Source of the DNA: an uncultured Flavobacteriaceae bacterium
Lineage (GTDB): Bacteria; Bacteroidota; Bacteroidia; Flavobacteriales; Flavobacteriaceae
Direction of reading: 5' to 3'
Length of the DNA: 64,000 nt
Assembly: GCA_947494825.1 (NCBI GenBank)
Contig: CANLWN010000001.1
Location: forward strand, 1 to 64,000
This document shows positions 1 through 64,000 of this stretch, piece by piece. The notes beneath the pieces are model-generated. The model was not told the DNA's origin, made no database searches, and was given only the letters and a program-made list of their open reading frames with translations. Each line of letters begins with the position of its first letter. The first letter of the stretch is position 1. Made by a program: the position numbers and the translations under genes.

Positions 1-3000
1 CGCCGGTGGGGTTGGCCTCCCAATCGGCCCCGCCGTCGGTGGAGGGCACATCGGAGGCGCTTCCAGCGCTGATACGTACTGGATTGGTAAGGTCTGCCAA
101 TAATGGGACATTTAAGATGGTACCACCGGTATATGTTAATTGCAGGGTTGCTGATTTAGCCCCTTGAATTTGATTGGGGGTGAAGGTAATAGGAATGATT
201 TTTTCTGCACCTGGTCCAATGGCAAGTGGCAAAAGGGCATTAAAACCAAACAATGCTGCATCAGTTCCGGAAATTGAAATACTGGATATCTCCAAAGGTC
301 CTTCTGCAGGACTTCCTTCATTTCTAACGGTAAGTGATAGTTGTGCTGGACTGCTATTAACAACCAATTGACCAAAATCAATACTAGTAGGATCAGCAAT
401 CAAGGTGCCCGGTAAGTCTTCCGTAACATTAATAAAATCCCAGGTCCCTGTATATCCGATGCCCGAATTTCCCGAGGTACCAATTATTCCAACAGCCATT
501 CCTTGGTTATCACTGACACTTAAAAAACTGCTAGGTAGATTAATTGCGGAACCTAAACTAAAAATATTCTGACCGCTATCCAATGAATAAAAAGCCTGTG
601 CTGTATTATTGGAAGGATTGACGCTAATGTAAATATCCACCCCATTGGCTGTGGATAATCCGGTTACGTCATATATGGAGCTTGTTGCCAAACCGTTATT
701 CTCCAAAACGACCTCAAAGCCATCAATAGCATCCAAGTTTGATGTGCCGTTCATTATGACTACTTTCAAATAATTATCTTGATCCCCATTTCCAATATAT
801 ATTCCATAGGATTGTCCTTCCAAAGGATCTCCACCATTAAAAGGAGTTTCTACTTTGGAATGCACGGTAAAGGGATTGGAGTTCGCATCTACATTGACTC
901 CGAACTGAAAGGCATTTTCTTGAGTGTTGGTAGACTGAAGCGCATTTCCGGCAGAAATAACATCTACTGTGGCCTTTCCACCAGCTCCACCAAAAGAAAG
1001 ATTTTGTCCGTCAAATTGATTCAGATAATCGGTGTTTCCAGAAGGGTCCAGCATCAATCCATGGAATCCCAGGCCAAAAAACCCGGTACCGGGATCGTTG
1101 TTCCAAAACGGATATGCTATAGGTAGGTTGGTGGACATACCATTTGTAGCATCAATTGCAAAGGCATCTTGTAGATCTAAAAGCCCATCGTTGTCATCAT
1201 CTGTATCATTCAAATCCGAAATTAGGTCCCCGTCATTATCGTTGGGGCTGCTTCCAGCTGAACAGTGATTGGTCCCATTGGAAATTTCATCGTCATTGGA
1301 AAAACCGTCTCCGTCATAGTCTGCTTGCGCGTCATAACCCGTTTCCCCCGGCTGAAGACAATTGGTGAAATCTACAGGCTCGAATACGGTAATGTTATCC
1401 GCACCATAGGTAGCCGCCCAAATCGTGCCTGGAAAGGGATCATTATCTCCCTGGGCTATAACGTCCAAGGGGATGTTTCCAAAACCGCTTAAAAAACTGT
1501 TATCCTTGAAAAGCAAACCATCACCAGTGGCGTTCAATGCATATCTATTGATGTTTCCGTTGAAAGAAGCCGTCAATATATTGCCGGACAGTGCCCCTCC
1601 AAAGTTGGAAGCGGTATATTCGCAAATTCCATTAGTGGAGGAGTTTACCGCATCCAAAACGTTTACTGTTGGGTGGGTAATATCATCCAAAATATATTGG
1701 CCCTGACGTGGGTCATCTGGAAAATTACCAATATCAAAACTTGCATTAAAATACCCGGAAACCCCAGCGATTAGGCTGGTCCAATCATAGGTGCCAGAAG
1801 ATACCCAGGCACTGCCATTATACTCGTATTTAATCACCATGGCCCTGGAAGGAAAAGCCCTAATAGGGACAGGGTGTCCTGCATAATACGTATTATTAGG
1901 ATCATTGACGGTGCCTACATAATGCAAATTGTCGAAAAAGCTTTGTCCAGTAGAAATGTTAAATTCGTTGGTTACGTAGTCACCGGCCGAGGGATCATAC
2001 GTCGTACTGTGATGGTTCCCTTTAAGATTATCATTGTTGTCGTAAATGGAAGGAGGTCCGCCCCAACCACCGTTAGGACCATTATCCCCTGAATAGATTC
2101 GCCCGTCATCTGTAATAACAACATCGTAAGCATTTCTATATCCAGGAGAGAAAATTTGCACAGGTCCACCTGGTTCCGAAAAGCTTTGATTCAGTCCATT
2201 GTTTCCCCCAAAAGGATCGCCTAAATCTATGGTAGCATTGTACAGAGGATGTCCCACTGGGTATGGGAAGGTAGAATCGGCATTGGTAATATCAGGGCGT
2301 TCCGGATCATTCACCGTAGGAAGGTCATAAACATAGGCGGTATTGCCTTGACGTGTATCCACGTACGGCCCACCATTGGCCGCTTCCATTTGCTCCAATT
2401 GTGTAAGATTGACAATAAGGAGCGCTCCGGCCAAATAAAATTCCGATGAACCGGCAAAATTGTTACTTGGTGCACCTTGATTGGTGTTTCCGCCTTGCTG
2501 AATCAGAAGGTATGTGGTACCCCCGGAAGCAAACAAATCCATCCCATTGGTGGAATGGTTTTCTTCACAACGTGGAAGACCTCGAACCAAATCTACCTTA
2601 TCCCAACTAGACCCATTCCAAGTGAGTCGTGACAATACCCCGGAATTGGTGTCCAAATTGGAATCATTTCCGAGTCCACCCCCACCTCCAATTCGCGAGT
2701 CTGAAGAGGTTACATAGAGAATTGGATTTGTAGATGTACCGGCAGCCAAGATACCTGTAATCTGCCTTGTGTTGCTGGTGTTGATACTACCGTCATCATT
2801 GTGATTTGGTGTATTGTTTTTGATAATATCTATTGCAGTGCTAACTATGGCAGTGTACGTACCATTTCCAGGGCTAGCATCATCTCTTTCTATGGTGAAT
2901 TCCCAAATGGTACCATCTTGTTGTGACACATATAGCTTACCGTTAGGGCCAAAGTCCAAGGAAGTCGGGTTGTTTACGGATTCCCCTACCAAACCAGCAG

Positions 3001-3130
3001 CTCCAAAATTTATGGTCTGTCCGTATAATCCGCTTATCATTAAATTGAACAGCAGAAGTAAAAGAAAAGATGGGTAATCAATGCGTTTTGAATCGTTCCG
3101 TTTGGGCCGATTTTGGGTAGAAAGTTTCAT
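1..3130 (-). CDS. Large secreted modular beta-propeller protein, partial (C-terminus beyond window)
   Basis: The frame is open from an ATG at 3130 to the left edge, so at least 1043 residues are present and the stop lies outside the window. Residues 1-38 look like a signal peptide: a basic start, a leucine-rich core and a cut near GLYGQT. Residues about 40-590 resemble a soluble glucose/sorbosone-dehydrogenase-like propeller (SLDFGPNGKLYVSQQDG near the start, FSPGYRNAYDVVITDDG in the middle). Residues about 600-655 hold thrombospondin-type-3 calcium repeats (DYDGDGFSNDDE, NDNDGD, DTDDDNDG). A concanavalin-like segment follows to about 900. Residues about 905-1000 look like a DUF1573/HYDIN-type beta domain (PTSIDFGQLVVNS), and a malectin-like segment starts near 1020 (VRISAGSASDVPSTDGG). 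Such proteins are usually exported by the type IX system through a C-terminal sorting domain, which cannot be seen here. Substrate is unknown. Confidence 0.85.
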   Translation of the reverse strand, partial: MKLSTQNRPKRNDSKRIDYPSFLLLLLFNLMISGLYGQTINFGAAGLVGESVNNPTSLDFGPNGKLYVSQQDGTIWEFTIERDDASPGNGTYTAIVSTAIDIIKNNTPNHNDDGSINTSNTRQITGILAAGTSTNPILYVTSSDSRIGGGGGLGNDSNLDTNSGVLSRLTWNGSSWDKVDLVRGLPRCEENHSTNGMDLFASGGTTYLLIQQGGNTNQGAPSNNFAGSSEFYLAGALLIVNLTQLEQMEAANGGPYVDTRQGNTAYVYDLPTVNDPERPDITNADSTFPYPVGHPLYNATIDLGDPFGGNNGLNQSFSEPGGPVQIFSPGYRNAYDVVITDDGRIYSGDNGPNGGWGGPPSIYDNNDNLKGNHHSTTYDPSAGDYVTNEFNISTGQSFFDNLHYVGTVNDPNNTYYAGHPVPIRAFPSRAMVIKYEYNGSAWVSSGTYDWTSLIAGVSGYFNASFDIGNFPDDPRQGQYILDDITHPTVNVLDAVNSSTNGICEYTASNFGGALSGNILTASFNGNINRYALNATGDGLLFKDNSFLSGFGNIPLDVIAQGDNDPFPGTIWAATYGADNITVFEPVDFTNCLQPGETGYDAQADYDGDGFSNDDEISNGTNHCSAGSSPNDNDGDLISDLNDTDDDNDGLLDLQDAFAIDATNGMSTNLPIAYPFWNNDPGTGFFGLGFHGLMLDPSGNTDYLNQFDGQNLSFGGAGGKATVDVISAGNALQSTNTQENAFQFGVNVDANSNPFTVHSKVETPFNGGDPLEGQSYGIYIGNGDQDNYLKVVIMNGTSNLDAIDGFEVVLENNGLATSSIYDVTGLSTANGVDIYISVNPSNNTAQAFYSLDSGQNIFSLGSAINLPSSFLSVSDNQGMAVGIIGTSGNSGIGYTGTWDFINVTEDLPGTLIADPTSIDFGQLVVNSSPAQLSLTVRNEGSPAEGPLEISSISISGTDAALFGFNALLPLAIGPGAEKIIPITFTPNQIQGAKSATLQLTYTGGTILNVPLLADLTNPVRISAGSASDVPSTDGGADWEANPTG

Positions 3131-3673
3131 GCACCTTAAGTTTGGTTATTTTTTTTCTTCTTCAATAAAATGCTTGGGGGAATATTTGGCTCGGTAAAGT
3201 TGCGCATAAAAAGAACGATATCCTCTGCTAAATCGACTAAAATCGGGGTATAATCGATGAAATACCTATATAGATTTTTGGAACGGGCAAACTTCTGCCA
3301 TGGGAAATATGAAATCGGATTATATCATTTTTTACTTAGGAATATGTAGGTTTTTTACGTCAATAAGAGGGGTATGTCCTTCGGCCAAAAGGACTTTTTT
3401 TGAGGAAAAATTAAGAATTGACGAATTTTCTGTATTTATTTGTGCCGCCCATCGAATTTAACAAACGCTTCATGGGTGTTTAAGTGTTTTTCTGATTTTT
3501 TGGAATAGCTTTACCGGTTTATTTAGGAGGTCCTGCCAAAATGCGCATGGCTTTTAGGTCTTTTTAAGGTTTTTCGTTCTATACGAGTAGACATTTAAAA
3601 GGCTTTTTACATTAAAGGAACCTAGTTTAAGGTATCCTGGTTTTCTGAGATTTTTGAAACATAATATATAGAA
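3131..3673. other. Intergenic region between divergent genes
   Basis: This 543-base AT-rich spacer separates the leftward secreted protein from the rightward carbamoyltransferase. It should hold promoters for both. I found no exact TAnnTTTG box with a matching upstream TTG, no convincing small gene and no strong hairpin. Confidence 0.6.
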
Positions 3674-5359
3674 ATGGTAATATTAGGAATCAACTATTAC
3701 TTTCACGACTCCACGGCCTGTATTGTTATTGACGGGAAATTGGTAGCGGCTATGGAGGAAGAACGATTGAACCGCGATAAGCACACCAGTGCTTTTCCGG
3801 AATTAGCGATAAGAAAATGCCTTGAGATGGCCGGCATTTCCATTACCGACATAGATCACATTGCCGTTTCCATAAAGCCAACGACCCATTGGTGGAAAAA
3901 GTTGAAATACGTGTTGGGGCACCTTAAAAGTTTTATGCCCTTTTTTGGCCATCATGTAGTGAATGCATATGCCAAACAACGCAGGTTTTGGCTTTGGTAT
4001 AAGCAGCAATGGAAGACCAATGAAGGTCCTAAGGTACACTTTATTCAACATCATTTGACCCATGTGGCCGGTACTTTTTTTGTATCACCCTATAAGGAAG
4101 CTGCCCTTTTGGGAATTGATGGGTCGGGCGAATGGGCCACTACCTGGCTCGGGCATGGGAAAGGGAATACGGTCCAAAAATTTGGGGAGAGTTTCTTTCC
4201 GCACTCCTTCGGGTCTTTTTATGAGACCGTGACACAGTTTTGTGGATTTAAGCCCAATTATGATGAAGGGAAGACCATGGGGTTGGCCCCTATGGGTAAT
4301 CATGAGGTGTTTAAGGAAGAGGTGGAGAAAATGATCTCCGTGGACAAACAGGGCAAGGTTAAAGTAGATTTAAGCTATTTTAACTATCAATACTTGGTGA
4401 AAAACACCTACTCGGAAAAATTCCTAAAAATCTTTGGAGCTCCTCGGAGTCCTAAGGGAGCGTTCAAAGATAATCACAAAGACTTGGCCGCCGCTTTTCA
4501 GCATGTCCTGGAAAATAAGGTCCTGGAACTTTGTCATATTTTGTACGAGAGGACAAAAGCATCCTACTTGGTCATATCGGGAGGTGTTTCACTCAATAGT
4601 GTTATGAACGGACGCATCGTCCGGGAAACCCCTTTTAAGGATGTATATGTGATGCCTGCGGCCGGAGATAACGGCACTGCCATTGGTGCGGCCTATTATT
4701 TGTACAATGGCATTTTAGGAAATGAAAGGAATTACGTGCATAGTGATCCATATGTTGGCACCAGCTATAACAATGAGGAAATAAAGAAGGTTATCGATGG
4801 CGCCAAGTTAAATGCGGATTATGTAGAGGATATCTGTGGTAAGGCTGCAGCGCTCTTGGCCGAGGGAAAAATCATAGGTTGGTTCCAAGGCCCCATGGAA
4901 ATAGGCCCCAGAGCCCTAGGTAGCCGAAGTATTTTAGCCAACCCCGCCTTTCCACAAATGAAAGACAAAATTAATGCCGAGGTAAAATTTAGAGAGGCTT
5001 ATCGTCCCTTTGCGCCGTCTGCGCTTTTGGAATCCTATAAGGACTTCTTTGATTTAGAGGTGGAGGCGCCGTTTATGCTTAAAGTATGCGATGTTCTGGA
5101 AGATAAGCAGGCAGTGATCCCTGCGGTGACCCATGTGGATGGAAGTGCTCGCTTACAGACGGTCAGCAAGGAACTTCATCCGTTGTACCATCAGGTCATC
5201 TCCGAGCTTGGCGCTCTTACCGGTGTGCCGGTGGTATTGAATACCAGCTTTAATATCCAGGGGGAGCCGGTCGTGGAGTCACCTAAGGACGCTCTGCGGT
5301 GCTTTTATTCAACAGGATTGGATCATCTGGTCATTGGTAATTATTTATTGAGCAAGTGA
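3674..5359 (+). CDS. Carbamoyltransferase (NodU/CmcH/TobZ family)
   Basis: Predicted to move a carbamoyl group from carbamoyl phosphate onto a sugar hydroxyl through an ATP-derived carbamoyl-adenylate. The 561 residues match the family length. The N-terminal domain (about 1-350) carries the metal-site motif HHLTH at 126-130 and the nucleotide motif DGSGEW at 149-154. The C-terminal domain has the family signature GPMEIGPRALGSRSILANP at about 406-424. It stands alone on the plus strand at the edge of the polysaccharide locus, and its last 19 bases overlap the 3' end of the converging SGNH gene. The likely acceptor is a sugar of the surface polymer, but that is inferred from position only. Confidence 0.9.
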   Translation: MVILGINYYFHDSTACIVIDGKLVAAMEEERLNRDKHTSAFPELAIRKCLEMAGISITDIDHIAVSIKPTTHWWKKLKYVLGHLKSFMPFFGHHVVNAYAKQRRFWLWYKQQWKTNEGPKVHFIQHHLTHVAGTFFVSPYKEAALLGIDGSGEWATTWLGHGKGNTVQKFGESFFPHSFGSFYETVTQFCGFKPNYDEGKTMGLAPMGNHEVFKEEVEKMISVDKQGKVKVDLSYFNYQYLVKNTYSEKFLKIFGAPRSPKGAFKDNHKDLAAAFQHVLENKVLELCHILYERTKASYLVISGGVSLNSVMNGRIVRETPFKDVYVMPAAGDNGTAIGAAYYLYNGILGNERNYVHSDPYVGTSYNNEEIKKVIDGAKLNADYVEDICGKAAALLAEGKIIGWFQGPMEIGPRALGSRSILANPAFPQMKDKINAEVKFREAYRPFAPSALLESYKDFFDLEVEAPFMLKVCDVLEDKQAVIPAVTHVDGSARLQTVSKELHPLYHQVISELGALTGVPVVLNTSFNIQGEPVVESPKDALRCFYSTGLDHLVIGNYLLSK

Positions 5360-6300
5360 GGCGCTTGCGCTTTTAAGTGGTCTACGATTGCCTGTGCTAC
5401 CAAATCTCGGCCATGGTCGTTCCAATGCTGATCGTAGATTAATGTTGGTGCAGTCTGCGAGTGCTCAAAGACCTTTCCAAAATCAATATATTGAATGTTT
5501 TTTCTCCTGCAATGGGCCAAAAACTCCTTATCCGTAGTTTTGGAATTCAATAAAAATGCCGTTTTACTTTTGTCGATAGGGTAGCTCGAAAGTAGTTTTT
5601 CAAAATTTTTCTGATACCTGGTGCGAAGCTTTACTGAATCTACTTTTATGGAGGGATTTTGTTTGTTTCGGTCCCTTATCCCAAGTGCCAAACGCTTGAT
5701 AGGGTCTACAAGGCCGATGCGTGAGGTATAGGCCAGAAGTTTAATTTGATCTCTTATTTTAAACATCCTGGAAGAGAGCAGGGTAATACGGTCTTTATTG
5801 GGTACATATTCGGAGCGTTCTAGATCCGTAGGATAGTCTAAATAGAATATTATATAGTCTACGGCTTCAAAGTCCGCCTCATAGGCCTTAGTAAGGTACA
5901 ATTGATTGGCAAGGTCGTAACCCGCATATCCATATTCATAGACCGCCACGGATTCTCCCAACAGGACCTCCATCTTTTTTCCGGTAGACCGATCGTAATC
6001 CTGATGAAAACCTTCTATAAAGGAATCTCCGATAAGTGCAATTTCCTTTTCGTCTATGGACGGATGGAATTCCCTAAAGGAATTGAAGCCAAAACTATTG
6101 ATACGGAATTCTGAAAAATTTTGGTTTCGGTTGCCTGTCACGGCATATCCGGTACTGTTTGGAACACGTTTTTCCACTCCCAGATCGTCTATAAACCTAG
6201 GAGGGTCCTCTGTATATAGATGAAACACCCTAACAAGAAGCTCTAATACTAAAAGTAGTAGGGCAACATATAAGGAGCATTTAAGGACAAACTTTTTCAT
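5341..6300 (-). CDS. SGNH-fold, membrane-anchored partner of MBOAT acyltransferase (copy 1)
   Basis: 319 residues with one N-terminal membrane anchor (about 5-25) and an extracytoplasmic SGNH hydrolase-like domain. The block I motif is GDSFIEG at 91-97. A late DQHWNDHG at 290-297 supplies the Asp-x-His pair expected in block V. In systems such as AlgI with AlgJ/AlgX or PatA/PatB, an MBOAT hands an acyl group to an SGNH partner that esterifies the polysaccharide. This gene starts 2 bases after the stop of the MBOAT gene, so the two are almost certainly translated together. Acetylation of the polymer is the best guess; the acyl group cannot be told from sequence. Confidence 0.8.
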   Translation of the reverse strand: MKKFVLKCSLYVALLLLVLELLVRVFHLYTEDPPRFIDDLGVEKRVPNSTGYAVTGNRNQNFSEFRINSFGFNSFREFHPSIDEKEIALIGDSFIEGFHQDYDRSTGKKMEVLLGESVAVYEYGYAGYDLANQLYLTKAYEADFEAVDYIIFYLDYPTDLERSEYVPNKDRITLLSSRMFKIRDQIKLLAYTSRIGLVDPIKRLALGIRDRNKQNPSIKVDSVKLRTRYQKNFEKLLSSYPIDKSKTAFLLNSKTTDKEFLAHCRRKNIQYIDFGKVFEHSQTAPTLIYDQHWNDHGRDLVAQAIVDHLKAQAPHLLNK

Positions 6301-6302
6301 AA

Positions 6303-7751
6303 TTAAAACTGAAAGTAAATAAATGAACGATCTATTCGGTCGTCATAGAACAATAAAATTGCCAAAAGGACCAACGCATATAGCCCGAACCTCAAATATC
6401 TCGATTTAAATTTAAAGGGAGATCGTTCGTCTTTGCGGATGATAAATTCATAGCCCATGAAAAGGGACAGTAAAATGAAATAGTCCACCATCCTATACCC
6501 GAGAGGATGGTTATACCCTTGATATGGATGTAAGGCAAATAAACGTTTTAGATAGGCCAGGGCGTGCGCAATGGATTCTGCCCTAAAAAAAATCCAGGTC
6601 AAGGTAACGGCGGTAAACGTAATGCTGATTTGTACAAATTCCCTGAAGGTGGGCAATGCACTTTTTTCGGCGACTGTTCCATGCAGATAATTTCGGTTGG
6701 TTCCGGTGAGAAAAAGGGGCACAAACAGTAGCGCATGTATTCCACCCCAAACGATAAACGTCCAATTGGCACCATGCCAAAATCCACTTACCAAAAATAT
6801 AATAAAGATGTTCCTGATCGTGGTCCTTGAGTTAAGCTTTGATCCACCAAGAGGAATATATAGATAATCCCTAAACCAGGTAGATAGGGATATATGCCAT
6901 CTTCGCCAGAATTCGGCAACGCTTCTGGATAAGTATGGAAATTTAAAATTGGAACGGAGCTCTATACCGAACAATTTGGCTGTACCTATGGCAATGTCCG
7001 AATAACCGCTAAAATCGGCGTAAATTTGAAAACCAAAAAAGAAAGCGCCCATGAAAAGGGTTGGGGACGAGTAGCTGTGGTAGTTTACAAAAATATCGTC
7101 CACTATAGGAGCTAAGGAATCGGCTATTGCCACTTTTTTAAAAAACCCCCAAAGAATGAGTTTTGCCCCTTGTGCTCCCTGCTGGTAGGAAAACCTTCTT
7201 TTTTGCAATATCTGGGGGAGCAGGGATGCTGCCCTTTCTATGGGCCCAGCAACAAGCTGCGGAAAGAAACTTACATAAGCTGCAAAGGCAATAAAATCTT
7301 TGGTAGGGGCCAACGCTTTGCGGGAAACATCCAAGGAATAAGACAAGGTCTGGAAGGTGTAAAAGGATATACCTACAGGGAGCAGCACATGTAGCATCCA
7401 GGGCTGGGTCACCTCGTATCCGGCAAATGCAAGTGCATCAATGAGGGAAACTACAAAAAAGTCAAAATATTTGAAGACGCCCAAAAGGCCAATGTTAAAA
7501 CCGATACTCACCCATAACCATCTTTTTCTTTCACGGTCTTGTGCCCTATGGATTTTTTGCCCTACAAGGTAGTCCACAAAAGTGCTTAAAAAAATCAAGG
7601 ACAGAAAACGCCAGTCCCACCATCCGTAGAACAAATAACTGAGTACCACTAGTAAAAGGTTCTGTAGTTTTAGATTTCTATTGAGCAGAAACCAATACAG
7701 CACAAAGGAAAGGGGGAGAAAAATCAGAAATTCAATGGAGTTGAACAACAT
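6303..7751 (-). CDS. MBOAT family O-acyltransferase (AlgI/DltB-like, copy 1)
   Basis: A 482-residue polytopic membrane protein of the MBOAT family. Landmarks are YTFQTLSYSLDVSR, the FFPQLVAGPIER segment, FWRRWHISLSTWFRDYLYIPLGG and the catalytic-histidine motif SGFWHGANW, with the histidine at residue 326. Family members carry an acyl group across the membrane and pass it to a periplasmic acceptor or an SGNH partner; the partner here is the next gene. A second MBOAT in this window has its histidine at the same residue number, so the two are close paralogues. It is the penultimate gene of the operon that starts at 14601. Confidence 0.92.
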   Translation of the reverse strand: MLFNSIEFLIFLPLSFVLYWFLLNRNLKLQNLLLVVLSYLFYGWWDWRFLSLIFLSTFVDYLVGQKIHRAQDRERKRWLWVSIGFNIGLLGVFKYFDFFVVSLIDALAFAGYEVTQPWMLHVLLPVGISFYTFQTLSYSLDVSRKALAPTKDFIAFAAYVSFFPQLVAGPIERAASLLPQILQKRRFSYQQGAQGAKLILWGFFKKVAIADSLAPIVDDIFVNYHSYSSPTLFMGAFFFGFQIYADFSGYSDIAIGTAKLFGIELRSNFKFPYLSRSVAEFWRRWHISLSTWFRDYLYIPLGGSKLNSRTTIRNIFIIFLVSGFWHGANWTFIVWGGIHALLFVPLFLTGTNRNYLHGTVAEKSALPTFREFVQISITFTAVTLTWIFFRAESIAHALAYLKRLFALHPYQGYNHPLGYRMVDYFILLSLFMGYEFIIRKDERSPFKFKSRYLRFGLYALVLLAILLFYDDRIDRSFIYFQF

Positions 7752-7858
7752 TATATAAGGCGTTTAATAGGACTCTTTTGCACACTGCGATCAGCTCCCA
7801 TGTCCCCATGAACACCTTATACCTTTTGTGGTGTCGAAAGCCAGAAGTGTGCATTAGC

Positions 7859-9130
7859 TTATTTTAAGGTTATTTTTCGCCAGGCTCTTCCGCAAAAAAT
7901 AAAATATATTGAGCGATCGGACGCCTGCGCATAAAGGCATAGGTCGCTAAGTTTCATTGTATTTAGATAGAGGAAATCAAAAATTACCTTTCTAAGATGT
8001 ACGTTCTTGGAATTCCCCAGTGAGATTTCTTGAAGGCCATCCTGTTCCGGGGGAGCGCTCAGTTCCTCCAAATCATAGGCGAATTTCTGGCTTTGGGTTG
8101 CGGTCTTTTTACCTCTTTCGAAAAAGAAGGTAAGCTTATGAAAAAGTTCATTAATCTCTTTTTCCCTTAGGAACTGTTTGAGTGTAAAATAGTTTTTAAT
8201 AATGAAAGCCAGTAAAAAGGATGCTGGAGATTTTGAATCGTAATATAGGTGATATTCAAAGGGATACTCTCTGGTCATCCATCTTTTTTTGTACTCAAAA
8301 TAACCTTTGGAAAAATCCAGAATCTTCAGTTCCTGAGCTATAGACCACTCTATTAATTTCATGATGGTGACGGTGCCTATATGAAATTTGGAATAGTCGA
8401 TGTCAAAAACGGTAATGGCATCGAACAGTACTTTTTTTGAAAAATAGTTTAAGGTAATCCCTATGGGGACATCACCATTGTAAACTACAAACAGGGAGGC
8501 TCTTTTTTCCAGAATTAAGGGATGTACCACATCTTTGTAAAATTCCCATTCCCTTGGATGAAGGTTGTTATTAGTAATTTGTTTATCCGAAAAGCGCTTT
8601 TCCAAAAGGTGTCTAAAATGTTTGAAGATAGTGCTGTACTCCTCTTTGGAAATGTCCCCGTAGAACATCTTGTATTTGATATCAAAACAGAGCTCAAGCC
8701 TTTTTTTGTATTTGTTGAATTTATACCGACTACTTTTGCTGATATTGGAAGTCATGTAGTCCTTAAGGTCGCCATAATGCTCCAAATCGATCAGGAACCC
8801 CTGGTATTGCTTTAATTTCCTAAGTTTTAGCGATTTCGTATTTTCTGGCATCTGCATTTCAAAAAAACCTGGAACATCATAGATCAGGAATACCCTTTTA
8901 CGTATTTCGCTTTTTAGGACCTCAGGAACGGTATAGGAAATACCTTTGGTAAGATTGCGGCCCACATTAACGTAGTAGGGTAGGATTCCTCGTTTGTAAA
9001 ATGAGAGGCCTTCGAATGTCTTGAACTTGCGCTCTTCACTTTTGGATTTAAAGTGTTCGAGCCATTTCAGTACAAAAGTTTTGGAGGTGAAGGGGTTATT
9101 AAATATACGCATGTTCTTCTTATTTGACAT
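7859..9130 (-). CDS. GNAT/FemAB-fold protein (BioF2-like acetyltransferase)
   Basis: A 423-residue soluble protein. The middle resembles the second GNAT lobe of FemAB/CelD-like enzymes: SNISKSSRYKFNKYKKRLEL, ASLFVVYNGDVPIGITLNYFS, then IGTVTIMKLIEWSIAQELKILDFSKG with KKRW after it. That last pattern (a long helix, then D-F-S-x-G) is typical of this superfamily. The C-terminal 120 residues have no family I recognise. The start overlaps the end of the preceding FemAB-like gene by 11 bases. Transfer of an acyl or aminoacyl group to a sugar nucleotide or lipid-linked sugar is plausible, because it sits in the polysaccharide operon, but the substrate is unknown. Confidence 0.72.
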   Translation of the reverse strand: MSNKKNMRIFNNPFTSKTFVLKWLEHFKSKSEERKFKTFEGLSFYKRGILPYYVNVGRNLTKGISYTVPEVLKSEIRKRVFLIYDVPGFFEMQMPENTKSLKLRKLKQYQGFLIDLEHYGDLKDYMTSNISKSSRYKFNKYKKRLELCFDIKYKMFYGDISKEEYSTIFKHFRHLLEKRFSDKQITNNNLHPREWEFYKDVVHPLILEKRASLFVVYNGDVPIGITLNYFSKKVLFDAITVFDIDYSKFHIGTVTIMKLIEWSIAQELKILDFSKGYFEYKKRWMTREYPFEYHLYYDSKSPASFLLAFIIKNYFTLKQFLREKEINELFHKLTFFFERGKKTATQSQKFAYDLEELSAPPEQDGLQEISLGNSKNVHLRKVIFDFLYLNTMKLSDLCLYAQASDRSIYFIFCGRAWRKITLK

Positions 9131-10154
9131 CTACTCTGTACAGCGGAAAAAAATCGGTGTTATTTGGGGGATCTATCCTAGAAGTAAGTTCTTGATATGC
9201 CTTATGGTCCACAATCAATTTCCACAAATTAAAATCGTGGAAATCCTTGGAAAAGGAGGATTTAAACCGAAAAAGGGAATCGTTGTAATCTCCCTTTAGC
9301 CCGCCGCCCAGATTAAAGAAATTAAAACCCTCCGTGGTTGCCCTAATCCGCATTTCATCAATGAGTAATTTCGTCGGCATCAATTGCAAAAATTCGTTTT
9401 TGGTACCGGAGAGATGATATTGCACTATACCGTTGGTCTTAATGAACATACTACCCGCTATAACTTGGTTGGACTCGGTATGAACGGCAAGCAAGGTTTC
9501 GGTTTCAAATGCATTGCTCTTAGCCATACTTTTAAAATACATCTCCTTGAAATAATAGAATTTTTTTGCGTGTACCCTATCCATGTTTTCATAGTACACA
9601 TCAATGAACTTTTGTAAATCCGAATCATTCAAAGCTCTTCGGATCGTGCAGTTTCTTCTAGATTTATTGATATGTGTTTTGAGCCTACGTTGGTAGTTTT
9701 GCCTTTGTATGTCCATATCTAGGCTTAAATCGATATTGACGACCTTTCCTTGGGTAAAAATTTCGCCATAGTTTTTTAAAATCCTTTCTTGGTTCAATAT
9801 AAAGGGGTTAAGCCTGGAAAAGATAGATACGATGTTATTCTCTTTAAGATATTTTTCAAGTGCGCTTAAAAAGTTCCTGTTATCAAAGTCAGCAGTGATA
9901 CCTGCCGAAATGGGTCCAGCATATCCATAGACCGAAGTTGCGTCCTTGTACGCCGTATCGAACACGTTGCGAATAAGTAAAGGAACACCAATTAGCACTT
10001 TGTTTTCCTCATATTTCAACAGGACGGCCGTTTCGTTTTCGGACCTCGAAATCATATGATAGTCATATGTGTGATAAAAATCATAATCTTCAACCTTTTT
10101 GATCAAAGAATCCCATTTTTCCTTATCTCTAATAACTTCTATCATCCAATCCAT
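9120..10154 (-). CDS. FemAB-like aminoacyl/acyltransferase (GNAT fold)
   Basis: 344 residues resembling the FemABX/lipid II:glycine glycyltransferase-like group. Visible landmarks: NYQRRLKTHINKSRRNCTIR near residue 150, GSMFIKTNGIVQYHLSGTKNEF (second lobe strand), and MRIRATTEGFNFFNLGGGLKGDYNDSLFRFKSSFSKD near the end, the characteristic F-N-L-G-G-G...L..FK.F signature. Family members add amino acids from aminoacyl-tRNA, or acyl groups from CoA. With the following GNAT gene it forms a tandem pair. With the upstream ATP-grasp and HAD genes it suggests amino-acid or amide decoration of a glycan, which is inference. Confidence 0.78.
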   Translation of the reverse strand: MDWMIEVIRDKEKWDSLIKKVEDYDFYHTYDYHMISRSENETAVLLKYEENKVLIGVPLLIRNVFDTAYKDATSVYGYAGPISAGITADFDNRNFLSALEKYLKENNIVSIFSRLNPFILNQERILKNYGEIFTQGKVVNIDLSLDMDIQRQNYQRRLKTHINKSRRNCTIRRALNDSDLQKFIDVYYENMDRVHAKKFYYFKEMYFKSMAKSNAFETETLLAVHTESNQVIAGSMFIKTNGIVQYHLSGTKNEFLQLMPTKLLIDEMRIRATTEGFNFFNLGGGLKGDYNDSLFRFKSSFSKDFHDFNLWKLIVDHKAYQELTSRIDPPNNTDFFPLYRVDVK

Positions 10155-10199
10155 TCTTTATCCAACCCATCATCAATACTGCAGATCTTTTTTGTGCAT

Positions 10200-10856
10200 C
10201 TATCTGATACTGATCTCATTGAAAGATGAAACAAAATTATGGGGGATATATTGTTCTTTATTATGTTTATAGGCGTTGTTATGAATGTTCAATCCATTAT
10301 CTATTAACCCAATCGTTTTCCAACCCCGGGCATTGGGCGTTACAAAGTCTTTTCCCAGGTTATCTGCGATATAGTAATAAGTGCTTTTTTTAAATTCATC
10401 TTCTATTATTTTAAAGTTCGCGATACTTGGCTTTTCGGAGCCGACCTCCTCGGAGATAACAACCCTGTCGACTATTTTGGAAATTCCCAACGCCTTTATT
10501 TTTAACATTTGTGTTTTTTTTCTTCCATCCGTGACTATGGCGATAAATCCATTCTTATCTCTAATTTGAGTTAGTTTTTCCATAACATCGGGAAATAGTT
10601 TTATGTCCGGTTCATGCTCCCGATACCTCATGATTAGATTTTTTTTATCCATATTGTATTTGGCAGCCAAGACTTCAAATACATCCTGTTTATCCCTATA
10701 AAGAGAAAACATTAACACGTAGAGTCTTTTCCACTGAACGGGTTCCAAGTACTTGGCTATATCGCGATAGGCAGATCTTAGAAAATCTATTTCATTATAA
10801 AGCGTATCGTCCAAGTCAAATACAATTACCGTATGTTCATCAACCTTTATATCCAT
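10200..10856 (-). CDS. HAD family hydrolase
   Basis: A small HAD phosphatase of about 218 residues. Motif I is FDLDDTLYNE, motif II is IVTDGRKK, and the acidic motif IV region is YYIADNLGKDF. I place the start at the ATG at 10856, because this puts motif I near residue 11 as usual; earlier in-frame ATGs at 10871 and 10877 would lengthen the overlap with the ATP-grasp gene upstream. HAD plus ATP-grasp pairs are common in polysaccharide clusters, where the HAD enzyme may dephosphorylate a sugar or an acyl phosphate. The substrate is not known. Confidence 0.85.
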   Translation of the reverse strand: MDIKVDEHTVIVFDLDDTLYNEIDFLRSAYRDIAKYLEPVQWKRLYVLMFSLYRDKQDVFEVLAAKYNMDKKNLIMRYREHEPDIKLFPDVMEKLTQIRDKNGFIAIVTDGRKKTQMLKIKALGISKIVDRVVISEEVGSEKPSIANFKIIEDEFKKSTYYYIADNLGKDFVTPNARGWKTIGLIDNGLNIHNNAYKHNKEQYIPHNFVSSFNEISIR

Positions 10857-11808
10857 GTACCAATACCTCATGATCATATCTCAGCATTAAAAGATCACTT
10901 TCCCAACAATCGAACTTATCATCGATTTCCGTATCGAAAAAATACTCTTCCATAATCCATTTTGGGAAGTTCGCACCTGCCAAATAGGACAGCGGATAAC
11001 CTCCGCCAAAACGCGGATTTATTTCTATACCATAGATGTCCCCAGTATTCTTATGCTTGAAAAATTGCGAGGTCAGACAACCCACCGCACCTTCAATATG
11101 CCCTAAATGCTCTTTTATAAAAGTCACCAGTTCATTTCTTACCGTAAGGCCTTTATTCACCTCCCCATCCCTGACTTCAATTCTTTTCCTTGGAATGACA
11201 CATTTTAAAAAGCCACCCCTGTTGTAATACAGATCGCATGTAAATTCTTCAAATTTTGCGTGATCAAGGTATTCCAAGAACATTAACTTGTCATTTTGGA
11301 AATGGTATTCCCTAAGATCCTTTTCGGTCTTAATGATATAAGTGTCAATGCTTCTACTCCCATCATAAGGTTTTATAAAAAGGGGTAATTTATATTTATC
11401 CTTGGTGTATTCCTTTGCTACCAAAATCCCTGCGGATGTAAAAAAATCATGGATTACCCTTTTATCTCTACATTGCCTAATAAACTGTGGCGTTGAAACC
11501 ACCACTTTGATGCCGTTTTCTTCAAATAGTGATTTGTTCTTGGCAAGCAAGATCAACTCGGGATCTAGTGTGGGTACAATAAGTTTTATTTCATGCTTTA
11601 AGCAGTGTTCCAGTAGTAATTGGATATAATTTACCTTATCCAACAAGGGAACTTCGAAATAGTCATCGGCTACCTGACATGCTGCCGCAAGGAGCGGATT
11701 GGCATCGGATGCGATGACTTTTCCCTTTGGATCAATTTTTTTAAGTTCCTTTCGAAAAGCTTTCACCAAAGAAACTCTTCTTCCTGCGGATGTGATTAAA
11801 ATGTTCAT
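10840..11808 (-). CDS. ATP-grasp ligase (carbamoyl-phosphate-synthase-like)
   Basis: A 322-residue stand-alone ATP-grasp enzyme. The N-terminal Rossmann-like lobe begins ILITSAGRRVSLVKAF. The central LPLFIKPYDGSRSIDTY is the lysine-bearing nucleotide-binding strand, and EINPRFGGGYPLS is the metal- and phosphate-binding motif. ATP-grasp ligases join a carboxylate to an amine, thiol or similar group through an acyl phosphate. It overlaps the upstream GT2 gene by 4 bases and the downstream HAD gene by about 17, so it is tightly co-translated. In this setting a role in attaching an amino acid to a sugar is possible; nothing in the sequence fixes the substrate. Confidence 0.85.
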   Translation of the reverse strand: MNILITSAGRRVSLVKAFRKELKKIDPKGKVIASDANPLLAAACQVADDYFEVPLLDKVNYIQLLLEHCLKHEIKLIVPTLDPELILLAKNKSLFEENGIKVVVSTPQFIRQCRDKRVIHDFFTSAGILVAKEYTKDKYKLPLFIKPYDGSRSIDTYIIKTEKDLREYHFQNDKLMFLEYLDHAKFEEFTCDLYYNRGGFLKCVIPRKRIEVRDGEVNKGLTVRNELVTFIKEHLGHIEGAVGCLTSQFFKHKNTGDIYGIEINPRFGGGYPLSYLAGANFPKWIMEEYFFDTEIDDKFDCWESDLLMLRYDHEVLVHGYKG

Positions 11809-12830
11809 TTTGCTACTCGGTATAGTGTTCTATATATTTGCATAAAAGGCCTTATCAGGAGTTTGGAGTTAAATACAAAAACCAAAAAAGTATATTTTGT
11901 CCCAAAATAATCCTTTCCAATAAAATTACTTAGCGGATAAGCGCCTTTTTTACTAAAACCCTTTAGCATTTTTGGGATTTCCTTAAGCGAAATATCAGAT
12001 TTCATTAAACGTACCAGCAAGAAAAACACAAACGATTGTTGCCGCGTTTTCAATCTGGTCACGCAATCTTCCCTTTTGCTATGTGATTCAGGTATTTTCT
12101 TTATGAGGCCATCAAAAAAATGAGCCGCATGTTCATTGTCATATATCACTTTGTTGTAATGTTCAGGAGTTTTGTTCCGCATAGCGGAAGTTGGCAAAAT
12201 ACGATATCGATGTGCGTCCAAAGCTACATGAGCTATACGTTTGGCTTTGCAAATCAATTCGGTGGTGAAAATCGCATCCTCCATCCATCTTCCCTCAATA
12301 AAACGAACTCCCGATGCCTGCATAAACTCTTTTTTTATAATGTACCACCAGACCTCATTCTGATAGTTGTGATGCGCGATATAGGAAATCCCATCAAAAA
12401 TGTCGAGAGAATCCGGAATGGTATCCCCGGTCATACATTCCGTATGACTTTCATCGGTAACTGGCTTACTTTTGAACGTTAGAATGTCCAAATCATTGCG
12501 TGGGATTAAATTCAAAAGACGCCCCAGCACATTGGCTGACAAATAGTCGTCCGGGTCCAAAAAATAGACATATTCTCCCGTACTTCTGTCAAATCCGGAA
12601 TTTCTAGCTGCCCCCACCCCCGCATTTGTTTTGTCTACAACATGGATATTGGCATGTTGTTCACTATACTGTTCTGCAAGTTTTAGGGTCTTGTCCGTAG
12701 ACTCGTCGTTTACAATAATGACTTCGTATATATCCTCGCCTAAGTTTTGGACAAGCAGGCTTTCCAAACATACGGAGAGATAGCGCTCCATGTTATAGCA
12801 AGGTATTATGATGCTTAATTGTGTGTTCAT
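11805..12830 (-). CDS. Glycosyltransferase family 2
   Basis: A 341-residue GT-A fold transferase. The nucleotide-binding strand is LSIIIPCYNMERYLSVCLESLL at the N-terminus; VNDESTDKT follows, and the DxD-type metal site is FLDPDDYLS near residue 95. The acceptor domain contains WWYIIKKEFMQ and EGRWMEDAIFTTEL, typical of capsule and O-antigen GT2 enzymes. The C-terminal hydrophobic patch may touch the membrane. It lies between the phosphoglycosyl transferase and the ATP-grasp gene and probably adds a sugar to the lipid-linked repeat unit. Donor and linkage cannot be predicted. Confidence 0.88.
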   Translation of the reverse strand: MNTQLSIIIPCYNMERYLSVCLESLLVQNLGEDIYEVIIVNDESTDKTLKLAEQYSEQHANIHVVDKTNAGVGAARNSGFDRSTGEYVYFLDPDDYLSANVLGRLLNLIPRNDLDILTFKSKPVTDESHTECMTGDTIPDSLDIFDGISYIAHHNYQNEVWWYIIKKEFMQASGVRFIEGRWMEDAIFTTELICKAKRIAHVALDAHRYRILPTSAMRNKTPEHYNKVIYDNEHAAHFFDGLIKKIPESHSKREDCVTRLKTRQQSFVFFLLVRLMKSDISLKEIPKMLKGFSKKGAYPLSNFIGKDYFGTKYTFLVFVFNSKLLIRPFMQIYRTLYRVAK

Positions 12831-12833
12831 TTT

Positions 12834-13436
12834 TTAGTCTCCTGTAAAAGTTTCCATAGTGGCACTGGTCTTTGACGAAATACCATCTTTTTTTACCACT
12901 TTGAGTACCGTAAGCCATAAAATTCTCAAGTCGGTCAGAAACGAGCAATTTTCAACATACCAAACATCATATTCAAATTTTTGCCTCCAGGAAATAGCGT
13001 TTCTGCCATTTACCTGTGCCCAGCCGGTTATACCTGGACGCATCAAATGTCTTTTTTTTTGTTCCTCACTGTATAATTGCAGGTAGGAGATTAACAAGGG
13101 CCTTGGTCCTATAAGGCTCATATCTCCTTTTAGTACGTTCAACAATTGAGGAATTTCGTCTAAAGAATTATTTCGGATAAAATGCCCGAATTTTGTTATA
13201 CGCTCCACATCCGGCAATAATTTTCCATCTGAACCGGTCTGGTCATTCATCGATTTAAACTTAAGGATTGAGAATATTCGTTCTCCCTTTCCAGGGCGTT
13301 TTTGTATGAAAAATGGGCTTGTCTTTAGTTGGGCTATCAGAACCAACGCCACGAGCACAAAGATGGGTGAAAGGACGGCCAGCGCCACAATAGCGATAAA
13401 AACGTCCAAAAGTCTTTTAAAGAAAGATTTGTACAT
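12834..13436 (-). CDS. Phosphoglycosyl transferase (PglC-like initiating sugar transferase)
   Basis: About 200 residues, the size of a minimal monotopic phosphoglycosyl transferase such as PglC. A re-entrant hydrophobic segment (VFIAIVALAVLSPIFVLVAL) is followed by KRPGKGERIFSILKFKSM, the catalytic Asp-Glu pair in NNSLDEIPQLLNVLKGDMS, and LIGPRPL. It should transfer a sugar phosphate to undecaprenyl phosphate and so start repeat-unit assembly. I prefer the ATG at 13436, one base after the upstream stop (MYKSFFKRLLDVFIA is a usual start). An ATG at 13451 would overlap that gene by 14 bases. Confidence 0.9.
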   Translation of the reverse strand: MYKSFFKRLLDVFIAIVALAVLSPIFVLVALVLIAQLKTSPFFIQKRPGKGERIFSILKFKSMNDQTGSDGKLLPDVERITKFGHFIRNNSLDEIPQLLNVLKGDMSLIGPRPLLISYLQLYSEEQKKRHLMRPGITGWAQVNGRNAISWRQKFEYDVWYVENCSFLTDLRILWLTVLKVVKKDGISSKTSATMETFTGD

Positions 13437-13437
13437 C

Positions 13438-14601
13438 CTAATGATTTTCAAGTTTTTTGTACTCTTTTAAGAGTTCTTCCCAAACGAATCGTTGCTCATA
13501 TTTTGAAATCACCAATTTCCTTGCTTTTTTACCCATTGAAATAATTTCTTCTTTTTGCATCAACGCTACTTTTTTCATAGCTGTGTATAGGGCATCGACC
13601 TGTTTAGGGGGAATTATGAACCCATTTTGGCCTTCTGTAATAATTTCATTGCACCCATTTATGTTGGTTACAATACCTGGTAATTCCATGGAGCCCGCCT
13701 GCATAACCACATTGGGGAAGCCCTCTCTATAACTTGGAAACACTAGGGTATCGGACACTAAAAGATAGAGCCTTACATCTGCCTGCCAACCAACACCCAG
13801 AATACGATCATGGGTTTCAATCGTTTTTACCGTATCTGGAAGTAAAGGGTCAAGCTCAGATTCATAAGAGCCTACCAGTAAAAGTTTTACATAATCCATT
13901 TCCTCAGCCAACTTTACGAAGCTTTGAATAAGTTCGTTGATTCCTTTATCCTTAACCAACCTTCCAATAAAAACAAAAGTGAAATCTGTAGTGACAATTT
14001 CCAGTTCCTTTTTTAGTGCGACCACTTTTTCGGAGCCAAATAGATTAGGGGAAAAATATTGGGTGTTTATTCCATTTGAACTACCGTTCCCTATAACCTT
14101 TAACTTGGTCTTGTTGGTAAATCGGTTTTTTAAGATGATGTCTACCAGGCCATACGAATTTGGGTAAATCCTGGTCGCAGCACTATATGTAATCCTTTCC
14201 ACTAAATTTAAAAGTCTTCTTTTGGGTCCTCTTTGCTCAACCAAGGGTAATCCGGCAATGGTATGCAATCTATTCGGGACACCCGCAAGTTTAGCGGCGA
14301 CCATACCCAAGGTTCCTGCCTTTGGAGTGTGTGTGTGCACTATAAAAGGTTTCTCCTGTTTAAAAATTCTATATAGCCTAAACAAGGCCTTTATGTCCCT
14401 TAAAATCGTAATTTTCCGTGTCATTTCCACCCCTTCAACCCTAATGCCCTCATCACGTGAGACAGCCATCAAAGAGTTTACGTCTCCGCTGTCACTGGAA
14501 ATTCCAATGACGCTGTAGTGTTGGGTCATAAACTTAAGTTGCCCTTTAAGTAGACCGCCCAAGGATTGGGGAACGGTGGTAAGTCTGATAAGTTTTTTCA
14601 T
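13438..14601 (-). CDS. Glycosyltransferase family 4 (PglA/WbpT-like)
   Basis: 387 residues with a GT-B fold. Features are PQSLGGLLKGQLKFM at the N-terminus, VHTHTPKAGTLGMVAAKLAG at about residue 93, FVFIGRLVKDKGINELI starting the C-terminal lobe, and PSYREGFPNVVMQAGSMELP as the donor-site motif. The second glutamate of the usual E-x7-E is replaced by glutamine, as I recall also occurs in the PglA/WbpT group. Directly upstream of a PglC-like enzyme it probably adds the second sugar, often GalNAc in this family. It is the first gene of the leftward operon reaching 5341, behind a -7 promoter box at 14667-14674. Confidence 0.88.
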   Translation of the reverse strand: MKKLIRLTTVPQSLGGLLKGQLKFMTQHYSVIGISSDSGDVNSLMAVSRDEGIRVEGVEMTRKITILRDIKALFRLYRIFKQEKPFIVHTHTPKAGTLGMVAAKLAGVPNRLHTIAGLPLVEQRGPKRRLLNLVERITYSAATRIYPNSYGLVDIILKNRFTNKTKLKVIGNGSSNGINTQYFSPNLFGSEKVVALKKELEIVTTDFTFVFIGRLVKDKGINELIQSFVKLAEEMDYVKLLLVGSYESELDPLLPDTVKTIETHDRILGVGWQADVRLYLLVSDTLVFPSYREGFPNVVMQAGSMELPGIVTNINGCNEIITEGQNGFIIPPKQVDALYTAMKKVALMQKEEIISMGKKARKLVISKYEQRFVWEELLKEYKKLENH

Positions 14602-14666
14602 CCAATATGGCGTAAAGGCCTAAATGTGTTAATGAGGGGGGGGAACCATAGCTAATTTAAAGAAAC

Positions 14667-14674
14667 CAAAGATA
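14667..14674 (-). promoter_or_regulatory. Bacteroidota -7 promoter box
   Basis: An exact match to TAnnTTTG (TATCTTTG read leftward), 66 bases upstream of the first gene of the leftward operon. A clear TTG at -33 is missing, so this is a partial match. Position and orientation fit a promoter for the 14601-5341 operon. Confidence 0.45.
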
Positions 14675-14862
14675 GGAATGTTAAAGTAAGTTTGTAAGAT
14701 TAATCGATTATATCATAAAAATTTCGATATTTTTTTCACTCACGAGATCCAAATGGAGTTCTAAAACGTAATTAGCTTAGTATTTCGTCGAAAAAAAGAC
14801 GCATTTTATCGTAAACTAAAAAAAAATAAACATCTTTGTATTCACCCTATAAACCCCATGTT

Positions 14863-16899
14863 ATGAACGTATTGGACCTACACAAACGTTTTTTTATCAT
14901 TCTTTGTTCATTCTTTTTTCTTATTTCCTGCACGGCAGATGAGGATTTGTTCCTTGACGCGGTCCTAAATGATGGAAATGAAGTTGACAACCCAGCTGGC
15001 AATGATTCGCCTGAAGAGGAGGCACCAACGGAAGAAGAAATAATAGAATCCGATTCGGAAATCCTTGGTGACATCAGTGAAACTCCTTGTGATTTTAACT
15101 TGGATAACGCGGAGGCCGGCTCTACGGTCGTTATCGACTGTAGGATGGATTTAAACGGACAAACAGTTAACCTACCCAACAATATTACTTTGGATTTTGA
15201 TGGCGGGGAAATTATCAATGGAACTTTGAATTTTCAGAGCGGTACCATTGACGGGAGGCTTCTGAACCATAAACTACAAGTTACTGGAGATGCCTCATTG
15301 AAAAGCCCCACTTTCCAATTTTTTGCGTCCAGATGGAACATCGTTCAAGGGCCTACCAACTCAGATCAGGCGTTTGAAAACAGAAATATCTTGGAGAATC
15401 TTTTTGATATGGTATTGGATTTGAATGGCGATACGTTCAAGATGTACAAATTTGACGCTTATTTTGAAGTTACTAAGGTAACCAGTACGAGCAATCCAAA
15501 TTTTTACGCCTCAGTAGAAGCAATCAACGTTCCTGGTAATTTTAGTTTGGAGATGAGCACTGACACTCATTTAAGGGTATTTCCCAACAGTCGTAAAACT
15601 TATGCCTTATTGGCAATAAGAGAGGTTGACAATGCTTCCGCAAGTGGAGGCACCCTACATGGAGACCGGGATCAACACGATTATTCGGACGGTGGAACCC
15701 ATGAATGGGGGTATTTATTTTTTGTTCACGGTGCCACGAATTCAAGGGTTTCCAATATGAAAATGATAGATGCTACAGGTGATGGTATGAAAATTCAAGA
15801 TGTCAATTTCCATTTTGACCCGGATCATATTGCCTCTGAGAATATCACGGTGACCGAATGTGTGTTTAACAATAACCGTAGGAACAACATGTCCATCACG
15901 GGAGGTAACAATTTGTTTATCGAGAACAATGAGTTTTTAAATGCAAGTGTTGATACTAATTTGTCTGAAGGCGTGGCTCCAGGCTTTGCCATTGATATTG
16001 AAGGTACACGTAAAAGAGAGGCCAATGGAGAACTTGTTTTCTATGAAAGGGCTGAGAATATCTTCATCAGGGATAACGTGGAAAAGAACAGTAGGGCAGG
16101 AGGATTTACCGTGGCTATTGGTTATGACGTTACCATAGAAAACAATACGGTCGAAACTGGAATCAGTTTTTCTTTGGCGCACGGCACTAGGATTATTGGG
16201 AATAGGGTCATTGCAGTGACTGATAAAATGAAGGAAATAGGCAACGGTATTAAAGCCGGTAGGGCAAATGTGGATGACGAGACCATTTACAACAATGAAA
16301 TCTATGGAAATACAGTTGAAGGTTTTGGAACGGGTATCTATGTGACCAATAGGGATGTCATTGTTCGGGACAATACTACTGAAAATTGTAGGATAGGTAT
16401 GAACCTGATCAAGTTGACAAATGGTACCATACAAAACAATACCATTCGAAGCACTAGGGAAGGTTCTCTGGGCGTTTCGGTAAGCTCAACATTGATGAAC
16501 GGAGTATTGCTTAGTTCTAACGATATTCAAGTAGATAGGAACCCTTTTAAATTTTATCAGGTCAACACGGACCCGGCCTCTGCAAATTATGATTTCACGG
16601 TTAGCGACAATATACTCCGGTCTGCAAACCCTACACTCTTTTTGGAATCATACGGGATACAGTTTCATGATAATGATCTGGACCATGGAATAGAGCTTTT
16701 CAACTCTGAGAACATCGCTCTTTCCGGAAACACGTTAAACGCCCCAAGTGATCACGGTTTTCATCTTCGAGAAGTCAATTCAGCTATTGCGATTTCTGGA
16801 AATACCATTAACGTTAGTGGTAATAAGGAATGCATAAAAATAGAGAGTACTACAAATAGCAATGAGGTTACCGTTAGTAATAACAACTGTCAGGAATAG
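14863..16899 (+). CDS. Right-handed parallel beta-helix lipoprotein
   Basis: A surface or periplasmic lipoprotein of 678 residues. I chose the ATG at 14863, giving a short signal peptide ending in FFLISC with the lipid-bearing cysteine at residue 23; an upstream TTG at 14836 would add nine unlikely residues. After an acidic linker (EEEAPTEEEIIESDSE), NGQTVNLPNNITLDFDGGEI begins the helix. Many short repeats follow with N-N-x and I-x-x-N turns (FIENNEFLNA, VTIENNTVETG, IIGNRVIAV, VIVRDNTTENC, LLSSNDIQVD). Such folds occur in polysaccharide lyases, epimerases and binding proteins; no catalytic set could be picked out. It is the only rightward gene between the two leftward polysaccharide operons. 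Confidence 0.88.
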   Translation: MNVLDLHKRFFIILCSFFFLISCTADEDLFLDAVLNDGNEVDNPAGNDSPEEEAPTEEEIIESDSEILGDISETPCDFNLDNAEAGSTVVIDCRMDLNGQTVNLPNNITLDFDGGEIINGTLNFQSGTIDGRLLNHKLQVTGDASLKSPTFQFFASRWNIVQGPTNSDQAFENRNILENLFDMVLDLNGDTFKMYKFDAYFEVTKVTSTSNPNFYASVEAINVPGNFSLEMSTDTHLRVFPNSRKTYALLAIREVDNASASGGTLHGDRDQHDYSDGGTHEWGYLFFVHGATNSRVSNMKMIDATGDGMKIQDVNFHFDPDHIASENITVTECVFNNNRRNNMSITGGNNLFIENNEFLNASVDTNLSEGVAPGFAIDIEGTRKREANGELVFYERAENIFIRDNVEKNSRAGGFTVAIGYDVTIENNTVETGISFSLAHGTRIIGNRVIAVTDKMKEIGNGIKAGRANVDDETIYNNEIYGNTVEGFGTGIYVTNRDVIVRDNTTENCRIGMNLIKLTNGTIQNNTIRSTREGSLGVSVSSTLMNGVLLSSNDIQVDRNPFKFYQVNTDPASANYDFTVSDNILRSANPTLFLESYGIQFHDNDLDHGIELFNSENIALSGNTLNAPSDHGFHLREVNSAIAISGNTINVSGNKECIKIESTTNSNEVTVSNNNCQE

Positions 16900-16927
16900 C
16901 GAACACTAATAATTAAGTATAAATTGA

Positions 16928-16972
16928 ATACAACAAAAAGAGAGCGGGTAGCCCGCTCTCTTTTTGTTGTAT
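16928..16972. terminator. Bidirectional intrinsic terminator
   Basis: A perfect 21-base-pair inverted repeat (16928-16948 and 16952-16972) with a three-base loop. GC-rich pairs sit at the loop end, and runs of five A and five T on the arms give a U-tract in either direction. It lies between the convergent beta-helix gene and the leftward gene ending at 17025, so it can stop transcription from both sides. Confidence 0.92.
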
Positions 16973-17024
16973 AGAGACCCATTAGTGCCAATATAGCCCA
17001 GCTAGGCCCACACGCCGTGTAAAG

Positions 17025-17948
17025 CTACTGAAACAGGGTCAAGATTCTTGTAAAGGGAAAATAATTTAAGGGCAATAACACAAAAACGAATAGATAGAAC
17101 CATGAAAAATTGGTAAGCCCATGGTTTTTATCAAGGGATTGAATAAAGCCCAAACTGGTCAGAATAATGGCAAATCCCGTAACGGTCGCGATCGGATAAG
17201 TGGTCAAAATAAAAATGACCAAAAAGATATTTCGATATTTTGACAGCAGCGTTTTTCTGGGTAGGCAAAAACTTAGGGCAATCATACCTTCAATCAGAAT
17301 AGTCCAATACGAAATAATTATTCCGAAACCACTAATTTCCTTAGCTCCATTAAGGACAAAGAAATCAGATGGGTTGCTGGTTCTGACAAGCTGCGTTAAA
17401 TGGTCTTCATTTTCCTTAAGTAACGCAAGATCTACTTCCCCGAAAAGGGAGGTGAAGCCAAAAAATCTTGGGTCGGAAGTATTGGTAAATTCAAAGAAAG
17501 CGCCGTTTAAGAATTCCGGTGCCAAAAACTTACCTATGGTCGCAAAAAGAAAGCAAAGCCCAATAATGTATCTTGCTTGGGTTTGCAGAAAGGACAAGGG
17601 ATGAATCTGCTTTTTGAGAAACATGGCCAAGGTCACCGCAAGGATTACATAGGCAAATATATGCTTATGATTAGGTACGTACCCCACTAGATCTAAAACC
17701 AAATAAAAAGTACATCCCAAAAAACTGAGAAGCACCCAGAAGTATGGGTTTTCTCGCACACTTTTGAAAAGAATCCCTGGAATGACAATTACCGGAATGA
17801 AAATGGACAGATATCCATTGTCATACATAAATATTAAAAAGATAAGCAGTAACATTTGCAAAACAAGGGACAATCTATGATCTGCATCCTTGATCTCGAT
17901 TGTTTGATCTAACTTGGACTTTATTTCTTTTAAATAATTTGTAATCAT
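17025..17948 (-). CDS. Polytopic membrane protein (HTTM/DoxX-like)
   Basis: 307 residues with about eight hydrophobic segments. The pattern resembles HTTM-type (horizontally transferred transmembrane) proteins: GLCFLFATIGKFLAPEFLNGAFFEF, a solvent loop (EVDLALLKENEDHLTQLV), then SYWTILIEGMIALSFCLPRK. The family assignment is tentative. It follows a small membrane-anchored protein and a DCC thiol oxidoreductase on the same strand with 9- and 18-base gaps, so the three form one unit. HTTM-like proteins and DCC proteins often occur side by side. The role in this polysaccharide locus is unknown. Confidence 0.65.
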   Translation of the reverse strand: MITNYLKEIKSKLDQTIEIKDADHRLSLVLQMLLLIFLIFMYDNGYLSIFIPVIVIPGILFKSVRENPYFWVLLSFLGCTFYLVLDLVGYVPNHKHIFAYVILAVTLAMFLKKQIHPLSFLQTQARYIIGLCFLFATIGKFLAPEFLNGAFFEFTNTSDPRFFGFTSLFGEVDLALLKENEDHLTQLVRTSNPSDFFVLNGAKEISGFGIIISYWTILIEGMIALSFCLPRKTLLSKYRNIFLVIFILTTYPIATVTGFAIILTSLGFIQSLDKNHGLTNFSWFYLFVFVLLPLNYFPFTRILTLFQ

Positions 17949-17957
17949 GACTTGAAA

Positions 17958-18434
17958 TTATTTATTGGCTTCGTTCAACAATTGTAAATCTACCCGCTTG
18001 GAGTCGCGTTGAAATGTCACCGAATACACCTGAAAATTGGTAATGGCATCTTTGTTTAGAGCTACATCGCACGGAGCAACTTCATTCCCCAAGTATATTT
18101 TGTCAGAGGCTTTGTCATAGCACCAACGGTAATTATCGCCTATTGTATTCAGAATTTCATTAATTCGTTCATCGTTTGGAAGAATCCGGGCCGCCACATC
18201 TTCGTCCTCCAATTCGGGAATATTCCTCAGGTTCACAAAATAGGTCTTGTTATTATAATCAACGTTAAAACCAGAAACGCGATAGAGCATTTTATCGATT
18301 TTGCCAAACATGCGCATTCCTCCACCCATCCAGCTATCCATATGGTCGGTTTCCACAAGAACGAGGTTTCTTGCAAAGAAGAAGAGCATCAGTCCAGGCA
18401 AAAGGTAGTTCAAAAGTGAGTGTTTTTTTATCAT
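17958..18434 (-). CDS. Small membrane-anchored protein of unknown function
   Basis: 158 residues with one N-terminal membrane segment (about 8-27), then a soluble domain that probably faces the periplasm. It contains METD-like and glycine/methionine-rich stretches (DHMDSWMGGGMRMFG) and two cysteines (YRWCYDKASDK, EVAPCDVALN) that could form a disulfide. I do not recognise a family. It lies between the DCC oxidoreductase and the HTTM-like gene with short gaps on both sides, so it is probably the third part of that module. Confidence 0.7.
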   Translation of the reverse strand: MIKKHSLLNYLLPGLMLFFFARNLVLVETDHMDSWMGGGMRMFGKIDKMLYRVSGFNVDYNNKTYFVNLRNIPELEDEDVAARILPNDERINEILNTIGDNYRWCYDKASDKIYLGNEVAPCDVALNKDAITNFQVYSVTFQRDSKRVDLQLLNEANK

Positions 18435-18452
18435 ATTATTAGGTTTTGGACG

Positions 18453-18890
18453 TTATAAAAATTGTTTTTTTTCTTCTGGTGAAGGTAATCTACAGGTTTC
18501 CCTCTTACCAAAAAATCGATATCTGTTTCTTGAGAGAAAATCATACACCCAATTTCGGACGATAGGAGGGAAGGTAAACCCAATGAACGAGATTGCCCTA
18601 TACGGCCAGGTCAATTCCTTAAGAATCCGTAAAATTGCGGTTGACCGCTTATACAGCTTACCATCGTGATAATAATAAATGGTAGAAAAATGTTCTCCGA
18701 TTACGATATTCTCCTCCTTAAGTATTCGCCGCGCAACATCTTGCTGTAAAGAGGCGTAGTGGAGCTTCATTTTTTTGTCTCTTCGTATCACAAAATCAAC
18801 AAACCCATTGCACAGATTACAAACCCCATCAAAGAAAATAATGTTCTTTTTGGTATGTTCCAATAAATCGGTCTGCGGATTAGAATTCAT
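18453..18890 (-). CDS. DCC family thiol-disulfide oxidoreductase (DUF393)
   Basis: 145 residues. The family-defining motif FFDGVCNLCNGFVDFVIRRD holds the redox pair C24-x-x-C27, and HYASLQQDVARRIL plus STIYYYHDGKLYKRSTAILRIL follow as usual. The protein is soluble apart from a hydrophobic stretch around IGFTFPPIVRNWVYDFL. DCC proteins are thioredoxin-like but their partners are mostly unknown. It is the first gene of the DCC, small protein, HTTM-like trio and follows an acyltransferase gene by 18 bases. A disulfide role in the envelope is inferred. Confidence 0.9.
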   Translation of the reverse strand: MNSNPQTDLLEHTKKNIIFFDGVCNLCNGFVDFVIRRDKKMKLHYASLQQDVARRILKEENIVIGEHFSTIYYYHDGKLYKRSTAILRILKELTWPYRAISFIGFTFPPIVRNWVYDFLSRNRYRFFGKRETCRLPSPEEKKQFL

Positions 18891-18908
18891 CTTGGAATGG
18901 ATGTTAGA

Positions 18909-19883
18909 TTAAAAAAATATTTTAAGTCTTTTGTTGGCATATACCAGGGCTGTTCCCAAAATCATTGAAAAAAACAGGATAAGTATATAACTTCCGGTAC
19001 TTTCAAAATCGGGAAATGTGTTTTTGATCAAAAATAAGGTCAAGGGGTGTATAAAATATATCGCGGCAGATAATTTTGAGATAAAATCATCTTTCACCTC
19101 AACCGTTTTTGATTTCTTCTCTAAAAACATAATCAAAATTGGACATAACAAAATCAATGATATATAAAAATCAAATCCGCGTCTTCCTATTAAAAAATAG
19201 TGTAGTATGGTCTCTGAAAATAGCAAGGTAAACAGGAAAAGCAAAAAGGGGATACTTGTAAGTTTTTGTTTAATACGGGCTACAAAGGACTCTTTGGAAA
19301 TTAGATAACCAATAGCTATAAAGGGAAGCCCCATGAAAAGAAAATTTCTGGATGGGTAGCTAGATCTGATAATGGAGCCTAGAAGCCCTTCCTCATTTGG
19401 GTAGAACAACTCCAGTTGTTGAATGCCCCATCCTATACCAAACAGAAAAATTGCGATCCGAAGTAGTTTTTTATCACCAACCCCTTTTGTTTTCAAATAA
19501 TAAAGGCAACTTGCGCCTCCAATCAAACCTACGATATACCATAAATGCCAGAAACCAAATAAAATTGAAGAAACATTAGTAAGAATTGATTTGGTAAGGT
19601 CTTCTGTGTAATGAAACAGATAAAAAGGGGCATAAATGAGCATCCAAACTACATAAAAAGTAAAAACTTTTTTCAAATACTTTCTAAACGAAGCCCTATT
19701 GCTAAGGACTTTTCCAATATATAGGCCGTTTAAAACAAAAAAACAAGGAACAGCAATTCGTGCCAGTCCATTTGTTATAAGGTTGGAAAAAAAACGAAAA
19801 TCAGTGAATATGGGATTGTGAATGATTACCACCAAAAAACTAAGTATCAATTTGGTAAAGTCTAGGGTAATATTTCTTTTCAT
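18909..19883 (-). CDS. Acyltransferase family 3 (WecH/OafA-like membrane protein)
   Basis: 324 residues with about ten membrane segments. The N-terminus NITLDFTKLILSFLVVIIHNP carries the histidine expected in this family near residue 22, and IAVPCFFVLNGLYIGK follows. The end (IYFIHPLTLFLIKNTFP) matches the conserved late histidine-containing helix. These proteins O-acetylate sugars or polysaccharides at the membrane using acyl-CoA. Besides the two MBOAT systems, it is the third potential acyl-modifying activity in the locus. It precedes the GT4 gene ending at 19891 in the same leftward series. Confidence 0.85.
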   Translation of the reverse strand: MKRNITLDFTKLILSFLVVIIHNPIFTDFRFFSNLITNGLARIAVPCFFVLNGLYIGKVLSNRASFRKYLKKVFTFYVVWMLIYAPFYLFHYTEDLTKSILTNVSSILFGFWHLWYIVGLIGGASCLYYLKTKGVGDKKLLRIAIFLFGIGWGIQQLELFYPNEEGLLGSIIRSSYPSRNFLFMGLPFIAIGYLISKESFVARIKQKLTSIPFLLFLFTLLFSETILHYFLIGRRGFDFYISLILLCPILIMFLEKKSKTVEVKDDFISKLSAAIYFIHPLTLFLIKNTFPDFESTGSYILILFFSMILGTALVYANKRLKIFF

Positions 19884-19890
19884 CCGATTA

Positions 19891-21000
19891 CTATTTTAAG
19901 GAGATGTCATGACGGTCATAAAGGGATCGATAGAGATCAATGTGCCTTTGAACCATTAATTTGCAGTCATATGACTCAGCTTTTTGCTTACATTTTTTTA
20001 CCGTATTTCTAAAGTAATCCTTATCATGAATTAAACGAAATAGTTTCTGTCTAAGTACAATTTCATCGCCAGGAGGGAACAAAATCCCATCTTCCCCTAT
20101 TATTTCTGATAAACCGGGCACATTGGAACCAAGGCAGGCATTGCCCGCTGCCATCCCCTCAACCATGGCCAAACCAAAACCTTCATAATGAGAGGAAAGC
20201 ACGCTAATATCCGAAGTTTTTAATAGTCTTGGTACGTCTGTTCTATGACCTAAAAAATGAACTCTGTCTTCTAGCCCCAACGAAAGGACCAATTTTATGG
20301 CATCTTCCCGCAGGGGGCCATCGCCCACCAGTTGTAAATGTACCCTTTTTGGGAGTTGAACCATTGCCCTGATCAGGGTTGTCTGATCCTTCTGAGCGGT
20401 AAAACTTGAAACTTGAATAATCGTTTTAGTGTCTTTTTCCAACCCCAAATCTTTTTTTTCGTAGGGCATGGCCTTCTTAAAGATGTTCAAATCAATACCA
20501 TTGTTGATTTGAACGATGTTTTTGAATTTTGAACCTAGGTGATTTTCTAAATTTATACGTACGGCCTCCGAAATTGCTATTATTTTCGAATACCTACGAT
20601 ATATGAACCGATCCAAATACTTAAAAATCAATAATTTCCTTCTTCTATTCTCCGTATTATGTTCGGTTAAAACAAGACATGTCCTTTTTCGAAACAGGAA
20701 ACTAGAAAGTGAGGCCCAATAAATTGCAGGAAACAAGTGTACATGCACAATGTCATAGTTCTGAATGTATTTAAGCAATTTAATAATGTAGAGCGGGTTA
20801 TATAAACCGTTTATCTTCTTTATGGACAAAATGTTAACTCCCTGCACTTTTGAAAGTTGCAGCATAAAAGGTGTTTCTTTTTCTTTTAGTACCAGCACAT
20901 CGGCGTTAAGACCTTTGGATACATAAACAGGAAGGGTATCTACCAGCAGCTTTTCAGCACCACCGAACTCGAGCGAATTAATGATATGCAAAATTTTCAT
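19891..21000 (-). CDS. Glycosyltransferase family 4
   Basis: 369-residue GT-B enzyme. The N-terminus ILHIINSLEFGGAEKLLVDTL is a standard GT4 opening; VHVHLFPAIYWASL follows, and the donor-site motif SSHYEGFGLAMVEGMAAG has an intact E-x7-E pair. The start codon sits directly after the stop of the GT2 gene at 21001, with no gap, which indicates translational coupling. It probably acts on the lipid-linked repeat unit at the inner face of the membrane. Donor sugar unknown. Confidence 0.9.
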   Translation of the reverse strand: MKILHIINSLEFGGAEKLLVDTLPVYVSKGLNADVLVLKEKETPFMLQLSKVQGVNILSIKKINGLYNPLYIIKLLKYIQNYDIVHVHLFPAIYWASLSSFLFRKRTCLVLTEHNTENRRRKLLIFKYLDRFIYRRYSKIIAISEAVRINLENHLGSKFKNIVQINNGIDLNIFKKAMPYEKKDLGLEKDTKTIIQVSSFTAQKDQTTLIRAMVQLPKRVHLQLVGDGPLREDAIKLVLSLGLEDRVHFLGHRTDVPRLLKTSDISVLSSHYEGFGLAMVEGMAAGNACLGSNVPGLSEIIGEDGILFPPGDEIVLRQKLFRLIHDKDYFRNTVKKCKQKAESYDCKLMVQRHIDLYRSLYDRHDISLK

Positions 21001-21912
21001 CTACTCTTTCTTAGCAATTGGGGACGTTTCCCTGGCTTTATAATTAACATATAAATAAAGTAGTAAACCCAAAGGAAATACCAATAGGGTCATTAGCGGT
21101 TTTGGTGATTTTGATAGCATTCTCCAATCTTTTAAAAAAAGACTGTGTGAAACATAGTGGATCGCATTCTTCAATCGGACTTTAAAAAAACGACTTTTCT
21201 TCATGTTTACAATACGCGCATAGCGAAATCCTTTGGGATGTCTTTTGTACTGTTTAATAATGTTTCTGGATGACCCATCAGCCATGTATTCTACTATGCA
21301 AAGAACCTTATTGAGGCAAAGCAGCGAATAATCCTTGTCTATAAGCAAATATAGGGTTCCCAATGGTACAAAGCGCTCATCTTCGAAAATCGGATACCTA
21401 CTGTGTTGCTTGACCACCTCGGTACGATATACAATTTTTTTGTCTCCGTGTATTTTATGAATGTGATAGAGATCCTCTAGGGTGGCGCTAAGAAGGTGAT
21501 TGGGAAATTCCCTGCCGATTATCTTTCCATCCTTATACGCATCCAACCCTATTAAGCCTGCTATTTTGGCATTCTTTTCAGAAGTTGTCCAAAAAAGTAA
21601 AATGTTGTCAACAGCATCCGGTGGCATAAAATCATCCGAATCAATACATACGTTCAACTCTGTGTGTATTAAATCATAGGCGGTATTGTGGGCTCCATGC
21701 ATTCCCTGATTAGCCTGATAGTGATATTTAATGGCAATTTTATCCTCGTCTATCCAATTTTTCACAACCTCGGCGGTATTATCTACAGACCCATCATCTA
21801 TTATTAACCAAATAAAATCTTGATTGGTTTGTTTTACCAAACTTTCATAACATTGCCCCAAACAATAGGCACGATTGTATGTTGGAGTAAAAACGGTAAG
21901 TGTTTTCATCAT
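21001..21912 (-). CDS. Glycosyltransferase family 2
   Basis: 303-residue GT-A enzyme. TLTVFTPTYNRAYCLGQCYESL opens the domain; IDDGSVDNTAEVV follows, and NVCIDSDDFMPPDAV holds the DxD metal site. A C-terminal hydrophobic segment (MTLLVFPLGLLLYLYVNY) could anchor it to the membrane. Two adjacent ATGs (21912 and 21909) are possible starts. It lies between the EpsG-like polymerase and a GT4 gene, in the part of the cluster that assembles the repeat unit. Confidence 0.9.
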   Translation of the reverse strand: MMKTLTVFTPTYNRAYCLGQCYESLVKQTNQDFIWLIIDDGSVDNTAEVVKNWIDEDKIAIKYHYQANQGMHGAHNTAYDLIHTELNVCIDSDDFMPPDAVDNILLFWTTSEKNAKIAGLIGLDAYKDGKIIGREFPNHLLSATLEDLYHIHKIHGDKKIVYRTEVVKQHSRYPIFEDERFVPLGTLYLLIDKDYSLLCLNKVLCIVEYMADGSSRNIIKQYKRHPKGFRYARIVNMKKSRFFKVRLKNAIHYVSHSLFLKDWRMLSKSPKPLMTLLVFPLGLLLYLYVNYKARETSPIAKKE

Positions 21913-21930
21913 TGTTGGAATTAGGGTTGG

Positions 21931-23007
21931 CTAACCATAATATACGTAGGTCATAAAATAGGTAAACGCAGCATAGCAAAAAATTACCCTACCTATTTTC
22001 AAATTTTGCCTTTGTATCGAAGACACCAAAAACGGGTAAATAATGACCACTGCCATCATAAACCAGGACAAGTACGCAAAACGATTGGAAAAATTGGCCC
22101 TAATGACTAAAATCCAAAAGGCGTTTGTAATTAAATAGGTGTTGTATAGATGGTAGTATGTTAAATCCTTAAACCCTTTTTTATAAATAAAATACCATCC
22201 GGTAACAACAGCTGACGCGCTGTAAATTAGAAAATCGAACCTAAAACCGGAATTCTCCTGGGAAGATAAATAGGCCCCTAATCTATCGTCCGCAAAGCCC
22301 AAAGCAGTGAATAAGGAGGTCCAGAAACCTCCAAGCACTATGGAAAGTGGTATCGCCACAAGCCAAAACTTAAGATAGCTTTTTGGGTCATTATAAAAAA
22401 GAGTTAACAAATAGGCTCCAATCGGAAGCAGGAGCGTTCTGTGGAACAGACTTGCCAGGATGAAAAACGCAAAGGTCCAAAGTTTCCGATCTTTAAATGA
22501 AATTGCCATTAGAAAAAGGGAAGTGGCCATTCCATTTCGGATACCATTAACACCATAGGTCCAGAAGGAAAGGGAAACTACCAATAACAAAAATGAATAG
22601 AACCAATACTTGTGGAAAAATGCCTTTGAAACCCTGTACATGGGATATAGATAAACCGTGGCACAGATAAGAAAAAAGCTGTGAACGCTCATAATTTGGG
22701 AGGAAAATTTCATAAAATAATGGAAGAATACATCTTTTTTTGAGATGACTTCTCCGCCGGTCCGGTAATGTTCAAAATGAGTTGCGTAAGTACGCATATC
22801 AACAAAGTATCTTCCGCTTACCGGCCTAAGTCCAATATAAAAAATTAGAAAGACGAGCATAAGAAAACCTATAACGTTGATGAACGAAATATTCCGTGGA
22901 TCATTAATCTTCAATACAGCGGTATGCAGTAATGTAAAAAGAACAATGATCAACGTTCCATTCATAAATATGGGGTAGTAGTACTCTAAAGGAACAAAGT
23001 CGATCAT
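21931..23007 (-). CDS. EpsG/Wzy-like polysaccharide polymerase
   Basis: 358 residues, nearly all hydrophobic, with about ten membrane segments. The family signature around YIGLRPVSGRYFVDMRTYATHFE (an R-P-x-x-x-x-D-x-x-x-Y pattern in the first external loop) and SFWTYGVNGIRNGMATSLFLMAI match EpsG-family proteins, which polymerise flipped repeat units. The flippase gene (29730-31250) and the Wza/Wzc pair complete a Wzx/Wzy-dependent pathway. No other polymerase candidate was seen in the window. Confidence 0.82.
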   Translation of the reverse strand: MIDFVPLEYYYPIFMNGTLIIVLFTLLHTAVLKINDPRNISFINVIGFLMLVFLIFYIGLRPVSGRYFVDMRTYATHFEHYRTGGEVISKKDVFFHYFMKFSSQIMSVHSFFLICATVYLYPMYRVSKAFFHKYWFYSFLLLVVSLSFWTYGVNGIRNGMATSLFLMAISFKDRKLWTFAFFILASLFHRTLLLPIGAYLLTLFYNDPKSYLKFWLVAIPLSIVLGGFWTSLFTALGFADDRLGAYLSSQENSGFRFDFLIYSASAVVTGWYFIYKKGFKDLTYYHLYNTYLITNAFWILVIRANFSNRFAYLSWFMMAVVIIYPFLVSSIQRQNLKIGRVIFCYAAFTYFMTYVYYG

Positions 23008-23051
23008 CTTATCGCATTATTTACCATCGGTGCAAACATCTATTTTTTATG

Positions 23052-24266
23052 TTATTGTCGCATGTATTTTGAGGCAACTTTTACCAAGTTGAATTTACTT
23101 AGGAGTTCTGCCCTGTTTTGTTCGAGTTTTACCTTAAAGATATTACTTCGCAAAATGGAATACATGGCATCAGCAAAATCCCTTTCCCTTTGGAGAATTT
23201 CATCGGTTTCCGGTATCCCCAATTGCCCGTCAAAAAGATTCGGGGTAACAACGCCAGATTCGGTAACTATATTTTCTTGACTTTCATTGTGGTGCGTCAG
23301 GCTCATTAATTCCAAAATGCCATCTGTGCAATTGGAGGAAACTATAGGTGTACCTACAGCGATTGCCTCTACAATTACATTGGGTGTTCCTTCATAATGT
23401 GAGGAAAGTGCAAGTAATTTGGAACTCTTAATATATTTATACGGATTGCTCCGTCTTCCTATTAGGAAGACCTTTTTGTCCAAATCAAGTTTCGCAATGA
23501 GCAACTTTAGATGTTCCAAAACCCGACTATCTCCATCTCCCATCAATACTAAATTGACGTCTTTATGCGATTTTCTCAGAATGGAAAACGCTTTTACTAG
23601 GTGCCAAGGAGATTTTTGAAGGGACAATCTTCCTAGAAATAGGACGACTTCCTTTTCAAAAATCTCAAGTTCACTTTTATCTGTTATCGGTTCATTGCTC
23701 TGTGTAATAATATCTTCAATATTATGCGGATTGTATATTATTTCCATATTGTTGAACCTATAACCACAGTTTTTTCTAAGGTCTTCTTTTATGGCCTTGC
23801 TTATACAAACCAGTTTGTCCAAATGGCGGTAGGAGGTCCGGTACCCTATTCCGACAATTTTATTGAAGAGTGTTTTGTTTTTAAGTTCAACACTTTTCAA
23901 GGCATGTATGCTACCGACCTTAAATTCTTTTGTAAACGTTAGGGAACTAAAAAGATTGGCCATATCACCGAACGCTATGGAATGTGTGACATTGTGTTTT
24001 TTTATAATCTTTCGAAGCCTCAAAGGTGATTTAAAATAGAACATAATTCGTTCTAACCGTGACATGGACCCAAAGTCATAAGGTTTCAAAAAAAGCTCAT
24101 CCTCCTCAAAATTGATTAAATCATTGTTCAACTTTATGAATTTGAGTACTTTAAGATTATTTCCCTGCGTTTTATAGTGCTTATAAAAATTATGGACCAG
24201 GCGTTCCATCCCGCCCACGCCACCATAGGGTACGATAAGCAAAATATTTTTAACAGTACTACTCAT
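23052..24266 (-). CDS. Glycosyltransferase family 4
   Basis: A GT-B enzyme of about 404 residues. I set the start at the ATG at 24266, where MSSTVKNILLIVPYGGVGGMERLV gives a normal N-terminus and an 8-base overlap with the upstream SGNH gene; the longer open frame to 24305 would add 13 improbable residues. The C-terminal donor motif is SHYEGTPNVIVEAIAVGTPIV with an intact E-x7-E. It should add one sugar of the repeat unit. It is translationally coupled to the second SGNH-MBOAT pair. Confidence 0.9.
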   Translation of the reverse strand: MSSTVKNILLIVPYGGVGGMERLVHNFYKHYKTQGNNLKVLKFIKLNNDLINFEEDELFLKPYDFGSMSRLERIMFYFKSPLRLRKIIKKHNVTHSIAFGDMANLFSSLTFTKEFKVGSIHALKSVELKNKTLFNKIVGIGYRTSYRHLDKLVCISKAIKEDLRKNCGYRFNNMEIIYNPHNIEDIITQSNEPITDKSELEIFEKEVVLFLGRLSLQKSPWHLVKAFSILRKSHKDVNLVLMGDGDSRVLEHLKLLIAKLDLDKKVFLIGRRSNPYKYIKSSKLLALSSHYEGTPNVIVEAIAVGTPIVSSNCTDGILELMSLTHHNESQENIVTESGVVTPNLFDGQLGIPETDEILQRERDFADAMYSILRSNIFKVKLEQNRAELLSKFNLVKVASKYMRQ

Positions 24267-25233
24267 AATCCAAATCAAGGTCTTTCTTAGAATCTTCCAA
24301 CACATATTTCCTAGCCTTTAGCATACTGGAAATTGAGTCACAGAGGTTTTCGGTAAATGGCACGCCGGCGAACTTATCTATATGAATGCCGTCATAGGTT
24401 TGAAAGCGGTTTTCCGAGGTGTTAAAGTTGATATAGCCCACATGGAGCTTTTTGGACAGTTTGTCCATGTCCTTATCAAAATTTTCCCAGTAGGCGTTTT
24501 CGATCTGCAATAAGTCGTCGTCAATCGGCATCCTAAGCATAAACACTTCCCCATGCTTGTTTAAATAATTGCACAACTCCTCCAAATGGGCCATTCTAAC
24601 CGGAGATTTTTTCCATTTTTCGGAGAATCCACCATAAAGACTTACCTGGTTCTGTTTCCACTGCTGAAGCAATTTTTTGTCATCCGGAAGGTTAGTTTCC
24701 TCCAACCAACCATCTTTATGTGTTTTTGACGATTTTCGGATGATACCTCTAAAGTGGAAGTAATCCCAATTCTTAAAAAGATACTCGTAGTTAGGACTGT
24801 TGTTCACATATCTCATATTGTGAGGGGGCATGTTTGCCTCGAAAAATACTCCCTCCTCTTCTTCATGTTGTGCGGTCCGGTTAGACAGGGTAAAGGGGTG
24901 TACCGAAATTATGAAAAGGCCATTTTTGGTGGTAGAATCCAGTTTTCGCTTTATACTTTCCGTATAAGGGCGTCCATAAGCAATTTGTTTTAGCGTAAAA
25001 CTGTAGTTAAGGATAGGGCGTTCAACCTCGGTATTATTGAAGTACTGCTTAATCACTTCAGGTTGAATACCTTGTAAACTCCTAGAATCGCCCAGGATTA
25101 GGGAAGATGCTCTAGGAGAGGTGAATTTTTCATAAAAGTAATCCACATAACCACCGTATCTAACCAGTACCAGTGATAGTATGGCGACTACGATACTAAA
25201 AAAAACCAATGATTTTATAAGAAACTGTTTCAT
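24259..25233 (-). CDS. SGNH-like membrane-anchored partner of MBOAT acyltransferase (copy 2)
   Basis: 324 residues with one N-terminal membrane segment (about 5-27) and a periplasmic domain. The block I motif is LILGDSRSLQGIQPE near residue 48, earlier in the chain than in copy 1. The end has YDGIHIDKFAGVPFTENL, where Asp and His could form the block V pair. The order MBOAT then SGNH, with a 1-base gap, is the same as in copy 1. The chain differs strongly from copy 1, so the two pairs may recognise different acceptors. Ester transfer to the polysaccharide is inferred. Confidence 0.78.
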   Translation of the reverse strand: MKQFLIKSLVFFSIVVAILSLVLVRYGGYVDYFYEKFTSPRASSLILGDSRSLQGIQPEVIKQYFNNTEVERPILNYSFTLKQIAYGRPYTESIKRKLDSTTKNGLFIISVHPFTLSNRTAQHEEEEGVFFEANMPPHNMRYVNNSPNYEYLFKNWDYFHFRGIIRKSSKTHKDGWLEETNLPDDKKLLQQWKQNQVSLYGGFSEKWKKSPVRMAHLEELCNYLNKHGEVFMLRMPIDDDLLQIENAYWENFDKDMDKLSKKLHVGYINFNTSENRFQTYDGIHIDKFAGVPFTENLCDSISSMLKARKYVLEDSKKDLDLDYE

Positions 25234-25234
25234 A

Positions 25235-26665
25235 TTAAAACTGAAAATAAATAAAAGATTGAGATTGGGCTCCGAAAAACAAAATCAGGCAAAAAACAAA
25301 AACGTAAATGCTCCACCGAACGGGAGTTAACTTTAAACCGTTCATTTGTAGCCCATGTTTTTTATCGCGTTGAAGCCATTCAACAAAAATCAACACAGCA
25401 ATGAAAAGAAAGGGCTTCAAATCCACAGTTGGAAGGCTTAGCAAAGTTTTACTAAAAATCGATTTAATGTAAGCCAGGGCACTGCCAAGACTGTCGGCCC
25501 TGAAAAAAATCCAGGCCAGAATGGTCAAAAGAAAGGTAGTAGCTACTTGCATGACTTCCCTAACACCAATAAAGAAGTTTCCCTCAGCAACTACATTGGT
25601 ATTTATCCTATTTCTTTTAAGCAGTAATAAAGGTAAAAAGTACAGCGCATTCAGAAATCCCCATATGATAAAGGTCCAGTTGGCACCATGCCAAAAACCA
25701 CTAACCACAAAAATAATGAACGTATTTCTTATTTTCATTGCGTTGCCGCCCCGGCTACCACCGAGAGGAATGTATACATAGTCCCTAAACCATGTGGACA
25801 GTGAAATATGCCAGCGCCTCCAGAATTCTGCGATATCCCTAGAAAAATAAGGAAATGCGAAGTTTTGCATGAGATCAAAACCAAAAAGTCTCGCGGTGCC
25901 AATGGCAATGTCCGAATATCCTGAAAAATCCCCATAAATTTGAAAGGCAAAAAAGACAGCTGCAATCACCAAAGAACTGGAATTGTATTCTGATTGATTG
26001 GCAAATACTTCATTTACTATGATAGCACAGTTATCTGCCACCACAATTTTTTTGAACAAACCCCAAAGAATTTGCCGAAGTCCGTCAGTTGCGTTTTCAT
26101 AGTTGAATTTTCTCTTTTTATAAAACTGCGGAAGCAGATTTGTAGCTCTTTCGATAGGCCCAGCCACTAACTGGGGAAAAAAACTTACAAAGGCAAAAAA
26201 GGCAATGATGTTTCTAGTGGGCTTTAGCTTTTCCCGATAGATATCAATGGTATAGCTCATTGTCTGAAAGGTGTAAAAACTGATTCCTACAGGAAGGATG
26301 ATATCCAATGTAAGAGCATCCATTGTATATCCTACCTTGGCAAAGGCTTCTGCCAAGGACTGAGAAAAGAAATTAAAGTATTTAAAAATACCTAAAAAGC
26401 CTAAATTGACCAACATACTTGTGGTAAGCCAAAGACGTTTCCGCTTTCTTTTCGTTGCTTTTTCTAGGGCCAATCCGCAAAAATAGTCCACAAAGGAACT
26501 GAATATGATCAAGGAGAGGAATCGCCAATCCCACCATCCATAAAAAATATAACTAGCCAGTAGCAAAGTAAAATTTTGCACCTTCAAATTCTTATTGACA
26601 AAAAACCAATAGATGATAAAGACGATAGGTAAAAAAAGCAAATACTCGAATGAATTGAACAGCAT
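25235..26665 (-). CDS. MBOAT family O-acyltransferase (AlgI/DltB-like, copy 2)
   Basis: 476-residue polytopic membrane protein clearly related to the MBOAT at 6303-7751. Shared landmarks are YTFQTMSYTIDIYREKLKP, FFPQLVAGPIERAT, FWRRWHISLSTWFRDYVYIPLGG and SGFWHGANW, with the catalytic histidine at residue 326 in both. N-terminal MLFNSFEYLLFLP parallels MLFNSIEFLIFLP of copy 1. It moves an acyl group across the membrane for its SGNH partner just downstream. The similarity suggests an old duplication of the acylation module inside this locus. Confidence 0.92.
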   Translation of the reverse strand: MLFNSFEYLLFLPIVFIIYWFFVNKNLKVQNFTLLLASYIFYGWWDWRFLSLIIFSSFVDYFCGLALEKATKRKRKRLWLTTSMLVNLGFLGIFKYFNFFSQSLAEAFAKVGYTMDALTLDIILPVGISFYTFQTMSYTIDIYREKLKPTRNIIAFFAFVSFFPQLVAGPIERATNLLPQFYKKRKFNYENATDGLRQILWGLFKKIVVADNCAIIVNEVFANQSEYNSSSLVIAAVFFAFQIYGDFSGYSDIAIGTARLFGFDLMQNFAFPYFSRDIAEFWRRWHISLSTWFRDYVYIPLGGSRGGNAMKIRNTFIIFVVSGFWHGANWTFIIWGFLNALYFLPLLLLKRNRINTNVVAEGNFFIGVREVMQVATTFLLTILAWIFFRADSLGSALAYIKSIFSKTLLSLPTVDLKPFLFIAVLIFVEWLQRDKKHGLQMNGLKLTPVRWSIYVFVFCLILFFGAQSQSFIYFQF

Positions 26666-26676
26666 TGGTCTTTAGA

Positions 26677-27465
26677 TTAGTTATTTTTTGGCCGTTTGAA
26701 TTTTCTCTTAAGTTTTCTGAACCCAAAAAGCAAAATCAGGTTATTCACCGCTTTTACTCCGATGACGCCCATTAACTTTCTCTTTATATTAGGAAGAACC
26801 GTTCTTTTTTTGGAAACCCAAGACATCGCAAAATGATGGATGCTATAGGTGTTTTCGGTTTTTTCAATCATTCCCGTTCCATGATTTTTTGCACAAAAGT
26901 AATCTTGCGGAAACATGTATACCTTTTTCTCTTCTTTAGCCGAATAGTCCAGGGTTTCAATTTCTGGGGATGTCAATTCCTCGAGAATATACGACTGTTT
27001 CACTTGCTGCATCATAATTCTGGGCAGTGTTGCTTGGTCCAAACTCCCATCTATTTTAATGAAGGCCCTATTGTCATAATGCTTCAAACACTCCGCAATC
27101 CATGGGGTGTTTTTTTCTGCACCGAACACACCGGCCTCAATAATACCCTGACCTTCGGAACCGAGAAAGTAGGGAAGATGTAACAGATCATTAAAACTTT
27201 TGAGCACCTCAATGTCTGTATCCAAATAGATTCCTCCATGATGATATACTGCATACAACCTAATATAGTCTGCCGCAAAGGCATACTTCTTGGTCTCGAA
27301 CGCCTCTGACACCCAAACACTATCGTCCATATTGAAGCGATTCGTATCCCATAGAATGAACTCGTAGTCCGGTAAATACTTTTCCCAGCTTTCAATGCAT
27401 CTCGCAATCAATTCTGGAAATGGATCTCCACTAAGCCAACAATAATGTATTTTTTTGGGTATCAT
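26677..27465 (-). CDS. Glycosyltransferase family 32 (capsular polysaccharide type)
   Basis: 262 residues. The opening IPKKIHYCWLSGDPFPELI, the central FAADYIRLYAVYHHGGIY and the DxD motif at 82-84 (YLDTDIEV) are hallmarks of GT32/OCH1-type transferases found in bacterial capsule clusters. The C-terminal third is basic (RKLKRKFKRPK), which may help it bind the membrane surface. It lies between the second MBOAT and the pyruvyltransferase, 11 bases from each neighbour. Donor unknown. Confidence 0.9.
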   Translation of the reverse strand: MIPKKIHYCWLSGDPFPELIARCIESWEKYLPDYEFILWDTNRFNMDDSVWVSEAFETKKYAFAADYIRLYAVYHHGGIYLDTDIEVLKSFNDLLHLPYFLGSEGQGIIEAGVFGAEKNTPWIAECLKHYDNRAFIKIDGSLDQATLPRIMMQQVKQSYILEELTSPEIETLDYSAKEEKKVYMFPQDYFCAKNHGTGMIEKTENTYSIHHFAMSWVSKKRTVLPNIKRKLMGVIGVKAVNNLILLFGFRKLKRKFKRPKNN

Positions 27466-27476
27466 ATGATGCTCGC

Positions 27477-28445
27477 TTACTGATTAATGAAACCTCGACA
27501 CCGCTCTTTAAGAGGCTCAGCCAGTTGATGGTGCAGTCCTAGGTTGGTGACCATAGTGTTCGCATTTATTTTGCCCTCCAAACCGAAGTTTGAAGTAAAA
27601 CTGCCATCATCAGCGACGTCTATTCTATTGAAAAGCTCCGCAATACCGTCGAACCGGCAGGTGTCAACAAAGGTATTGAAGGCATTGAGAAAGATAACCG
27701 GGGTGCCCATGGCTAGGCAAGGTAAGGCACAGTGTATACGTGACGTAATTACCAATTTGGCCTTCGCATATTTGTTTAGACATTCCTCGGCATAGGCAAA
27801 CTTTTCCTCATCCGTCTCCTGCCCAACGGGTTTGATTTGAGTAATGTATTGGGCAGATTCCAAAAGTTCCTTGTCGACCACTTTGGCAAGTTGCTTCTCT
27901 ATTTGGTTCAACTTAAAGAGATTACCGTTCAACACCGATTTCACAAAGTGTTTGGGGGTAAGGAAAACTTTTTCCCGGGTAGGGTAGTTGTAAAAGGGGT
28001 CAACAATATAAATGGCGTCGCCCCTTTCGGAGTCGTCTACCTTATAATTGTCCAGCGTAAGGGTCAAACATCCTGTAAAGTATGCATCAATACCCTTTTC
28101 TTGCAAAATTTGGGCCGTATACCTGTCCCTACAACCTATGGGTTCATGTGCCTTTAGGTAGGAGATTCCCTTATCATCGAGCATAAAGGGTGCTGCGGTA
28201 GAATTGACGTGAAACGAAACGAACAGGGGATCTATTTGATTGGCAGGTACCCAATTGCTGTGGTTATGAGTAAACCATCCGTTCATGATCAATCTAATCC
28301 CGTCCCCGGAATAATCCGCCAATTTTTCCCGGTTCATAAAGGTATCTACCCTAGGCAGGAACTGTCGGGCCGCCAAGCTTTGCACGTAATCGCCAACATT
28401 ATATTTTTCTTTACCTTCTAGATAGGTAAGTATTCCGTATTTCAT
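27477..28445 (-). CDS. Polysaccharide pyruvyl transferase family protein
   Basis: 322 residues. The opening YGILTYLEGKEKYNVGDYVQSLAARQF has the N-x-G-D-x-x-x motif of the family; GCRDRYTAQILQEKGI and YFTGCLTLTL follow, and the C-terminal lobe contains VITSRIHCALPCLAMGTPVIFL, the GT-B-like donor site. Such enzymes move pyruvate from phosphoenolpyruvate to form a ketal on a sugar of the polymer, adding negative charge. It sits between the GT32 and PP-loop genes with short gaps. Confidence 0.88.
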   Translation of the reverse strand: MKYGILTYLEGKEKYNVGDYVQSLAARQFLPRVDTFMNREKLADYSGDGIRLIMNGWFTHNHSNWVPANQIDPLFVSFHVNSTAAPFMLDDKGISYLKAHEPIGCRDRYTAQILQEKGIDAYFTGCLTLTLDNYKVDDSERGDAIYIVDPFYNYPTREKVFLTPKHFVKSVLNGNLFKLNQIEKQLAKVVDKELLESAQYITQIKPVGQETDEEKFAYAEECLNKYAKAKLVITSRIHCALPCLAMGTPVIFLNAFNTFVDTCRFDGIAELFNRIDVADDGSFTSNFGLEGKINANTMVTNLGLHHQLAEPLKERCRGFINQ

Positions 28446-28455
28446 GGTTAGATGT

Positions 28456-29733
28456 TTAGTGTCTTAGTTTTGCATATATTTTAAAAAGCCGTGGGAAGTT
28501 CTGTTTTAGAATAAATCGCAGCTTCTTCTCTTTTTTCACTCTTATTTCATTTTTATTAACAATTGCACCTAGATTCAGGTTTGCAAATTCATCAATAGCT
28601 TTTCTTTCTTTTTCCTTGTCCTTAATCACAAAAAAGGGTACACCTTCCTTTGCCTTATCTTGCAGGCACGTCCACTGGTATAGAATACCAACGGTCATTA
28701 TTGTATTTTCGTTAAAATTTTTGAACAAAATTTCATACAAATTTTCGGGCACAATAAATCCGTAGTCGGCAGGATCCGCATTGGAAAGGATTAGGCTAAG
28801 CATGGTACGCTGACATTTGTGGCATGTGCTACAGTTATAGCTGGATCGAGCTTCTGCATAACATACTCGTAGTTTTATGCCTACTCTACTTTCCTTTACA
28901 TAAGCCACCACATTGTCAATTTTGTCCGTACGCCGTTGGTCGTAACCATCATGGGTAACCGTAGTATTGGCCCACTTCATGTTTTCGTCTATTTTGGGCG
29001 AGGATCCCCAGCTATAGGTCACTTCATGGGTCGCCGAGGCGGCAATTCGAACATCCCGCAGGCCAAAAGTATGGCTGAGGGGGGCCAATACCCCCAGCAG
29101 TGCCATACCGTGCTGAACGCTTCCCCACCAACCTAACCCGGCCAATAATTCTACTTTATATGTATAGAATTCCCTTAGATTGGATTCGATGTAAAAGAGG
29201 CGTTCGTGATTCACTATGGTTTCCTCTGAATTGAACTTCTTAAACTGATTCCAGCGCTTTGTATCAGCTATTTTGACGTCTGCACCATGTATGGAAATTA
29301 GAAAGGGGTTTTTGTCTATGTTCCTTATCAACGAATCATAGGAATCCAATCCTCCACTATAAAGCAGTGAGGTGTTGTTTTCCCCAATAGTGTTTTCCTT
29401 TAAGGATCCTACATGAAGTTCGCCCCTAAGTTCTTTGCCAGGATGGAAAATCAAGAACTGTTCCTTGAGTTTTTTTAAGGATTCATGAAAGGTGGCATCC
29501 AACTCATTGACATGCACGTCGAACCCTACAAACCAGGAGATGGGCATAATGTTGGCCAAGAGGGGTATAACCAGCAAGCTGGGCGGTGTATCCCCAATAT
29601 ATTGGTCATAAGCCGCATAGTATGGCTTATCTAAGTTAAAGTACTTTTTAATACCCTTGCTTACAGTATACTCATACTGCACTCTGGAACCATTTTGGGT
29701 GATTGTGATGTTATTTAGAGTAAAATGATTCAT
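28456..29733 (-). CDS. PP-loop (QueC-like) ATP pyrophosphatase of unknown role
   Basis: 425 residues. The PP-loop is exact: LYSGGLDSYDSL with SGGLDS at 126-131. A later cluster of cysteines (C291, then C301, C304 and C307 in NCSTCHKC) matches the four-cysteine zinc site of QueC-type 7-cyano-7-deazaguanine synthases. The rest differs: the N-terminal 115 residues are not of QueC type, and the protein is about twice QueC length. It overlaps the flippase gene by 4 bases, so it belongs to the polysaccharide operon. It may activate a carboxylate as an adenylate to make an amide or nitrile-like group on a sugar, but this is inference. Confidence 0.7.
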   Translation of the reverse strand: MNHFTLNNITITQNGSRVQYEYTVSKGIKKYFNLDKPYYAAYDQYIGDTPPSLLVIPLLANIMPISWFVGFDVHVNELDATFHESLKKLKEQFLIFHPGKELRGELHVGSLKENTIGENNTSLLYSGGLDSYDSLIRNIDKNPFLISIHGADVKIADTKRWNQFKKFNSEETIVNHERLFYIESNLREFYTYKVELLAGLGWWGSVQHGMALLGVLAPLSHTFGLRDVRIAASATHEVTYSWGSSPKIDENMKWANTTVTHDGYDQRRTDKIDNVVAYVKESRVGIKLRVCYAEARSSYNCSTCHKCQRTMLSLILSNADPADYGFIVPENLYEILFKNFNENTIMTVGILYQWTCLQDKAKEGVPFFVIKDKEKERKAIDEFANLNLGAIVNKNEIRVKKEKKLRFILKQNFPRLFKIYAKLRH

Positions 29734-31250
29734 TTAGCTCTTTTTACTTTATTTACTGCAGACAATAGGGCATCCTTAAAGAGTTTTTTCTCAAAAGCTA
29801 TCGTTCCTAAGTTATACATAATAAAACCGTACACTATCGTATAAATTACTGCTTTAAACACAAAATTAAACCAATTTTTACCAGGAATGTAGTTAATAAA
29901 ATAACCAAGGAACACGACCAATAAAAAAGACAAAAGGGTTTTATGCAAAAGCTCTTTAAAAAAACGTAATATATTGAGTCGGATTACTTTATGATAGTAG
30001 AAATTCATAACGTTTTGAACAATCAACCAACCTGTTACGGAACCGGAAATCATGCCTATAGCTCCGTAACTCTTGGCGAGAAAGGCTCCGAATCCGGTTC
30101 CAAGAATTAAAAATACAAGATAGATTATAGCTTTGAAGGACAATTTGTTTCTTGCTTCCAAAATGGAATTTCCGAACCCTTGGACTAAGGGTAGGGTATA
30201 AGCGAACATGATGGTCAACGCAATAATCCAAGAATCGTTATAGGATTCCCCGACCCATAACAATACAAATTGCTTTCCATAGAGAATAAAGGCACCTAAA
30301 ATATACATTAATACAATAAAGGACAATCTGCCGATCTTAATCATCATATTGGTCAGTTCTTCTGAGCTTGCATTGGCAACCGTCATCTGCGTGGCGCGGG
30401 GGAGGAAGACACCCGAAATGGCTGTGGAGAACGCTCCATAATAAGTGCCCAGCATCACACCTACAGCAAAAATAGCAACCATAGTAGTATTTGCTACCAC
30501 TCCCAAAACCATCTGCCCAACCCTCCATTGGAACTGTCCTACCAATACAAAAACAAAAATCCAAACGGAATAGCTGAAAATTCGCTTGGGAAGCGCCAGA
30601 CTGTACTCGTGTAATTTGAAGCGGACCTTAAGCTTTTTAAAAACAAAGGTAATGGTGACTATGATCAATATCAGGTTGAGCGAAGCGTCCAGAATTACCA
30701 TAGACACCGCTTTTCCCCCCATTAGCAATAGGGCTACCACCAAGGCCGATCGTACCAGGTAGCGAATTATTTTGGCCGATTTTGGAAACACAAACTGCTC
30801 ATAGCCAAAACAGATGCCTTCAAAAGCTCCGGCCGGAAGGCCTATGGACAGGGTGAAAACAAGAATAGCGAACATAATTTTCGCTTTCTCAATTTGATCC
30901 GGAGTCAAGGAATCGGCAAAGATGTTTTCAATATTTAGATAACAGATGGTTCCAATAATAAGTACTAAAAACGAAATGATGGAATAAATGACCATGGTGG
31001 TCGCCAGAAAGTTTTCCTCCCCTTTCCTGTCCTTTTCCGCCCTGTACTTGGCCACAAACCTCACAACGGTATTGGTAAGGCCAAAATCGAGTATCGAAAT
31101 ATACCCTACAAACGCACCGATCAAGGTATAAAGACCGAACTCCTCGTTGCCCAGTTGCCGGATAATAAATGGCGTTAGAAGCAATCCCACCAAATTGGTA
31201 AGAATGATGGTGGTGTAGTTTAAAAAGGCTCCTTTTTTAAGTTGACTCAA
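29730..31250 (-). CDS. Wzx-type oligosaccharide flippase
   Basis: 506 residues with about 12-14 membrane segments in the MOP/MATE-like polysaccharide transporter fold. The first helices (GAFLNYTTIILTNLVGLLLTPFIIRQLGNEEFG) and SILDFGLTNTVVRFVAKYRAEKD are typical of Wzx proteins. It should flip undecaprenyl-linked repeat units outward for the EpsG-like polymerase. It ends in a 4-base overlap with the PP-loop gene. No second flippase was seen in the window. Confidence 0.9.
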   Translation of the reverse strand: MSQLKKGAFLNYTTIILTNLVGLLLTPFIIRQLGNEEFGLYTLIGAFVGYISILDFGLTNTVVRFVAKYRAEKDRKGEENFLATTMVIYSIISFLVLIIGTICYLNIENIFADSLTPDQIEKAKIMFAILVFTLSIGLPAGAFEGICFGYEQFVFPKSAKIIRYLVRSALVVALLLMGGKAVSMVILDASLNLILIIVTITFVFKKLKVRFKLHEYSLALPKRIFSYSVWIFVFVLVGQFQWRVGQMVLGVVANTTMVAIFAVGVMLGTYYGAFSTAISGVFLPRATQMTVANASSEELTNMMIKIGRLSFIVLMYILGAFILYGKQFVLLWVGESYNDSWIIALTIMFAYTLPLVQGFGNSILEARNKLSFKAIIYLVFLILGTGFGAFLAKSYGAIGMISGSVTGWLIVQNVMNFYYHKVIRLNILRFFKELLHKTLLSFLLVVFLGYFINYIPGKNWFNFVFKAVIYTIVYGFIMYNLGTIAFEKKLFKDALLSAVNKVKRAK

Positions 31251-31296
31251 AGCATCTGGTTTTTAGCACCCTACAAGTGAGGGGTATACTGTTGTT

Positions 31297-32577
31297 TTAT
31301 AACCTACCGTTTACTTCTTCTTTAATAACGCCTTTAACATCGTAAATAACCCCCTTTGGTCCTGTCAACGCTTTGAGATCAAGATTCAAAAATTCCTTAT
31401 GGGCTACGGTTAGCACTACGGCATCAAAAATAGTATTAGGTAGTTTTTTGGTGGTTTCCAGTCCATATGAGTGTTTAACATCTTCAGGTTCTGCCCAGGG
31501 GTCATAGACCGTAACGTTCGTTCCAAAGCCAATAAGATGTTTGATTACCGCATAGGCACCCGTATTTCTTACATCTGGACAATTTTCCTTAAAGGTGATG
31601 CCAAGCACCAGAACCTTGGCGTTTTTGATGCGAACATCTGCCTGTACCATCAATTTGATAACTTCTGAAGCCACATATTGGCCCATACCATCGTTCAATC
31701 TTCTACCGGCCAGGATAATCTCCGGATGGTATCCGAATTCCTGGGCGCGTTGCGCTAAATAATAGGGGTCTACCCCAATGCAATGGCCTCCAACGAGTCC
31801 CGGTTTGAATGGCAGAAAGTTCCATTTGGTCCCGGCAGCTTTCAACACCTCGTTCGTATCTATCTGCATAAGGTTAAAAATCTTGGCCAGCTCGTTTACA
31901 AAGGCAATGTTGATGTCGCGCTGGGAGTTTTCAATGACCTTGGCCGCCTCCGCTATTTTAATGGTAGGGGCAAGGTGGGTACCGGCGGTAATGACCGAAG
32001 CGTACAGCGCATCCACCTTTTTTCCGATTTCCGGAGTGGACCCTGCCGTTACCTTTAATATCTTTTCTACCGTATGTTCTTTGTCCCCGGGATTAATACG
32101 TTCAGGGGAATAGCCGGCATAAAAATCCACATTGAACTTCAGCTGGCTCACCTTTTCTAATACGGGCACACATTCTTCCTCAGTAACTCCGGGATACACA
32201 GTGGACTCGTACACAACGATATCTCCTTTTTTGAGTACTTTTCCAACCGCTTCGCTAGATTTGTACAAGGGCGTGAGGTCCGGTCGGTTATTTTTGTCTA
32301 CAGGAGTGGGAACCGTGACGATATAAACGTTACAATCCTCTATATCCTCCATATTTCCGGTACAATATAGGCCTTTGGTCATGACAGGATTGTCCTGTAA
32401 TACCATTTGAAGGGCCTCATCTGAAACTTCGAGTGTGAGATCTTTGCCCGAGCGCAGCTCGGCGATTCGCTCTCCATTAATGTCAAACCCGATAACAGGG
32501 TACTTGGTTGCGAAGAGTCTTGCTAAGGGTAGACCCACATACCCCAAACCTATAATTGCTATTTTTACGTCTTTCAA
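31297..32577 (-). CDS. UDP-N-acetylhexosamine 6-dehydrogenase (TviB/WbpA-like)
   Basis: 426 residues. The NAD site is GLGYVG at 10-15, and the catalytic cysteine is C266 in GGHCIGVDPYYL. The sequence GITFKENCPDVRNTGAYAVI marks the C-terminal UDP-binding domain of the TviB/WbpA/WbpO subgroup, which oxidises UDP-GlcNAc or UDP-GalNAc to the uronic acid. The TviC/WbpP-like epimerase follows 15 bases downstream, the same pair that makes UDP-GalNAcA in the Vi and WbpO/WbpP pathways. The exact substrate (GlcNAc or GalNAc form) is not decided by sequence. Confidence 0.9.
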   Translation of the reverse strand: MKDVKIAIIGLGYVGLPLARLFATKYPVIGFDINGERIAELRSGKDLTLEVSDEALQMVLQDNPVMTKGLYCTGNMEDIEDCNVYIVTVPTPVDKNNRPDLTPLYKSSEAVGKVLKKGDIVVYESTVYPGVTEEECVPVLEKVSQLKFNVDFYAGYSPERINPGDKEHTVEKILKVTAGSTPEIGKKVDALYASVITAGTHLAPTIKIAEAAKVIENSQRDINIAFVNELAKIFNLMQIDTNEVLKAAGTKWNFLPFKPGLVGGHCIGVDPYYLAQRAQEFGYHPEIILAGRRLNDGMGQYVASEVIKLMVQADVRIKNAKVLVLGITFKENCPDVRNTGAYAVIKHLIGFGTNVTVYDPWAEPEDVKHSYGLETTKKLPNTIFDAVVLTVAHKEFLNLDLKALTGPKGVIYDVKGVIKEEVNGRL

Positions 32578-32592
32578 ATCTCAGGTGTTAAG

Positions 32593-33570
32593 TTATCTTA
32601 AATTATCCCAATACCATTTGGTAGCTTCTTTTAATCCTGTGTTAATGTCAAATTCGGGATGATATTCAAGGAGTTCTTCGGCCTTGGCGATGGAAGCCAG
32701 GGAGTGTGGCACATCGCCCTTTCTGTTAGGGCCATATGTAACAGGAATGTCTGCAATGACACTATCAAATTCAGATAGGTATTTCTTTAGCAGTTCGGCC
32801 AATTCGTTTAACGAGGTCCTTTCCCCATAGGCCACATTATATACTTGATTTACAGCATCCGGATTAGTAGTCAACATGGCTTTCAAATTCATCTGAACCA
32901 CATTGTCTATATAGGTGAAATCCCTGGAATACGTACCGTCGCCATTTATTACGGGCGACTCGTGTTGCATGAACTGCATCACGAATTTGGGAATCACCGC
33001 CGCATAAGCCCCGTTGGGGTCTTGTTTTCTACCGAAAACATTAAAATAGCGAAGACCTATTGTTTCAAAACCGTACGATTGATAAAAGATATCGGCATAA
33101 AGCTCATTTACGTATTTGGTGATGGCATAGGGAGACAAAGGCCTTCCGATGATATCTTCTTCCTTTGGTAGGCTTTCAGAATCTCCATAGGTAGAGGAGC
33201 TTGCTGCGTAAATAAAACGTTTGGCACCAGCGTCCCTTGCTGCGACCAACATATTTAGGAAACCCGTAACATTTACCTCATTACTGGTTATGGGATCGTT
33301 TAAGGAACGTGGCACTGATCCCAATGCCGCTTGATGAAGAATAAAATCCTGGCCCTCACAGGCTTCATGGCAGGTGGCAAGGTCACGGATGTCCCCTTCG
33401 ATCAGGCTGAAGTTTGGATGATCGATTATAGCATCCAGATTTTCTCTTTTTCCCGTTGCAAAATTATCGAGACAACTAACCCCAAAATCCATTGCAACCA
33501 GTTTTTCACAAAGGTTAGATCCTATGAAACCGGCACCTCCGGTGACCAATACTTTAGTCTTTTTTGGCAT
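32593..33570 (-). CDS. UDP-N-acetylhexosamine 4-epimerase (WbpP/TviC-like SDR)
   Basis: 325-residue extended short-chain dehydrogenase. The NAD motif is GGAGFIGSN at 11-19, the active-site pair is Y148-x-x-x-K152, and the serine block AASSSTYGD lies at 122-130. The [14 protein letters not shown] and [16 protein letters not shown] segments are typical of the WbpP group, which interconverts UDP-GlcNAc/GalNAc or their uronic acids. The dehydrogenase lies 15 bases downstream, so the two work together in making an N-acetylhexosaminuronic acid donor. Confidence 0.9.
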
Positions 33571-33620
33571 CGAGCACTATTTTTAATTACTAGGCGGCAA
33601 ATATTATAAAAAAAAACCAA

Positions 33621-33644
33621 CTTGACACCCCTTTATATGTCAAG
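33621..33644. repeat. Seven-base inverted repeat upstream of epimerase gene
   Basis: CTTGACA at 33621-33627 is mirrored by TGTCAAG at 33638-33644, with a ten-base spacer. It is about 51-74 bases upstream of the leftward epimerase start, where an activator or repressor could bind. It could also form a hairpin at the mRNA 5' end. Function is not shown by sequence. Confidence 0.4.
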
Positions 33645-33712
33645 CGTATGTTATCAACGATGAAATTCAATAAAAGTTGAACCCCTTAAAAGGCAGGCAC
33701 TTAAAACCTAAG

Positions 33713-33757
33713 CCCATCAGGGAAATGCCCCCTGCCGAATAAAAATGATGGGAGCTA
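33713..33757. repeat. Nested hairpin in intergenic region
   Basis: Outer arms CCCATCA and TGATGGG enclose an inner CAGGG/CCCTG pair, so the segment can fold into a hairpin within a hairpin. It follows the UDP-glucose dehydrogenase gene by about 180 bases in the direction of transcription. It has no U-tract, so it is not a standard intrinsic terminator. Confidence 0.35.
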
Positions 33758-33933
33758 ATCACAATCCTAGGAAACATCATGGAAACCTCAAAAATGTTTC
33801 GTGGTTGTCTTACCTAATTTTGTGAGGTGCCATACACCTATCCATAAAGAGGGAACTTATTTTTTAACGGACACATCTATTGGTATCGGGTGGCGTTAAA
33901 GATGATTGGAAGACAATACGCTGTTCCGAATAC

Positions 33934-35334
33934 CTATTTCCCTTCCCCGATCTGATAAAACTTAAATCCAATTTCTTCAAAACGATTTTTGTCCAAAATC
34001 CTTCTTCCGTCGAATATAAATGCCGGCTTTAACATTTGATCGTAGATAGTCGTCCAAGGCAATTCGTTAAATACATCCCATTCCGTAAGAATGGCTACGG
34101 CATGGGCGTCTTTGGTAGCTTCTACAGGGTCGCTGACCACGGTGACCAGTTTCCGGTTCTGTTTCTCACTTCTGGTATTCAGGTAGTCCAGGTCTGCATA
34201 TACCCTTTCCGCACTTACCTTAGGGTCATACACCAGAATCTCTGCTTGCTCGTCAAGTAAGGCATCGGCCACGTATATCGCGGCAGATTCTCGCGTATCA
34301 TTTGTATCTTTTTTGAATGCCCAGCCGTAGAAAACGATTTTTTTACCGGACACGGTATTGTAGAGGGTGTTTACAATATTATTTGCAAAGCGTCGCTTTT
34401 GATAATCGTTTAAGGTGATAACTTGCTCCCAGTATTCGGCCACCTCAGTTAGATTATACGACTTAGCGATATACACCAAATTGAGGATATCCTTTTGAAA
34501 ACAGGAACCTCCAAACCCTACAGAGGCGTTCAAAAATTTTGGCCCTATTCGGGAGTCCAACCCGATTGCTTTGGCTACTTCGGCAACATTGGCATCTGTT
34601 TTTTCGCACAGGGCAGAGATTGAATTGATCGAAGATATTCGTTGCGCCAAAAAAGCATTTGCAACCAATTTGGAAAGCTCGGACGACCATACGTTGGTCT
34701 GCAGTATGCGCTCGGCTGGAAGCCATTGGGCATAGACATTACCAAGTATTTCCTTAGCCTTTTGCCCGGAAGGGGTATTCTCCCCTCCAATAAGAATTCT
34801 GTCAGCATTCAAAAGATCGTCTATTGCAGTTCCTTCCGCCAAAAATTCGGGATTTGATAAAATCTCAAAGTTGACCCCTTTTCCCGTATTATCCAGTATT
34901 TCCTTTATGGTCTTGGCGGTTCTAACGGGCAAGGTGGATTTTTCAACTACAATTTTGTCTTCCTTGGCGACCTGGGCAATGTTTCTTGCGCAAAGCTCAA
35001 TATATTTTAGGTCCGATGCTTGGCCCTTACCTTTCCCATAGGTCTTGGTGGGCGTGTTTACGGAAATAAAGATCATCTCCGCCTCGTCAATGGCCTTGTC
35101 TATCTCTGTGGAAAAGAAAAGATTTTTGTTCCTGGTCTCGGCAATGATTTCTTTTAAACCCGGCTCGTAAATGGGCAAATTGTCCAGATTTTCATCGTTC
35201 CAAGCACTGATCCTATCCGCATTGATATCGACCACCGTAACCGTAATCCCTGGACATTTTTTTGCAATTACAGACATGGTAGGACCACCTACGTAACCTG
35301 CGCCGATACAGCAAATTTTGGTTATTTCCTTCAT
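33934..35334 (-). CDS. ugd: UDP-glucose 6-dehydrogenase (UGDH-like)
   Basis: 466 residues, longer than most bacterial Ugd proteins and similar to the animal/plant type. The NAD motif is [16 protein letters not shown] near the N-terminus, and the catalytic cysteine is C278 in [16 protein letters not shown], a segment characteristic of that eukaryote-like group. It oxidises UDP-glucose to UDP-glucuronate. The next gene in transcription order upstream is a UDP-glucuronate 4-epimerase, so together they supply UDP-GlcA and UDP-GalA. With the other dehydrogenase pair this explains an acidic polymer. Confidence 0.92.
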
Positions 35335-35359
35335 TCTTAACTAAATGTTTATTCTCAAT

Positions 35360-36397
35360 TTAATCTATTGGTGTATTATAATAACTAAGGAACCAGTCTA
35401 TATAACATTTAATCCCTTTTTTTATAGAAGTCTTGGGAGAATAGCCATAATCCTGGATCAAACCATCCACATTGGCCCATGTACGTTCCACATCTCCCGG
35501 TTGAATGGGGAGCATATTTTTTTTTGATTTTTTCCCCAGATTGGACTCGATTTCCTCAATAAATTCGGTTAATTTAACGCTCTTATTGTTACCAATATTA
35601 TAAAGCTTATAAAATTCCTTGGCAGCGACCCGTTCATGGGTGTTTTTTTCAATCACCCGGGTAACACCTTCCGCAATATCATCTATAAAGGTAAAATCCC
35701 GCTCCATCTCTCCATGGTTAAACACATTTATGGGCTTCTCCTTTAGTATGGCATCCGTAAAGAGAAACATGGCCATATCTGGCCTCCCCCACGGTCCGTA
35801 GACCGTAAAAAATCGAAGACCGGTCGTCGGAAATTTGTATAGGTGGCTATAGGTATGGGCCATTAATTCATTACTTTTCTTCGTAGCCGCGTACAAGCTT
35901 ATGGGGTGGTCTACAGCATCCGTAGTCCTAAACGGAATATCCGTATTGAGGCCATACACACTTGAACTACTGGCATATACCAGATGTTTGATTTCATAAT
36001 GCCTACAACATTCCAAGACGTTCAAAAACCCATTAATATTGCTGTCCACATAGGCTTCGGGGTTTTCAAGGCTGTAACGCACGCCTGCCTGGGCCGCTAA
36101 ATTACAGACGACCTCAAAGCCTTCGGAGGCAAAAAGCTTGGGCAGCGCTTCCCTGTCTTCCAAAGATAAACGAACAAATTTGAAACTGTTACCATAAGTC
36201 TCGCTAGCAGACATTTGGCCAAAGCTTTCCGCTTGGTCACGTGCTATGCCCAGTTCCCTTAATCTTGCATACTTGAGATTGGGGCCGTAGTAATCGTTGA
36301 TATTATCCAAACCGATGACGTGGTGCCCATTCTCTAAAAGTCTTTTGGCGACATGAAACCCTATAAACCCTGCAGCACCGGTAACCAATACTTTCAT
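35360..36397 (-). CDS. UDP-glucuronate 4-epimerase-like SDR
   Basis: 345 residues. GAAGFIGFHVAKRL is the NAD site, YASSSSVYG at 141-149 is the serine block, and Y169-x-x-x-K173 (SLYAATKKSNELMAHTYSHLY) is the catalytic pair. LKYARLRELG after the first Rossmann unit and GLRFFTVYGPWGRPDMA are typical of bacterial UDP-glucuronate epimerases. It should convert UDP-GlcA to UDP-GalA. It is the first gene of the leftward series and lies 39 bases from a -7 promoter box. Confidence 0.92.
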   Translation of the reverse strand: MKVLVTGAAGFIGFHVAKRLLENGHHVIGLDNINDYYGPNLKYARLRELGIARDQAESFGQMSASETYGNSFKFVRLSLEDREALPKLFASEGFEVVCNLAAQAGVRYSLENPEAYVDSNINGFLNVLECCRHYEIKHLVYASSSSVYGLNTDIPFRTTDAVDHPISLYAATKKSNELMAHTYSHLYKFPTTGLRFFTVYGPWGRPDMAMFLFTDAILKEKPINVFNHGEMERDFTFIDDIAEGVTRVIEKNTHERVAAKEFYKLYNIGNNKSVKLTEFIEEIESNLGKKSKKNMLPIQPGDVERTWANVDGLIQDYGYSPKTSIKKGIKCYIDWFLSYYNTPID

Positions 36398-36876
36398 CTC
36401 AATAGCTAGGCGTTAATTTTGGAACAAATATTTGACAAAAGTATACAATAACGAACTTTGATGGTGCATTAAATCCAAAATAAAAAAAAGAGTTGGTTGC
36501 CAAGTCCCTTTTCACCTCGTTCGGAATTCAAAACCCACGGGCCAATCCCACAATTGTTCAAAAAAAAGGCTGTGTCCCCAGGGTTTGACCCGAAGGATTA
36601 GGTTTGGGAGAATATTTTTTATAAATTGAAAGGTGCCTAACGATTCCCAAAGAGCCGTACATAGGGGATTTTTGGGGATGAGCTATTAAGAGTATGGGCA
36701 GTTGTTATATGTGAGGAAAAGGTCACTTTTATCCGTTCAAGGGGAAAATTATGGGGCGGTTGACGGATTTTTTAAATCGTTTGCCGAATTATCTTCCTTG
36801 CTTATTCCATTTATAGATTATAGGCCTACTTTTATAGCTTGTAAAGCACTGGAAAAACCATTAGATAATCAACATA
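36398..36876. other. Divergent intergenic region between leftward and rightward polysaccharide genes
   Basis: This 479-base spacer is the point from which the locus is transcribed both ways. The leftward promoter box is at 36436-36443. The right side is AT-rich but has only an imperfect -7 match (TACTTTTA near 36830). An open frame across 36702-36899 has no recognisable product and overlaps the aminotransferase start. Confidence 0.6.
36436..36443 (-). promoter_or_regulatory. Bacteroidota -7 promoter box
   Basis: Exact TAnnTTTG (TACTTTTG read leftward), 39 bases upstream of the ATG at 36397. No TTG was seen at the expected -33 distance. It is well placed to drive the leftward series starting with the UDP-glucuronate epimerase. 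Confidence 0.45.
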
Positions 36877-38010
36877 TTGAAAACTATTTCCCGAAATAAG
36901 ATTTGGTTGTCTTCTCCTCACATGGGAGGCAAGGAGCAAGAGTATGTCAACAATGCTTTTGAAACCAACTGGATTGCGCCCTTGGGACCTAACGTGGATG
37001 GGTTCGAAACGGCTATTCAGGACTATGTTGGAAATTCTTCTCACGTTGCCGCGCTAAGTTCGGGTACGGCAGCTATTCATTTGGCCTTGGAACTACTGGG
37101 TGTATCACATGGTGATGAGGTCATCTGCCAAAGTTTTACGTTTTCCGCCTCGGCAAATCCCATTCGGTACTTAGGAGCAAATCCCATCTTTGTGGACAGT
37201 GAACCCCTTACATGGAATATGTCGCCCAACTTGTTGGAGGAAGCTATTTTGAACAGGATAAAGTCCGGGAAGACCCCTAAGGCAATTATTGCGGTTCACC
37301 TATACGGTATGCCCTATAAGGTAGATGAAATAAGGCAATTGGCCGATAGGTATGACATTCCCATTATTGAAGACAGTGCGGAGGCCTTGGGAAGCTCATA
37401 TAAGGGTGTCAAATGTGGCACCTTCGGCGATATAGGTATTTTGTCGTTTAATGGAAACAAGATTATTACTACATCTGGAGGCGGTGCTTTGCTTACCAAA
37501 GATTTAGAGGTTAAGAAAAAGGCCGTGTTCTTGTCCACCCAGGCCAGGGACAATGCACCCCATTATCAACATTCTTCCATAGGATATAATTACAGGATGA
37601 GTAATGTTCTTGCAGGTATTGGACGCGGACAGATGGAGGTTTTAGAGGAGCGCATTTTGGCCAGAAGAAATAATTTTGATTTTTACTTGAATGCCCTAGG
37701 CAACATTGATGGTCTAGAATTCTTGCAAGAGCCTGATGGATTTTTCTCCAATCGATGGCTTAGCTGTATCCTTACCCCTACGTTTGCGGTTAGGGAAAAG
37801 ATAAGACTTGCACTGTCGGAATTGGACATAGAATCGAGGCCCTTGTGGAAGCCTATGCATTTGCAGCCGATTTTTCAGAATTTCCCACATTTTTCTGATG
37901 GAACCTCGGAAGATTTATTTGAGCGTGGCCTATGTTTGCCGAGTGGCTCCAATCTCAGCGAGGAAGACTTACATCTGATAGCCCATATTACTAAAACATC
38001 CCTAACATGA
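36877..38010 (+). CDS. PLP-dependent sugar aminotransferase (DegT/DnrJ/EryC1/StrS)
   Basis: 377 residues. The substrate-site motif is ALSSGTAAIHLAL at about 59-71, IIEDSAEALG at 163-172 is the PLP-contact block, and the Schiff-base lysine is K195 in LSFNGNKIITTSGGG. The sequence resembles the PglE/WbpE-type enzymes that turn a UDP-4-keto-6-deoxy sugar into the 4-amino sugar. It overlaps the following dehydratase gene by 4 bases, and that enzyme makes exactly such a keto sugar. A product of the bacillosamine type is therefore likely. Confidence 0.92.
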   Translation: MKTISRNKIWLSSPHMGGKEQEYVNNAFETNWIAPLGPNVDGFETAIQDYVGNSSHVAALSSGTAAIHLALELLGVSHGDEVICQSFTFSASANPIRYLGANPIFVDSEPLTWNMSPNLLEEAILNRIKSGKTPKAIIAVHLYGMPYKVDEIRQLADRYDIPIIEDSAEALGSSYKGVKCGTFGDIGILSFNGNKIITTSGGGALLTKDLEVKKKAVFLSTQARDNAPHYQHSSIGYNYRMSNVLAGIGRGQMEVLEERILARRNNFDFYLNALGNIDGLEFLQEPDGFFSNRWLSCILTPTFAVREKIRLALSELDIESRPLWKPMHLQPIFQNFPHFSDGTSEDLFERGLCLPSGSNLSEEDLHLIAHITKTSLT

Positions 38011-39941
38011 TACAAAACTACTTGACCGATACCGTTTTTAGATATTCCTCCAAGTGGCTCGTGCTAGCGATAGACCTTGTTATCTTCGGAGTTGCTTTTA
38101 TACTTTCTTACTTCATAAGGTTTAACCTGACGCTTAATTTTGACGTGGACATGTTATTTGTCCAATTGCCCTTTGTTATGTGTATTACCTTGGTGGCCTT
38201 TTTGATAACGGGATCCTACAAGGGCATCATACGACATACAGGGGTTAGGGACGTTTATAACCTGTTCAATGCCATTTGCCTGTCCAGTATTTTATCCATT
38301 TTTATGGTTATCGTGAACAGGCAGTTCGGATTTATAGACAATTTTACCATTCCATTGTCCATCATCATTATTCACAGTCTGGTGGGTTTTGTATTGCTTA
38401 CGGCCTCCAGATATGTGTTCAAGAGCATTTACTACAATCTGATCAACAAGTTCAAGGCCACTAAGAATGTGCTCATATATGGAGCTGGGGAATCTGGTAT
38501 TTTAACGCATAATGCCATTACGAACCGTTCTTCAACAAATGCCAAGGTGGTTGGCTATGTGGATGATGACAAGAAAAAGAACGGGAAGTTCATAAACGGG
38601 GTAAAAGTCTATGGCAATGAGGTGCTAACGGAAAGTTTTATTCTTAAAAAGGACATTTCAGAGGTTATTTTTTCTGTTCAAAACGTAGATCCCACTAAAT
38701 TACGGGAGTTGGTTGAAAGCTTAGTGGAATTTCCTGTATTGGTCAAGATTGTTCCCCCCGTGGAGGATTGGATAAACGGAGAACTCAGGCTTTCCCAAAT
38801 CAAGCAGGTCCAGATAGAGGATCTGTTGGATAGGGCACCGATAAACATAACAAACTCAAAAATACCTCAGGAACTCAGGGACAGAGTTGTTATTGTTACC
38901 GGAGGGGCCGGTTCCATTGGGAGTGAGCTTGTTCGCCAAATTTGCAAGTTCCAATATAAATCACTAATTATCGTAGATCAGGCAGAATCTGCCTTGTACG
39001 ATCTACAACAGGAACTTAAGCAAAACGGTCATTTTAATTTTATGGCTATCGTAGCGGATATTCGGGACAAGAATAGGATGAACCATATTTTCCAGGAGTA
39101 TAAGCCCAATCTGGTCTTCCATGCTGCCGCCTATAAACACGTTCCCTTAATGGAGTACAACTCTTATGAGGCCATAAAGATCAACATAGCGGGAACCAAG
39201 GTAATTGCAGATTTGTCGCTAAACCACAAAGTGGATAAATTTGTTTTTGTGTCCACGGATAAGGCGGTCAACCCGTCAAATGTTATGGGAGCTACCAAGC
39301 GGATCGCTGAAATGTATATCAGCTGTATGCAACAGGAAGGCAAAACGAAGTTTATCACCACCCGTTTCGGTAACGTGCTTGGATCCAACGGTTCCGTTAT
39401 CCCCCTGTTTAAAAAACAAATCGAAAAAGGCGGACCTTTAACGGTTACGGATAAGAATGTTACACGATTCTTTATGACCATCCCGGAAGCCTCGCAATTG
39501 GTTTTAGAAGCGGGCGCCATGGGTGACGGAGGTGAGATTTTCCTTTTTGATATGGGCGAGTCGGTCAAGATCTTTAATCTTGCCCAAAACATGATCAAAT
39601 TGTCCGGGCTAAGGTATCCCGAGGATATCGACATCAAGATTACCGGGCTCAGACCTGGGGAAAAGTTATATGAAGAGCTTTTGGCCAACGGTGAAAATAC
39701 CCTTCCTACTTACCATAAGAAAATCATGATCAGTAAGGTGAGGGAGTTGAATTATTCAGAAGTCCGCTCCAATGTTGACGAACTTTGTGTTGCCAATATG
39801 TTCTTTAAGGAAGATACGGTGAGGCTGATGAAAAAAATTGTGCCGGAATATGTCTCAAATAATTCGGAGCTTTGTAAATTGGACGAAAATAAGGAGGCAA
39901 AAAAACCGAGCGCTACTCGAGATCAGGTTTTGCAGCCTTAG
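38007..39941 (+). CDS. Membrane nucleotide-sugar 4,6-dehydratase (PglF/WbpM/CapD type)
   Basis: 644 residues. About four membrane helices occupy the first 150 residues (WLVLAIDLVIFGVAFILSYF and later), followed by a CoA-binding-like domain (NVLIYGAGESGILTHNAI) and, from about residue 296, an SDR domain with VTGGAGSIGSELV. The YxxxK tyrosine is replaced by methionine (NPSNVMGATKRIAEMY), the normal state in the PglF/WbpM group. It should convert UDP-GlcNAc to the 4-keto-6-deoxy form for the aminotransferase encoded just upstream. Confidence 0.93.
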   Translation: MIQNYLTDTVFRYSSKWLVLAIDLVIFGVAFILSYFIRFNLTLNFDVDMLFVQLPFVMCITLVAFLITGSYKGIIRHTGVRDVYNLFNAICLSSILSIFMVIVNRQFGFIDNFTIPLSIIIIHSLVGFVLLTASRYVFKSIYYNLINKFKATKNVLIYGAGESGILTHNAITNRSSTNAKVVGYVDDDKKKNGKFINGVKVYGNEVLTESFILKKDISEVIFSVQNVDPTKLRELVESLVEFPVLVKIVPPVEDWINGELRLSQIKQVQIEDLLDRAPINITNSKIPQELRDRVVIVTGGAGSIGSELVRQICKFQYKSLIIVDQAESALYDLQQELKQNGHFNFMAIVADIRDKNRMNHIFQEYKPNLVFHAAAYKHVPLMEYNSYEAIKINIAGTKVIADLSLNHKVDKFVFVSTDKAVNPSNVMGATKRIAEMYISCMQQEGKTKFITTRFGNVLGSNGSVIPLFKKQIEKGGPLTVTDKNVTRFFMTIPEASQLVLEAGAMGDGGEIFLFDMGESVKIFNLAQNMIKLSGLRYPEDIDIKITGLRPGEKLYEELLANGENTLPTYHKKIMISKVRELNYSEVRSNVDELCVANMFFKEDTVRLMKKIVPEYVSNNSELCKLDENKEAKKPSATRDQVLQP

Positions 39942-39974
39942 GCATCCGAACCACAATCGTATAAAAACAGCTTT

Positions 39975-40769
39975 ATGCACAGAAAAAATATCTTTTTCCG
40001 CTTTGTCCCAATCATTCTTTTAAGTTTCATTTTTTTGTTCTCCTGTGCTTCCAGGCAGGATGTTGTCTATTTTCAGGATACGCAGAGCTTTGAGACATTG
40101 ATAAGCGATAATACCTTTACTCCAAAGTTTAAGGTAGATGATCTTATAAGCGTACATGTCTCCACCTTGGATCCAGAGGCAAGTGTTCCGTTTAATCTAC
40201 TTGTAGGGGTTTCTGGGGACTCCGGTGCTAATGCGGGCATTGTTGCTGAACAGGTGAGCTATTTGGTGGATAAGGATGGGGAGATAGATTTTCCGGTATT
40301 GGGCAAGGTAAAGGTAGAGGGGCTTTCTCAGGAAGAACTTAGGGTCCTGCTACGAGATAAGCTTTCAGAGTATTTAAAGGACCCTATTATCAATATCAGG
40401 ATATTGAATTTTACCGTTACCATTTTGGGTGAGGTAAGGCAACCTGGCACCTATCCCGTAATCGGAGAACAAATCACGATTTTGGAAGCACTAGGATTGG
40501 CCGGTGATTTAAACATTCGAGGCCTTAGAAACAACATATTGGTAATCAGGGATTTTGATGGAACCAAAGTATACAATAGAATAGACCTTACCAGTAAGGA
40601 GGCCATGAAATCCCCGGTATATTATTTGACCCAGAATGACGTTATATATGTAGAACCCAACCAAGCAGCGGTGAATACCTCCGCTTCTACTCAGGGACTT
40701 ACAGTAACACTGTCCGTTGTGGGCGTTTTACTTTCCGTGGCAACCTTGGTAGTAACATCAACCCGTTAA
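39975..40769 (+). CDS. wza: Wza-type outer-membrane polysaccharide export lipoprotein
   Basis: 264 residues. The signal peptide ends in FLFSCASR, so C24 should carry the lipid. A polysaccharide export domain runs from about residue 48 (FKVDDLISVHVSTLDPEAS) to 140, followed by an SLBB-type segment (VTILGEVRQPGTYPVIGEQITILEALGLAGDLNIRG). A hydrophobic C-terminus (LTVTLSVVGVLLSVATLVV) resembles the final helix of Wza that crosses the outer membrane, and suits the shorter Bacteroidota form. It lies between the dehydratase and Wzc genes. Confidence 0.92.
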   Translation: MHRKNIFFRFVPIILLSFIFLFSCASRQDVVYFQDTQSFETLISDNTFTPKFKVDDLISVHVSTLDPEASVPFNLLVGVSGDSGANAGIVAEQVSYLVDKDGEIDFPVLGKVKVEGLSQEELRVLLRDKLSEYLKDPIINIRILNFTVTILGEVRQPGTYPVIGEQITILEALGLAGDLNIRGLRNNILVIRDFDGTKVYNRIDLTSKEAMKSPVYYLTQNDVIYVEPNQAAVNTSASTQGLTVTLSVVGVLLSVATLVVTSTR

Positions 40770-40784
40770 TTAAAAATTTTGCAC

Positions 40785-43181
40785 GTGAGTCTAAGTTCTG
40801 AACCTACTACTCCCAGTACCGATAGTTTTGATTTAAACGGATTCATAAAAACCTTTACTAGGCGTTGGGTATGGATTATTGCATCTGTTGTAGTAGCTCT
40901 GATACTGGCCTATGTTAATATTAGATATACGCCACCAAAATTTGCTGCCCAAGCAAAAATTCAAATTTTGGATGAAGGGAACTCCGCTCCGGAGTTGGGC
41001 GTGTTCCAGGATTTGAACGTTTTCTCTGAGAACAACAATAGTAGGGTTCAAGATGAGATACAGGTGTTGAAATCAAGATCAAATTTAATCCAGGTGGTTA
41101 GGGATCTGGGTTTAAATGTGAGGATTATTTCTATGGGAAATATTCTGGACTCTGAAATTTATGATACGGATGCCCAACCCTTTAAGATTAATTTTATTGC
41201 TCCAGATTCCATTGTACATAATTCAAAACTTCAATTTTTTATAAACCCCTCAACCGATACCACCTTTGGTTTTTCCAGAAGTGAAGATGCTCCTATGCAG
41301 GTATACGCGTATGGTAAAAATATTGATACTCCCTTGGGCGATGTTGTGATTCTTCCCACAAAGGCAGATCTTGGGGAGTACCGAGGAAGGAAATTCAAAA
41401 TAGTAATCAGCAAGGTGGAAAAGATAGCGGAATACTATCGGAGAGCGCTTACCATTACCCCGACGGACAAGTCGTCCAATATTTTAGACATTTATTTGGA
41501 GGACCAAATACAAAAAAGGGCTCAAACGGTAATTGATAGGCTTATTTCCGTTTACAATAAAAACACCGTGGAGGACAAAAAAATAATCGCGGACAGGACG
41601 TCTAGATTTATAGATGATCGGATTGCAGAGATCTCCACAAACTTATCCTCGGTAGACAAAACGGCTGAAGATTTTAAAACGGGGAGAGGATTGACTGATA
41701 TTGCCTCTGAGGCTAACATCAATCTTAACGTTGGTGTTGAGAATAGGCAAGAGCTGGAGAATACTACGGTTCAGTTGAATATAGCTTCGTCCATGAAAGA
41801 TCTGGTCGATAGCCAGGTTGGATATGACGTCCTTCCATCGAACATTGGCCTATCCGATCCTTCCATCACTAACACCACTGCGCGTTACAATGAGTTGGTG
41901 GCCGAACGTAAAAGGTTATTGAAAAGTTCCAATGAGAAAAATCCGATCATCGTAAATCTGGATCAACAATTAGCTGGGCTTAAACGCAACATGCAGTCTA
42001 GTCTCAACAGCATGACCAACAATCTCAACCTTAGGGCAAATAGCTTGAGTAGTCAATTATCACAAATAAATTCAAAAATCTATTCAGCACCTAAAAATGA
42101 AAGGGCTTTACGTGATATAACAAGGCAACAGCAAACGACTGAATCTCTGTACCTGTATTTGTTGCAAAAAAGGGAGGAGTCCCAAATAGCATTTGCCTCT
42201 TCCTCGCCGAAATCCAAAGTAATTGATAATGCGTATAGCTCTAATTCTGGCCCCGTATCTCCCCAGAAAAACACGATTTATGCAGCGGCCTTGTTTTTGG
42301 GGCTTATGTTGCCGCTATGTCTAATATATGTGAGGGACTTATTGGATAATAAAATACATAACAAAGTTGGGCTCGAGAAAATCGTAAAAGACGTTCCCAT
42401 TTTAGCAGAACTGCCACGGCTTTCCAAGAAGGAAAACAAATTGGTTTATAACGAGGATCGATCGGTGTTGGCCGAATCCCTGCGTATTTTAAGGACAAAC
42501 CTGGACTACATGATAAAGTCGGGCAAGGGTTATGGTCGAAGAAACCTAATTTTCATTACTTCCAGTATTTCGGGGGAGGGAAAAACCTTTTTGTCCTCCA
42601 ACCTGGCCATGGTATTTGCAAGTACCAATAAAAAAGTACTTTTGATCGGGGCTGATATCCGGAACCCCAAACTGTATACTTTTTTCTCGGGCAAGGAGTC
42701 CGATAAATTAGGAAAACCCAGGAGGGTGAGAGATCTAGGCCTGACCGAATATCTTTTTGATGAATCACTTACTTCCAAGGATGTTATTAATCCTATGTTG
42801 GTCCATACCAATACTATTGATATTATATACTCAGGAAAGGTACCTCCCAACCCTGCAGAATTGTTGATGAGTGGAAGAATGAAGGAGTTGCTGTTTGAGG
42901 TTTCGGAAAAATATGACTATGTGGTAGTGGACACCGCTCCGCTTATGGTAGTTACCGATACGCTTTTGATCAGTGAATTCGCAAGTCATATTTTGTATGT
43001 TACCAAAGCCGGTTTTACAGAGCGCAAAGTAGTCGAGTTCCCTCTAAAACTTGCCAAGGAAGGCAAATTAAAAGGCTTGTCATTCATTGTTAACAATGTT
43101 AAGTCGCTAGATTTAGGGTACGGAGGAAAATATGGCTATGGCTATGGCAAGACCCTGAAGAAATGGTGGAAATTTTATTGA
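40785..43181 (+). CDS. wzc: Wzc-type chain-length regulator and tyrosine autokinase
   Basis: About 798 residues. A Wzz domain with a first membrane helix near residue 35 is followed by a long coiled-coil periplasmic part, a second helix near residue 505 (IYAAALFLGLMLPLCLIYV), then the kinase. Walker A is SSISGEGKTFLSSNLA at about 590; VLLIGADIRNPK and YDYVVVDTAPLMVVTD complete the site. The C-terminus is tyrosine-rich (YGGKYGYGYGKTLKKWWKFY), the usual autophosphorylation cluster. No ATG fits; GTG at 40785 or TTG at 40779 must start it. The converging CpsB-type phosphatase ends 2 bases away. Confidence 0.92.
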   Translation: MSLSSEPTTPSTDSFDLNGFIKTFTRRWVWIIASVVVALILAYVNIRYTPPKFAAQAKIQILDEGNSAPELGVFQDLNVFSENNNSRVQDEIQVLKSRSNLIQVVRDLGLNVRIISMGNILDSEIYDTDAQPFKINFIAPDSIVHNSKLQFFINPSTDTTFGFSRSEDAPMQVYAYGKNIDTPLGDVVILPTKADLGEYRGRKFKIVISKVEKIAEYYRRALTITPTDKSSNILDIYLEDQIQKRAQTVIDRLISVYNKNTVEDKKIIADRTSRFIDDRIAEISTNLSSVDKTAEDFKTGRGLTDIASEANINLNVGVENRQELENTTVQLNIASSMKDLVDSQVGYDVLPSNIGLSDPSITNTTARYNELVAERKRLLKSSNEKNPIIVNLDQQLAGLKRNMQSSLNSMTNNLNLRANSLSSQLSQINSKIYSAPKNERALRDITRQQQTTESLYLYLLQKREESQIAFASSSPKSKVIDNAYSSNSGPVSPQKNTIYAAALFLGLMLPLCLIYVRDLLDNKIHNKVGLEKIVKDVPILAELPRLSKKENKLVYNEDRSVLAESLRILRTNLDYMIKSGKGYGRRNLIFITSSISGEGKTFLSSNLAMVFASTNKKVLLIGADIRNPKLYTFFSGKESDKLGKPRRVRDLGLTEYLFDESLTSKDVINPMLVHTNTIDIIYSGKVPPNPAELLMSGRMKELLFEVSEKYDYVVVDTAPLMVVTDTLLISEFASHILYVTKAGFTERKVVEFPLKLAKEGKLKGLSFIVNNVKSLDLGYGGKYGYGYGKTLKKWWKFY

Positions 43182-43183
43182 CC

Positions 43184-43924
43184 TCAGTAAAATTCATAGA
43201 TTGTTCGTTCTATAAGGGGAAGTATAGATTTCAATAGTCCATCAGAAATAGCGACCTCTTTTAGATGCTTCAACTGATTCAGATTATGCACATCCGAGGC
43301 TACAAAGTCAATTAAACCCTCATTTACGAGTTTCAAGGCCGTTTTTCTGACATCCCTTCCATAGAATTCGCTTAGGGACAACAAGTTGAGTTGGAACTGA
43401 ATCCCTTGTTTCTTATATTCCCTGTAGCTTTTCATATGGTTGTGCAAATACATATAGCGTTCGGGATGGGCAAAGATGGGAAAATAGCGTTTCGCGGCTA
43501 TTTGCTGTACGGCGTCGTTAAAGTTAAGCGAAGGTTGCAAATACGACATCTCTATCAATAGGTAATTTCTTCGCAGGGGCATTACCTCGTCATTTTCAAG
43601 GATATTTTCAAAATTCGCGTCGATCATATGTTCCGCAGAAGCCTCAATTGAAACATCCGTAAGGTCGTTCTTTAAAAGCTCGTTCTTTAATTCGTGGAGT
43701 GAATTGACTATGGTTGTTGGGGTGTTGTCATAGAAATTGTGCATGATATGGGGCGTTGCCACGAATCTGTGGATTCCCAATTCTGAAAATCCCTGGATAA
43801 GGGAAAGGGAATCGGCCACGGTCTTGGCCCCATCATCAATACCGGGCAGTATATGGTTGTGAATATCCACAAAGTTTTCCAGATAATCGGCGAGGAACCT
43901 TTTCTTAGTAAAAATATGGAACAT
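43184..43924 (-). CDS. CpsB/YwqE-type tyrosine-protein phosphatase (PHP family)
   Basis: 246 residues. The metal-binding opening DIHNHILPGIDDGAK has H22 and H24. RFVATPHIMHNFYDN and FPIFAHPERYMYL supply further metal ligands, and DFVASDVHNL gives the last pair. Members of this family dephosphorylate the tyrosine cluster of Wzc-type kinases and so cycle capsule export. It faces wzc tail to tail with only 2 bases between the stops. Confidence 0.93.
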   Translation of the reverse strand: MFHIFTKKRFLADYLENFVDIHNHILPGIDDGAKTVADSLSLIQGFSELGIHRFVATPHIMHNFYDNTPTTIVNSLHELKNELLKNDLTDVSIEASAEHMIDANFENILENDEVMPLRRNYLLIEMSYLQPSLNFNDAVQQIAAKRYFPIFAHPERYMYLHNHMKSYREYKKQGIQFQLNLLSLSEFYGRDVRKTALKLVNEGLIDFVASDVHNLNQLKHLKEVAISDGLLKSILPLIERTIYEFY

Positions 43925-43937
43925 GCATTGCTAATTT

Positions 43938-43945
43938 CAAACGTA
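43938..43945 (-). promoter_or_regulatory. Bacteroidota -7 promoter box
   Basis: Exact TAnnTTTG (TACGTTTG read leftward) 14 bases upstream of the phosphatase ATG. If used, the mRNA leader would be very short, which is possible in these bacteria; otherwise the real start lies further in. Confidence 0.3.
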
Positions 43946-44182
43946 AAATATTAGTATCGAATTTAGTCTTTTTATTGCTTTAAGCAGTGCAAAGATCGTT
44001 CCATTTGATTCTATCACCGTTTTTTATGCCTTATTCTAGGTTCTTAAAGATTACTAATGGTAAAGACGAAAATAGCCCAGGGGAGCTAATTTAAAGAACA
44101 TACATTTAGAAAGTAGTCTTTTTCTTATTATATTTAGTGTTATTCATTACAATAGTTAAAATAATCGATATACCTTTCTGTG

Positions 44183-45205
44183 ATGTTGTTGAGTATTGTT
44201 ATTCCCGTTCACAATGCAGCTTCTTATCTAAGAAGGTGCTTGGATTCAGTTATTCATCAGACGTATGCCCATATTGAGGTCATCATTATAGATGATTTTT
44301 CCACGGACGATTCGTTCCGTATAATTCAAGAATATGAGCAAAAGGACAGTCGAGTCAGATCATTTCGAAATAGCCGGAACTATCGGGTTGGGTACACGCG
44401 CAATAAGGGCCTTAACGCAGCTTCAGGAGAATATGTATGGTTCATTGATGCCGACGATTGGGTGCCGTTGGAGGCGATTTCCGATTTGGTCGGTTGTTTG
44501 AAGAAATCTTCCGAAAAGGTAGATTTGCTTGTTTTTGGACATACAGAACATTATGGAAGGGACAATAACGAGTTAAGTAAACGCATGCGACTTCCCCAGA
44601 ATTTGGACACAGGCGAAAGTGCCCTCGCTAATTTTCTGAATCTGACAAAGGGATTTTTCACCTATCCTTTTCTCTACCTGTATTCAAGAGAACTCCTTTT
44701 GAAGCATGATATTCTATTTCCCGAAAACGTATATTATGAAGATATTCTTTTTGTGGCCAAAGCAGTTCACTATGCGAAAAATATTAAAGCCTTCCCTAAA
44801 TCGCTATATTATTATAATTGCGAGAAGCATGACTCCATTACGCAAATGTATTCCAAAGAAAAGATAGTAAACATGATATCCGTATATGATAAATTGTATG
44901 AATTTTTAGAGCATCATAACCTCATTGAAAAGTATAATGACCAGTTTTTAATGCGTTTTATTTTGCACGGTCTTGGAACCTGCTTTCAGATTTATCAGTA
45001 CCTAAATGAAGAAGATAAAAAAGATGATGAGCTCAGGCAACTGTTACAATCCTATTTGGTTTCGGATATACTGTCTGCGCGGAATATTGTTCATATCTTG
45101 GGTCTGATCGAGACAATTGATGATAAAGACAGGGTAGCAAAACAATATCACAGGTTAAAACTCGATGTTCTGTATCATTCAAAATCAAATTGGGTACATT
45201 CTTGA
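44183..45205 (+). CDS. Glycosyltransferase family 2
   Basis: 340 residues. The ATG at 44183 (MLLSIVIPVHNAASYLRRCLDSV) is preferred over the GTG at 44180. IDDFSTDDSFRII and FIDADDWVPLEAI (the metal site) are standard. YEDILFVAKAVHYAKNIKAFP in the acceptor domain resembles capsule GT2 enzymes. It stands alone between the export module and the peptide system, on the opposite strand to both neighbours, so it is a single-gene unit or the end of the polysaccharide locus. Confidence 0.88.
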   Translation: MLLSIVIPVHNAASYLRRCLDSVIHQTYAHIEVIIIDDFSTDDSFRIIQEYEQKDSRVRSFRNSRNYRVGYTRNKGLNAASGEYVWFIDADDWVPLEAISDLVGCLKKSSEKVDLLVFGHTEHYGRDNNELSKRMRLPQNLDTGESALANFLNLTKGFFTYPFLYLYSRELLLKHDILFPENVYYEDILFVAKAVHYAKNIKAFPKSLYYYNCEKHDSITQMYSKEKIVNMISVYDKLYEFLEHHNLIEKYNDQFLMRFILHGLGTCFQIYQYLNEEDKKDDELRQLLQSYLVSDILSARNIVHILGLIETIDDKDRVAKQYHRLKLDVLYHSKSNWVHS

Positions 45206-45393
45206 TCAAGACCGGTATCGCGGACTTTGAGTATCGCATACAATACATCAATGCGCTCGCTTTGATAGTATCGGTATTACCATAAAAACGAACATCAGCT
45301 GAACATACCGGATTATAGGTATTCCAGGTTTTAATAAGAAATAGCAAAGATATACACGGCGTCATTTAATGTAGAAGGACCATTTTATCTACT

Positions 45394-45439
45394 AAAAAGC
45401 TGCATGGGAATTATTTAAAATACGCTATTCCCATACAGC
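45394..45439 (-). terminator. Intrinsic terminator after the peptide gene
   Basis: Arms 45399-45411 and 45427-45439 pair over 12 of 13 positions, with a loop of about 15 bases. Read leftward, the stem is followed by a run of five U (45394-45398). It begins 15 bases after the stop of the peptide gene, so it is the end of that transcript. Confidence 0.8.
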
Positions 45440-45453
45440 AAATCACTTAGACA

Positions 45454-45657
45454 TTAATAAGGAGGTTGGCAACAGGTACTACAGAACACGTTGGGCCAGG
45501 AACCGAGATAAACTTCCTGGGCACATCCGGTAGAGCAGGTACTGGAGATAGAGCAGCTACCGGCAGGTCCTCCCGCTCCTACGATGGTCTTCAATTCGTT
45601 GCGTTGAAGCAGCTCATCAACCTTCAAGTCCAAATTTTTAAAACTTAACTTTTTCAT
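45454..45657 (-). CDS. Cysteine-rich peptide precursor with double-glycine leader
   Basis: 67 residues. The N-terminal part fits the Bacteroidota natural-product precursor leader (MKKLSFKNLDLK, then ELLQRNELKTIVGAGG). Cleavage after G29-G30 would release a 37-residue core that starts PAGSC and holds six cysteines (C35, C41, C45, C59, C62, C63), with many Ser, Thr and Gly and a PPY end. No lysine, and only one acidic residue (Glu48), is present in the core. Six cysteines allow three disulfides; thioether rings are also possible. The gene lies 115 bases after a C39-like/VKOR/thioredoxin gene and is followed by a terminator. No peptide ABC exporter is seen nearby. Confidence 0.85.
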   Translation of the reverse strand: MKKLSFKNLDLKVDELLQRNELKTIVGAGGPAGSCSISSTCSTGCAQEVYLGSWPNVFCSTCCQPPY

Positions 45658-45740
45658 GATATAGAAACTTTAAAATTATATTTGCCTTGAACAATTTAGG
45701 ACACTCAAGGTTTATGTCCATTCTTCGCGAAAGAATATTG

Positions 45741-45768
45741 TTCGGGGCCCAAAGTTTTTATTTTGGGC
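45741..45768. repeat. Intercistronic hairpin between peptide gene and its oxidase gene
   Basis: GGCCCAAA and TTTGGGCC form an eight-pair stem around a short AT-rich loop, just after the stop of the large gene. The T-run lies on the rightward side, so it would terminate rightward transcription. In the leftward mRNA it could slow decay or shape relative levels of the two gene products. Smaller hairpins follow (around 45727 and 45700). Confidence 0.5.
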
Positions 45769-45772
45769 CTTT

Positions 45773-47365
45773 TTATCCTAGGATTTCCTTTAGGTCGGCA
45801 GCTCCATAAAATTCAATGGGCAGTTCATATCCGTTTACAAACAGGGTAGGGGTGTAGCTTATTTTTTCCTTCCGGCACCAGGCGCTCATGGCTCGTATTT
45901 TTGAGTCTTGCTGTGCCAACTCCCCATTTAGCGGATATTTATTTGCGAAAGCCTTATAGTCTTTTTTTGGAGCCATGTACCAACTATCCAAGGCCTCCTG
46001 CGTTTTATTTTCATCGCCTTGATCGGCTATTGCCAACAAATGCCTTACGGGCTTTGCCGTATGATCATCGCCGTTCGTTGTAGCGGTAAATAGAATTTGC
46101 AGGTTAATTTTGCCCTTCTTTACCAGTTCTTCCAGAATGGGATGTGTAGCTGCGCAAGGTCCGCAATAGGGATTACATACTTTGATGACGTTGTACTCCG
46201 CTGAATTATTTGTCACCAAAATTCCCAGTCCTTCCGTACTTGTTTCTATTTTTCTTGAAGCAGCAAGCAAATGCGATAGCACTTCTACGTTATTCTTGAT
46301 TTTTTTAAATCCCCTTTTATACTGCGTGGCCCCCCGGGCCTTGTCCAATACTGGCTTTATAAGCTTCCAGGCCAAAATGGGTAGCACCATTAGGACAACT
46401 AATGGAGGTAAGGTTTGCAGTGGAACAGGGTTTTCATAAAGACCACTAACATAGCCAACGATAATTTCCGCAATTAGGATGACCTGTACGCCCAGGCAAA
46501 ATTTGCACCATTGCTTGATTACAGCACCCTGATAGTAGGCAGATAGTAAGATTATGGGCAAGGTGGCAAAGCTGAGCAGGGTCAAAGCACTTAGGGAGGC
46601 ACCGGAAAATTGCTGCAACAGGACAAACAAAAACGTACCAAAAAAATAAGAAAACCCTAGTATGCTTAAACTTAGCCCTCCCTTTAAAAGCTTGGCGTGC
46701 TTAGAGTTTAGAACCGAATTGCAATTCACTTTTTTACCGCCGGAACAGAAGTTTTGCAATACGGGGTTGTATTGATCTACCTCAAACCATAATAAAGCGG
46801 TGCCCAAAGCAATCCCGCCAATTTTAAGCAAAAGATAAATCAGTATGAAAAGGGAAGCGCTAAATTCTGCCGCTTTTTCCGACGCGATAAAAGTGATTGT
46901 AGCCCATATGGCAAAAAATGCAAACAGTAGTACGGTTAAAAAATACACGAGTCTGCTCGATGCCTTTTTTTCCTCAATACGGGGTTCTCCGGCCTCTTCC
47001 GATTTATCCAAAAGCAAGCAGACCCCTGTCCATTTTTCCAGAAAACGCTCTTTGGATTCGCGTTTTGGGCTATTCGAATTGTCGAAATAGGAAATCGTGT
47101 TATCCGAACAATCCTGTACCACGTAAAAGGCCGAAGATTTTTTTAATTGAACCTGGGCAACAAGGGGCAGGGGCAGTTCCCTTAACTTCTCGTAAGTTAC
47201 CTTAACCGCCAAGGTATCAATATTATAGGTGTTTAGAACATCGGAAATGGCTAGCAAACTCGATTGATCCGCATGGGAAAGTATGGTATCCTCCAGATAG
47301 GACTTTGTATGCCTTACGTTTAGTAGGTTTAAAATTTTTCTTGTAACAAAAACCGTATGATCCAT
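45773..47365 (-). CDS. Fusion of degenerate C39-like, VKOR and thioredoxin domains
   Basis: 530 residues. Residues 1-120 resemble a C39 peptidase domain (ILNLLNVRHTKSYLED, SSLLAISDVLNTYNID, VAQVQLKKSSAFYVVQD), but the catalytic cysteine and histidine are absent. Residues about 138-335 are a membrane VKOR domain, with loop cysteines C207 and C215 and the redox pair C287-x-x-C290 (QWCKFC). Residues about 375-530 are a DsbA/thioredoxin-like domain with CNPYCGPC (C397, C401 and C404). VKOR passes electrons from new disulfides to quinone. With the peptide gene downstream, a likely job is to bind the leader and oxidise the core; that is inference. Confidence 0.85.
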   Translation of the reverse strand: MDHTVFVTRKILNLLNVRHTKSYLEDTILSHADQSSLLAISDVLNTYNIDTLAVKVTYEKLRELPLPLVAQVQLKKSSAFYVVQDCSDNTISYFDNSNSPKRESKERFLEKWTGVCLLLDKSEEAGEPRIEEKKASSRLVYFLTVLLFAFFAIWATITFIASEKAAEFSASLFILIYLLLKIGGIALGTALLWFEVDQYNPVLQNFCSGGKKVNCNSVLNSKHAKLLKGGLSLSILGFSYFFGTFLFVLLQQFSGASLSALTLLSFATLPIILLSAYYQGAVIKQWCKFCLGVQVILIAEIIVGYVSGLYENPVPLQTLPPLVVLMVLPILAWKLIKPVLDKARGATQYKRGFKKIKNNVEVLSHLLAASRKIETSTEGLGILVTNNSAEYNVIKVCNPYCGPCAATHPILEELVKKGKINLQILFTATTNGDDHTAKPVRHLLAIADQGDENKTQEALDSWYMAPKKDYKAFANKYPLNGELAQQDSKIRAMSAWCRKEKISYTPTLFVNGYELPIEFYGAADLKEILG

Positions 47366-47613
47366 TGTTGTTCACATAGATTATTATAAAATAAAGATTA
47401 CAAGGTTAGAAGGTAAGTTCCTACTAAAGATACTGAATTAAGGAAGCGCTCTTGAAAATAAGATGTTATTTAACATACCTGAACAACAACGAAGTGATTT
47501 TCTATCCAAATAAAAAAGGCGGGACAGGTATACAGGCGAACAAGGAAAAAGTGAATCATCGAAACACAAATGTAGGGCTACGCACCATTAGGGCAAACCA
47601 AGTTAAGCGACAC

Positions 47614-49044
47614 TTATTTCCCGATACAGAAATTGGCAAAAATATTTCCCAGTAGGTCATCCGTACTGATCTCGCCTGTGATTTCCCCGAAATGATGTAG
47701 CGCCTGACGAATATCGATGGCCAAAAGATCACCTGGAACGCCCTCGTCCAACCCAAACGAAACCTTTTCCACTTCCGCCAGCGCCTTTAAAAGAGCATCA
47801 TAGTGTCTGGTGTTGGTGACGATGGCCTCATTGTTCCTCAAAGCCCCTGTATTCACAAATTCCAGGAGTTTGTTTTTAAGACTTTCGACCCCTTTGCCCG
47901 TTTTGGCCGACAAAGGAAGAAAAAAGGAATCATCTATAGCTTTGAGCCCTGATTTTAAATCAGTTTGCTGTGCTTTATTGAGTAGGTCGATCTTATTAAC
48001 GACGATGAGCAGCGACTTTTGAGGATACTTGTTCTGAACCGCTTTGATCTCGGACAACTTTTCGGAAAAAGCGCCATCTATGCCTGGGATTGCCATGTCG
48101 CTGATGAGCGAAGTGGCATCCATCAAGTAAATGACCACTTGGGCCTGGGCTATTTTTTCATAGGTTTTTTGGATGCCTATACTTTCCACAACGTCCTGGG
48201 TATCCCTTATCCCTGCGGTATCGATAAATCTGAAGCCGATACCCCCTATGGTGATTTCGTCCTCAACGGTATCCCTGGTCGTCCCTGCAATCTCGGATAC
48301 AATGGCCCTTTCCTCATTGAGCAAGGCGTTGAGCAGGGTAGACTTCCCGACATTGGGTTCGCCCACGATGGCTATGGGAATCCCATTTTTGATGACGTTG
48401 CCCACGGCAAAGGAATCTATAAGTCGCTTAAGCACCTCCTGGATACGTACGAGAAGGACCTTAAACTCGCCCCGGTCGGCGAATTCCACATCCTCTTCGG
48501 AAAAATCGAGCTCCAGCTCAATAAGCGAGGCAAAATTGACCAATTCATCGCGCAATCTTTTGATTTCGTTGCTGAACCCCCCGCGCATTTGCTGCATGGC
48601 TATTTGGTGGGCGGCTTCATTATCACTGGCAATAAGATCGGCGACCGCTTCGGCCTGACTCAGATCTAACTTTCCGTTCAAAAAGGCCCTAAGCGTAAAC
48701 TCTCCCGCATTTGCGGTTCTACATCCCAGACGGAGAAAAAGCTGAATGATCTCTTGTTGAATATAGGGGGATCCATGACAGGAAATTTCCACAACATCCT
48801 CACCCGTATAGGAATGGGGGCCTTTAAATACGGATACCAATACCTGGTCCAAGATACGTTCCCCATCCAAAATATGGCCCAAATGGATCGTATGACTTCG
48901 TTGCTGGCCCAAATTCTTTCCGTGAATCGATTTGAACTTTGGGGAAACGAGCCGGATCGCCTCCTTGCCCGAAACGCGTATTACCCCTATGGCTCCCGTG
49001 CCTGACGGCGTTGCCAAAGCGATTATGGTATCCTCGTGTGTCAT
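47614..49044 (-). CDS. mnmE: tRNA uridine-5-carboxymethylaminomethyl modification GTPase MnmE
   Basis: 476 residues. The N-terminal folate-binding domain opens with DTIIALATPSGTGAIGVIRVSG. The inserted G domain has GEPNVGKSTLLNALL, TTRDTVEDEI, DTAGIRDT and VNKIDLL, and the C-terminus ends in the catalytic C-I-G-K. With MnmG it modifies wobble uridine of certain tRNAs. The leftward start at 49044 is preceded by a -7 promoter box. The gene shows no sign of disturbance and marks the return to core genome. Confidence 0.97.
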   Translation of the reverse strand: MTHEDTIIALATPSGTGAIGVIRVSGKEAIRLVSPKFKSIHGKNLGQQRSHTIHLGHILDGERILDQVLVSVFKGPHSYTGEDVVEISCHGSPYIQQEIIQLFLRLGCRTANAGEFTLRAFLNGKLDLSQAEAVADLIASDNEAAHQIAMQQMRGGFSNEIKRLRDELVNFASLIELELDFSEEDVEFADRGEFKVLLVRIQEVLKRLIDSFAVGNVIKNGIPIAIVGEPNVGKSTLLNALLNEERAIVSEIAGTTRDTVEDEITIGGIGFRFIDTAGIRDTQDVVESIGIQKTYEKIAQAQVVIYLMDATSLISDMAIPGIDGAFSEKLSEIKAVQNKYPQKSLLIVVNKIDLLNKAQQTDLKSGLKAIDDSFFLPLSAKTGKGVESLKNKLLEFVNTGALRNNEAIVTNTRHYDALLKALAEVEKVSFGLDEGVPGDLLAIDIRQALHHFGEITGEISTDDLLGNIFANFCIGK

Positions 49045-49049
49045 GGGGG

Positions 49050-49057
49050 CAAAAATA
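49050..49057 (-). promoter_or_regulatory. Bacteroidota -7 promoter box for mnmE
   Basis: Exact TAnnTTTG (TATTTTTG read leftward), 6 to 13 bases upstream of the mnmE ATG. It would give a nearly leaderless message. No TTG at -33 was seen, so this is tentative. Confidence 0.3.
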
Positions 49058-49132
49058 CAAATTCCTTTTGGGCTGTAACGTTTTAACAGGATTTGCTACT
49101 GATATAATAGGAACCTCATAAACAATCAAAAA

Positions 49133-49489
49133 ATGGAAGTCATCAATCAAACCCAAACAAACAGACCCTTGCTGGTCGTTACCCATTTAAGTCAACTCTT
49201 GCACTATATCACTGGATTCGGCGGATTTATAATACCCCTGATTCTCTGGTTGTCCACCAGAAACTCGGTAGCGGATATGGATGAACACGGAAAGGCTATC
49301 ATTAATTTTCAATTGAGCCTACTGCTGTATATCATACTTAGCATACCGGCCATTCTGTTATTAGGTCTTGGTATTCTAACTTTGATCGGTGCAGGGCTCC
49401 TCGGTTTTGCGCTGCCCATTGTCAATGCCGTAAAGGCCAGTAATGGGGAACCTCCCAGCTATTTCCTGACCCTGCGCTTTATTTCTTAA
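49133..49489 (+). CDS. DUF4870 domain-containing membrane protein
   Basis: 118 residues with two or three membrane helices (ITGFGGFIIPLILWLS and LLLYIILSIPAILLLGLGILTLIGAGLLGFALPIV). The pattern DEHGKAIINFQLSLLLY between helices is the DUF4870 signature. Function unknown. It is transcribed away from mnmE and converges on dnaN. Confidence 0.9.
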   Translation: MEVINQTQTNRPLLVVTHLSQLLHYITGFGGFIIPLILWLSTRNSVADMDEHGKAIINFQLSLLLYIILSIPAILLLGLGILTLIGAGLLGFALPIVNAVKASNGEPPSYFLTLRFIS

Positions 49490-49525
49490 GGCTGAGGAGA
49501 ATTTTCGGATATATGGGAAACGGAT

Positions 49526-50644
49526 CTAATTGTTGAGCATTACGGGCATCACCAACATGGTGACGTTTTCCCCTTCGTCCAGTCCATCGGTGGGAGTAAG
49601 GATACCGGCGCGATTGGGTAAGCTCATTTCCAAGGATACCTCATCGGAATTCAGGTTGCCGAGCATTTCCACCAAAAAGCGGGAATTGAACCCTATTTGC
49701 ATATCATCGCCCTGGTAGGAACAGGTTAAGCGTTCTTCCGCCTTGTTGCTGTAATCAATATCCTCGGCGGAAATATTCAATTCGGCCCCGGCTATTTTTA
49801 AACGGATCTGATGGGTGGTCTTATTCGAAAATATAGACACCCGCCTTACCGAACTCAGGAGTTGGTTTCTTGAAATGGTCAGTTTGTTGGGGTTTTCCTT
49901 GGGGATCACCGCTTCGTAATTGGGGTATTTCCCATCAATGAGCCTACAGATCAGTTCCGTGTCCTCAAAAACAAACTTGGCGTTACTCTCGTTGTATTCT
50001 ATAGTGACATCCGTTTCACTTCCGGCCAAAATGCCCTTTAATAAATTCAAGGGTTTTTTGGGCATAATAAACTCTGCCACTTCCGAGGCCTTTACATCTG
50101 CCCTTTGGTATTTTACCAGTTTATGGGCATCCGTGGCCACAAAGGTCAGGTTCTCGGGTGAAAACTGAAAGAAAACCCCGCTCATTACCGGCCGCAGATC
50201 ATCGTTACCGGCTGCAAATATGGTCTTGTTTATGGCAGATGCCAAGATATCGCCCATGAGTGTGGTTGAGCTGGGATCGGACAGTTCCACGGCCTTGGGA
50301 AACTCTGCTCCATCGGCATAGGCCAGCGCATACTTCCCGTGATTGGAGCTTATCTCCACGGTATTGTTATCGGCAACCACAAAGGTGAGGGGTTGCTCAG
50401 GAAAGGTCTTTAGGGTATCCAGCAACAGTCTGGCCGGCACTGCAATCGTACCTTCATTATCCGAATCTACTTCAAGGACCGTGCTCATGGTGGTCTCCAG
50501 ATCAGAAGCGGAAACCGTAAGCTTCGCCTTCTTGAGATCAAAAAGAAAATTATCAAGAATAGGCAAGGTATTGCTGTTATTAATGACCCCGCCCAAAACT
50601 TGAAGCTGTTTAAGTAAATAGTTGCTAGAAACTATAAATTTCAT
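49526..50644 (-). CDS. dnaN: DNA polymerase III subunit beta (sliding clamp)
   Basis: 372 residues, the normal clamp length. It starts MKFIVSSNYLLKQLQVLGGVI, contains GVFFQFSPENLTFVATDAHKLVKY, and ends AGILTPTDGLDEGENVTMLVMPVMLNN, the expected C-terminal clamp strand. The three repeated domains are each about 120 residues. A -7 box lies 104 bases upstream. The clamp ring holds DNA polymerase on DNA. Confidence 0.97.
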   Translation of the reverse strand: MKFIVSSNYLLKQLQVLGGVINNSNTLPILDNFLFDLKKAKLTVSASDLETTMSTVLEVDSDNEGTIAVPARLLLDTLKTFPEQPLTFVVADNNTVEISSNHGKYALAYADGAEFPKAVELSDPSSTTLMGDILASAINKTIFAAGNDDLRPVMSGVFFQFSPENLTFVATDAHKLVKYQRADVKASEVAEFIMPKKPLNLLKGILAGSETDVTIEYNESNAKFVFEDTELICRLIDGKYPNYEAVIPKENPNKLTISRNQLLSSVRRVSIFSNKTTHQIRLKIAGAELNISAEDIDYSNKAEERLTCSYQGDDMQIGFNSRFLVEMLGNLNSDEVSLEMSLPNRAGILTPTDGLDEGENVTMLVMPVMLNN

Positions 50645-50747
50645 TGGTTGTGTAATTTTTATTCATATGTTCCCCGGTTGATCTAAAGGAAATCCAATCC
50701 ATGTCCGTGGCCTAAAATGCTTTAAAATAGGGACAAGCTCATGAAAA

Positions 50748-50755
50748 CAAAGATA
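50748..50755 (-). promoter_or_regulatory. Bacteroidota -7 promoter box for dnaN
   Basis: Exact TAnnTTTG (TATCTTTG read leftward). A TTG lies 24 bases further upstream, slightly more than the usual 19-21. It fits a dnaN promoter with a leader of about 100 bases. Confidence 0.5.
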
Positions 50756-50794
50756 TTTTAAAAGTCCTTTTTAAGGAAACAAACTTATTAACAC

Positions 50795-52459
50795 TCAGCT
50801 ACTGTATTTTCGTCTCCTGAAATAATTAAAAAGGAAGCCGAAAACCAAGGTCAATGCCACGGGAAGGCCAATATTTATTAATTGCCACTTGGTTTTTTGC
50901 GCTGCTATTTTTTTCTCGTCCAACAAGGGGATGGCCACTTTTTTGGTCCTGATGTTTATAAGTCCGGTATCGTCCAGAAGATAATTCATACTGTTCACCA
51001 GAAATTCCTTGTTTCCATAGAAATTATTGGTCCATTTGTCATACCCAAGTTCCAATGGCCTGCCATTTCTGATTTGGTTTTTTATAACATCCCCGTCGGC
51101 TACGACCAACATTTTGTTCGCGGGACCTTTCTCCTGGGCACCTTTCAATTTTAAGGGCTTCACCCGGTTCGCAAATGCCGAATTAAAGGCGCCTTCGATC
51201 AATACCGCCAAGGGCTTATTACCGTCGGTATAACTCTCTTTTTGCGGTGGGATGCCAATAGTGTTCAAACTTATTTGTTTTGGGGCCGATTCTGTTTTGG
51301 ATAAGGGTGAACTCCAATACAGCACCGTCTTTTTGTTGGCATTTTTTAGGGTATCCAGGCTGTTGGCAAATTGTAGCCGAAGTGCCTCCAAATTGTTATT
51401 GATGGGGTGGTCGTTCCTAGAAAACACCATGGGATGGTAGTACCAGGGCACAGGATTGTATTGGGAACTGTTGCCTTCACCCGAGGCCAGCACAATTTGC
51501 GTAAAATATAGGTCATTGACCAAAACGGGATTGATACGGACACCGTACTTAAAAAAGAAGTCGTTGAGGTTTAGATCTCTGGGAACGGCAACACCTGTAC
51601 CGGTTTCGTTAAAAAGGCTGTCGAGTTCAATAGCGACCTGATCGATCAACCAAATGGATTTTCCGCCGCTGACGATGTATTGGTCCAACACATACTTTTC
51701 TTCATCGGTAAACGCTTCCGTAGGTTTGGCTATCACCGCCAGATCATAGTTTTTCAATTGATCCAAAACGCCTTGGGGATTTGTGGCCACCGAATCCAGG
51801 GTGATGGCCCCAATATTGTAATAATCACGTAGGCTAGTAAGATAATCGGCCAAATGGATATCATCCAATTCCCCGTTTCCCTTAATGATTGCAATTTGCT
51901 TCTTTTCCCTAATTTTAAGTTTGGTAAAGGCATCTGCAAAGGCGTATTCCAAATGTTGTACGGAATTGTTTACCCGTTCTTCGGCGGTGGCGCCCAGTTT
52001 ATTTTTAAGCAGGGACACACGTACCGTTCGATCGTTGTGGTTTACCATGGCCCAGGGGAACAGGATTTCCTGGGACACCTTTCCGTTGTCCTCCACGGTA
52101 ATGCTGGCCGGTTTAAGGCCAATGGCCTGTAGTTCAGCAACCGTGGCCTCCGTTTGTCCTTCATCTTCCAGTGGATCGATAAAGCTGAACTTTATGTTGT
52201 TGTTTTCAGCACCGAATTCCTCCAATAATTGCTTGGTCTCTTGCTTGAGTCTTTCAAATTCAGGGGGTAGTGAGCCGTTCAACAGAACATCTACAATGAC
52301 CGGTGTACCAAAATCCTCAACCGATGCAAGGGCCGCTTCCGACAAGGTGTATCTTTTATCTTCCGTCAGGTCTAAACGGGTATAAAAAAAAGTGCCCAGG
52401 AGATTGATTAGGACCAAAACCACCAAAGCCTTCACAAAAGATAACACGGTCTTGGGCAT
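50795..52459 (-). CDS. gldG: Gliding motility ABC transporter component GldG
   Basis: 554 residues. One membrane segment near the N-terminus (FVKALVVLVLINLLGTFFYTRLDLTEDKRYTLSEA) and one near the end (LINIGLPVALTLVFGFLFNYFRRRKY) flank a large extracytoplasmic domain, the GldG architecture. Its stop lies just upstream of dnaN's promoter region. It shares one base with gldF, whose stop meets its start. GldF and GldG form an ABC transporter membrane part with the ATPase GldA, which is not in this window. Confidence 0.95.
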   Translation of the reverse strand: MPKTVLSFVKALVVLVLINLLGTFFYTRLDLTEDKRYTLSEAALASVEDFGTPVIVDVLLNGSLPPEFERLKQETKQLLEEFGAENNNIKFSFIDPLEDEGQTEATVAELQAIGLKPASITVEDNGKVSQEILFPWAMVNHNDRTVRVSLLKNKLGATAEERVNNSVQHLEYAFADAFTKLKIREKKQIAIIKGNGELDDIHLADYLTSLRDYYNIGAITLDSVATNPQGVLDQLKNYDLAVIAKPTEAFTDEEKYVLDQYIVSGGKSIWLIDQVAIELDSLFNETGTGVAVPRDLNLNDFFFKYGVRINPVLVNDLYFTQIVLASGEGNSSQYNPVPWYYHPMVFSRNDHPINNNLEALRLQFANSLDTLKNANKKTVLYWSSPLSKTESAPKQISLNTIGIPPQKESYTDGNKPLAVLIEGAFNSAFANRVKPLKLKGAQEKGPANKMLVVADGDVIKNQIRNGRPLELGYDKWTNNFYGNKEFLVNSMNYLLDDTGLINIRTKKVAIPLLDEKKIAAQKTKWQLINIGLPVALTLVFGFLFNYFRRRKYSS

Positions 52460-53190
52460 TAGCTATGCTGTTTTTTAAGTTGTTCAACGGTAAGAAAAAG
52501 AAAGAACAGGCCCAGTCCCACGAAATAGATGAGGTCACGGGTGTCCAGTACCCCTCGGGATATATTCGTGAAATGCGCCTTCATTCCCAATTGTTGGATA
52601 AAAAGAAAGCTATTTCCGTCGGAAAAAAGCGTGGCCAGAGCTTCAAAACCGTAGTAGAGCAAAAAGCAGAGGACCATACCCGTGATGAACGCAACGATCT
52701 GATTTTCGGACAGGGTGGAAGCAAATAACCCAACAGCGGTATAACTACAGATAAGGAAAAGGAGGCCAAAATAGGAACCTATGACCACTCCGGTATCCAA
52801 ATTGCCCACGGAAGTTCCCAACTGCGCTATACAGTATACATATAGCAAGGTGGGGACAATGGCAATACCGGCCAAAACCATGGTTCCTGCAAACTTCCCA
52901 AGTACGGTTTGCCAAATGGAAATGGGTTTGATAAATAGTAATTCCAACGTTCCCAGCTTTTTTTCTTCAGAAAAACTCTTCATGGTGATGGCCGGGATTA
53001 AGAAGAGAAAGACCCAAGGGACCAATAGAAAAAAGTTCCCAAGGTCGGCGAAACCGTAGTCAAAGATGTTGTACTGTCCTTTAAAGACCCAAAGGAAAAG
53101 TCCGTTGAGCACCAAAAACAGTCCTATGACCAAGTACCCAATGGGTGAGGCAAAGAACGCTTGTATTTCCCGCTTAAATATGGCCAACAT
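52459..53190 (-). CDS. gldF: Gliding motility ABC transporter permease GldF
   Basis: 243 residues with six membrane helices. AIFKREIQAFFASPIGYLVIGLFLVLNGLFLW opens it, followed by PAITMKSFSEEKKLGTLELLFIKPIS, a hallmark of ABC-2-type permeases, and VLGKFAGTMVLAGIAIVPTLLY. It overlaps gldG by one base and follows the ABM gene by 6 bases. The gldF-gldG order is the standard one in flavobacteria. Confidence 0.95.
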   Translation of the reverse strand: MLAIFKREIQAFFASPIGYLVIGLFLVLNGLFLWVFKGQYNIFDYGFADLGNFFLLVPWVFLFLIPAITMKSFSEEKKLGTLELLFIKPISIWQTVLGKFAGTMVLAGIAIVPTLLYVYCIAQLGTSVGNLDTGVVIGSYFGLLFLICSYTAVGLFASTLSENQIVAFITGMVLCFLLYYGFEALATLFSDGNSFLFIQQLGMKAHFTNISRGVLDTRDLIYFVGLGLFFLFLTVEQLKKQHS

Positions 53191-53196
53191 CTTCCT

Positions 53197-53493
53197 TTAG
53201 TTTAAGCTTTCCCTCTTGATAACGCTCCAGGCTTCCGGTTTTTCGGCGAACAAAGGTTTGGTTCTGCTCCAGACCTGTTTAAAAAAATCGGAATTTCTAT
53301 AGGCTTCCAAGTCCTTTTCCGAATCCCAATAGCTATAGGTAAAGAATACATTGGGATCGTTCATGTCCTGATACAGTTCCAAGAAAGAACATCCAGAAAA
53401 ATTCCGGATGGTGTTTTTGGTTTCCTTAAAAATCTGCTCAAAACTAACGATATTTTCTTTTTTAAAGGTCAATTTTACGATACGTACCAACAT
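53197..53493 (-). CDS. Antibiotic biosynthesis monooxygenase-like protein (ABM)
   Basis: 98 residues with a dimeric alpha/beta-barrel-type sequence: MLVRIVKLTFKKENIVSFEQIFKET, FSGCSFLELYQDMNDPNVFFTYSYWDSEKDLEAYRNSDFF. That pattern is typical of ABM family members, many of which have no known substrate. It starts directly after the SAM hydrolase stop and is followed by gldF, so it is part of that operon. Confidence 0.88.
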   Translation of the reverse strand: MLVRIVKLTFKKENIVSFEQIFKETKNTIRNFSGCSFLELYQDMNDPNVFFTYSYWDSEKDLEAYRNSDFFKQVWSRTKPLFAEKPEAWSVIKRESLN

Positions 53494-54324
53494 TTAGATA
53501 AAATTTATGATAATGGTATCCCTGTAATCGAGTCCCAATAGGGTAGAGGCCCCGCCCACTGTATTGAGGTCGCTTTTATAAATGGCCAATTCTATGTAAT
53601 CCGATGAATTAAAGAGGGCCAGAAGGTCACCAGGTCCTTTGCGCTGCGTCTTTGGAAGATCAAAGTTCAGAATATCACTATAGGTATGGTGAATTTCGGT
53701 AATCCTTTTGTTACGGGCGTTCAGTTCAAATTTTCTACCATTTCTGTAAGCGTCAAAAAGGCTTTTTTGGATATTGGTTACCACATTGCCGTAATTGTCA
53801 ATATAAATGACACTTCCAATGATGGTCTTTCCATTGTCCGTTATCCTGGGTGAAAATTCCTTTAATTCCTTCAACTGGTCAAAGGGTTTGCCCACCACCT
53901 CCAAGGTACCGCCCCGGGCAATGTGACAGGCTACCTGTACAAAAACGTCCAGCACCGGAAAGGAACCTTGCATGGGATTCGGAATATTGATCTCAACAAT
54001 TTTTTCCGGTTTTATCTCCGACGTGATCAAACAGATCACCCCATTGTTTGCACTTAGAAAATAGTGCCCGTCAACAAAAACGGCAATATGTTGGTTCTCT
54101 GGACTGGGCTCCGAGTCAACGCCCACAATATGTATGGTACCCTCTGGAAAGGCTTTATAGGAATTTTTTAGGAGGTAAGCACATTCCTGAATGTTGAACG
54201 GGCTTATGTTATGTGAAATATCAACAATTTTTGCATCGGGCAACTCCCTGTAGATGGTCCCTTTTATAGCGCCTACAAAATGATCCTTATGTCCAAAATC
54301 AGTAGTTAGGGTAATGATTGCCAT
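53494..54324 (-). CDS. SAM hydrolase/SAM-dependent halogenase family protein (DUF62)
   Basis: 276 residues. The opening AIITLTTDFGHKDHFVGAIKG and later HIVGVDSEPSPENQHIAVFVDGHYFLSANNGV match the S-adenosyl-L-methionine hydroxide adenosyltransferase group; IYIDNYGNVVTNI is the conserved C-terminal site. Enzymes studied in this family split SAM to adenosine and methionine, using water rather than halide. It is the first gene of the operon that continues with ABM, gldF and gldG, and is divergent from phoH. Confidence 0.93.
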   Translation of the reverse strand: MAIITLTTDFGHKDHFVGAIKGTIYRELPDAKIVDISHNISPFNIQECAYLLKNSYKAFPEGTIHIVGVDSEPSPENQHIAVFVDGHYFLSANNGVICLITSEIKPEKIVEINIPNPMQGSFPVLDVFVQVACHIARGGTLEVVGKPFDQLKELKEFSPRITDNGKTIIGSVIYIDNYGNVVTNIQKSLFDAYRNGRKFELNARNKRITEIHHTYSDILNFDLPKTQRKGPGDLLALFNSSDYIELAIYKSDLNTVGGASTLLGLDYRDTIIINFI

Positions 54325-54382
54325 GCAGGACTGTTGATATGTTTTTATTTAGGCAAACTGATTTTTACTTAAGTTTGTTGGA

Positions 54383-54390
54383 CAAAATTA
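54383..54390 (-). promoter_or_regulatory. Bacteroidota -7 promoter box for SAM hydrolase operon
   Basis: Exact TAnnTTTG (TAATTTTG read leftward), 59 bases upstream of the SAM hydrolase ATG at 54324. It sits in the 126-base divergent spacer that also serves phoH. Confidence 0.45.
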
Positions 54391-54450
54391 CATAAAAAAA
54401 TAGCGTACGGAAATTTATATGAAAGGAACGACTTTTAAAACCCACATTCT

Positions 54451-55404
54451 TTGAACGAACTCATTATAGAACTTACCGAAATAAGTCCAAGAGAGTTTTT
54501 TGGACAGCAAAACGCCAATATAGATATCCTAAAAAAATACTTTCCCAAACTAAAGATCGTTGCCCGTGGAAGTAAAATAAAGGTATATGGGGATGAGCAG
54601 CTTTTGGACGAATTTGATAGACGTTTCGACATGCTTACCGCTCATTTTGCCAAGTACAACAAATTGGATGAAAATGCCATAGAACGGGTGTTGACGAGTA
54701 ATGGGGAGGCAGACTACGAAGCTTCGGCGAAGAGTGGGGACGTGCTTGTCCACGGCGTAAACGGCAGATTGATAAGGGCACAGACCGCCAATCAACGGAA
54801 ACTGGTAGATGCCGCCCAAAAGAACGATATGGTCTTTGCCATTGGTCCCGCAGGAACCGGAAAGACCTATACCGGGGTCGCCCTGGCCGTAAGGGCATTA
54901 AAGGAAAAACAGGTAAAACGTATCATCCTTACGCGTCCCGCAGTGGAGGCGGGAGAGAACCTAGGGTTTTTGCCCGGCGACCTAAAGGAAAAATTGGACC
55001 CCTATATGCAGCCGCTCTACGATGCCTTGCGGGATATGATCGCGGCGGAAAAGTTGGCTCATTTGATCGAAAATGGAACCATACAGATCGCTCCCATGGC
55101 CTTTATGCGCGGAAGGACCCTGGACCATGCCTTCGTCATTCTTGATGAGGCGCAAAATACCACACATGCACAAATGAAGATGTTCCTTACCCGAATGGGG
55201 AAGAACGCCAAGTTTTTGGTTACCGGCGATCCGGGGCAGATTGATTTGCCGCGTAGGGTCATCTCGGGACTTAAGGAGGCCTTGCTGATTCTCAAGGACG
55301 TGCAGGGCATAGAAATGATCTATTTGGACGACAAGGACGTTATCCGACATAAGTTGGTCAAAAAAGTGATCGATGCCTACAAGACTATCGAGCATCATAA
55401 TTAA
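54451..55404 (+). CDS. phoH: PhoH family ATPase
   Basis: 317 residues. The start is a TTG at 54451 (MNELIIELTEISPREFF when read as Met), with no usable ATG near it; the family N-terminus fits this. Walker A is GPAGTGKTYTGVALAV, ILTRPAVEAGENLGFLPGDLKEKLDPYMQPLYD is the PhoH signature and FVILDEAQNTTHAQMKMFLTR is Walker B. Predicted P-loop ATPase; cellular role is poorly defined (RNA metabolism is suspected). It runs into purC with a 9-base gap. Confidence 0.95.
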   Translation: MNELIIELTEISPREFFGQQNANIDILKKYFPKLKIVARGSKIKVYGDEQLLDEFDRRFDMLTAHFAKYNKLDENAIERVLTSNGEADYEASAKSGDVLVHGVNGRLIRAQTANQRKLVDAAQKNDMVFAIGPAGTGKTYTGVALAVRALKEKQVKRIILTRPAVEAGENLGFLPGDLKEKLDPYMQPLYDALRDMIAAEKLAHLIENGTIQIAPMAFMRGRTLDHAFVILDEAQNTTHAQMKMFLTRMGKNAKFLVTGDPGQIDLPRRVISGLKEALLILKDVQGIEMIYLDDKDVIRHKLVKKVIDAYKTIEHHN

Positions 55405-55413
55405 TAGTTGTTT

Positions 55414-56373
55414 ATGGGCAATACCATTATAGCCACGGACTTTAATTTCCCGGGCCAGCAAAGTGTTTATAGGGGAAAGGTGAGGGAAGTGTACCGCTTG
55501 CACAATGACATTCTGGTCATGGTCGCTACCGATCGTCTTTCGGCCTTTGACGTGGTCATGCCCAAGGGAATTCCCTATAAGGGCCAGATTTTGAACCAGA
55601 TTGCAACAAAAATGATGGAAGCCACCAAAGATATCGTGCCCAATTGGTTATTGGCTACTCCAGACCCCAATGTGGCCATAGGACATGCCTGTGAGCCCTT
55701 TAAGGTAGAGATGGTCATAAGAGGCTATCTTTCGGGTCATGCGGCAAGAGAATACAAGGCGGGCAAAAGGATGCTTTGCGGAGTTGCTATGCCGGATGGT
55801 ATGCAGGAAAACGATCCCTTCCCGGAACCGATCATCACCCCGGCCACCAAGGCCGAAAAGGGAGACCACGATGAGGATATCTCCAAGGAAGATATCTTGG
55901 GCCGTGGCATTGTTTCCGAAGCAGATTATGCCCAATTGGAAAAATATACCAGGGCACTGTTCCGGCGCGGTACTGAAATAGCCGCTGAAAGAGGACTTAT
56001 TTTGGTGGATACCAAATATGAATTCGGGAAGACCAAAGTAGGCAAAATTGTGTTGATAGACGAGATACACACCCCAGACTCTTCCCGTTATTTTTATCAG
56101 GAAGGTTATGCAGATCGCCAGACCAAAGGACTGCCACAGAAGCAGCTTTCAAAGGAGTTTGTGAGGCAATGGCTTATCTCCAACGGTTTCCAGGGATTGG
56201 AGGGACAGACGGTCCCGGAGATGACCGACGCGTATATCGAGACCGTATCGGCCAGGTATATTGAACTCTATGAGAACATCACTGGAGAGACCTTCAATAA
56301 AGCCAACATTACCAATATCCAAGAACGGATCAATGAAAATGTAAAGGCCTATTTGAACGGTATTGACCAGTAA
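55414..56373 (+). CDS. purC: Phosphoribosylaminoimidazole-succinocarboxamide synthase
   Basis: 319 residues from the ATG at 55414; a TTG at 55408 adds only two residues. [24 protein letters not shown] and [16 protein letters not shown] are standard SAICAR synthase blocks, as are [31 protein letters not shown] and SKEFVRQWL. It joins aspartate to CAIR using ATP in purine synthesis. The next gene converges on it with a 5-base gap. Confidence 0.97.
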
Positions 56374-56378
56374 ACAGC

Positions 56379-57038
56379 CTACTCCAACAGGGGTTTTAGG
56401 GCAAAATCTTTTTTCTTTTTGAGCTTGGATACGATTTTCAGAAAGGCAATGGCCGTGATATAGGCATCCCCTATGGCCGTATGTCGGTCCTTTTTGGAAA
56501 TGTTGAACTTATCGGCCAGCTCGTCAAGGGAATAATGTGCCTTGCGCTCCAAAAGCTTGGATTTTATCAGGCTGCGTTGGTACAGGATGGCCGTATCCAA
56601 GGTTTTGTTTTTCAACTGGGGCAAGTTATGCCGCCTTAAGGCCCTGTTGATCATCGTAATGTCGAACTGTGTATGGTGTGCCACAATGATCCGGTTGCCC
56701 AAATAAATAAGGAGTCGCTTTAATGCCTTTAATTCAGGGATTTTCTGCAGCTTACCCCGCTTTAAAATCCCATGGATTTCAGCGGTTTCCGAATTGTACC
56801 GTTCCTGCAGCAGGTAAACCTCAAAACTCTCCTTTACCAGGATGGTCTGGCCTTGTACCAACAACGCGCCAATGCACAAAATACGGTCTTCCTCAAAATC
56901 AAAACCGGTGGTTTCCGTATCCAAGACCACAAACTGTTGCCGGTCCCAAATGTACTTAGGTTTTTCCTGAAACGAGGCTTCATAGGTTTTCCAGAAATCG
57001 GGCAGCTCTGGTCTCGTATTTTTTTTAAACAGACCCAT
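56379..57038 (-). CDS. DnaQ-type 3'-5' exonuclease (DEDDh)
   Basis: 219 residues. The three exonuclease motifs are intact: VVLDTETTGFDFEEDRILCIGALLV (Exo I), VAHHTQFDITMINRALRRHNLP (Exo II) and DRHTAIGDAYITAIAFLKI (Exo III with its histidine). It resembles the stand-alone epsilon-like exonucleases that sit beside DUF294 proteins. It starts with an ATG overlapping the stop of the cNMP/CBS/DUF294 gene. Its substrate in the cell is not known. Confidence 0.92.
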   Translation of the reverse strand: MGLFKKNTRPELPDFWKTYEASFQEKPKYIWDRQQFVVLDTETTGFDFEEDRILCIGALLVQGQTILVKESFEVYLLQERYNSETAEIHGILKRGKLQKIPELKALKRLLIYLGNRIIVAHHTQFDITMINRALRRHNLPQLKNKTLDTAILYQRSLIKSKLLERKAHYSLDELADKFNISKKDRHTAIGDAYITAIAFLKIVSKLKKKKDFALKPLLE

Positions 57039-58960
57039 TACCTCAAAATGTTTGATACCTTAAACCGGACCGAAATTACTTCCTGCAGTTCCTTAATGGT
57101 CTTAAACGTCCTTTTGAGCTTTATTTTTTCTTCCTTCGTTAGTTTGTCCAAAGCGATAAAACGACCGGAATCATTGTGCAATAGGCCCTGTATGGTTCTG
57201 AATTTCAATAGCGCTTTAGTGGCGTAGGAACAGGATAGGTAGAACTCGGCATTGTTGGGTTCCAGTTCGGCCAGTTTCTCAAATCGTTCGGCGGTATTGT
57301 TGATGCCTTTAATGGAATGCGAAAGTATCAATACCCTGGCGGCGTCGGTTAGGGGCATTAATGCCCTTCTTTTGATATCAAAAAAGTCTTTGTGGGCACC
57401 GTCCTGTTCTACCAGGAATTGCCTAAAAAAACCAGTAGGGGAGGGGTTTTGCAACGCCCCGCTGGCCAAGTGCAGATAAAAAACAGGGTATTTCCCTACA
57501 GTTTCAAAAATATGTGCGGAAATTTCTTCAACCAATTCCTTGGTACCATAGGAGAGATTGTAATCAAAAAAGATGGAGGAGAGCAGCACTTCATCCGCCC
57601 CTGGATTAATGATCCAGTGGGAAATCTTGTTTTTCCATTCGGTTAGGCTTAGGCACCATTTGGGGTTAGAGGCCATCATTTCGGCAGGACAGTAGTCGTA
57701 TCCGATGGTGAAAAGTCCTTTGTTCACCCTTCTGGACAACTCCAGAAAGTAGGCCGTGGTTTCAGGGAGTTTACTCTCGGGTACATCCTCAAACACCAGG
57801 GCGTTGTCCTGATCGGTGTGCAACAGTTGTTCACTTCTGCCCTGACTTCCAATGGCAAGCCATGCAAATTTTGCCGGAGGTGCTTTTTCCATTTTCCCCA
57901 AAGAGATTTTAATACATTGTTTAATGCAGGCATCGTTGAGTTCGGAAATGATTTTTGAAGTCAGCGTTATCGGAATGTTTTGTTCCAGATACCCCCTTAG
58001 CAAATCCATGATATTATTTCTGATGGGTTTTATCTGTTTGTACTTTGTACTACGCTTAATGGCCTTTATCAACACGGCGGGATTGTTTCCAAGGGCTACC
58101 ATGACATCGTGTTTGGAAAGGATTCCGACGGCTTTGGTATTGGGTGTCCCGTCCTTGGTGAGACATAGATGGCTGATGTTGCTCTTCATCATGGCCATCT
58201 GCGCCTGGGTGATGGTCAGTTTTTTTGGGTAGGTGATCACCGGGGCGGTCATAATTTTGGAAGCCGGGGTGTCAATGGGGTAAGCTCCGGTAACGATTTT
58301 GTTGCGGAGATCTTTATCCGTTACCATGCCCACGGGCAGGTCACCCTGAACGACCAGTATGGATCCCACCTTCCTCTTTGTCATGGTCTCGGCAAGCATT
58401 TTTGCGGTCATCCCAGGGGAACAACTTACGAGGTTTTTGGAATATTTCACAGGCTGCAAATCCAGCAGTCTGGTGCTGGGATCTGGGCTTTCCACATTTT
58501 CCTTTTCCCCATAAAGCTTGCCCCTGTGGCTTTCTGAATACGGGTTGCGGGTATTGGAAGCAAAACTTTCGATCAAAAAATTCCCGACTTCCTTGTTTTC
58601 TTGGGCATAAGGTTTAAAAATATCGATGGGAACGGCATAAAGGATGCTCTCTTCATGGGCCTTGGCGTCCAATTTGTACTTCTCATTGGCCATCAACGGC
58701 CTAAGGCCAAAAATATCCCCTTCATCGCAAATATCCACGATTTCGTTTTTCGGTTTTTTGGTCAGGGATACGGCCCCCTTATGAATCAGATAGAAATGGT
58801 CATGGGGCGCTTCTCCCTCCGCAAAGATTGTACTGCCCCGCTCCCGATAAACGATATGTATCTGCTCTGAAAGTGTCTGTAGTTCATTTCGTTTTAACTC
58901 GTTGAAAGGAGGAAAGTTTTTGAGAAAATCGGCTACGCGTTCGGAGATGGTATTCTTCAT
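57038..58960 (-). CDS. cNMP-binding/CBS-pair/DUF294 nucleotidyltransferase-like protein
   Basis: 640 residues with four parts: a cyclic-nucleotide-binding domain (about 15-120, with ERGSTIFAEGEAPHDHFYLIHKGAVSLT), two CBS motifs (about 175-300, PVGMVTDKDLRNKIVTG and PNTKAVGILSKHDVMVALG), a DUF294 nucleotidyltransferase-like domain (about 340-475, WLAIGSQGRSEQLLHTDQDNALVFED, holding the G-S and D-x-D metal site), and a C-terminal helical DUF294 domain. Such proteins are thought to sense nucleotides. The overlapping exonuclease gene is its usual partner. Confidence 0.93.
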   Translation of the reverse strand: MKNTISERVADFLKNFPPFNELKRNELQTLSEQIHIVYRERGSTIFAEGEAPHDHFYLIHKGAVSLTKKPKNEIVDICDEGDIFGLRPLMANEKYKLDAKAHEESILYAVPIDIFKPYAQENKEVGNFLIESFASNTRNPYSESHRGKLYGEKENVESPDPSTRLLDLQPVKYSKNLVSCSPGMTAKMLAETMTKRKVGSILVVQGDLPVGMVTDKDLRNKIVTGAYPIDTPASKIMTAPVITYPKKLTITQAQMAMMKSNISHLCLTKDGTPNTKAVGILSKHDVMVALGNNPAVLIKAIKRSTKYKQIKPIRNNIMDLLRGYLEQNIPITLTSKIISELNDACIKQCIKISLGKMEKAPPAKFAWLAIGSQGRSEQLLHTDQDNALVFEDVPESKLPETTAYFLELSRRVNKGLFTIGYDYCPAEMMASNPKWCLSLTEWKNKISHWIINPGADEVLLSSIFFDYNLSYGTKELVEEISAHIFETVGKYPVFYLHLASGALQNPSPTGFFRQFLVEQDGAHKDFFDIKRRALMPLTDAARVLILSHSIKGINNTAERFEKLAELEPNNAEFYLSCSYATKALLKFRTIQGLLHNDSGRFIALDKLTKEEKIKLKRTFKTIKELQEVISVRFKVSNILR

Positions 58961-59008
58961 GCTTCCAGTTTGTAGTTAAAGTTACTTGATACCACTGGCA
59001 AGGAAAAG

Positions 59009-59035
59009 AAAAAAGACCACAAATTGCGGTCTTTT
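59009..59035 (-). terminator. Terminator following the tRNA remnant
   Basis: AAAAGACC at 59011-59018 pairs with GGTCTTTT at 59028-59035 around a nine-base loop. Read leftward it follows the tRNA 3' end by 2 bases and ends in a U-tract. This is a normal terminator of a tRNA gene, kept although the 5' half of that tRNA is gone. Confidence 0.75.
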
Positions 59036-59037
59036 GT

Positions 59038-59079
59038 TGTAGCGAGAGGGACTTGAACCCTCGGCCTCCGGGTTGTGAA
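59038..59079 (-). pseudogene. 3' fragment of a tRNA gene (probable attachment-site remnant)
   Basis: Read leftward, the sequence gives an anticodon loop TTCACAA, the 3' side of the anticodon stem (CCCGG), a five-base variable loop, an intact T arm (GAGGG, TTCAAGT, CCCTC), the 3' acceptor strand TCGCTAC and a discriminator A. The 5' half, which should give CCGGG and GTAGCGA, is absent: the upstream sequence does not pair. The loop would read CAC (Val) if original, but identity cannot be trusted at a crossover point. It is a typical att core of a tRNA-targeting element. Confidence 0.82.
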
Positions 59080-59364
59080 ATTGATATAGTCAGTGACAAC
59101 AGCTAGTCATGTAAAAAGCGTCCTATAAAAGGAAAATTAATGGCACTTTTAAAAGAGACCGCAAAAAGGACGCTCACAAAAAGAAATAAACAAATTTTGA
59201 AATCGGCCACATAAAACGGCCATTTAATGAGACCTTAAAAATCGTTATCAATAAATCATATAGGTTGGATATGAGCATTAACTATATTTTCCGATATTAG
59301 TTAATAACTATATCCCGTTGTTAGCGATAATTAAAACCAATAGAAATAATAAAATCCAAGCATT

Positions 59365-59835
59365 ATGAGAAAACTGATTTACATTTCATCTTTTCTAATC
59401 TTTTTTACTAGTTGTGGGAAAAAGGAAAGTATTGATTTAAAAGCCGAAGGCGAGAAAGTCATGGAAACAAGCCGAAAATGGGCACAATCAAAAACCAATG
59501 AGGAATATTTAAGTTATTGGACTGATGATGCAATTCTAATAGCACCTGGACAACCAACATTAAGAGGAAAAGAACAAATATCAAAAATGTTGGAGGCCAA
59601 CGCTCAAATTCCCGGTTTTGAAGTTAATTGGGAGCCTAAAGAGGTCTTTGTTTCTGAAAGTGGTGATCTGGCATATTTAATAGAGAATATATATTTCGGA
59701 GTTAATGATTCTCTTGGAAATAAGATAAAAACTTTCAACAAAGCGGTTACAATTTGGAAAAAACAACAGGACGGAACTTGGAAAAATGTAGTCGACACCT
59801 TTAATCCCGATCCATCCGTTACTTCTTTGGAATGA
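59365..59835 (+). CDS. Small lipoprotein with NTF2-like/DUF4440 domain
   Basis: 156 residues. The signal peptide ends FLIFFTSCGKK, with the lipid cysteine at C17. The rest (VMETSRKWAQSKTNEEYLSYWTDDAILIAPGQPTLRGKEQISKML, then AVTIWKKQQDGTWKNVVDTFNPD) matches DUF4440/SnoaL-like proteins of the NTF2 fold, which bind small molecules or act as polyketide-type enzymes. No catalytic residues can be assigned. It is the first of three tandem lipoproteins of this fold, on an AT-richer stretch. Confidence 0.88.
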   Translation: MRKLIYISSFLIFFTSCGKKESIDLKAEGEKVMETSRKWAQSKTNEEYLSYWTDDAILIAPGQPTLRGKEQISKMLEANAQIPGFEVNWEPKEVFVSESGDLAYLIENIYFGVNDSLGNKIKTFNKAVTIWKKQQDGTWKNVVDTFNPDPSVTSLE

Positions 59836-60008
59836 AAAACGAATCGCTAACAATACCTATGATCCATTGCTTACGGATTTCCTTGCAGGAAATCCTCGCC
59901 CATTTGCTAACTTGGAGCTACCGCGGAAAAGTCCTTCGGACGTTTTCTGCAACCTATCATAGCCGAACCGTTGGCAGCAATTGGGAATAACAAAATCCGA
60001 ATAATACT
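59836..60008. repeat. Palindromic attC-like spacer between lipoprotein genes
   Basis: A 173-base spacer built as a nested imperfect palindrome. GCTAAC at 59846-59851 faces GTTGGC at 59970-59975, and CTATGAT at 59857-59863 faces ATCATAG at 59956-59962. Inside are an 8-bp hairpin (GGATTTCC/GGAAATCC, 59875-59895) and another (GAAAA-GTCC/GGAC-TTTTC, 59926-59947). The layout of outer and inner arms resembles an integron attC site. Confidence 0.55.
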
Positions 60009-60542
60009 ATGAGAAAGCTTTTTATACTTGGATTTGTCGCAATCGTTTTTCTCTCATGCAATAATAAAAAAGAAGAGTCTCCTAAACTTAATAAGGCCGA
60101 AATTGAAAAAGAATTGTGGAAGGCAATCGAGGCTAGATTTTATTCTTGGAGGGACAACAACTATGATGCGCACATGGAAACATACCATCCCCATTGGCGA
60201 AGATGGTCTCTGACTTCCAAAAAACTATTAAAAAAAGAGGGGTTCATCAATTTATGGGACTACGTCAAAAAAAACGAGGAAGTAATCGAAATGGAACTTG
60301 AACCTATTGAATTCACTATCATGGGAAATGGTGAAACCGCGATTGTCCATTTTGTGTCTAAAGAGACTTTTAAATGGATCGGTCCAAGTGAACCGTCAAT
60401 TTATGGGGAATATATGGAAAAAGATAGTATTTATACCGGTACGTTAAGATGGAGTGATGTTCTGGTAAAGGTAAATGGAAAATGGCAGTGTATCGGTGGA
60501 CATAGGGATAAAAGTCAATTAAAAAATAGCCTGTCAAAATAA
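60009..60542 (+). CDS. Small lipoprotein, NTF2-like fold
   Basis: 177 residues. The signal peptide ends VFLSCNNKK (lipid cysteine C17). IEARFYSWRDNNYDAHMETYHPHWRRWS and DVLVKVNGKWQCIGGHRDKS are the start and end of an NTF2-like domain. Its 5' flank (CCGTTG...AAAATCC...TATGAGAAA) closely matches that of the previous lipoprotein, so the two genes share upstream sequence. Function unknown. Confidence 0.82.
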   Translation: MRKLFILGFVAIVFLSCNNKKEESPKLNKAEIEKELWKAIEARFYSWRDNNYDAHMETYHPHWRRWSLTSKKLLKKEGFINLWDYVKKNEEVIEMELEPIEFTIMGNGETAIVHFVSKETFKWIGPSEPSIYGEYMEKDSIYTGTLRWSDVLVKVNGKWQCIGGHRDKSQLKNSLSK

Positions 60543-60593
60543 TCAACGGCTACGGCTCATATACAAGGGGGTTGGCAAACATTAAAATCTAAT
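60543..60593. repeat. Short attC-half-like spacer
   Basis: 51-base spacer with GTTGGC at 60571-60576, the same right-end core as in the preceding spacer. The left arm is not clear. It ends directly before the next lipoprotein start, as in the other two cases. Confidence 0.4.
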
Positions 60594-61025
60594 ATGAAGT
60601 ACGTTTATTTAATTCTTGTAATTACTTTCTTTTCTTGTAAACCTGACAAGGCTTTTACTGAAACTGAACAAAAGGAATTTGAAAAAATGGCACAAGCCTA
60701 TCAGAGTATTTATATGGAGGGAGGTGAAAATTTAGACGAGATTTTAGCCGGAATCGATAAAAGCATTCAAATGTGGGAAAATGGAAAAATTTGGACATAT
60801 GATGACATGGTCAAGTTTGGTCCACATTTACCTAAGAAAACAGTTATTGAAAACTACGATGAGCAAAAACTGTTGGAAAGAGATTTAGGTTATGATTTTG
60901 TCAGCATACTATATATAAATACTAAAGGTGATACTTTGAGAGAGACTACCTCTAGAATTTGGAAAAATTCTGATAAAAAATGGCAAATTGTATACATGAG
61001 TAATTTGATTAATAAAGCGGACTGA
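60594..61025 (+). CDS. Small lipoprotein, NTF2-like fold
   Basis: 143 residues. The signal peptide ends VITFFSCKPDK, with the lipid cysteine at C15. QKEFEKMAQAYQSIYMEGGENLDEILAGIDKSIQMWENGKIWTYDDMVKFG and TLRETTSRIWKNSDKKWQIVYMSN give an NTF2-like helix-and-sheet pattern. It resembles the first of the three genes in fold but is not a close copy. The three together form a small head-to-tail array. Confidence 0.8.
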   Translation: MKYVYLILVITFFSCKPDKAFTETEQKEFEKMAQAYQSIYMEGGENLDEILAGIDKSIQMWENGKIWTYDDMVKFGPHLPKKTVIENYDEQKLLERDLGYDFVSILYINTKGDTLRETTSRIWKNSDKKWQIVYMSNLINKAD

Positions 61026-61226
61026 ATAAAAAACGTTTGCCGACAATGGCAAGGATTGACCTGCTAGCCCGACAATTTTCCTTAATTTTAAAATATAAAT
61101 AGGGTAATCGCTATCAACAGGTACTTTTGCTGCTTAGCTGATAACACATTTACAATGTAACTAACCAGCCCGATTCTCCAACCGTTCACTCTGTCCTTAC
61201 TCCAGGTTGAATTGACAGAGAGTCGC

Positions 61227-61272
61227 GGCAAAACTACTCGCCATAACCGGGCATGGCTTGGACCGTTTTGCC
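61227..61272. repeat. Inverted repeat between lipoprotein array and acyltransferase
   Basis: GGCAAAAC at 61227-61234 pairs with GTTTTGCC at 61265-61272, with an inner GCCAT/ATGGC pair. The segment can fold into a two-step hairpin. It lies in the 278-base gap between convergent genes, where a terminator or recombination site would fit. No U-tract on either side. Confidence 0.45.
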
Positions 61273-61303
61273 TAATTTGTTAATTGTCCCGTAATTAGAA
61301 GGT

Positions 61304-62398
61304 TTAGCGGAACCATATTTTGATTAACTTTTTATTGATTATTTTCATTTTTCTATCCAAAATCATCACGGTTACACTGACAAGAACGACAAAACATGTT
61401 ACTCCCAAAACAACTGATGTCGGGGATAGTGAATGATAAAAGAACCTACTTAGCCCAAATCCTGTAATACTTCCATAAAGCATCACGGAATGTAAGATAT
61501 AAATGGGTAAGGTCTTTTGCCCGATTCTTAGGAGTACCTTGCTTTTGAAATATTGACGAAAGAGCACAAAAAATGCAAAAACAAATAGCACAACACCTAA
61601 ACGAGCAAAAAGATAGGTATGCTGTAAGGCGTCCTGAAAAAATTGCAACCCGGTTATTTCCTTGAGATCTCTGATGATTTCATAGGAGTTGGCCACCAAA
61701 ATATATCCCCCCAAAAGTGCAGTTATGATTGCGTTCCTATAAAAATTGGTTTTGGTATGCTGATTTGCGAAAACTACTGCTAAAAAACCCCCAAAGGAAG
61801 TAAACCCGAACCAAGGTGCTATCGTAAAGACCGAACCATTCGCCTTTGTAAAATAGTTGGATAAAAATTCGGGCATAAAAGAATAATCCCATTGCTCATA
61901 ACTGGCTTTGAAAATAAATAGCAAAATGGTTATTGAACACAAAAGCACTGGAAAGACCTTTCTTTTGGATTTATAGGAAACCAGATATACCAAAACGATC
62001 AATATTATGGACAAGCCCAGGCATTGGAGTACATGTACTATATCATAAGAGTCGTTGATAGCTCCTTTAAATACCTTGGAAAAACGTATTTGCAATAGAT
62101 AACCGATGGCCATGAGTTGAACACCTCTTTTAATCCCTTTTCCAACTCGGGGGTTGGAAATGCCCTGGCTATGTTCCCGCACTAGCAAGAAGGTAAAGAT
62201 GAAGCCTGAAACTGTGAAGAATAGGGGGGCCGTAACCCCTCGAAAGTAACTCCAAATAGAAAAAAACAGATCATCCTTGTCCCGGTAAACGTCTGACAAT
62301 AGGGCCGCCACAAAATGACCTTGTAACATCATCAAAATTGCCCAAGCTCTCATGGCATCTATGAAATAAAGTCTATCGGTTTTTGCTTTTTTAATCAT
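61304..62398 (-). CDS. Membrane acyltransferase (heparan-glucosaminide-acetyltransferase-like, DUF1624 type)
   Basis: About 364 residues with ten membrane helices. I start it at the ATG at 62398, where MIKKAKTDRLYFIDAMRAWAILMMLQGHF gives the family opening; the frame open to 62443 would add 15 poor residues. FSIWSYFRGVTAPLFFTVSGFIFTFLL and ILHSVMLYGSI are further family landmarks. DUF1624 members are membrane acetyltransferase-like proteins whose substrates are often unknown. It converges with the lipoprotein array and is on the opposite strand. Confidence 0.82.
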   Translation of the reverse strand: MIKKAKTDRLYFIDAMRAWAILMMLQGHFVAALLSDVYRDKDDLFFSIWSYFRGVTAPLFFTVSGFIFTFLLVREHSQGISNPRVGKGIKRGVQLMAIGYLLQIRFSKVFKGAINDSYDIVHVLQCLGLSIILIVLVYLVSYKSKRKVFPVLLCSITILLFIFKASYEQWDYSFMPEFLSNYFTKANGSVFTIAPWFGFTSFGGFLAVVFANQHTKTNFYRNAIITALLGGYILVANSYEIIRDLKEITGLQFFQDALQHTYLFARLGVVLFVFAFFVLFRQYFKSKVLLRIGQKTLPIYILHSVMLYGSITGFGLSRFFYHSLSPTSVVLGVTCFVVLVSVTVMILDRKMKIINKKLIKIWFR

Positions 62399-62455
62399 TG
62401 TAGGTACCCCTGACCCTAGTGGGCTAATGAGGTCGAGGACCAAGGTACATCCATT

Positions 62456-62913
62456 ATGTCCATTATCACTCCCGAAATCAAGGAATATGTCGATTTTAAA
62501 AAGAAGTTGACCATATTCCTATACTAAAGAGATGGGTTCAAATAGGAAAGCTATTAGGAAATTAGAGGTAACGAAATCAACTTTCTATAAATGGAAGAAA
62601 GCCTTCGACAAAGATGGCCCAAAGGGATTATTGGGAAAATACCATGGCCTATAACCATCGCAAGACAATAAAACCGGAGGTCGTCGAAAAGGCATTGCAG
62701 CCCAGAAAGGAAAACGAACTAGGCCCAGGGCAAATCAAATGGTATCTGGAAAGATATCGTGGGATGATAACATCTGAATCCAGTGTCTATCGGATTTTGA
62801 AAAAACACAAAGTGGAGAGGCCGAGCAAACGGGTTTCAAAAAGAACGGTACATAGCAAAGGATATTCAAAGTTGGTGCATGGTCATAGAAGTGCTCCAAA
62901 GAACTGTCCCTAA
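62456..62913 (+). pseudogene. Decayed IS481/IS3-like transposase N-terminal part
   Basis: The reading frame is broken at least twice. One frame holds RKLEVTKSTFYKWKKAFDKDGPKGLL, a helix-turn-helix unit, and the next (from about 62640) holds EVVEKALQPRKENELGPGQ and VYRILKKHKVERP, the second HTH of IS481-type transposases. Nothing resembling the DDE catalytic domain follows. No terminal inverted repeats or target duplication were seen. It is a remnant, showing that mobile DNA has entered this island. Confidence 0.75.
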
Positions 62914-63314
62914 AATCCACATCTTGGCCAATACCCAATTTTATATCTATATGACCGGGCCGTTTTATGATTTATAATAGCGTAAGAGGGCAGTACGGGC
63001 AGGAGACACTGTATGGAGGGCTTTTTAACAAATAATTGTCAACTAATGACTGAACAAGTTGTACTTTCACCGCGTTAAAAGTTCGATAGCCTGCCATTAT
63101 TTTTATCTTCACAGATCTAATTTATCCCTGCTCTCAAGCAATTTAATACGCAAAAGGAACCGGTTTGACCGAAATAGCCAAGGTTCAACACAGAAATCCT
63201 ATTAAGGAAATGTGGGTATTCCTTGGAATTAATGAATCAATTTAAAATGTAAAAGAACGTATGAGTATTTTAAAACAGATAATCAAAAGAATAATTAATA
63301 CTAAACATCAAATA
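62914..63314. other. Gene-free region upstream of cold-shock gene
   Basis: 401 bases with no supported gene. The left part may be worn-out sequence from the transposase; the right part is the AT-rich leader of the cold-shock gene, which in this family is usually long. No strong hairpin or promoter box was picked out. Confidence 0.55.
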
Positions 63315-63512
63315 ATGCAAAAAGGAACGGTAAAATTTTTCAATAACACCAAAGGATTTGGTTTTATTAAGCCCCAGGATTCAGATGAGGATGTATTTGT
63401 GCATCAAACTGGTCTGATTGATAAGATTCGCGACAACGACGAAGTTGAATTTGTCTTGGAAAGAGGAGAAAAAGGCATGAATGCGGTCCAGGTAAAATTA
63501 GCACTGGATTAA
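63315..63512 (+). CDS. CspA-family cold-shock protein
   Basis: 65 residues from the ATG at 63315 (MQKGTVKFFNNTKGFGFI). KGFGFI and DVFVHQ are the RNP1 and RNP2 RNA-binding motifs, and the length fits a single cold-shock domain. An in-frame ATG at 63261 would add 18 residues that do not match the family. A terminator hairpin follows 16 bases after the stop. It may act as an RNA chaperone. Confidence 0.93.
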   Translation: MQKGTVKFFNNTKGFGFIKPQDSDEDVFVHQTGLIDKIRDNDEVEFVLERGEKGMNAVQVKLALD

Positions 63513-64000
63513 AGATTCTGCAAGGAATAAAAAAACCATCCCCAGGGATGGTTTTTTTATTTAATTACATAAATGGACCAATATGGACGAGGCTATAGAT
63601 TTTTTCCTAATCAATGCATAGTCCGCATTTTAAAAATGGGTGCCAAATAATCTACAGGATTGATCTTTTATTTTAAATGAACTTGATCGATGCATTGTTT
63701 GCAGTCCAGTTTAAACTCAAAACGTTTTGATCCAGGGCCATAGATACTGTGAAAAGGCATAAGAAATCTTTTAAGTATAGCCTTTTGAACACAGGAATAA
63801 AACAAGATTAGTTGGTCAATATTGCGGTTGCCACGCTCACCTTTCCCTCCCTTTGCACATTGAGGAAAACAGTACCATTTTCGGTAGTATTGTATTCGTT
63901 GCACGCATTACGAATTGGATGTTTGTTATGTGGCAATTGCCGTCCTTTTCCCTAACAGATGTAGCATTTTAATATGATTCCAAATGGCACCACCAAGGGT
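63513..64000. other. Region at right edge without a supported gene
   Basis: 488 bases. It includes the cold-shock terminator. A leftward open frame (63668-63904, GTG start) holds two cysteine pairs (CFPQC and CKQC) but matches no family I know and may be a gene remnant. No tRNA, second attachment site or integrase was seen before the edge. Confidence 0.55.
63529..63558 (+). terminator. Intrinsic terminator after cold-shock gene
   Basis: CCATCC and GGATGG (63536-63541 and 63546-63551) form the stem around a four-base loop. Seven A precede and seven T follow, so the stem can extend and a U-tract is present. It follows the cold-shock stop by 16 bases. Confidence 0.9.

Follow-up and report, generated by a model that had tools for sequence, protein, structure and literature searches.

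In an uncultured Flavobacteriaceae bacterium we identified a short locus that is reasonably likely to encode a leader-docked, quinone-linked oxidase maturing a small, disulfide-rich, secreted double-glycine peptide. The window, by which we mean the whole 64,000-nucleotide stretch of contig CANLWN010000001.1 analyzed here, carries the peptide precursor gene as an open reading frame of 67 amino acids (45454-45657, minus strand). Upstream of it, on the same strand, lies the gene for a C39-like/VKOR/DsbA-like fusion protein of 530 amino acids (45773-47365), the proposed peptide oxidase. An intrinsic terminator follows the peptide gene (45392-45439, minus strand; hairpin of -20.1 kcal/mol, z -5.8, then TTTTT). 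A preliminary description of this DNA had named the two open reading frames, the six cysteines of the peptide core and the terminator, and all of them were found again. The RNA pseudoknot and the membrane topology reported below are additions to it.

According to the proposed mechanism, the leader of the precursor would dock on the 530-amino-acid membrane protein at its C39-like domain, which is catalytically dead, and the DsbA-like domain would oxidize the core cysteines pairwise. Since the core has six cysteines, up to three disulfides could be formed. The VKOR domain would re-oxidize the DsbA-like domain and transfer the electrons to menaquinone. This oxidation step would take place in the cytosol, before export. 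The oxidized precursor would then be passed to a PCAT-type ABC exporter, encoded in a single copy at another site of the source genome, whose live C39 domain would read the same leader, remove it and export the core together with HlyD. A pseudoknot in the 5' leader of the peptide gene would set the precursor level. Leader docking, the direction of electron flow and the cytosolic side are what we infer from the observations described here. The peptide is most likely used against other bacteria, a putative role.

The fusion protein and its peptide partner

Pfam assigned a Peptidase_C39 domain (PF03412, 50 bits) to residues 8-123 of the fusion protein and a VKOR domain to residues 176-302, both above the cut-off, while a Thioredoxin match at residues 384-514 remained just below the threshold. 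An AF2 model based on an alignment of 19 relatives (mean pLDDT 82.9, pTM 0.56) consists of six long membrane helices and two soluble domains, the placement of the domains being uncertain because of the pTM of only 0.56.

The proposed leader-docking domain comprises residues 1-123 (46997-47365, minus strand). In the model, residues 1-129 match the solved structures of PCAT1 (Z 17.2), of leader-bound LahT150 (6mpz, Z 16.8) and of the C39-like domain of HlyB (Z 15.1), so that the segment folds as C39 with a Z of about 17 to both PCAT1 and LahT. The loss of the catalytic cysteine and histidine, already noted in the preliminary description, agrees with the alignment to ComA and 46 relatives. The ComA histidine aligns with A79, the cysteine position is occupied by H3/T4 (N-terminus MDHT), and the two catalytic residues never occur together in any of the 46 relatives. 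An active C39 protease was rejected on the absence of both residues, and the domain is called C39-like rather than a C39 peptidase because these residues are lost. A cysteine at residue 4 (MDNC), close to where the catalytic cysteine was lost, is retained in most close relatives; the histidine is gone.

The VKOR domain is a four-helix bundle at residues 169-312 (46430-46861, minus strand), supported by Pfam and by the fold (Z 13.5 to the VKOR-like 6wv8). It contains all four redox cysteines that had been claimed for it, with Cys207 and Cys215 in the loop and a Cys287-x2-Cys290 motif, and also a near-invariant Ser/Thr221. For the C-terminal part, residues 368-530 (45776-46264, minus strand), the expected CNPYCGPC motif is present, but the fold is that of DsbA, ScsC and BdbD rather than of a plain thioredoxin (Z 16.6 to ScsC, 15.1 to BdbD). 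This thioredoxin fold with inserted helices carries C401-G-P-C404 and a cis-proline (T505-P506), and C401, C404 and T505-P506 are invariant. Over the 46 aligned members, which share about 23-63% identity, all six redox cysteines and the cis-proline are invariant. We consider it very improbable that the fusion instead serves as a chaperone, reductase or isomerase which keeps the precursor export-competent, with the disulfides arising spontaneously or made elsewhere. From the VKOR and DsbA folds by themselves one cannot tell which way the electrons flow, and the exporter-side peptide of the source genome has no adjacent oxidase; a four-cysteine VKOR with DsbA is, however, the standard oxidizing pair feeding quinone, and reduction would need an electron donor, none of which recurs nearby.

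The fusion was found by protein search in 39 of 299 Flavobacteriaceae genomes, about 13% of the sampled species, and the source genome encodes three such proteins. Plasmids of Emticicia, Spirosoma, Hymenobacter, Aureibacter and Parabacteroides encode further fusions, whose annotation reads only "vitamin K epoxide reductase family protein" or names single domains. Otherwise, VKOR is found in few genomes of the class Bacteroidia (9/149), a scarcity that fits a dedicated role of the fusion.

The precursor is a short double-glycine peptide with a leader of 28-30 residues (MKKLSFKNLDLKVDELLQRNELKTIVGA, then GG), of a pattern common to its relatives, and a core with six cysteines. Processing after the double glycine had been expected to release a core of 37 residues. 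While the precursor was confirmed, the alignment with relatives suggests that the cut may follow residue 28 (G-A) and not residue 30 (G-G), so that the mature product may have 39 residues instead. Five species (the window, L020, L021, L096 and L097) share the same six cysteines, and purifying selection on the peptide is strong (in the core, pN 0.17-0.23 versus pS 0.66-0.82). Among the Pfam and NCBIfam families none matched the peptide above its cut-off, the best being a thiazolylpeptide precursor model with 19.2 bits (cut-off 25). At L020 and L022 the reading frame of the oxidase is broken; the peptide gene and the RNA element are still there.

For the association of the two genes a strict filter was applied, which accepts peptides with a basic start, a cysteine-free leader ending in GG or AG and at least three core cysteines, at most 1.4 kb downstream. 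It matches 40 of 47 oxidase loci and none of 172 control tiles, which argues against pairing by chance. Among the seven loci missed, L007 has the peptide just upstream, L052 has one upstream and L036 has the frame of the peptide without an ATG; no peptide was found near the oxidase at L003, L005, L006 and L032. L003 is the third oxidase paralogue of the source genome itself (C1:706338-707822) and overlaps the start of a same-strand gene of 296 amino acids. Two leader classes follow the two oxidase clades (15:3 versus 0:22).

The preliminary description had proposed that the dead C39-like part holds the leader while the VKOR-thioredoxin part oxidizes the core, and had named three findings that would speak against this: homologues commonly lying without a peptide gene, core cysteines not conserved in close relatives, and a segment that does not fold as C39. 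None of the three was obtained, and the proposal stands in this respect, with binding, oxidation and bond pattern as its conditional parts.

Peptides were also picked by the RNA element only and not by their cysteine content. In these peptides no cysteine occurs in 1,779 leader residues, compared with 371 in 2,937 core residues, and the number of core cysteines is even in 59 of 68 cores (39 with six; p 4e-10). Together with the invariant redox cysteines and the rarity of VKOR, the even counts indicate a dedicated role in disulfide formation. They also fit Cys-Cys pairing, which speaks against a lanthipeptide or radical-SAM product whose cysteines end in thioethers, with the oxidase incidental, a reading that we regard as hardly credible. 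A LanC-like gene at one Parabacteroides plasmid locus and a "thiopeptide-type bacteriocin biosynthesis protein" upstream at one Emticicia locus are in its favor. Over 26 loci, however, the neighbors of the oxidase include no recurrent dehydratase, cyclase or radical-SAM family, and a LanB/LanM-type dehydratase was absent as an open reading frame beside the peptide in the window and as a recurrent gene in the 26 loci. At the Parabacteroides distasonis plasmid locus (L129) the oxidase stands in a row with a six-cysteine peptide, a DUF4369 gene, a LanC-like gene, two glycosyltransferase-type genes and a peptidase-containing ABC exporter. This gut relative may add further modifications to its peptide.

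Membrane orientation and export

Six transmembrane helices are predicted for the oxidase, which place the C39-like domain, the VKOR cysteine loop and the DsbA-like domain all on the same side of the membrane. The density of lysine and arginine is 3.5-fold higher on this active-site side than on the other (0.184 versus 0.053), with the same direction in 46 of 46 members, and no signal peptide precedes residue 139, the N-terminal domain being 138 residues long. Judged by helix count and charge bias, the active-site side is probably the cytosol, so that oxidation most likely occurs there prior to export. In the VKOR of Synechococcus, whose active site is periplasmic, the tendency is opposite, the corresponding inner loop carrying KRWR and the outer loops few charges. 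Two stand-alone Bacteroidia VKORs that served as topology controls (L083 and L088) show the same charge bias as the fusion. The charge rule may therefore mislead, and the topology test is supportive but not decisive; these two proteins may also face the cytosol. Both are small and are encoded far from any double-glycine peptide.

The same enzyme could also face the periplasm, with the C39-like, VKOR active-site and DsbA parts outside and the disulfides made during or after export, which we consider rather unlikely. The well-studied bacterial VKOR-DsbA systems are periplasmic (PMC12453122, on relatives), the cytosol is reducing, and the TlpA-like proteins encoded in the operons are probably lipoproteins outside the cytoplasm. 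The charge bias throughout the family and the N-terminal domain without signal peptide argue against such an orientation, and, with the leader cut off at the cytosolic side of the exporter, there would be nothing left for a C39-like domain in the periplasm to bind. Leader docking and a cytosolic orientation are mutually supportive for the same reason, because only an attached leader can be held and its removal takes place at the cytosolic C39 domain of the exporter.

In 26 flanking regions three kinds of neighbor recur, namely HlyD, a peptidase-containing ABC transporter and a TlpA/redoxin-like protein about 500 amino acids long. The usual gene order in relatives is oxidase, peptide, TlpA-like protein, ABC exporter and HlyD, and it is the same in Emticicia. 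A live-C39 ABC exporter adjoins most of the relatives' loci, and such operons are spread across the phylum. The absence of an ABC exporter, as given in the preliminary description, is thus true within the 64 kb of the window but not for the genome, and the locus is not the self-contained unit it was taken for: in relatives the operons also encode HlyD, an ABC exporter with a live C39 domain and, often, a TlpA-like thiol protein, and the source genome keeps its exporter about 180 kb away. It has exactly one live-C39 ABC exporter (C1:225059), accompanied by HlyD, an RNA element of its own and a peptide of its own, with no oxidase beside it. Being the single live-C39 exporter of the genome, it probably serves three peptides and would export that of the window.

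An RNA element in front of the peptide gene

The 5' leader of the peptide gene contains a conserved RNA element with a hairpin and an H-type pseudoknot (45673-45741, minus strand), which was found by aligning the intergenic regions between oxidase and peptide genes. The resulting model, R1, was trained on copies beside oxidases and matches the window with 91.4 bits. The pseudoknot itself (45685-45719, minus strand) consists of stem 1 (GGACAT/GTGTCC), the loop AAA and stem 2 (CCTTGA/TCAAGG), and its 3' end lies 27 nt before the ATG of the peptide gene. The paired cells amount to 97% in stem 1 and 93% in stem 2, with two-sided changes in 10 of the 12 pairs. Over the whole structure, 99 cells show two-sided changes compared with 29.9 expected, and the signal collapses in slid registers. 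The upstream hairpin ATTCTTTCGCGAAGAAT (45720-45736, minus strand) has weaker support, with 74% of its cells paired. A closing helix (GAACA/TGTTC), which would compete with stem 2, is part of the minimum-energy fold; its covariation is non-significant, as 22 of 300 shuffles reach it. A conserved upstream open reading frame starting from an ATG in loop 3 of the pseudoknot was rejected by eye, since neither codon nor frame is kept. A search of Rfam 15, including lenient thresholds, gave only sub-threshold matches to unrelated families.

In a strand-neutral parse of the pseudoknot stems, G-U pairs outnumber A-C pairs by 29:3, which shows that the pseudoknot folds on the strand of the peptide gene. 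The opposite strand carries signals as well. A promoter -7-like TATATTTG (45677-45684, plus strand) at the edge of the pseudoknot and an intrinsic terminator with a strong hairpin just upstream of the RNA element (45744-45771, plus strand) bracket the pseudoknot (45677-45771), so that TATATTTG is a possible start of an antisense small RNA. We regard it as improbable that the intergenic element acts mainly as such an antisense RNA rather than as a pseudoknot in a sense 5' leader. The opposite-strand TAnnTTTG motif and the terminator occur together in 27 of 30 motif-bearing copies, both are present in the window, and the wobbles of the upstream hairpin (A-C 49 versus G-U 18) fit the other strand equally well or better. 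On the other hand, 49 of 79 copies have no opposite-strand promoter motif, the spacing to the peptide ATG is nearly constant, and the 29:3 ratio in the pseudoknot stems belongs to the sense strand.

The element marks peptide genes. Among 78 distinct copies, 70 precede a small open reading frame with a double-glycine leader and 3 one with a near-GG leader (73 of 78 together), and the frame usually starts 13-19 nt past the end of the RNA model. The RNA was detected in 38 and the oxidase in 39 of 299 genomes, with both in 29 (p 4e-24, for a model trained beside oxidases). This co-occurrence, like the agreement of leader class and oxidase clade, is partly a matter of shared ancestry. In genomes without a detected oxidase, a small double-glycine frame still follows nearly every RNA copy that was read. 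One of these copies (L120) is followed by an open reading frame of 175 amino acids. A single genome (G567, L063-L075) contains 13 RNA matches, nearly all in front of different cysteine-rich double-glycine peptides and some in tandem, and thus has a large, diversifying peptide repertoire. A degenerate copy in another genome (G130, L048 1372-1433) lies in front of the oxidase gene and not of a peptide gene. The pseudoknot as a sense-strand 5' leader probably controls the amount of precursor, and it is a candidate for a new class of cis-acting regulatory RNA.

Relation to known systems and biological meaning

The nearest known system is the bacteroidetocin operons, which also belong to Bacteroidota and have a parallel gene set, composed, in this order, of an uncharacterized five-TM protein, a small cysteine-containing peptide with a GG leader, a thiol oxidoreductase and an ABC transporter with a double-glycine peptidase (Coyne et al., 2019, PMC6671954). 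Deletion of the gene for the five-TM protein or for the oxidoreductase attenuates the toxin activity, and the migration of bacteroidetocin with and without reduction fits disulfides (PMC6671954). The five-TM protein could be VKOR-like, which is a guess on our part. Bacteroidetocin has a 15-amino-acid leader and a 42-amino-acid core with four cysteines, in contrast to 28-30 amino acids, 37-39 amino acids and six cysteines here, and the present peptide therefore does not fall under it. Neither a C39-like/VKOR/DsbA fusion nor an RNA element was reported for these operons (PMC6671954).

The VKOR-DsbA(Trx) fusion of Synechococcus (3KP9, 4NV6) likewise combines a four-cysteine VKOR bundle with a Trx-fold domain, but it has no C39-like domain, no peptide partner, a periplasmic active site and the opposite charge bias. 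An inverted VKOR of Aeropyrum pernix reportedly makes disulfides on the cytosolic side, in work attributed to Hibender et al. in 2017. It is an archaeal general system, not known to be peptide-specific or to have a C39-like domain. The work is cited in PMC12453122 and gives a precedent for the cytosolic side.

The C39-like and C39 domains of HlyB and the PCATs (3zua, 4ry2, 6mpz) have the same fold but are located on ABC exporters. The C39-like domain of HlyB is catalytically dead and helps to recognize the substrate. Unlike in HlyB and the PCATs, the dead domain here sits on the oxidase, with a separate live-C39 exporter alongside. Downstream-peptide RNA (RF01704) is also a structured leader before short peptide genes, but has no match to the present RNA in sequence or structure. 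A full-text literature search, with most subscription journals outside its reach, returned nothing on a C39-VKOR fusion or on the RNA element. The three-domain fusion, the leader-docking logic, the likely orientation and the RNA are absent from the papers searched, and the whole extends the known double-glycine peptide systems.

A general machinery for disulfide formation is said to be missing from Bacteroides (PMC6671954, citing Dutton et al., 2008). A peptide-dedicated oxidase would be present in about 13% of the sampled Flavobacteriaceae species and on gut and environmental plasmids. For genome mining, the pseudoknot provides a strong handle, since it locates cysteine-rich precursor genes which gene finders easily miss. 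Tentatively, and with somewhat less than even confidence, we propose a phylum-wide class of ribosomal peptides that would receive their disulfides in the cytosol, with the leader still attached, from a quinone-linked oxidase recognizing this leader by a dead protease domain, and whose precursor genes in Flavobacteriaceae would be preceded by a new class of cis-acting pseudoknot. If the topology is true, these systems would run counter to the rule that in bacteria such disulfides arise outside the cytosol, and they would provide a leader-addressed tool for the production of disulfide-rich peptides.
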